From a virus, in the IMG/VR virus record IMGVR_UViG_3300033149_004199, positions 1-25,418 of that record: 25,418 bases of DNA; one strand, 5' to 3'. Made by a program: the position numbers and the translations under genes. How positions within the stretch are numbered: the stretch's first letter is position 1; every line of letters begins with the position of its first letter. Below, one piece after another: positions 1 through 25,418 of the stretch. Below the pieces are notes generated by a model. That model ran no database searches and was not told the origin of the DNA. It saw only the letters and a list, made by a program, of their open reading frames with translations.

Positions 1-1
1 T

Positions 2-79
2 AGTATTGACCGCTCACCACTGGTGGACCGCGGATGGAACGAAACACCAAAATATCTCCTGCATCGTAGAAGACGTTGA
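2..79 (+). CDS. C-terminal end of an upstream gene (partial)
   Basis: Frame 2 is open from the window edge to a TGA at 77-79, giving about 25 residues that end in a very basic run of four arginines. The stop lies 3 nt before the next start (GTG at 83), the tight spacing seen throughout the operon. Frame 3 is also open from the edge, to a TAG at 111-113, so the frame choice rests on spacing alone. No function can be assigned from so short a tail. Confidence 0.35.
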   Translation, partial: SIDRSPLVDRGWNETPKYLLHRRRR

Positions 80-82
80 ATC

Positions 83-379
83 GTGCCCCGCAAAGAAGAG
101 TTAGATCAATTGATGGATATGGCCCAGAAGGCACTCCTAGAAGATGCCACGGGCCGCGATGCGCTCAAAACGCTTCTGGATGCCTTTGGAGGATTTACAA
201 CCGTCGCCAAAGCACTTAAGCACCAGTTTGAGAAATTGCCCGACGGCCATCCGGCAAAAATCAAGCTGTTGATGATGATCACCCACGCGGTCATCCGGTT
301 CGGCGAAGGTTCGGTTGGTAGCGACGATTTGTCGGAAAACGAAGCTCAGCTCACCCGTCTTCTCCAGGAACTCAAGTGA
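83..379 (+). CDS. Small helical protein before TerL; possible small terminase subunit
   Basis: A 98-residue protein starting at GTG 83. No strong Shine-Dalgarno is visible, so it may be translated by coupling to the gene that ends just upstream. It appears almost wholly helical, with a charged N terminus (residues 1-45), a Lys/His-rich centre and an acidic C terminus rich in Glu and Leu. Its stop (TGA 377-379) overlaps the TerL start (GTG 376). A small helical protein directly upstream of and coupled to the large terminase is the usual place for the small terminase subunit, which recognises the packaging site and loads the motor. I see no clear helix-turn-helix, so that role is inferred from position. 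It could equally be another small packaging-region protein. Confidence 0.6.
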   Translation: MPRKEELDQLMDMAQKALLEDATGRDALKTLLDAFGGFTTVAKALKHQFEKLPDGHPAKIKLLMMITHAVIRFGEGSVGSDDLSENEAQLTRLLQELK

Positions 380-3087
380 ACGCTGCCGATCTTCAATCGC
401 TCGTCGAACAGACTACGCCGGCCCCGTTCGATTGGAACGTGGATCGAACGACCTTAGCCCGGCAAGCTGTGCGCCTTGCGCAACGAATCCTGGAGCTTCG
501 TCAGGAAGCACTTCGATTAGCTCGGCCGCTTCCACATACCGAAGCATTCTTTAGTTCTAAAAAACAGGTGCGTTTACTCTTTGGGTCAAATCAATGTACC
601 TCATTGGACACACCAATCCCAACCAATCGTGGTTTGCTTCCGGCGGCACACGTTAAGGTTGGCGACGCGGTAATTGGCGGTCAGGTTATCGCTAAGTGGA
701 TTTCGCCAGAGCCCGTTACTACCTTCCGGGTCACTTGCACCGGCGGGTATTCCGTCGTAGCCAACCGAGAGCATCCGCTGCTAACTAAAGAAGGCTTTAA
801 GACGGTTGCTGACATACGGCCCGGCGACGAAATCAAAGTTGCCTTGGACGATTGGCCCTGGGATGACTCACCGGTGATGACGGCAACGGATGCTTATTTT
901 TGCGGCATCATGGTGGGCGACGGATGTCTCACGCAACCGCATGGCGTCATGCGCTTAACCACCGCTGACGCATTTCTGGCCGAGTGGTTTACGACGTATC
1001 TAAGCAGCCAGCACGTGCAGGTTGATCAAAAAGCGGGAAACAAAGCAGTCGACCTGCGGGTTTGCATTGCCTCTCTCAAAGAGAAAATGGAATATCTCTG
1101 GGGTGTTCAAATGGTTGGCGCCCGGGAGAAAAGCATTCCAAGCGCGGTCTTCGGAGCGCGTGAACTTGCCCGACAGTTTCTCCGGGGATACACGGACACG
1201 GATGGGTGTGTCTACATGCCCAAGAAGAGCGTCAAGGGGCGGCGGATCGTCTGGATTTCGGCATCGGAACTCCTGCTCACGCAAGTGCAGCAATTACTTC
1301 TGGCCTTTGGCGTCTTTAGCGAGTTGACTCACACGGCAAAAACACTCGGCGACAAGCAGTTTGATCAGTGGCGATTGACAGCACACGGCCCGTGGGCCGA
1401 CCGTTTCGTGGAACGAATTGGATGCGCTCTGGTCAGAAAACAGGACAAGTGGAAAGCCAAAACCGGGGTCCAGAAGCGTAAGTGCAAACCGTGTCCAGAT
1501 GAAAAGTGGGTTACGGTCAAATGGCGGCATCATTGCCACAAGAAGTATGTCGTTGGTTTGACAGTTGATCCAACCAACACTTACGTGACGGCGGGACTTT
1601 GGTCGCATAACTCGGCAAAAACTTTTCATGGTCTTCTGGAACTTGCCCGTGCCGTCACGGGGCAAGATCCATATAACAAATATCCCAAGAAAAACGGAAG
1701 AGCGATTATTGTCGGTTACGACGGCGATCATCTCGCAGATCCCGTCTATCACAAGCTGTTCAACCCGGGTGAGTTCAAGTTGATTCCAGATGAACAAACG
1801 GGTCAATTGCGGGCCGTGCGTCCCAACCCGAACAACCCCCGACAGATTGATCTATATGACGATTCCTATCGCGAGAAGTGGGTTGACGCCCCGCCTCTCA
1901 TTCCACCCCGATTCGTCGCCGAACAGGCGTGGGACCGGCCCAACAAACGGATTCCCCGCCTGACGACGCTCACCACGGGTTGGACGATCCTCTGGCGAAG
2001 TTCCAATGGCAGACCCCCGCGTGGACGGCAGCTCCATCTCGTCTACCTCGACGAGGATTTGAAACATACGGATGCCTGGGTGAACGAGTTGATTCCCCGT
2101 CTGATCAGACACGGGGGAAAGATGATTTGGGCAGCTACTCATCAAGAAGGGGGTCCGGAGCTTTATGAGTTGACTGAAAAAGCCAATGCCGGATCAATCT
2201 ATATCGATGCGTTTCAGTTACGAATCGTCGATAATCCATTCATTTCCGAAGAGCAACGCGATTTCTTTCTCAATACGCTCACTACCGAGCAGGACGTGAT
2301 GGTGCGGTATTATGGCGAGAGCGCCGTAGTGGGCCGGAAAATCTATCGGGACTATTCACCTAACGGCTCTCATGGTTGTGAACCGTTTCCATTCCCCATG
2401 ACGACCTGGTGCCGATACTTATTCATCGACCCAGGCGCGGTGCGCAGCGCAGCCCTCATCATTGGCGTCGATCCGAAAGAGCGCCATCGCTGGGTCATCG
2501 ATGGCGTTGATATACGCCAGGGAGACGCGACTCGACTGGCCGCTGAAATCAAAGCTCGTCAGGGGGGCGCTCATTTTGAAGCGATCATCATCGACCAACA
2601 GGCCGGTAAGCAGACTCCGATGGGACACGAAGCCCGGGACCGTACCGCTCCCTACTACTGGCGGGCCTTAGAATCGGCTGGCGTCGTTCCTCGCGTCCAG
2701 GGGCCGATTGCCGGTTTTTTCCCAAGTTGCAATGACGTTCATGCCCGCGAAGAGGCCCTCAAGGGTTGGATGCAGATTCGAGGCACCGGACCATTCGCCG
2801 GAACACCTATCCTCCAAGTCGTTCGTGGCGCTCTTCCCGAACTCGATCGGCAAATCAGTCTAGCCCAATATATTACTCCCGAACGACGGCTCAAACAGCC
2901 GCAAGACCTGCTGGACTGTCTCGAATATGCCGCCGCCTTCAATCCGACGTTCCATCCGCCCGAGCCTATTCGGATACGCACGCCGCCGCCGTGCCGCTCG
3001 GTCGCTGATCGGTTCCATGCCAAGCGACAACACGACCACGCCCGCCGACAATCGCGACGTTTTGGAGCCGCGATGGAAGTGGGTTAA
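376..3087 (+). CDS. terL: Terminase large subunit (TerL) with an intein in the Walker A loop
   Basis: 903 residues unspliced and 564 after removal of the intein (residues 74-412). TerL is the DNA-packaging motor: an ATPase that pumps DNA through the portal and a nuclease that cuts the concatemer. The spliced Walker A reads GSNQ/SAKT, with Ala where most P-loops have Gly. Walker B is VYLDED (residues 556-561, Asp559-Glu560), and a coupling motif follows (MIWAATHQ, Thr588). The RNase-H-like nuclease has its acidic residues at FIDPG (Asp685), IIIDQQ (Asp740) and DLLD (Asp844/Asp847). The GTG start at 376 overlaps the preceding stop. About 55 residues beyond the last nuclease motif are Arg-rich and look disordered. 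The intein separates the two halves of the P-loop, so the precursor cannot bind ATP normally until spliced. The family assignment is secure. Confidence 0.95.
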   Translation: MNAADLQSLVEQTTPAPFDWNVDRTTLARQAVRLAQRILELRQEALRLARPLPHTEAFFSSKKQVRLLFGSNQCTSLDTPIPTNRGLLPAAHVKVGDAVIGGQVIAKWISPEPVTTFRVTCTGGYSVVANREHPLLTKEGFKTVADIRPGDEIKVALDDWPWDDSPVMTATDAYFCGIMVGDGCLTQPHGVMRLTTADAFLAEWFTTYLSSQHVQVDQKAGNKAVDLRVCIASLKEKMEYLWGVQMVGAREKSIPSAVFGARELARQFLRGYTDTDGCVYMPKKSVKGRRIVWISASELLLTQVQQLLLAFGVFSELTHTAKTLGDKQFDQWRLTAHGPWADRFVERIGCALVRKQDKWKAKTGVQKRKCKPCPDEKWVTVKWRHHCHKKYVVGLTVDPTNTYVTAGLWSHNSAKTFHGLLELARAVTGQDPYNKYPKKNGRAIIVGYDGDHLADPVYHKLFNPGEFKLIPDEQTGQLRAVRPNPNNPRQIDLYDDSYREKWVDAPPLIPPRFVAEQAWDRPNKRIPRLTTLTTGWTILWRSSNGRPPRGRQLHLVYLDEDLKHTDAWVNELIPRLIRHGGKMIWAATHQEGGPELYELTEKANAGSIYIDAFQLRIVDNPFISEEQRDFFLNTLTTEQDVMVRYYGESAVVGRKIYRDYSPNGSHGCEPFPFPMTTWCRYLFIDPGAVRSAALIIGVDPKERHRWVIDGVDIRQGDATRLAAEIKARQGGAHFEAIIIDQQAGKQTPMGHEARDRTAPYYWRALESAGVVPRVQGPIAGFFPSCNDVHAREEALKGWMQIRGTGPFAGTPILQVVRGALPELDRQISLAQYITPERRLKQPQDLLDCLEYAAAFNPTFHPPEPIRIRTPPPCRSVADRFHAKRQHDHARRQSRRFGAAMEVG
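595..1611 (+). mobile_element. Intein with LAGLIDADG homing endonuclease, inserted in TerL
   Basis: A 339-residue in-frame insertion (TerL residues 74-412). It starts with Cys74 and ends in His-Asn, and the first extein residue is Ser413, which is the canonical splice chemistry. Block B has its His at residue 133 in NREHPLLT. Two dodecapeptide motifs mark a LAGLIDADG endonuclease: YFCGIMVGDG near residues 174-183 (Asp182) and FLRGYTDTDG at 268-277 (Asp276). The C-terminal block resembles the standard F/G blocks (valine-rich strand, Asp, Thr-Tyr-Val, then SHN). Both catalytic acids are present, so the endonuclease may be active. The insertion point between Gln and Ser of the P-loop is the most conserved part of the gene, as expected of a homing element. 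Confidence 0.93.
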
Positions 3088-3111
3088 CCGCACCACACGA
3101 AGGAGTATGTG

Positions 3112-3624
3112 ATGAGTTTTAATTACAAACAACTCAAGATCAACGACATGGTCGAAGTTGTTATCGACATCGCTCGCGATCCGCAAACCGGCAAAATCCT
3201 GATGCACGACGTTCATCCCGGCAGCGTGGTAAAGGCATATCACGATGGGGCGGATATTCTGCTAAACAGCCCCTCTTTGGGCCAAATCCTGATCGAGTGG
3301 TGTCTTCATATCGATGACGACCGCTGCGCCGAAATCGGCCCCGTCGAGGAACGCATCCAAGAAAGCCGCGATGTTTTGACGAACAGGCCCGGCTCGGGCG
3401 TCTTCCGGTTGTCGCGGAACCAGCAAATTCTTATCGGGCTTGAAGATCGCCTGATCTCGCAACAGCAGCTACTCGACGCGCTGGTCGTCCGCGTGGCCAC
3501 ACTGGAAGATCAATTCAAAGAAAAGGTCGGCGGCAATAAGTCGGCGACGAGAAAGACAGGCAAACAACTACGAAGCGCCAGCGAAGTACGCCAAACATCT
3601 GAACCTGCAATCGCTTCTCCATGA
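3112..3624 (+). CDS. Hypothetical coiled-coil protein between TerL and portal
   Basis: A 170-residue protein of unknown function. Two starts are possible: GTG 3109 and ATG 3112. The ribosome binding site GAAGGAG at 3099-3105 lies 6 nt before the ATG but only 3 nt before the GTG, so ATG 3112 is preferred. The first 70 residues mix strands and helices with many Asp and Ile/Val. Residues around 110-145 form a heptad-like helix (repeated Leu, Gln-Gln-Gln-Leu-Leu, then Val-Ala-Thr-Leu-Glu) that probably makes a coiled coil. The C terminus is Lys/Arg/Ser-rich and looks disordered. Its stop overlaps the portal start (ATGA at 3621). The position suggests a role in packaging or head assembly, but I recognise no family. 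Confidence 0.8.
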   Translation: MSFNYKQLKINDMVEVVIDIARDPQTGKILMHDVHPGSVVKAYHDGADILLNSPSLGQILIEWCLHIDDDRCAEIGPVEERIQESRDVLTNRPGSGVFRLSRNQQILIGLEDRLISQQQLLDALVVRVATLEDQFKEKVGGNKSATRKTGKQLRSASEVRQTSEPAIASP

Positions 3625-5546
3625 ATTACATTCAATCGGTCGTTCAGTTCTGGATCAAGGAGAAAGAACTTTGCCGCAAGGCAAAGCATCGCCAATTCGG
3701 TGCCCAGGCCGAGCAGCTCTGGGGATTTATGGGCAAGAGCTATCGGCAACTCTATATCGAAACGGACAACCCGGAATTTCTATTCCCCGGCGCAGATAAC
3801 CAAGATCCCTATTACAAGCCGCGGTTAAACAAGACCCGCGAGTTTGTCAACGTGGTCTTGCCGTTCGTCCATGCTAAGATCCCCGATCGAATTGTCAGCT
3901 CCCGCCGGCCCCCATTACCAGAACATTTGGCAGTAGCTCTGCAAGTTTCATCTGAGCCGACGCCCGATGAACAGCTTCGTATCTGGCTCTTGCAATGGTG
4001 GCTTAACTATCTGCCCGGCGAGTACGGGGCCAAACGAGAACAACGCACGGCCATCACTGAAGCGCTAGCAAAAGGGCGCGGAGTAGCATGGCACGAAATG
4101 ATCCAAGGACCTACCGGATTCATTCCCGGTTCGTTCTATGATACAGTGGATCATCTGTTCATCGACCATTCCTGTCGTCAATGGCGTGAGGCTGGCTACA
4201 TCATCCGGGAGCACCATTGGCCATCGTGGCGCTTGGCCGAACGATTCGGAATTGATGCTCACAAATTGGAGGCAGCTCAGAAACAGGCGGCCGAGGATGC
4301 TCGTCAAGTCATTCCTGCCGAAGGGTCGGATGAGTGTGTCTGGTTTGAAGTATGGAGCCGCGTCGGTCTCGGTCAGCACCATAAAGCCGCCGACGAGGAG
4401 TTGCGCGAGAAGAGCAGTATGCTCGATGCGTTAGGCCGGCATATCTGGTTGGCCATCCTCCCAGGGCTCGATTATCCGCTCAATCTACCGCCCGATATCT
4501 GGAACGTAGCTACGGAGGCCGAATTGCACGGCCGAATGGAGTGGCCGATCGCTTTTTTTGCCGAGCCCTCCAATCCATTCCCTTGCACGCCCCTGGACAT
4601 CTATCCGGGAACCGATTCCCCCTGGCCGACTGCACCTCTCCAAGGTGTAATCCCGCTGCAAATTTTTCTCGACCACCTTTACGCCTTCTTGATGGGAAGA
4701 GTCCGAACGACGTGCAGGGACATTATTGTCACAGCCGACTCGTTAGAGTTGGCAGTCAAGAAAGCAATCCGTTCTGGTCTCGATCAGACGGTCGTCGGCA
4801 TGAAGGATTTTCCAGGCGAGGAAATCGGAAAGCTGATCCATATCATTCAATTTCCGCCCGTTAACGCGGATCTTTGGCGACTCGTTGTGCAAATTGAGCG
4901 GGCCTTCGAGCAGGGAAGCGGCATGGACCCGCTGCTTTACGGTGGTGAAGGGAATCGGCAAATTCGCAGTGCTGAAGAAGCGGGTGTTCGGCAAGCTAAC
5001 GTTACCAACCGACCCAATGATTACGCCGACGCTGTAGAAGAGTGGAATAGTCAATGCGCATCAAAAGAAGCGCAGATGAGCCGGCTTTACGTAAATCCAC
5101 AGACAGTTGCTCCCCTGTTCGGTGAGCAACCAACCGAAGACCAGAACGCCTACGGACCGTTTTCGTTGGCCTGGGCCACATTAGTCAATACGGACGAACC
5201 GGTCGAGGCGTGCGCCGATCTAGTTTTAGTCGAAGCGGGAAGCGGTCGGCGTAAGAACCGGCAGAAGCAGATGTCTGATCTTCAAGCCATCTCCCAGACG
5301 ATGTTGCCCTTATTGCAGCAGTTTGCCGCGGCGGGCGTGACGGGCCCGTGGAATGAATACGTCGAGATGGCCGCCGAAGTCTTTGAAGTGCCATTGGGTC
5401 GGCTCAAACTGCCTGAGATGATGCCCCCGACGGCTGAAGATGAAGACAGGGAAAAAGAAGCTGATACCCAACAACAGGAATTGGAAATCAAGCGATACGA
5501 AGCGGAAACCCGACGTAAACAAGCCACACAATCAAAGGTCAGATAA
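3621..5546 (+). CDS. Portal protein (probable)
   Basis: A 641-residue protein translationally coupled to the preceding gene (ATGA). The portal is the dodecameric ring at one capsid vertex through which TerL pumps DNA. The evidence is its size, its position after terminase, and a family-like arrangement: an N-terminal helical part with many aromatic residues and a DNPEFLFPG segment (about residues 48-57), a long mixed middle rich in Trp and Asp, a GMDPLLYGG segment (about residues 434-442) before helices typical of the portal stem and wing, and a C-terminal highly charged coiled coil (Glu, Gln, Lys, Arg; about residues 605-640). Portals diverge strongly and no single motif proves the call. An unrelated large head protein is the main alternative. 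Confidence 0.72.
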   Translation: MNYIQSVVQFWIKEKELCRKAKHRQFGAQAEQLWGFMGKSYRQLYIETDNPEFLFPGADNQDPYYKPRLNKTREFVNVVLPFVHAKIPDRIVSSRRPPLPEHLAVALQVSSEPTPDEQLRIWLLQWWLNYLPGEYGAKREQRTAITEALAKGRGVAWHEMIQGPTGFIPGSFYDTVDHLFIDHSCRQWREAGYIIREHHWPSWRLAERFGIDAHKLEAAQKQAAEDARQVIPAEGSDECVWFEVWSRVGLGQHHKAADEELREKSSMLDALGRHIWLAILPGLDYPLNLPPDIWNVATEAELHGRMEWPIAFFAEPSNPFPCTPLDIYPGTDSPWPTAPLQGVIPLQIFLDHLYAFLMGRVRTTCRDIIVTADSLELAVKKAIRSGLDQTVVGMKDFPGEEIGKLIHIIQFPPVNADLWRLVVQIERAFEQGSGMDPLLYGGEGNRQIRSAEEAGVRQANVTNRPNDYADAVEEWNSQCASKEAQMSRLYVNPQTVAPLFGEQPTEDQNAYGPFSLAWATLVNTDEPVEACADLVLVEAGSGRRKNRQKQMSDLQAISQTMLPLLQQFAAAGVTGPWNEYVEMAAEVFEVPLGRLKLPEMMPPTAEDEDREKEADTQQQELEIKRYEAETRRKQATQSKVR

Positions 5547-6121
5547 TGCCTTCCTACAATTATCAATGTGAAAACTGCAAATCAGTCTTCGAGCAACGTC
5601 ATCCGCGTGCCGATATTCCAAAGCATAACGGTGTTGATCGTTGTGCATACTGCAATGGAAAACTGATTTGGCTTTTCCCTTGCCCCGCTGTGATTGGCAC
5701 CGATACCGCCTACGTCGCCGACGTTGGCACAGGATTGGAAAACGTCGGGCCATTCCGTCGCAAACAGATCCTTGCCGCGGCGAGAAAGGCGGGTATCTCG
5801 CCCGAATCGGCCACTTATTGCCCCAGCCTGTGCGCCCCGGGCAAACCGCTTGATCCGGCTGCATTCGTTCCCCACAGCAACGCCAAGGCCCACATTCGTC
5901 GCCGTTGCGAGGAGTTGAACTATGCTTGCGAGGGCGTAGTAAACGTCAAGCAGCGCGAGCCGGAATCGGACCCTCACGAAAAACCGTACCGGCCTGCGCC
6001 CGACGTAGTAGCGCAGGAAGTCGACTTAATTGTCGAGCGAGAGTACGGAGGAAGCATCAGTGCAAAAAAGTACGCCGATTTGACGGAAGCGGCTACCGAA
6101 AAACTCTCGGGAGCCCTCTAA
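5546..6121 (+). CDS. Zinc-ribbon protein (FmdB-like N terminus)
   Basis: A 191-residue protein whose ATG overlaps the portal stop (TAATG at 5544-5548). The N terminus has the layout of FmdB-type zinc ribbons: a short MPSYNYQC strand, then two knuckles, Cys8/Cys11 and Cys33/Cys36, 21 residues apart. The remainder has a Cys pair in the middle (near TYCPSLC), an Arg-rich helix with two more cysteines, and a Glu/Lys-rich helical C terminus. FmdB-like ribbons are small metal-binding modules of poorly known function. In a structural operon this one could act in head assembly or in gene regulation. A scaffold, protease or major capsid gene would normally stand here, and the sequence resembles none of them. 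Confidence 0.8.
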   Translation: MPSYNYQCENCKSVFEQRHPRADIPKHNGVDRCAYCNGKLIWLFPCPAVIGTDTAYVADVGTGLENVGPFRRKQILAAARKAGISPESATYCPSLCAPGKPLDPAAFVPHSNAKAHIRRRCEELNYACEGVVNVKQREPESDPHEKPYRPAPDVVAQEVDLIVEREYGGSISAKKYADLTEAATEKLSGAL

Positions 6122-6146
6122 TTCAGTCAATGGTTGATGAAACGAC

Positions 6147-7346
6147 ATGACTGCTCCGTACCTCTATACCTATTCCGATATTCTGGAGGAGTTGGACTAC
6201 TTCGCTCGTTACGAGGGCGTGGGAGCTGATCAGACACTGCGCCGGATGTGCATCCAGCGAGCTTACCGCAACATCGCTTCAGCCCACGACTGGTCGTTTC
6301 TCCATGCCAACCACCGAATCACCGTCTATGCTCCCGATGAATTTACTACCGTGTCGTTTGACTTGACCGGCGGCACCTATGAACGACAACTCACTGCGAC
6401 CACAGACGGCGAGACATGGCCTGATTGGGCCGAGGACGCCTGCATCCGATTGGGCGATCCGGAAATTATCTGTGACGTGGAGCAAAAGAAAAGCGATACA
6501 GTCCTCACCCTCGATGCTGTCATGTGCCCGACAGCCGATGTCAGTTCGACCACCGGCACTTTGTTTCCCCGCTGGTATCGGCTCCCCAACGATTTCGTCT
6601 CCATGGACCGGCCGATGGACGAAGATGACTGGCATCTGGGAGTGGAGACCGATAAAGGGACAATCGAGCGCTTGATTCGGTACGAAACGCGAACGGGAAA
6701 TATCGAGCGATATGCCGTCGGGGCACCGCAAGACCTGTATGGTGCTATGGGGCTCTATTTATGGCCACCCACTGATGAAGATGAGACACTCGATGTTCCC
6801 TATCGCCGTCGTCCTCGCCAGCTAAGATACAGCGGCCATGAGGATGAAGAAGTTGCCGGCACCATCACGGCTACGGTGGGTAGCGCAACGATCACGGGTA
6901 CTGGCACTAGCTTCAACTCGGCAATGGTCGGCTCTCTTCTGCGGATTGGTCCCAGCACGGATTATGCGCCAAGTGGATTGGAGGGAAAGTATCCCTACGT
7001 TGAACAGCGGTCGATCATTGCAGTAGCCAGCACTACCAGTCTCACGCTTGATGCGGTCGTAACCAATAGCGCCAGCGCCGTGAAATATCGAATCGTCGAC
7101 CCGATCGACTTGGACATTGCTGTGTACGATGCTTTCGTAGCCTGCGCTAAGATGCACTTAGCCACGGCCCTGCGAATGAAAGGCGCCCGCTACGCGGCGG
7201 CCGATTATGATACGACGCTCCGCAAGGCCAAGGAAGCCGATTGCCGTAGCCATCATGCGCAGGTAGCCGGCGTGCCTCGTGCCCGCACGGGCCGGTTGAA
7301 TTACGGATCTATCAATCGAACGGTTGCTGGTGGAGATCCTGAATGA
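6147..7346 (+). CDS. Head-tail adaptor-like protein
   Basis: 399 residues from ATG 6147, with no strong Shine-Dalgarno upstream. The N terminus is helical (LYTYSDILEELDYF, then RRMCIQRAYRNIASAHDWSF), the pattern of gp4/gp6-type adaptors that plug the portal after packaging. Residues of about 230-310 form a Thr/Ser/Gly-rich beta domain (GTITATVGSATITGTGTSF, then a strand and SLTLDAVV). I know this kind of insertion from head-completion and tail-tube-attachment proteins of many phages. The C-terminal helix is rich in Ala, Lys and Arg. The next gene overlaps its stop (ATGA at 7343). The adaptor role is inferred from this architecture and from its place between the portal and the tail genes. Confidence 0.68.
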   Translation: MTAPYLYTYSDILEELDYFARYEGVGADQTLRRMCIQRAYRNIASAHDWSFLHANHRITVYAPDEFTTVSFDLTGGTYERQLTATTDGETWPDWAEDACIRLGDPEIICDVEQKKSDTVLTLDAVMCPTADVSSTTGTLFPRWYRLPNDFVSMDRPMDEDDWHLGVETDKGTIERLIRYETRTGNIERYAVGAPQDLYGAMGLYLWPPTDEDETLDVPYRRRPRQLRYSGHEDEEVAGTITATVGSATITGTGTSFNSAMVGSLLRIGPSTDYAPSGLEGKYPYVEQRSIIAVASTTSLTLDAVVTNSASAVKYRIVDPIDLDIAVYDAFVACAKMHLATALRMKGARYAAADYDTTLRKAKEADCRSHHAQVAGVPRARTGRLNYGSINRTVAGGDPE

Positions 7347-7732
7347 GTATCTACTGTGAGCAATCCGACATGGAATTGGTCTTCGGCACGAATGCCATCA
7401 GCGACTGGGCCGATTTGGACGGGGACGCTACCAAGAAGGCGTCCCGAATCACCGAGGCAATCGCCCAGGCGGGCGAAGAAATCGACGCGGTACTTCGAAC
7501 CACAACATATTCCAACCAATTAGGAATCGCCGACGCGGCCGGTTCGACACCCCGGATGATCAAAAATATAGCAGCCGTCCTGGCAGGTGTTTGGCTGTAT
7601 GACGGCCAGGGATGCCGCGACCGGGATAAGGACGGACGACCATTCCATAACTTGGAGTTCCGCCGCCAGTGGGCGATGGACAAACTCGAACAAATCCGCA
7701 CGGGACAGATCCAGCTTAATGCGGTGAATTGA
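7343..7732 (+). CDS. Head-tail connector, gp36/DUF1320-like
   Basis: A 129-residue protein coupled to the adaptor gene by an ATGA overlap. The pattern matches the Mu gp36 / DUF1320 type of neck protein: an opening strand followed by a helix (Tyr-Cys-Glu, then MELVFGTNAISDWADLDGD), a helix with ITEAIAQAGEEIDAVL, then IKNIAAVLAGVWLYDGQG, and a closing helix MDKLEQIRTGQIQLN. These proteins join the portal or adaptor ring to the tail. The call relies on remembered family shape and position, not on a diagnostic catalytic motif. Confidence 0.6.
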   Translation: MSIYCEQSDMELVFGTNAISDWADLDGDATKKASRITEAIAQAGEEIDAVLRTTTYSNQLGIADAAGSTPRMIKNIAAVLAGVWLYDGQGCRDRDKDGRPFHNLEFRRQWAMDKLEQIRTGQIQLNAVN

Positions 7733-7747
7733 TACAGGAGAAACAAC

Positions 7748-8254
7748 ATGTCCGATCCCGTACGTATTCCCGAAGATTTGGTCGTCATGGGCGACATGTA
7801 TTTCGGCCCCGATTCCAACGTCATACTCCCCGACGCCACCGTCACCAACGCCAAAGTCTCCAGCGGCGACCCGCTTGATGCCAATAAGACGAATAACAGC
7901 TACCAGGCTATTTTAGCCCAGGCGGGAACGGCAACCACGGAGACTAAGTACATCGGCATTCCCCGCGGTGCCGGATCGTTCCTGGCATTTCGCGTCATTC
8001 AAAAGACAGCATGTGCGGGGTCGTCCACGGTTACGGTCGACGTGAAGAAGAATGGCACGAGCATCCTTTCGGCCGCCGTCACGCTCAATAGTTCCTCCGC
8101 CGTTAATACGGCCATCGCCGGAACCATTACGACGGATACATTCGCCGCAGATGATTATCTCGAAATCGTAATCACTGCCAACCAGTCCGGCTCGGACGCC
8201 CTGGCTACTCAGGTAATGGCCCAGCTCGACTACGATCAGACTTATGCAAGCTGA
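7748..8254 (+). CDS. Beta-rich small structural protein, possibly head decoration
   Basis: 168 residues, preceded by ribosome binding site AGGAG at 7736-7740, 7 nt before ATG 7748. An N-terminal linker contains a short LPDATVTNAKV segment of the kind that precedes trimerising modules. The rest is Thr/Ser/Ala/Val-rich beta sequence with alternating strands (SSTVTVDVKKNGTSILSAAV, then a strand ending in YLEIVITANQSG). This composition suits a capsid decoration protein or small spike displayed on the particle. I recognise no specific family. Its stop overlaps the next start (TGATG at 8252-8256). Confidence 0.7.
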   Translation: MSDPVRIPEDLVVMGDMYFGPDSNVILPDATVTNAKVSSGDPLDANKTNNSYQAILAQAGTATTETKYIGIPRGAGSFLAFRVIQKTACAGSSTVTVDVKKNGTSILSAAVTLNSSSAVNTAIAGTITTDTFAADDYLEIVITANQSGSDALATQVMAQLDYDQTYAS

Positions 8255-8793
8255 TGTCCAATCCATTCTACGACATTCACGAAGCGCTCTGGACTATGCT
8301 CGAAGCCCACACGCTGGACGATTCCAGTGGGTTTGCCGATCTAGTCGCTGAGCGCAATCGCCTCAAATACGTCGTCACGACGCGCGACGCCGTGAAGCTC
8401 TATGAGGGGGGATTCCCTGATGCGCAGCCTCGCGTTGCCATCATTCAGGCCGGAATGAAACCGGGCGATCGCATGGCCTCCAACTGCACGTTCTGCACCC
8501 TGATCTGGAAAGTCTTGGTCTCGACTGGTGATTTGCGTATGACTTCGTTCTTCGACGTGCAATTCGCCGTCCTCCGGGCTCTCTTGCGTTGGGATACGTA
8601 CCTCAAGGATGCACTTACTTGGGAAGGCGAAAGCTACGTTGGCAACACGGATCTCGTCGAGACGGAAGACGGACCTAGCGCAGAACGCTTGAATGCGATT
8701 ATCAAGTTCAGCGAAGGGATCGCCGGCTGGGCCAGTGCTTGGACCGGCGTAACTGACTGCTATTTCAATCACGCGACCCTCATCGGAACTTAG
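8254..8793 (+). CDS. Tail-terminator or neck-type protein (probable)
   Basis: 179 residues, translationally coupled to the preceding gene. It opens with a helix (FYDIHEALWTMLEAH), continues with strands in which polar and hydrophobic residues alternate, and ends with aromatic/Asp segments (CYFNHATLIG). The size, the helix-then-beta layout and the position directly before the probable tail-tube gene are those of tail-terminator or tail-completion proteins, which cap the growing tail tube and dock it to the head. No diagnostic motif is present, so the role is inferred from context. A minor head protein is the alternative. Confidence 0.6.
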   Translation: MSNPFYDIHEALWTMLEAHTLDDSSGFADLVAERNRLKYVVTTRDAVKLYEGGFPDAQPRVAIIQAGMKPGDRMASNCTFCTLIWKVLVSTGDLRMTSFFDVQFAVLRALLRWDTYLKDALTWEGESYVGNTDLVETEDGPSAERLNAIIKFSEGIAGWASAWTGVTDCYFNHATLIGT

Positions 8794-8803
8794 GAGCCCA
8801 ATC

Positions 8804-9631
8804 ATGCTTGGCAATGTTATCCGCGGCAAAGATCTCGGCGTCGATGGCGAATCGACGACCGACTATTTTGAAATCCATACGACCCGAGAGCTGGTCGCAT
8901 TGGTAGCCGGCAACACGGCCGGTGGCGTCATGCGGGATTGCGGCAATGACCGCTGGTGGGGGTTCTACGAACTCTATGCCAAGGCGACTAGCCAAACAGC
9001 CCGTTGGATCAATGATTCGATCACATTCCTCGGGGCAGCCGTCAACACGGGCGACCTGGGTGTCAGCGGCACGGCTAAGGTCCAATCGATCAAGTTGATG
9101 TGGCCCATCCGTCAAAGCGGGTATCTTAAAACCCGAGTCACGTTCGTTTGCCATGGCGCACTCTCGCTCGGCGAAACGGCTCCCGTCGATTCCACTCAAC
9201 CCAACCCGGTCTGCGTCAAAGGGATGTTCCCAGACTTCGCCGGACAGAGCTATGAGACCTACAACGTCGATGAAATGGAGTTGGAGTTCTATGCCAAAGA
9301 TATGAGTTGGTATGTCACTTCAACTACCGACGGTCAGGTGATGCACACGGACGGCGACATTGACTGCCGCGGCCAATGGCGGATGCTCACTGACGATCCG
9401 AATGATTTCCCCGCTATCGGAACCATCGGGTCGGCGCTCTGGTACGTCAGTGATTCGACTTATTGGGACATCGATTGGATGCGAGTCCACGGCATCGAGC
9501 CCTGGATTACCGATCGGCGCCGGCCGGGTCAAGTCGCCGCTACGGTGAAACTGGAGTTCAGTGGATTCAGCGGCACGGCGGCCGGCCATATCATCACACC
9601 GGCTCTTGCCACGAAGTGGGATGGCACCTGA
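8804..9631 (+). CDS. Probable major tail (tube) protein
   Basis: 275 residues with AGGAG at 8792-8796, 7 nt before ATG 8804. The sequence is dominated by beta strands with many Trp, Tyr, Asp and Gly. A stretch near residues 95-125 (KLMWPIRQSGYLKTRVTFV, then HGALSLGET) has the feel of tail-tube proteins, which stack as hexameric rings to form the tail channel. Aromatic/Asp clusters follow (YWDIDWMRVHGIEPW). The stop overlaps the next start (TGATG at 9629-9633). A minor capsid or decoration protein is possible. It does not look like an HK97-fold major capsid protein, which would normally be longer, with a long spine helix. Confidence 0.55.
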   Translation: MLGNVIRGKDLGVDGESTTDYFEIHTTRELVALVAGNTAGGVMRDCGNDRWWGFYELYAKATSQTARWINDSITFLGAAVNTGDLGVSGTAKVQSIKLMWPIRQSGYLKTRVTFVCHGALSLGETAPVDSTQPNPVCVKGMFPDFAGQSYETYNVDEMELEFYAKDMSWYVTSTTDGQVMHTDGDIDCRGQWRMLTDDPNDFPAIGTIGSALWYVSDSTYWDIDWMRVHGIEPWITDRRRPGQVAATVKLEFSGFSGTAAGHIITPALATKWDGT

Positions 9632-10866
9632 TGACCACGCCTGAGGAAGCGGAACAGTTTCGTGCAAAGCGATGGGTCGACCGCAAATTGCGACTCCGCG
9701 CTACCTCCATGCACCAGGAGCGCGAACTGCGTCGCAGCTTCTATCAACAGGAAAAGGATGCTCGATGGGCTCAATACGAAGCGGCCAAGCAGGCCAGACG
9801 AGGCGAAGTCACGCCTCCCTGGGATGAAGAGGAAGACGCCGTGGAAGCCCGTGAGCCGGTGCCCAATCCATTCGAGTCCAATCAGACGGTGCAAGAAACG
9901 ACTTCTGTACCGATTCTGCCGCCACCCGAAATTGGGGGGGGGCCGATCGAATCGGAGCCGCTGCACATTGTCACCAGCCGAGCCGGTCCGACGCCAGAAG
10001 CTGCATCAGCCCCTACAGCGCCCACTCCACCTGAATTGCCCGACGTATCACCCCCCCCTGATGATGTAGGGGTCCAACTTCAACCGGGGCTTCCGACCGC
10101 AAAGCCGCCCGTCCAGACGGAATCACTCCCCGGTTCCCTCGATACGCCGTCGCCTACACTGCCGGAGACCGTTGAGCCTGAACGGGGCGAGTTGCCCTCT
10201 GAGGCTCGTGTCGAGCCGTCTGAAGCGATGTTGCCGCCGACGACTGCAAGCCCGACCGAACCGCCCGAAGCGGCTACAGGGACGATCAGCGAAGCACCAG
10301 CCATTATTGAACGCATAACGCCTCCATCGGATACCGCATCACACGAGATACCTCTGTCGTCCCCCCCATTGGAACCAGCTAGCGTGCCCAAAGCAACGCC
10401 AACAGGGATTGCCCCCCCAAACGTGGCAGAAGAATTTGGGGAAGCGACTCCTACTCCGCTATCTGCTATCGAGGGTCGTGACGCATCGAAAGCCCCGTCC
10501 GACACGGATGCCATGTTCCAAGCGGATCGGCCGCTACCTTCGGCGTTCGGATCAGATTCAACACCTCCCCCACCGCGAGAAGAAATCTTTGAACCCGACC
10601 GCCCGATTATCGAGTCGGAAGGCGGGATTCGCTTCCAGGAGTACGAGCCGGGTGAAGCGCCTCCTCTTCCGTCGCCGAAACTCGATATTTGGCGGGAACC
10701 GTCATTCCCTGAAGAAGGCACAGCAATGGGTGATGGAGCAGGCGAAGGCGAAGAGCTTGCAACCATCTCCCGAATGTGCGAACAGAATCACGAATTGCTC
10801 GTCCAATTGGAAGTTTCCGTTCAAAACCTGGGCGAACAAATTGGTCAATTAGGAGCCGGCGCATGA
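9631..10866 (+). CDS. Proline-rich disordered protein with G/C homopolymer tracts
   Basis: 411 residues from ATG 9631, chosen because it overlaps the previous stop (TGATG). A longer in-frame reading would run far into the tail-protein gene. Residues 1-60 are Arg/Lys/Gln/Trp-rich helix, and about 75-370 are a Pro/Glu/Ser/Thr linker with no predicted fold. The C-terminal 35 residues form a short amphipathic coiled coil (ISRMCEQNHELLVQLEVSV, then NLGEQIGQL). The gene holds four homopolymer runs: G9 at 9934-9942, C8 at 10051-10058, C7 at 10361-10367 and C7 at 10412-10418. It stands where tail assembly chaperones often lie but does not resemble one. A flexible tether between tail parts is an alternative. 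The function is unknown. Confidence 0.72.
   Translation: MTTPEEAEQFRAKRWVDRKLRLRATSMHQERELRRSFYQQEKDARWAQYEAAKQARRGEVTPPWDEEEDAVEAREPVPNPFESNQTVQETTSVPILPPPEIGGGPIESEPLHIVTSRAGPTPEAASAPTAPTPPELPDVSPPPDDVGVQLQPGLPTAKPPVQTESLPGSLDTPSPTLPETVEPERGELPSEARVEPSEAMLPPTTASPTEPPEAATGTISEAPAIIERITPPSDTASHEIPLSSPPLEPASVPKATPTGIAPPNVAEEFGEATPTPLSAIEGRDASKAPSDTDAMFQADRPLPSAFGSDSTPPPPREEIFEPDRPIIESEGGIRFQEYEPGEAPPLPSPKLDIWREPSFPEEGTAMGDGAGEGEELATISRMCEQNHELLVQLEVSVQNLGEQIGQLGAGA
9934..10418 (+). repeat. Cluster of four slippage-prone G/C homopolymer tracts in one coding region
   Basis: Within 485 nt there are runs of nine G (9934-9942), eight C (10051-10058), seven C (10361-10367) and seven C (10412-10418), all inside the proline-rich linker. 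The G9 run is exactly three Gly codons in frame. Such tracts are prone to replication slippage and to ribosomal or polymerase slippage, but the sequence alone does not show that any of that happens. Confidence 0.85.
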
Positions 10867-11666
10867 CCGACTACCTGGAAATTGCCCGACACCAAATTTC
10901 CGGTGGGCAGCCCATTCATGAGCAGTGGTTGGGACTCGGTGAGTTCGTCGGGAAGCGATGGGTCCGCACGGCCTGGGCCGATCGCTACAACCTAATAAAT
11001 GAATTAGGGGCAATGAATGGAGGTGCCGGTCAGCTTTGGCCATATAACACCAATCTTCAGGCTTATCTCTATTCCGCGGAATGCACCGGAAGTGGCAGGG
11101 CGACATTCGATGCAAACGGCCTAGCCCAGTACGAAGCGGCTTTGATTCGCCTTAACTACTCGACTCGCGCACCCGTGTTGTTCGGAACCTGGCTGATTAC
11201 CGAGACGATCGAGCCGGCCAAACAATACATGAGCTTCGACGCTGAGGGATTGAAACTGCGGTGGGAAGGGGAGGAAGGAGACGAAGCGAATGGCGAACTC
11301 ATCAAGGGTTGGCTGACGCATCTTGATTGCCGGCTCGTCTACGTCCTAGAATTCTACAACGTCACCGCGGGCCCCACGGCTTCCATGAGCTACGTCGGCG
11401 GCTGCAACGCCTCGTCTGTCTCGACTTTGACACTGGGTATCTCCTTTGGCGCTCAGTCGCTTCTACATAGCGATCCGTACATCAAGCGTGCGATCCGGCC
11501 CGGTTACTATCCACGCTATTTCATACGTTACCGCTGGCCTTATCATCCCTACGGCTGGAACAAGAAATGGAATCCCAAAACGGGCTTGTGGGCCAACGTC
11601 TACTCGTCTGAGGGACAAGTGATTTTCCATCCGCCGGTCAACTTTAGCCACCTTTACCCGGTGTAA
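10863..11666 (+). CDS. Minor tail or virion protein (probable)
   Basis: 267 residues from ATG 10863, which overlaps the preceding stop (ATGA). The sequence is rich in Trp, Tyr, Gly and Asn and appears mostly beta, with one probable exposed C-terminal aromatic cluster (YYPRYFIRYRWPYHPYGWNKKW, about residues 211-232). No signal peptide or catalytic motif is evident. Its location between the proline-rich tail-region protein and two smaller Cys-containing proteins suggests a minor tail or baseplate component. I recognise no family. Confidence 0.68.
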   Translation: MTDYLEIARHQISGGQPIHEQWLGLGEFVGKRWVRTAWADRYNLINELGAMNGGAGQLWPYNTNLQAYLYSAECTGSGRATFDANGLAQYEAALIRLNYSTRAPVLFGTWLITETIEPAKQYMSFDAEGLKLRWEGEEGDEANGELIKGWLTHLDCRLVYVLEFYNVTAGPTASMSYVGGCNASSVSTLTLGISFGAQSLLHSDPYIKRAIRPGYYPRYFIRYRWPYHPYGWNKKWNPKTGLWANVYSSEGQVIFHPPVNFSHLYPV

Positions 11667-11667
11667 C

Positions 11668-12102
11668 GTGCCAACGCCTTACGAAATCGATCCGCTAAAG
11701 GAAGGAGAATTCGTTTCGGTCTCCCAATGGGAGGTGCTACGATCACTCGGACATTGCACGACGACTCCTCAAGATGGCTGGGTCGATTCATTGGGGACGG
11801 TACTGGCACTGCCAATACCGAAAACAGCAATAGAACTTATTCGCTGTTGTCTTGCCGAGGATCATCCGGGGCGCGGCATCGTTTTCGAGGTCTACCCCGG
11901 AACGTGGAGTTCAGCGACACACAGTTGGACCTATAGCGCAGAGAAAGAAAAGGCGATCGACTGGTGGTATTCCGATACTGGACCATATCCACTGGCGGGC
12001 GCCACCGGGATTTTCGTGCCAAGAGCAAGCGATGAATACGGCACCATTTATGCGGCCGTATCGGGCGACTGTGACAGTCCCGGCTCTTGCCCGGGAGTCT
12101 GA
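11668..12102 (+). CDS. Small virion-region protein of unknown function
   Basis: 144 residues starting at GTG 11668, one nucleotide after the previous stop (TAA 11664-11666). Such close spacing is consistent with coupled translation. It contains a paired cysteine (RCC near residue 60) and a C-terminal Cys-containing tail (GDCDSPGSCPG). The middle has Trp and Tyr pairs (WSSATHSWTYS, IDWWYSD). It stops 2 nt before the next gene. A small tail or tail-tip protein is plausible, but nothing diagnostic is visible. Confidence 0.65.
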   Translation: MPTPYEIDPLKEGEFVSVSQWEVLRSLGHCTTTPQDGWVDSLGTVLALPIPKTAIELIRCCLAEDHPGRGIVFEVYPGTWSSATHSWTYSAEKEKAIDWWYSDTGPYPLAGATGIFVPRASDEYGTIYAAVSGDCDSPGSCPGV

Positions 12103-12104
12103 TC

Positions 12105-13118
12105 ATGGATCGACGGTGCTGTTGCGAAAAAAGTTGCCTGATTGGCGAAGATAATTTTAACCGAGATTCCCTCGGTGACGATTGGGCTGTAATCAACGGC
12201 GAACCGTATCTTCAAGACGGCCGTCTATTTTTGCCTCCGGAGGCTCATGTACAGTACAAAAAGCCATCCGGGCTCCGAGCAGGTCGTTGTGATGTAAGAT
12301 TATGTGACATTGCCGCGGGTGCGAGTTATGGCGTCTGCCCCCGCAATCTAGACGGCACAGGTTCCTTCGTTGCCTCATGGGCATTCAAGGATGAAGGAAG
12401 TGGTCTTCTAGAGCAATTATTATTACCAGGGGAAACATCAGAATGGTTTCCCGTTTCGCCCGGTACACCCTGTCAAGAGGAAAGAGCATCGGCAATATGG
12501 ACGCAAAGAGACAACTACTCGATGACCAATAGCAATGGAGAGCAAGGCATTACATGTTGTCACAACGGGGAAAAGGGCAGGTATGTAGGGTTAATGAATC
12601 TTGGCACGACCCTCATCTCATTCGACGATTTCAGATGGTGGCGGCATGACGAAGAATTACCCGGTTGTCCCGAAACAGATTGCTCATGCTTAAACAAATG
12701 TATACCAGCAAGTCTTACAGCCACATTCACTGGGGGATGTGCCGCTCTTGAGGGCTGGTCGATTCCGTTGAGTGAAGAACCTCTTGTAGGGCTCAAAGCG
12801 GATTCGCACTGGAAAGGTTCGGGGAATTGTCCTAAAGATGGTCTCGCAACACCTTTGGACTTCGTATGCGGTGCCGCACACGGAATGAAGAGCTTCATCC
12901 TCAAAGCATTTGATGCAGGCGGTCCTACTGCTTGGTTTGAACATCTCGAATGTCAATACCTTGATACTTCAGGTTGTCCCAATAACGAAGATGAGTCATC
13001 ATGTGATCCGTTGCTTATTAGATTTGGTCCGTTTCGATCCAGCAGCTCGGATTGTGAGTGCTGCGATGAAGAGTGGCCCAGCGAGTGCCCTTCCTTCTAC
13101 ATTGACATCACAGAATGA
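12105..13118 (+). CDS. Cys-rich LamG-like surface protein (probable tail tip or spike)
   Basis: 337 residues from ATG 12105, 2 nt after the previous stop. An in-frame ATG further upstream would overlap the preceding gene. It begins with MDRRCCCEKSC and then a segment around residues 15-45 (EDNFNRDSLGDDWAV, then a turn and GRLFLPP) that strongly resembles the opening strands of LamG/concanavalin-like lectin domains. I count 24 cysteines in 337 residues, concentrated at both ends and around DCSC-NKC and SDCECC. They may form disulphides outside the cell or bind metal. Sugar binding at the host surface is a reasonable inference. I remember similar Cys-rich openings from planctomycete proteins, but that is recall and unverified. 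Confidence 0.7.
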   Translation: MDRRCCCEKSCLIGEDNFNRDSLGDDWAVINGEPYLQDGRLFLPPEAHVQYKKPSGLRAGRCDVRLCDIAAGASYGVCPRNLDGTGSFVASWAFKDEGSGLLEQLLLPGETSEWFPVSPGTPCQEERASAIWTQRDNYSMTNSNGEQGITCCHNGEKGRYVGLMNLGTTLISFDDFRWWRHDEELPGCPETDCSCLNKCIPASLTATFTGGCAALEGWSIPLSEEPLVGLKADSHWKGSGNCPKDGLATPLDFVCGAAHGMKSFILKAFDAGGPTAWFEHLECQYLDTSGCPNNEDESSCDPLLIRFGPFRSSSSDCECCDEEWPSECPSFYIDITE

Positions 13119-15085
13119 TCAGATACGAGTGTAAATGCGAAATTCCTGAGAAGGGCTCTGTCTTTTGCAAGCGTCACAATTGCAAAAAATCCCCTCGCCT
13201 GATCCAACTCTGCCACGCCGGTCAACGTGGCGAGTCGCCCGGGGTGAAATACTGGCGGGCCTGGGAAGAGGGCCGTGGACCAGGGCAAACTCTGCCTCCG
13301 TCTCTTACGACGAAACCCTTGACGAAAGGCCCCGGCACGCAACTGAAGCGGCTATTTCAGTGGTTCAAGATCACTGCAAATCGCGGCTGTCAGTGTAAGC
13401 AATGGGCCGCACTGATGGACTTGCGCGGGTGCGATTGGTGCGAGGCAAATCTCGAAACGGTTATCGGCTGGCTTCGTAAAGAAGCCGCCGTTCGCAAACT
13501 GCCCTTCACGGATGCCGTCGCCCGCCGTGTCGTGAAACTCGCAATCTATCTGGCCAGGCGCGAAGAGAGTTCGCCGATTGCCTTCGTACACCCAATGGCA
13601 CTAACACAACTGCTCTGTTTCGAGTTGGGTTCTGATTGCAACCTAAGTGACGTACATGACCGTTGCCCAAATCAACATCCCGAGCGCTACTCACACCTCG
13701 ATACGGACCGCTTATTGGACGATGATACGATCGTCGAGATTGCCGAGCGCATGTATGACGAATTCCACTTCACGGGTTTTGTGGCGTTCCATTACTACAA
13801 CGAACCGCTGGTCCAGGCGCAGCGGATGTTCGGCCTGATAGACCGGATCAGGGAGCGTGTCTCCCAAGCAAGATTCCTGCTTTGGACGAATGGCACCATG
13901 CTACCGGATGACTGTTCTCGTTTCATTGTATTCGATCAAGTCTATCTGACAAACCACGATCCAAAATCCGTTAGAAACCTGGATTCTCTGAGACGGCACG
14001 TCAGTAAAGTGGTCGTGCTTGACAATCGATTGGACGGACGACTCGATGCGCTCGGTGAGACGGAGCGCAATAACCCATGCGCCCGAATGCACGTCGAGTT
14101 CGTGATTGACAACTTCGGCAACGTCCATATCTGCTGCCACGACTGGAGAGGACTCGCTTCGCCCGGCAACGTATTCACCGATGACCTGACGATGCTGGTT
14201 GCCCGCTGGGAGCGGATTCGAGATAGTATCTCGGGACAACAAATGACCAACGATGCCCCCGAAGTTTGCTGGCGCTGCCGGATGCGAACTGCCTGCATAG
14301 ATGTATTCGAGCCGCGAATCGTCAAACAAATCAAGGCGTTCCGCCGACTCTGGAAGCTGGGGACCGGGCTGAAAGTCGCTGTTGTGCTTTGCCACTACGA
14401 GATACCCGACTGGCGATTGCGGGAACACTTTGAATGGAACGATCGTCTTTATCGCCAGGCAGATGTCCGCGTATACGTCGTGACGGATAAACCCTACGAT
14501 ATGCCGGACTACGCCGAATATATCGTTTATCCGAAGGAAGACCTGCCGACTATCGACGGGAAACCGGCGTTCTGGATCACGGGTCTCAAGAACGTCGGGG
14601 TAAAGCAAGCGATTGCCGCTGGTGGCGAACTAATCATCTGTAGTGATACGGACATTGCTTACACGCCGAAAGCCTGGGAGCGGATGATTACTATCGGACC
14701 GGACGAGGCCATCATTCCCATCTACCACAAAGCTAAGTATTTCGAGCGCCGACACAAGGAAGCCCATGCTGATCCCGGCTGTGAAGGCGTGATCGCTATG
14801 TGGGCCGAGCACTGGGCGACTTGCCCCTGGGAAGAAAAATGCGTCGGTTATGGTGCTGATGACCGCGTACAACACGATCGAATCGAAGAAAACTTGAAAA
14901 TTCGAGTGAGTCGCGACGTGGTTGTTTATCACATCGACCACCATCCACAAGATGGAATCGACCATGGACCGAGTCTGCTTTGGAACGCCGACGGGCTGAA
15001 CCCGGCAAACTTCCAAAACAATCGCCAATATGTTCGCAAGCGGCGTAGAACTCACAAGTGGCAACCGGAGAAGGCGAAACCATGA
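13115..15085 (+). CDS. Fusion: radical-SAM/SPASM-like domain plus GT-A glycosyltransferase
   Basis: 656 residues, ATGA-coupled to the Cys-rich gene. Residues 1-60 hold scattered cysteines (6, 8, 18, 23, 33) and a GRGPGQ turn. Residues about 165-320 resemble a radical-SAM barrel (ELGSDCNL, then YYNEPL and LLWTNGTML). However, the cluster region is Cys175-x8-Cys184 instead of CX3CX2C. A SPASM-like region follows with Cys322, Cys340-Cys341 and Cys385-x2-Cys388-x5-Cys394. Residues about 415-640 form a GT-A glycosyltransferase: strands KVAVVLCHYE and RVYVVTD, the metal/nucleotide motif SDTD at 510-513, and YGADDRVQHDRI resembling the acceptor side of galactosyltransferase C-terminal domains. It may transfer a sugar to a virion or host glycan, and the first half may be non-catalytic. 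The GT call is more secure than the radical-SAM call. Confidence 0.78.
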   Translation: MIRYECKCEIPEKGSVFCKRHNCKKSPRLIQLCHAGQRGESPGVKYWRAWEEGRGPGQTLPPSLTTKPLTKGPGTQLKRLFQWFKITANRGCQCKQWAALMDLRGCDWCEANLETVIGWLRKEAAVRKLPFTDAVARRVVKLAIYLARREESSPIAFVHPMALTQLLCFELGSDCNLSDVHDRCPNQHPERYSHLDTDRLLDDDTIVEIAERMYDEFHFTGFVAFHYYNEPLVQAQRMFGLIDRIRERVSQARFLLWTNGTMLPDDCSRFIVFDQVYLTNHDPKSVRNLDSLRRHVSKVVVLDNRLDGRLDALGETERNNPCARMHVEFVIDNFGNVHICCHDWRGLASPGNVFTDDLTMLVARWERIRDSISGQQMTNDAPEVCWRCRMRTACIDVFEPRIVKQIKAFRRLWKLGTGLKVAVVLCHYEIPDWRLREHFEWNDRLYRQADVRVYVVTDKPYDMPDYAEYIVYPKEDLPTIDGKPAFWITGLKNVGVKQAIAAGGELIICSDTDIAYTPKAWERMITIGPDEAIIPIYHKAKYFERRHKEAHADPGCEGVIAMWAEHWATCPWEEKCVGYGADDRVQHDRIEENLKIRVSRDVVVYHIDHHPQDGIDHGPSLLWNADGLNPANFQNNRQYVRKRRRTHKWQPEKAKP

Positions 15086-15672
15086 AGGTACTTGGAATCG
15101 GTCTACCTCGTACAGGAACGGCTTCACTTGCCGCTGCGCTTACGCAACTCGGATATAAATCGCAGCACGCGGCTGGAAATCGATACCCACCGCAGGTACA
15201 TGATTGCCAAGTCGAGTTCGGAATGGATCACTTTCGGCGATTCGATGACTTGGAAGCGATTGTCGAGTGTGAATACTGGCGGTGGTTAATCCTAGCGTAT
15301 CCCGACGCTAAGTGTATTCTGACAGTCCGCGATCCCAACGACTGGTATCGTTCAATCGCCGCACACATCGACGCGATTCACAATCGCGAAAGGAAGGATT
15401 GTTGGTCGGAGATCGAAGAAGCGGATCGGTCACACGAGCGGCTGTTCGGCTCGAAGTGGCCGCTCCGCACGTTGTATCTCGACGCTTACGCGCGCCATTT
15501 GCTTGCCGTCAAGGCGTTTTGCCAAAACAGGAATCGTCCGTTGCTCATATTCCGAGTTACCGAAGGCTGGCGACTCTTGTGTAAGTTTCTCGATAAGCCG
15601 GTGCCCGTTGAGACGTTCCCCTGGAAAAATCGACTGGTCACCCAAAATAATGAAACAGGAGATAACCAATGA
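15082..15672 (+). CDS. PAPS-dependent sulfotransferase
   Basis: 196 residues from ATG 15082, overlapping the preceding stop (ATGA), with a purine-rich CCGGAGAAGG just upstream. The N-terminal loop GLPRTGTASL (residues 7-16) is the 5'-phosphosulfate-binding motif of sulfotransferases. TVRDPNDWYRS (about 81-91, with Arg83 and Ser91) is the 3'-phosphate motif, and GWRLLCKFL near residues 162-170 followed by PVPVETFPWKN fits the Sulfotransfer_4 type. The enzyme moves a sulfo group from PAPS to an alcohol or amine acceptor, usually a sugar or small molecule. The adjacent glycosyltransferase suggests a shared glycan target (inference). At 196 residues it is compact for the family but seems complete. 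Confidence 0.85.
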   Translation: MKVLGIGLPRTGTASLAAALTQLGYKSQHAAGNRYPPQVHDCQVEFGMDHFRRFDDLEAIVECEYWRWLILAYPDAKCILTVRDPNDWYRSIAAHIDAIHNRERKDCWSEIEEADRSHERLFGSKWPLRTLYLDAYARHLLAVKAFCQNRNRPLLIFRVTEGWRLLCKFLDKPVPVETFPWKNRLVTQNNETGDNQ

Positions 15673-15989
15673 ATCTTGAATTGGCGGCCATCATCATTGG
15701 GACGGCGTTCAATCTAATGAGCCTCGCCGTCGCTGCCGTTGTCCTTTCCTTTCGCATGGGCAATTTCGAGGGACGGATCGGCGAAAACCTCAAGCATCTC
15801 CAGGAAACTTCGGATACCCTGGCGGCTCGAATCAATCGGCTTGACGAAACCAATGGGAGTGGATTCGCCCGCTGTACCCAGCATACCGAACAGATACGCG
15901 ACATAGACCAACGTATGCAAGATCGGCTCCAAGCCATGCACAACAAATGGCAGGCCCTTGAGGCTCGCCTGGACACGATTGCAAAATAG
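15669..15989 (+). CDS. Small membrane-anchored coiled-coil protein
   Basis: 106 residues from ATG 15669, ATGA-coupled to the sulfotransferase gene, with AGGAGAT just upstream. Residues about 4-28 form one hydrophobic segment (IIIGTAFNLMSLAVAAVVLSF), followed by heptad-like helices (LKHLQETSDTLAARINRLDE and DIDQRMQDRLQAMHNKWQALEARL). One transmembrane helix plus a coiled coil is the layout of holin-, spanin- and mixed tail-region membrane proteins. No lysozyme or amidase gene lies nearby, so a lysis role is only a possibility. The protein may also anchor or chaperone virion parts. Confidence 0.7.
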   Translation: MNLELAAIIIGTAFNLMSLAVAAVVLSFRMGNFEGRIGENLKHLQETSDTLAARINRLDETNGSGFARCTQHTEQIRDIDQRMQDRLQAMHNKWQALEARLDTIAK

Positions 15990-16001
15990 GAGACAAACAA
16001 G

Positions 16002-17924
16002 ATGTACCGAGAACCAAGCAAACGCAAAAAGAAGCTTCAACGACAAAGAAGAGCGCCGGTACTCGCAGGTATTTTCCCTGGGCCGGTTACACCGCGCATG
16101 CCATCTGGAATGCCGACGGCCATGCGCCCTCCGGCACCGCCGACGTACATGCCACCACCACCACCTTCGCCTTTGCCGCCTTCTGCCCCTACTGCTCCTA
16201 CTAAACCACCTATTCTGACGCGAGGACTTACAGCCGCCGGAAAGACACTTGCCGGTGCTGCTGGTATTGGGGCTGGATTGATTGGTCTCGAAGGAAGAAC
16301 AGATTGGCCAGAACGCCGAGGATGGGCTTTGCCAGGAGGCCGAGAGCCGGGAGAAGATCCTGAGAAATACTACAGCGAAAGTTGGCCATGGTCATCGGGC
16401 ATAATGGGGGCTTTAGGATATTTGAGCACCAAAGTGCCCGGTCTTGGTCCGCCGGCTTTAGTAAAACCGATTGCCGAAAAAGAAGCACCTGCCGATCCTC
16501 TTTTGGCAGCGGGACGTGCCCGGCGTGCGGCTACGATGGCGCAGGCCCCCCGGCTTCCCTCGGTTACTGCGGTGCAGTCTACGCAGCCTTCTCTAATGCC
16601 TCCGGCGTCCGCACAAGCCTCGCCCCGCTTGCTTGGACCGCAAATGCAAATCATGCCGACGATGCCTCCAGCGCCCGCTGCGCTTCCCCAACCCGAGATT
16701 CTCCCTGTAGTTGGCGATGAGCAGAGGGCAATCAATCCGCTTGACGTTGCAGATGAGGAACTCGCCCGACGCAAGCTCGATGAGTTGTACTCGCAGGTGG
16801 CGAAAGAAGCAGCCGAGAACCCGCAGATGTTGCAAGGACCACCGAACATCTTGCCGGCTTGGCAGCGAGAAGCACAGCAGGGCGAGTGGCCCTACGAGCA
16901 CCTTGCGGTCAGCGAGCACGGGGCAGTCACGCCTCGAACCCGCGTCAGCCAAGGAGGTCGGGGATACACGGGCGTCGTATCTGGCGTCGAGCCCGGCGCA
17001 CGAGCGCGTCTCCCCCAACATCCGTGGCAACCGAGCCTTCCCGTCGCACGGCTACCTCTTCCTGAGGAAGAAGAACCGAGGCCCATGGTCGAGAGAAGAA
17101 ATGAACCCGGGGAAGACGACTGGCGGGCGCGTGTCGGCCCGGGCGCTGTCACAGGCGCAGCGAAAGGAATGCCCTCCACGTACGAAATGCTTCCCGAGGT
17201 GGCCCCAGAAGGGGATATCAGCAAGCAAAGCGTGCGTGAACGAGCCACCGCACGTCGCAATGCTCGCATGGCCCGGCTTACGGCTCCCGAAGACATGCGC
17301 CAAATGCTCATGCTGTCTCGGCGAACAGGCGCGACGCCACAGGCACTCGCGTTGGGACGGGCTGCCCAAGCAGTCGGCGCAGGCACTTCCACTCCAGCAC
17401 AGGAAGTGTTGCTACAGGGACCGAATTCGCTTCCCATGGGGCGACTTGCTGCTGCGACAGAAATTGGCGCGGGCTACGGAGCCGTTGGTCAACCACTTCC
17501 GCCAGAAGTGCTCGGCGCTATTCTTCCACCAAGACAACCTGGGACACCAGGCACAGCGCCAATCCCAACACTTCGATCTCAACTTCCGCAAGACGTGATG
17601 GCAGAAGTGCTCGATGCTCAGGAACGCGGAGACATCGAAAGACTCAACAGACTTCAGCAACTCTGGGGTGGTGACGAAGCGGCATGGGATGCACTTAGGG
17701 CCCTACCAACCACGCCGGGATTTTGGGATTCTCCGGCGTATCCTCCGCCTACACCAAGCGAAGCAGCGCCGTCTGCCGCCACAACCAAAACACCACTGAA
17801 ACGGCCAACGCTCAAAGAGGAATATACAAGATTTTTGATGGATCTCGGCAAACTCATCAGCATGTTTGGTTCGGGGGGTACTGGTATGCCGATGGGCGGA
17901 ACGGGCATGGGATTACGCCCATAA
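16002..17924 (+). CDS. Proline-rich, disordered virion-region protein
   Basis: 640 residues from ATG 16002, 9 nt after AGGAG at 15988-15992. The N terminus is basic (RKKKLQRQRR) and is followed by a long Pro/Ala-rich stretch (about residues 25-70, with runs of Pro). Gly/Ala-rich helix near 75-95 (TAAGKTLAGAAGIGAGLIG) may be membrane-interacting. The remainder is Pro, Ala, Arg and Glu-rich with little predicted structure, and the C terminus is Gly/Met-rich. It stands directly before the giant protein gene. An internal or tail-associated flexible virion protein is plausible, but no family is recognised. A basic reading frame overlapping it at 16711-17598 looks like a shadow. Confidence 0.7.
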   Translation: MYREPSKRKKKLQRQRRAPVLAGIFPGPVTPRMPSGMPTAMRPPAPPTYMPPPPPSPLPPSAPTAPTKPPILTRGLTAAGKTLAGAAGIGAGLIGLEGRTDWPERRGWALPGGREPGEDPEKYYSESWPWSSGIMGALGYLSTKVPGLGPPALVKPIAEKEAPADPLLAAGRARRAATMAQAPRLPSVTAVQSTQPSLMPPASAQASPRLLGPQMQIMPTMPPAPAALPQPEILPVVGDEQRAINPLDVADEELARRKLDELYSQVAKEAAENPQMLQGPPNILPAWQREAQQGEWPYEHLAVSEHGAVTPRTRVSQGGRGYTGVVSGVEPGARARLPQHPWQPSLPVARLPLPEEEEPRPMVERRNEPGEDDWRARVGPGAVTGAAKGMPSTYEMLPEVAPEGDISKQSVRERATARRNARMARLTAPEDMRQMLMLSRRTGATPQALALGRAAQAVGAGTSTPAQEVLLQGPNSLPMGRLAAATEIGAGYGAVGQPLPPEVLGAILPPRQPGTPGTAPIPTLRSQLPQDVMAEVLDAQERGDIERLNRLQQLWGGDEAAWDALRALPTTPGFWDSPAYPPPTPSEAAPSAATTKTPLKRPTLKEEYTRFLMDLGKLISMFGSGGTGMPMGGTGMGLRP

Positions 17925-17927
17925 GAT

Positions 17928-17949
17928 GATCGAATAAAACGATTCGATC
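17928..17949. repeat. Perfect 8-bp inverted repeat between two late genes
   Basis: GATCGAAT at 17928-17935 and ATTCGATC at 17942-17949 pair perfectly around the 6-nt loop AAAACG. The repeat occupies the 52-nt gap between the proline-rich protein and the giant protein, one of the few real gaps in the operon. No T-run follows, so it is not a standard intrinsic terminator. It may be a processing or operator site, or have no function. Confidence 0.8.
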
Positions 17950-17976
17950 TAGTAAATGATCGTGAGGTGCTAACTC

Positions 17977-20900
17977 ATGGCTGTAGGAAATCTTCCGACT
18001 TTGCAATTACCCGCCCTGCCTGGCCGCGCACCACAGCGTCGCCGTCGCCGTCCGCTCCCACCCTCCATCACCGAGGAAGAACGACGTAACATCCTCGGCC
18101 GGGCGCTCGGCGGGTTAGCCTACATCGGTGGAGCCATCGACAAGCCGTTCGCCGCCACCCGGGGCACTGTAGCCGCCATCGGCAGCGCGCTCTCCGGTAA
18201 ACCCCGAAAGGCTAAAGAGGATATCAAGCAACTCCTCCACCTGATTCCCTTCTCAGGAACCTTTCGGGAACAGTTTACCGAGATGGGTATCCCCGTCCCT
18301 GAAGAACATATCTGGGGCCGGGAAGTCCTGGAGCGATTTGGGGCTCCCCGAAACAAGCCAACCGGCATCTCCGGTTGGAAACGCGATCCAGCCGAAGCGT
18401 TTTGGGACGTAGCAGGTATCGCAACCGATCTGTTCCTCGCCCCGCCCTTCTTACCTGGTTTGCTTCCTGTTACTGCGAAGGGAGCCAAGATCGGCCGGCT
18501 GGGCCAGAAGGCACTTAAAGAAATTGACGAATTTGCCCAACTCGGTAAGACCGAGCAGGCATTGACCAAGGCGACTCAACTTGCCAAACCGTCTATCGGT
18601 CTTAAGGCGGGCGAAGAAGGGTTGAAAGAACTTCAAAAACTTCCGAGCCGCCTTCTCGGCACTACCCCAGCAGCCAAGATTGCCGAAGTCGAAGCGGGCG
18701 AACGGGCCCTATTGGGACTCCGACCCACTTGGGGTGTCTGGAGCACCCTGTTAGGCAAACATCCAATCGCTACATTCGGTACGGGCAAAACAGCCGCCCG
18801 GGCCCTCGACGCCGTTTACTACAAAAGTGGCCTCATTCCCGCCCTACGAAGCCATTTTGGCGCTACTACCCTAGGAAAACGAGGCGGCACGGCCCAACGA
18901 GCGATTGAACAGGAAATAGCTGTCGAAATCCATCGAGCCGGCGCACTCAAGGGTCTCCTGCCCCATTTGGCGGCCGAACACGATGAATTGGCCAAAATCT
19001 ATGCCCAACATCTCCAGAAGTATGCCGAAGTGGCAGGTGATACTCGGGGTGTAACCCAATTCCGCGATTTCAGCCGCTATGTCACTGAAGTTCAGTCGAG
19101 GATCAATGGTGCAGCCCGGATGACTGAACAAGAAATCTCTGCTCTATTCCACATCCCAACCAACAACCTGAAACTATTAGACGAAGTCAATGAATTCTCT
19201 CGCCGATTGCACAACCTAGCGACCAACTCGATGGCCGATGTCCGAGACGAACTTTTCCGCCGCATCCTGGCCTACGGTGGTGATGGCGCCGTAATGCGAG
19301 CCGCCTTTGTGGCCCACATGCCCCGTCGACGGGTGGGAGCCCTCACAGTAGCCCAGGAAGAAGGACTCCGGGGCGCTCGACGATTCGACTATTCACTTAA
19401 ACGACTCCAGTCATTCGACGTACCTGAAGGAACGTATTTGATCAACCGCCTCGTGGGCGAGGGCATCTGGAGTCAACCGGCCGATGCAGCCCTTTCAAAG
19501 GTGATTCGGGGTAGCAAGAAAAACTTCGGCGGCTTTCACCAGGAACAGATCGTCCGGCTCAAGTCGACTTCCGGCCTCAAGGAAACTTTCGATGGAATAG
19601 GCCGCATTGTGGCGTTTGAGGGCGACAATGCTGTAGTTAGCCGACTTAACCCGAACGGGTTCATGGACCAGATCCGTGTACCGATTTCTGCCCTGGATGA
19701 TGCTACACAGGGCAGCGCGGGCGCCCTAGTGCCCCCGCCACTCTACACGAAAGAAGCCCAACGGGCTGCCTATGAGACCATCCTACGGGATAAAGGAATC
19801 GCATTCACTGCCAAGGATTCCGATACAGTCCTCCGGAGGAAAGCTCTGTATCATGGGCATCTTAAGCCGGCATTTGACCGGGAACTTCATCGTGGCATGA
19901 AAATCCCAGTGGAGGATACGACACGTCCGAGATGGATCAAGAAGGGGGCCACCGACAACGAAAACTTAGCCCGAGCCTTGGAGCGACTGGAAAAGGGTAT
20001 CGATCCGATTCGAGAAACGATCGACGGTAAGTCGATCCAGGTGGCCGAAGGAGCCAATTCCGTAACGGATGACTTGGCCTCGTGGCTATACGGCGGTCCA
20101 GCACTTCCCGATGGCCTCTTCAATCGAACGATCGTCGAGGATCACATTACCTACGTGACACATGGACTCGATTATCTCCACGGCTTGATGGTCAAACACA
20201 ACTTTTTGCACGGCGTCGCCACGACGACCCAGAAACCAGGATTTGTCCCTCTGGAAGAAGCGTGGGCGAGTGTCACTACACGATTCGGTCGACAAGCCAA
20301 AACGGCCCGTGCCCTCACTGATGACGGTCTCGATACTTTCGCCAGAGATTTCGGTGCAGCTCGTAGCGACATCTACGTGCCGGCCGGGACGGCTAAAACA
20401 CTCCAGATTTTCCAAGACATCGCGGAACCCGGCAGCAAAGTTCACAGCATGGCTGGCCAGATGTTCGATATTTGGACGGCCGGTATCAAAGCGGGATGGA
20501 CCCTGAGTTGGCCTGCGTTCCATGTCCGAAACTTCGCGGCGGGCCAGTTTCAGAATCTTGCTGCCGATGGACCTTACACGATCAGCCAGTACGGCAATCA
20601 GCTCAAGCAAGTCTCTCGCTGGATTCACAGTGGCGGCAAACAGCCATGGAAGTATGCTAGTGAAGTCGGGCCGGCGGAACTCTTGCAGAAGACGCTCGTG
20701 ACGGAACTGAAGGGGTCAACCGAAGATCTCGGGGCAGCCGGTGGCGGCCTCCGCTGGATTTTCGGGGCTCCAAAAACATGGAACCCGGCCCGGATTCGGG
20801 GTATCCCGAGAGCACTGGGTATGCAGCCGATTGCTCGTAGCGAGGCTCAATTCGTACCCATGGCAATTGGGGAGCGAGCTTATTCATACGTCGAGTCGAT

Positions 20901-22737
20901 GAATCGGCTGCCACTCTATGGCGCATGCCGAGACGCAGGAATGACGATGGAGCAAGCCGCCCAATTCGTCAAGCGGGTTCAATATGACTATTCGGCCAAG
21001 GCATTTACCCCGTTCGAGCGGGATATAATGCGTCGGTTCGTGTTCCCGTTCTACTGTGTCCCCGAAGACCACGAGATTCTCACCCGGGATGGTTGGAAAC
21101 GGTGGCCTGAATTGATTGCCGGAGAAGACGTGCTGGTCCTAGACCCCGAGACGCACGAGCTTCGATGGGAACCGTTGCAGGACGTCGCAACCTTTGATTA
21201 CGACGGCGAATTGTGGACGCTGGAACGAAGAACCGGCGGCTTCGAATTCACACCCGACCACCGATGGCCAACCGAAACGACGAAAAGTGTCGTTAAGGGC
21301 AAACAGTATGGTGGCGAGCGACGCATGAAGCGTGCTTGCGAGCTAAACACCTGTGATCGCATCCCACTTGTCGGGAACTATCAGGAAACGGACAGCGTAC
21401 TTTCTCCGCGCCACGCCGCCATTCTGGGGTGGGTAGTCACGGATGGATACTTCCGATGGCGAACGACTGGAGGTGCGGTTTCCGAACCGGGAACCGGCTC
21501 TTGCGAGATGCTCGTGTACCAATCCCCCAAAAAACACCTCGCGCTGGTTGCCGCGCTGCTCGGGACTCGACAGCGTCCTCCACACTCAGACACCGGCGTC
21601 TGTGCGGTTCCCGTAAGCCGTGAGGATACCGAAGCCATCACGAGCGTTTTCCAATCGCGAGAAGACCTACTCAAGATCGTTCCCCGACTCTCGCGTGAAG
21701 CAGCGGAGGCAATGTACGAGGCGATGGTTCTTGCAGAAGCACATGAGAGTGATGAACACCACTTCACCCGGTTTGCCCAAAGCGGCCCCAATGGTCGTCC
21801 TGTGCTCGAAGCATTTCAATTATTGTGTCTCTTGACGGACAAAAACGCCTGGCTCAACAGTAAAAAGAACGGCTGCTACGTGAAACGTAGCCGGACCATT
21901 CGGCATCACGAACGAGGCGGAATAGGGCGCAAACATTACAAGGGCGTTGTCTGGTGCCCCCAAACACCATCTGGCACTTGGATCATGCGACACGATGGCG
22001 CCGTCATTCCAACTGGTAACTCGTGGCTAAAGCATAACGCCATCTATCATGCGAGCGAAATCTTCGGCAATCCGGGCGGCAAGGTCTCGACGGCTATCCG
22101 CATGGCGGCTACCGCTAATCGGTTTGGAACCAAATTACCCCGCTGGCTTTCCGAGCAAGGAGCTATACCGGTGGGCGGTTCGCCCGAAGCAACGACCGTC
22201 ATCCGCCAGTTCGGTTTCCCCTTTGAAGACATTCGCAATATCCAAGCGACACCCGGCCGTACGGCTCAGCGGGCCGTTTCGCAGATGCACCCGGGCATCG
22301 CAATCCCGATGAAGCTCTTTAGCGGCAAGGACCCGTATACGGGTCGTGACCTGAAGCAAATGAGTGGTATGACGGGTATTTGGCAAATCGACACACTGTT
22401 CCAAGGGCTCCCCACATCGCGGGCCTACTCGACGTATCGAACCGCAACCGACAAACGAAAGAGCGCTCTGGTAATTGCCCTTGATCTTCTGACGGGCATG
22501 AAGCTCGGCACCTACGATCTCGAAAAAGCCCGGATCACTGATCTCCAACGAGCCATACAGGAAGAAATGGAGCAGAACCCGTATGTTTGGGAAGGCCGGC
22601 ACCAATATATTCCCAAACATCTCAAAGCGAAAGCCGGGCCGGAAGTTCCCCAGAAACTCCGCCAGATTCAGGCCCTCTCGAAGGAATTAGAGGCATTGAA
22701 AGCGGCACGGAAGCTCAAAGCATTCCCCACGTCTTAG
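17977..22737 (+). CDS. Giant virion-associated protein with an intein
   Basis: 1586 residues unspliced and 1264 after removal of the intein (1027-1348). GTGAGG at 17962-17967 lies 9 nt before ATG 17977. The N terminus is basic and proline-rich, and most of the protein is helical, with many Ala, Leu, Lys and Arg and no signal peptide. Two segments stand out: AFHVRNFAAGQFQN (about 847-860) and FTPFERDIMRRFVFPFY (1010-1026), whose continuation after splicing is SWLKHNAIYHASEIF. I recall such RNF and PFxxW blocks from large phage internal or 'polyvalent' virion proteins that may be injected with the DNA. That recall cannot be checked here. No transglycosylase or protease motif is visible, and it is not obviously a tape-measure protein. 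The structural role is likely, but the exact role is unknown. Confidence 0.78.
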   Translation: MAVGNLPTLQLPALPGRAPQRRRRRPLPPSITEEERRNILGRALGGLAYIGGAIDKPFAATRGTVAAIGSALSGKPRKAKEDIKQLLHLIPFSGTFREQFTEMGIPVPEEHIWGREVLERFGAPRNKPTGISGWKRDPAEAFWDVAGIATDLFLAPPFLPGLLPVTAKGAKIGRLGQKALKEIDEFAQLGKTEQALTKATQLAKPSIGLKAGEEGLKELQKLPSRLLGTTPAAKIAEVEAGERALLGLRPTWGVWSTLLGKHPIATFGTGKTAARALDAVYYKSGLIPALRSHFGATTLGKRGGTAQRAIEQEIAVEIHRAGALKGLLPHLAAEHDELAKIYAQHLQKYAEVAGDTRGVTQFRDFSRYVTEVQSRINGAARMTEQEISALFHIPTNNLKLLDEVNEFSRRLHNLATNSMADVRDELFRRILAYGGDGAVMRAAFVAHMPRRRVGALTVAQEEGLRGARRFDYSLKRLQSFDVPEGTYLINRLVGEGIWSQPADAALSKVIRGSKKNFGGFHQEQIVRLKSTSGLKETFDGIGRIVAFEGDNAVVSRLNPNGFMDQIRVPISALDDATQGSAGALVPPPLYTKEAQRAAYETILRDKGIAFTAKDSDTVLRRKALYHGHLKPAFDRELHRGMKIPVEDTTRPRWIKKGATDNENLARALERLEKGIDPIRETIDGKSIQVAEGANSVTDDLASWLYGGPALPDGLFNRTIVEDHITYVTHGLDYLHGLMVKHNFLHGVATTTQKPGFVPLEEAWASVTTRFGRQAKTARALTDDGLDTFARDFGAARSDIYVPAGTAKTLQIFQDIAEPGSKVHSMAGQMFDIWTAGIKAGWTLSWPAFHVRNFAAGQFQNLAADGPYTISQYGNQLKQVSRWIHSGGKQPWKYASEVGPAELLQKTLVTELKGSTEDLGAAGGGLRWIFGAPKTWNPARIRGIPRALGMQPIARSEAQFVPMAIGERAYSYVESMNRLPLYGACRDAGMTMEQAAQFVKRVQYDYSAKAFTPFERDIMRRFVFPFYCVPEDHEILTRDGWKRWPELIAGEDVLVLDPETHELRWEPLQDVATFDYDGELWTLERRTGGFEFTPDHRWPTETTKSVVKGKQYGGERRMKRACELNTCDRIPLVGNYQETDSVLSPRHAAILGWVVTDGYFRWRTTGGAVSEPGTGSCEMLVYQSPKKHLALVAALLGTRQRPPHSDTGVCAVPVSREDTEAITSVFQSREDLLKIVPRLSREAAEAMYEAMVLAEAHESDEHHFTRFAQSGPNGRPVLEAFQLLCLLTDKNAWLNSKKNGCYVKRSRTIRHHERGGIGRKHYKGVVWCPQTPSGTWIMRHDGAVIPTGNSWLKHNAIYHASEIFGNPGGKVSTAIRMAATANRFGTKLPRWLSEQGAIPVGGSPEATTVIRQFGFPFEDIRNIQATPGRTAQRAVSQMHPGIAIPMKLFSGKDPYTGRDLKQMSGMTGIWQIDTLFQGLPTSRAYSTYRTATDKRKSALVIALDLLTGMKLGTYDLEKARITDLQRAIQEEMEQNPYVWEGRHQYIPKHLKAKAGPEVPQKLRQIQALSKELEALKAARKLKAFPTS
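21055..22020 (+). mobile_element. Second intein, in the giant virion protein
   Basis: A 322-residue insertion (residues 1027-1348) starting with Cys1027 and ending in Gly-Asn before Ser1349. A Gly in place of the usual penultimate His is seen in many phage inteins with the closing motif VWCPxTPxGT...TGN, which is present here. Block A (CVPEDHEILTRDGWKRW) and block B (FTPDHRWP, His1095) are clear. One endonuclease motif is ILGWVVTDGYF (Asp1156). The second (EAMVLAEAHESDE) has Glu1254-Ala1255 where Asp-Gly is expected, so cutting activity may be weakened or lost. It is unlike the TerL intein in its C-terminal chemistry and in its endonuclease sequence. The extein target is the conserved PFY/SW block. 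Confidence 0.92.
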
Positions 22738-22746
22738 GAGTACCTC

Positions 22747-22881
22747 ATGCCAAAGTCACTCGATGGACGCCGGCTGACGGCGAAAGAACACCGTCAATGG
22801 AAAAAAGTTCGCAGCCGAACCGGATCAGCCGCCGCTGCTACGGCCGCTGTGAAAAAAGCCAGGAGGAGTAGGAAAAAATGA
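22747..22881 (+). CDS. 44-residue highly basic protein
   Basis: A short gene from ATG 22747, 6 nt after AGGAG at 22736-22740. Its TGA overlaps the next start (ATGA at 22878). The protein is very basic: Arg and Lys make up over a third of its residues, with an Ala-rich stretch in the middle (GSAAAATAAV) and a basic C terminus (KKARRSRKK). The strong ribosome binding site and the exact coupling support a real gene despite its length. It may bind DNA or RNA, perhaps as an internal virion protein or a regulator. Function is unknown. Confidence 0.72.
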   Translation: MPKSLDGRRLTAKEHRQWKKVRSRTGSAAAATAAVKKARRSRKK

Positions 22882-23651
22882 GCGTCCTCGGCTACGCCTG
22901 CGATCACTCCCGGTTTCCGCCTTTCGACACCATGCGAAAAGAAATCGAAGCGCGGTGTGCTGAGCTAGCCCCTGAATGGCAATTCTACGCCGACTCAATT
23001 CGAGTGGAACGCTTTAGCTGGTCACGCCGGCCAGCATGGGGGCAAGTCTTAGATCGCATCGCGAATAACGATCATCTCGTCCTCTATGACATTCGGCAAT
23101 TGGACAACAAGCTCTCATTGCGGGCCAAATGTCTGAAACAACTCATCGATGGCGGCGTCCACGTCCATCTAGTCCATTTCGGCGAGGAATCGCTGGAAGA
23201 CTTGCACGGAGCTGCCGGCGTCGCATTCGTCAAAATCCTCTGTGCAAACTCATCGCAAGACAAGCGGCGCAGCAAAAGACCCCCTCCCCGAAAACGTCGC
23301 CCCTCGACAAGTATGGCGGTCCACCAACTGAAGCCTCGTACACACCCGGGCTATGGCAAGACCTATTACCGGCAGGATGCAACTCATTGGGTTGTGGTCT
23401 GGTGCCCTATGCAATGCGACATCATCCGGGAAATCAAAGGCCGACGAGACGCAGGCGAGACGTTCGCTTCAATCGCTCGTGACTTCTACAAACAGAGAGT
23501 TACCGATGGAGTGGGCCGGCTTTGGTGCAAACGAAAGCGAAAACGAAAGCAAAAACCAATGCCCTGCCGAGAATACGACCTCACACGTCTTATGTCCGTC
23601 TACAGATGGTACGTCAAACTCCTGGAATCAGGCGGCCGGCTGGAAGCATGA
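22878..23651 (+). CDS. Serine-recombinase-like protein, probably catalytically dead
   Basis: 257 residues coupled to the 44-residue gene. Residues 4-105 follow the resolvase-fold pattern: VLGYACDHS in place of the usual GYxRVS, then RRPAWGQVL, NDHLVLYDI and a helix before GGVHVHLVHF. Aligned by eye, the catalytic serine position is His10 (with Ser11 beside it), the arginine at the RVS position is Cys8, and the DRLGR motif reads RQLDN, so the catalytic set seems lost. A basic Lys/Arg/Pro linker follows. A helix with the pattern of a simple DNA-binding segment comes after it (CDIIREIKGRRDAGETFASIARDFY, about residues 177-201). It may bind DNA as a regulator. The family link rests on weak similarity. 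Confidence 0.58.
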   Translation: MSVLGYACDHSRFPPFDTMRKEIEARCAELAPEWQFYADSIRVERFSWSRRPAWGQVLDRIANNDHLVLYDIRQLDNKLSLRAKCLKQLIDGGVHVHLVHFGEESLEDLHGAAGVAFVKILCANSSQDKRRSKRPPPRKRRPSTSMAVHQLKPRTHPGYGKTYYRQDATHWVVVWCPMQCDIIREIKGRRDAGETFASIARDFYKQRVTDGVGRLWCKRKRKRKQKPMPCREYDLTRLMSVYRWYVKLLESGGRLEA

Positions 23652-23847
23652 ACTCAGCAAGATCAGCATCAGCTTGCTCAAAGTATTCTTTGACTAACAG
23701 TTCAACCTCAATTTCTAGCGAATCCCAAAGAGGCCCTGGATATTCATCCCATTCAAAATCGCTGTACATCGAAGTACACCCTAACGATTCATCCGGCTCT
23801 TGCCTGGGATTATTGTCAGCTTTAGCTGTCTTTAATGGATCGCACAT
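23614..23847 (-). CDS. 77-residue acidic protein on the opposite strand
   Basis: Starts at ATG 23847 (- strand). AGGAG at 23860-23856 lies 8 nt before it, and a sigma70-type promoter is visible further upstream. A longer reading from 23937 has no such site. The protein has 18 Asp/Glu and only 5 Lys/Arg (net charge about -13), with a Trp/Asp/Glu-rich middle (FEWDEYPGPLWDS) and an acidic helix (EIEVELLVKEYFEQADADL). It converges on the recombinase-like gene, and the two ends overlap by 38 nt. Small acidic proteins can be DNA mimics, anti-defence proteins or regulators, but none of this is shown by sequence alone. Confidence 0.6.
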   Translation of the reverse strand: MCDPLKTAKADNNPRQEPDESLGCTSMYSDFEWDEYPGPLWDSLEIEVELLVKEYFEQADADLAEFMLPAGRLIPGV

Positions 23848-23894
23848 AAATACTTCTCCTGCTGGCCCTTGATGAATAGAAGCCTCATGTAGAA

Positions 23895-23922
23895 AATATA
23901 AGGTGGTAAATGGGTCACGCAA
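23895..23922 (-). promoter_or_regulatory. Candidate sigma70 promoter of the acidic gene
   Basis: Read on the - strand, TTGCGT (23922-23917) is a modest -35 and TATATT (23900-23895) a good -10, with a 16-nt spacer. Transcription would start near 23888 and give a leader of about 40 nt before the ATG at 23847. Confidence 0.5.
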
Positions 23923-24159
23923 CGAACAAACTATCAACCGGCCTTATCAGCCGCTAGTGTTCCGCTGGTGGCCGCTCCCAGCTCACAGCCCCAAATTGGC
24001 AACTGAATGCGGCTCTACTCGGTGCATCGGGAAATCGGTGCGACCGGCAGGAAGTCTCCACTGGCCCGCGGTTGAAAGATCACCCACCAGCGGCCAGGAT
24101 AGACCGCTCATCCGAACATGAGCGCCCCAAAATCCTGCCGGCCCCCTGGGACATAAAAC

Positions 24160-24259
24160 GGGTAAAGGGTCCCTGAACGGATAGCGAGACGCTTAACAGC
24201 GCCGCAGTAGCCGTAAGTCGCTATCTTGACCGAGCAGAAAAGACAGTCACCCTTTACCC
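24160..24259 (+). repeat. Strongest structured domain: 11-bp stem enclosing an 8-bp stem
   Basis: GGGTAAAGGGT (24160-24170) pairs perfectly with ACCCTTTACCC (24249-24259). Inside it, GATAGCGA (24180-24187) pairs perfectly with TCGCTATC (24218-24225), and inside that CGCT/AGCG (24190-24201) surrounds the loop TAAC. Perfect stems of this length nested within 100 nt are unlikely by chance and form the firmest part of the RNA candidate. Confidence 0.85.
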
Positions 24260-24479
24260 CGCCAGGATTGCGCGCCTACTAAACCTCGCCTGGCCTCAAA
24301 AGCATAAAGCCCCTGAGACCAATCGAAGCGATAATATAGGCAACTATTCATTCGCTCCCCTCTCTGGTGGCGTCTTGTCGCTCTGCCGACAATGACACGT
24401 CTAGTGCCCCCCCAAAAGAACCGACTGCATGACCATTTCGACGTACACCCCAGAGCCTGTGCAGCCCGTGGGGAGGGAA

Positions 24480-24491
24480 CCTATATATAGG
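24480..24491. repeat. 12-bp AT-centred palindrome
   Basis: CCTATATATAGG is a perfect palindrome, sitting in the loop of the last structured domain. It could be a protein-binding site, part of the RNA fold or chance. Its TATATA core resembles a -10 element, but no matching -35 is evident. Confidence 0.6.
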
Positions 24492-24540
24492 AAACGGCGG
24501 AAGCAGTTTGGGGGCCCTAGGGGGGCTTGGGTTGGACACT

Positions 24541-24690
24541 GCTCATGGGTACTGCGGAGCGGCTGATGTACCAGGTGGTGTGTCGCTGATATTGCTGCTC
24601 TGCGACCGCTGCAACGTGTTGCATACCAACGAGTTACGTCGATGGCTCCGTGCCGAGAGTGTGGTCGATCTCAAGTGTACTCCACTTGGA
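24541..24690. other. Non-coding stretch with small hairpins and a possible short zinc-ribbon frame
   Basis: Small stems continue here: GGTAC/GTACC (24548/24568), GTCGC/GCGAC (24582/24602), TGCAAC/GTTGCA (24610/24618) and CAAGTG/CACTTG (24672/24683). One + frame ending at 24696 encodes LLLCDRCNVLHTNELRRW and a later Cys, a possible zinc knuckle, but it lacks a good start and ribosome binding site. I do not call it a gene. Confidence 0.4.
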
Positions 24691-24778
24691 CGGTGATACT
24701 CGCCCAGGATGCCACCTGTCGATTAGTGTCAGCCGAACCTGTCAAAAATACCCCCTCAAACGGGGAGTTTGAACCCGA

Positions 24779-24820
24779 TTCCCTCCTTCCTCCCCCCTTC
24801 CTTCCCCTTTCCTTCTCCCT
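24779..24820. repeat. 42-nt uninterrupted pyrimidine tract
   Basis: All 42 bases from 24779 to 24820 are C or T on the + strand, so the - strand is pure purine with several G-runs (3, 6, 4 and 3). Some loops are 8-9 nt, so it falls just short of a textbook G-quadruplex. It could form triplex or quadruplex structure or serve as a protein-binding site. The neighbouring region to about 24855 remains pyrimidine-rich. Confidence 0.8.
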
Positions 24821-24892
24821 ACACCCCGCTTCTCTTGCTTTCACTTGCTCTCACGTTGCGGCAAGCGGCATCCGATGGTCGGGAGTAAAAGA

Positions 24893-24933
24893 TAGCCCGT
24901 CCCCTCCCTAGAGGGAGTTGCACGGACGGGCTA
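24893..24933 (-). terminator. Hairpin resembling a leftward intrinsic terminator
   Basis: TAGCCCGTCC (24893-24902) pairs perfectly with GGACGGGCTA (24924-24933) over 10 bp and encloses a second hairpin, CTCCC-TAGA-GGGAG (24904-24917). Read on the - strand the stem is followed by TCTTTT, as in a rho-independent terminator. On the + strand C-runs follow, so it would terminate leftward transcripts. No leftward gene is seen to its right in this window. Confidence 0.6.
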
Positions 24934-24942
24934 CCCCTATCG

Positions 24943-24975
24943 GTGACGTGCGTAGAGGCACGTCACTTGCAAGTG
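24943..24975. repeat. Two abutting strong inverted repeats
   Basis: GTGACGTGC (24943-24951) pairs perfectly with GCACGTCAC (24958-24966) around the loop GTAGAG. It runs into CACTTGCAAGTG (24964-24975), a perfect 12-bp palindrome sharing three bases. Such strings of dyads in a gene-free region often bind proteins, such as repressors or replication initiators, but no known site is recognised. Confidence 0.75.
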
Positions 24976-25186
24976 TAGGGGGAGGGGCGGATACGGTCAA
25001 CGGATGGAGGTTGCGTGACGGGAGGGGATTGTGGTGTTCGCCCTGGTCGAATTGGACACTTAGGATTTTGTGACAGCGTATTTGCCCCAATTCGAGAAAT
25101 TTTAAGTTGGTTTGTTGCAAGGACTTACGTCGAATCCGAAAAAAAACTTGTGGCAAATTAGCGAATAGCCGAGTACATTGCAGCGG

Positions 25187-25230
25187 CCGGACGCATCGAA
25201 TCCAGTCCGGTTGGTCGGTTGCACCCGACC
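25187..25230 (+). promoter_or_regulatory. Tandem hairpins in the leader of the last gene
   Basis: CCGGAC (25187-25192) pairs with GTCCGG (25205-25210), and GGTCGG (25213-25218) pairs with CCGACC (25225-25230) around the loop TTGCAC. Two perfect 6-bp stems stand side by side about 30 nt before the ATG at 25259. They may be an operator, an attenuator or a structured leader. No riboswitch class is recognised. Confidence 0.5.
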
Positions 25231-25258
25231 TTGCATGTCACCCCTATCGGAGAGAGCG

Positions 25259-25418
25259 ATGAATACTGTTGCGAAACGGCCATCCCCGGGGCGTGTTGCC
25301 CGGGATAGTCGTGAGCGTGCTCTGCACAAGCTGGGCACGGAGTGGTTAAGAGCTTGCAAGCCCTTGGAGTGGGGCGAAGAGCCCGATGCAGACGAGTTAG
25401 CCCGTATCACGATTGCGG
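25259..25418 (+). CDS. Start of a gene running off the window (partial)
   Basis: An open frame from ATG 25259 to the window end (53 codons seen), with GGAGAGAG at 25249-25256 as ribosome binding site. The visible N terminus is basic (VAKRPSPGRVARDSRERAL) and then becomes acidic (LEWGEEPDADELARI). No domain is recognisable from this part. It appears to open a separate transcription unit downstream of the non-coding region. The paired hairpins and repeated 11-mer upstream suggest its expression is controlled in cis. Confidence 0.6.
   Translation, partial: MNTVAKRPSPGRVARDSRERALHKLGTEWLRACKPLEWGEEPDADELARITIA

Follow-up and report, generated by a model that had tools for sequence, protein, structure and literature searches.

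The divergent intergenic region of a phage for which the searched collections contain no close relative houses a stretch (23948-24360) that may encode an orphan structured RNA of about 410 nt, either stand-alone or as a long leader, a reading that draws on predicted folds and whose chances we judge to be even. The statistical feature underneath it, that is, the stems and their excess, is confirmed to be real. The window analysed is the whole IMG/VR virus record, 25,418 bases in length. Few large structured phage RNAs are known and, if the region is transcribed, it would provide an additional, unrelated RNA family, from a phage lineage without close sequenced relatives.

The stems that the initial annotation had singled out by eye in 23935-24515 are present and exceed what chance would produce. 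When perfect inverted repeats with arms within 150 nt are counted, this stretch contains eight of at least 7 bp, six of at least 8 bp, three of at least 9 bp and two of at least 10 bp, against expectations of 3.4, 0.86, 0.18 and 0.04, respectively, from 300 dinucleotide shuffles, none of which matched the six stems of at least 8 bp. The summed stem score is 350, whereas across 81 sliding windows from the rest of the contig it never rises above 258 (95th percentile 38), and it is the 11-bp and 10-bp stems that make this the stem-richest stretch of the contig. Individual stems held up as well, including the nested pair at 24160-24259, in which a perfect 11-bp stem encloses the 8-bp one, the CGCTCAT/ATGAGCG arms, which form a 7-bp hairpin (P3 in Table 1), and the GNRA-capped stem ATAG-GCAA-CTAT (24336-24347), which is flanked by AGCGA/TCGCT (24327-24331/24352-24356).

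Folding energies bear out the proposed structure over part of its length. Shuffled sequence folds less stably than 23940-24360 whichever strand is taken (z -3.4 for +, -3.0 for -; 0/150 shuffles as good in each case), a fold more stable than shuffles being one general criterion for a structured ncRNA, and this 421-nt fold is lower than all 55 same-length background windows of the contig on each strand. Support on the + strand stops near 24360, not at 24515, because 24360-24530 has a z of +0.9 there (-2.3 on the - strand), and 24360-24515 is therefore rejected as a folded + strand domain. The clearest module consists of H2 and the three-way junction (24020-24143), with a z of -4.35 on the + strand (0/200 shuffles as good) versus -2.9 on the - strand and with centroid and minimum-energy folds that are almost the same on +; the limits of this module, like those of the span, were picked with the sequence already in view, and a single module is not exceptional since some 124-nt coding windows go down to z -3.7.

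Table 1. Flanking genes and predicted elements of the structured region, with positions in the window.
Feature	Position	Strand	Remarks
Terminase gene	376-3087		Rightward; intein-bearing
1586-aa late protein gene	17977-22737		Rightward
257-aa gene	Stop end at 23651		Rightward
77-aa small gene	ATG 23847, stop 23614	-	Leftward; AGGAG ribosome site, from sequence
Structured core, candidate ncRNA, about 410-420 nt	23940-24360	+ slightly preferred	Fold z, stem excess
Hairpin H1, 10 bp	23950-23972	+	GCCGCUAGUG-UUC-CGCUGGUGGC; UUC loop; 3 G-U
Perfect 10-bp inverted repeat	23962-23971/24084-24093		CCGCTGGTGG/CCACCAGCGG
Hairpin H2, 8 bp	24023-24042	+	GAAA tetraloop 24031-24034; 3 G-U
Three-way junction	24044-24141	+	Begins one base after H2
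P1 of junction, 9 bp	24044-24052/24133-24141	+	
P2 of junction, 4+6 bp	24054-24057/24101-24104 and 24061-24066/24092-24097	+	
P3 of junction, 7 bp	24105-24111/24118-24124	+	
11-bp stem	24160-24170/24249-24259		GGGTAAAGGGT; z -3.3 (+), -3.1 (-)
Nested 8-bp stem	24180-24187/24218-24225		GATAGCGA; inside 11-bp stem
Long hairpin with internal loops	24281-24325	- favoured	A.C mismatches on + are G-U pairs on -
Hairpin AGCGA-UAAU-AUAG-GCAA-CUAU-UCAU-UCGCU	24327-24356	+	GNRA cap, symmetric 4x4 internal loop
Gene from ATG 25259	Runs off contig	+	GGAGAG site

Were the region transcribed, which we think more likely from the + strand because of the GAAA and GCAA tetraloops and the G-U pairs in H1 and H2, the product would be either a stand-alone RNA or the 5' portion of a long leader belonging to the 25259 gene. 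Such an RNA would presumably act through its fold, in which a hairpin plus three-way-junction module is followed by a long closed stem. Not all predicted stems can coexist, because the 10-bp stem competes with or crosses others (it is a rival pairing to H1 and to P2 in its inner part, and it crosses P1). This repeat is possibly a switch or a pseudoknot; with the alternative pairing, the 5' hairpin could swap partners with the junction, and such an exchange would fit a binding or switching RNA.

The genes on either side score as coding. The 257-aa gene and the small leftward gene, which face each other, score 0.20 and 0.23 bits per codon by codon usage, respectively, and the 25259 gene 0.10, while the 1.4 kb between ATG 23847 (-) and ATG 25259 (+), where the structured region lies, score about zero or below in every frame tried. 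The earlier description of the region as gene-free is borne out and a coding explanation is rejected. Searches with a sigma-70-like consensus, which may not be that of the host, revealed no promoter, on + or on -, that would convincingly serve the RNA.

The intergenic region has other features of interest outside the structured part. On the - strand, 24884-25000 is a candidate small RNA gene, with a promoter-like TTGACC-17-TACACT at 25000-24972 and strong hairpins at 24966-24943 and 24933-24893 followed by a U-rich tail, ATCTTTTA (24885-24970 folds with a z of -6.0 on - and -4.7 on +), a layout that we take to be like that of lambda oop, a short terminated leftward phage RNA. The two hairpins are close to the GC skew minimum of the contig, which is weak and has the contig end nearby. 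A terminator-like hairpin followed by ATTTTT is found at 24750-24768 (-), and upstream of the 25259 gene there is a 9-bp inverted repeat, TCGAATTGG/CCAATTCGA, at 25047-25095 with a 31-base spacer, which is possibly an operator.

Elsewhere on the contig, the intein of the terminase gene has a LAGLIDADG endonuclease domain, and another rightward gene encodes a 641-aa protein, probably the portal, with counterparts in 72 of the fetched loci. The 1586-aa protein displays by eye an intein-like insert (FYCVPEDHEILTRDG...IPTGNS) that has no Pfam match. In the late-gene span 13115-15672, a protein with a weak, radical-SAM-like match to the SPASM iron-sulfur domain is followed by a protein that looks like a sulfotransferase by eye, a pair that is odd cargo among phage late genes.

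No homologues of the region were found in IMG/VR or, by blastn, in phage and plasmid collections, and the 257-aa and 77-aa genes led to no IMG/VR relatives. Terminase alignment reached 80 IMG/VR loci (about 30-34% identity) and also four remote genome loci, and whole-record searches for 34 of the 80 turned up distant copies of the 1586-aa protein. In these 34 terminase-related records the region was not found by blastn (the best E, 0.005, was a 20-base match), single-sequence covariance models of it found no homologue in the 34 distantly related phage records, and inspection of positions identified no counterpart in the large gaps of terminase-related loci. In exact motif scans, neither of two 19-mers matched anything, and nor did a gapped stem pattern. 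A 17-mer motif present in five viral contigs was attributed to chance, since all five are versions of a single unrelated sequence in which the match stops at the motif. As for known families, Rfam returned none at gathering score for the whole window and nothing relevant at E<=10 for 23600-25100 (a T-cell lncRNA match at E 4.8 was discarded as irrelevant), and there are 0 tRNA and tmRNA genes on the contig, which may be a fragment.

On the strand that would be read the evidence is divided, and we lean towards +, but not strongly. Transcription from the - strand, yielding either a molecule of its own or a long leader for the small gene whose stop is at 23614, with the + fold as a mirror image, is a serious possibility if short of a probable one; it sits within the RNA reading, and its probability overlaps that of our best explanation. 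It would account for the lower energy of 24262-24362 on - (z -4.1 versus -2.1 on +), where the stem at 24281-24325 gains several extra G-U pairs, for that of the whole of 23900-24530 (z -3.9 versus -1.2, from 20 shuffles), and for the nested 8-bp stem, which is part of the - strand minimum-energy fold and lies outside that of the + strand, where a fold including it costs 0.9 kcal/mol more. It accounts poorly for the module at 24020-24143, more stable on +, for the two tetraloops, which lose their GNRA character on -, and for the G-U pairs in H1 and H2, all six of which turn into A.C mismatches there.

The main rival to the RNA reading places the function in the DNA itself, as a control or replication region with an origin of replication, a packaging site or operators, whose inverted and direct repeats would be protein-binding sites or single-strand hairpins. 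The location between divergent genes speaks for it, the long stems are purely Watson-Crick, and both strands fold well; stem arms this far apart are, however, rare for protein sites and cruciforms, the long-range stems, with as much as about 120 nt between their outer arms, fitting an RNA better than protein-binding palindromes, and the G-U pairs that take the place of Watson-Crick ones in H1, in H2 and in the stem at 24281-24325 are meaningless in duplex DNA. Likewise, the cumulative GC skew minimum of the contig, at 24854, is weakened as an argument by the nearby contig end, and CAGGAT-like words (SSSCAGGAW), which occur in both orientations at 24045, 24092, 24132 (-) and 24260, are just mildly enriched over the contig (10 versus 4.8 expected). 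We consider this rival unlikely. Yet more improbable is chance or a relic, with some of the stems being accidental or left over from decayed repeats in non-coding sequence that drifts. While no conservation came to light and comparable z values turn up in isolated coding windows, both of which would suit such a relic, a stem excess matched in 0/300 shuffles and a 421-nt fold unequalled on the contig argue against it.

Returning to an orphan structured RNA, it is natural to ask how it compares with the large RNAs that phages are known to encode, since GOLLD and ROOL had been named as models. The general part of that proposal, a large structured RNA, is supported by the stem excess, the fold, the lack of a reading frame and the two GNRA loops, while membership of GOLLD or ROOL is not. 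GOLLD RNAs are in many cases longer than 800 nt and often have tRNAs nearby, and GOLLD and ROOL form RNA cages whose purpose is unknown, the ROOL/GOLLD nanocage being homo-oligomeric (PMC12286853). The region resembles GOLLD as a large, structured, phage-encoded RNA in a gene-free stretch, and ROOL as a phage-encoded one with many stems and a possible pseudoknot; it differs from both in that it has no covariance-model match in Rfam and lies on a contig without tRNA genes, and from GOLLD also in its structured span of about 410 nt, roughly half a GOLLD. That it represents a new structured-RNA family of phages, ~410 nt long, with no kinship to GOLLD, ROOL or any Rfam family and characterised by a GNRA hairpin next to a three-way junction, possibly with a switch between two folds at the 10-bp repeat, is a tentative and rather doubtful proposal. 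A further parallel is with candidate structured RNAs from comparative genomics of intergenic regions (e.g. PMC2864571, PMC6429828), which rest on homologue alignments where the phage region is one sequence only, but with which it shares an intergenic location, a fold and the lack of a reading frame.
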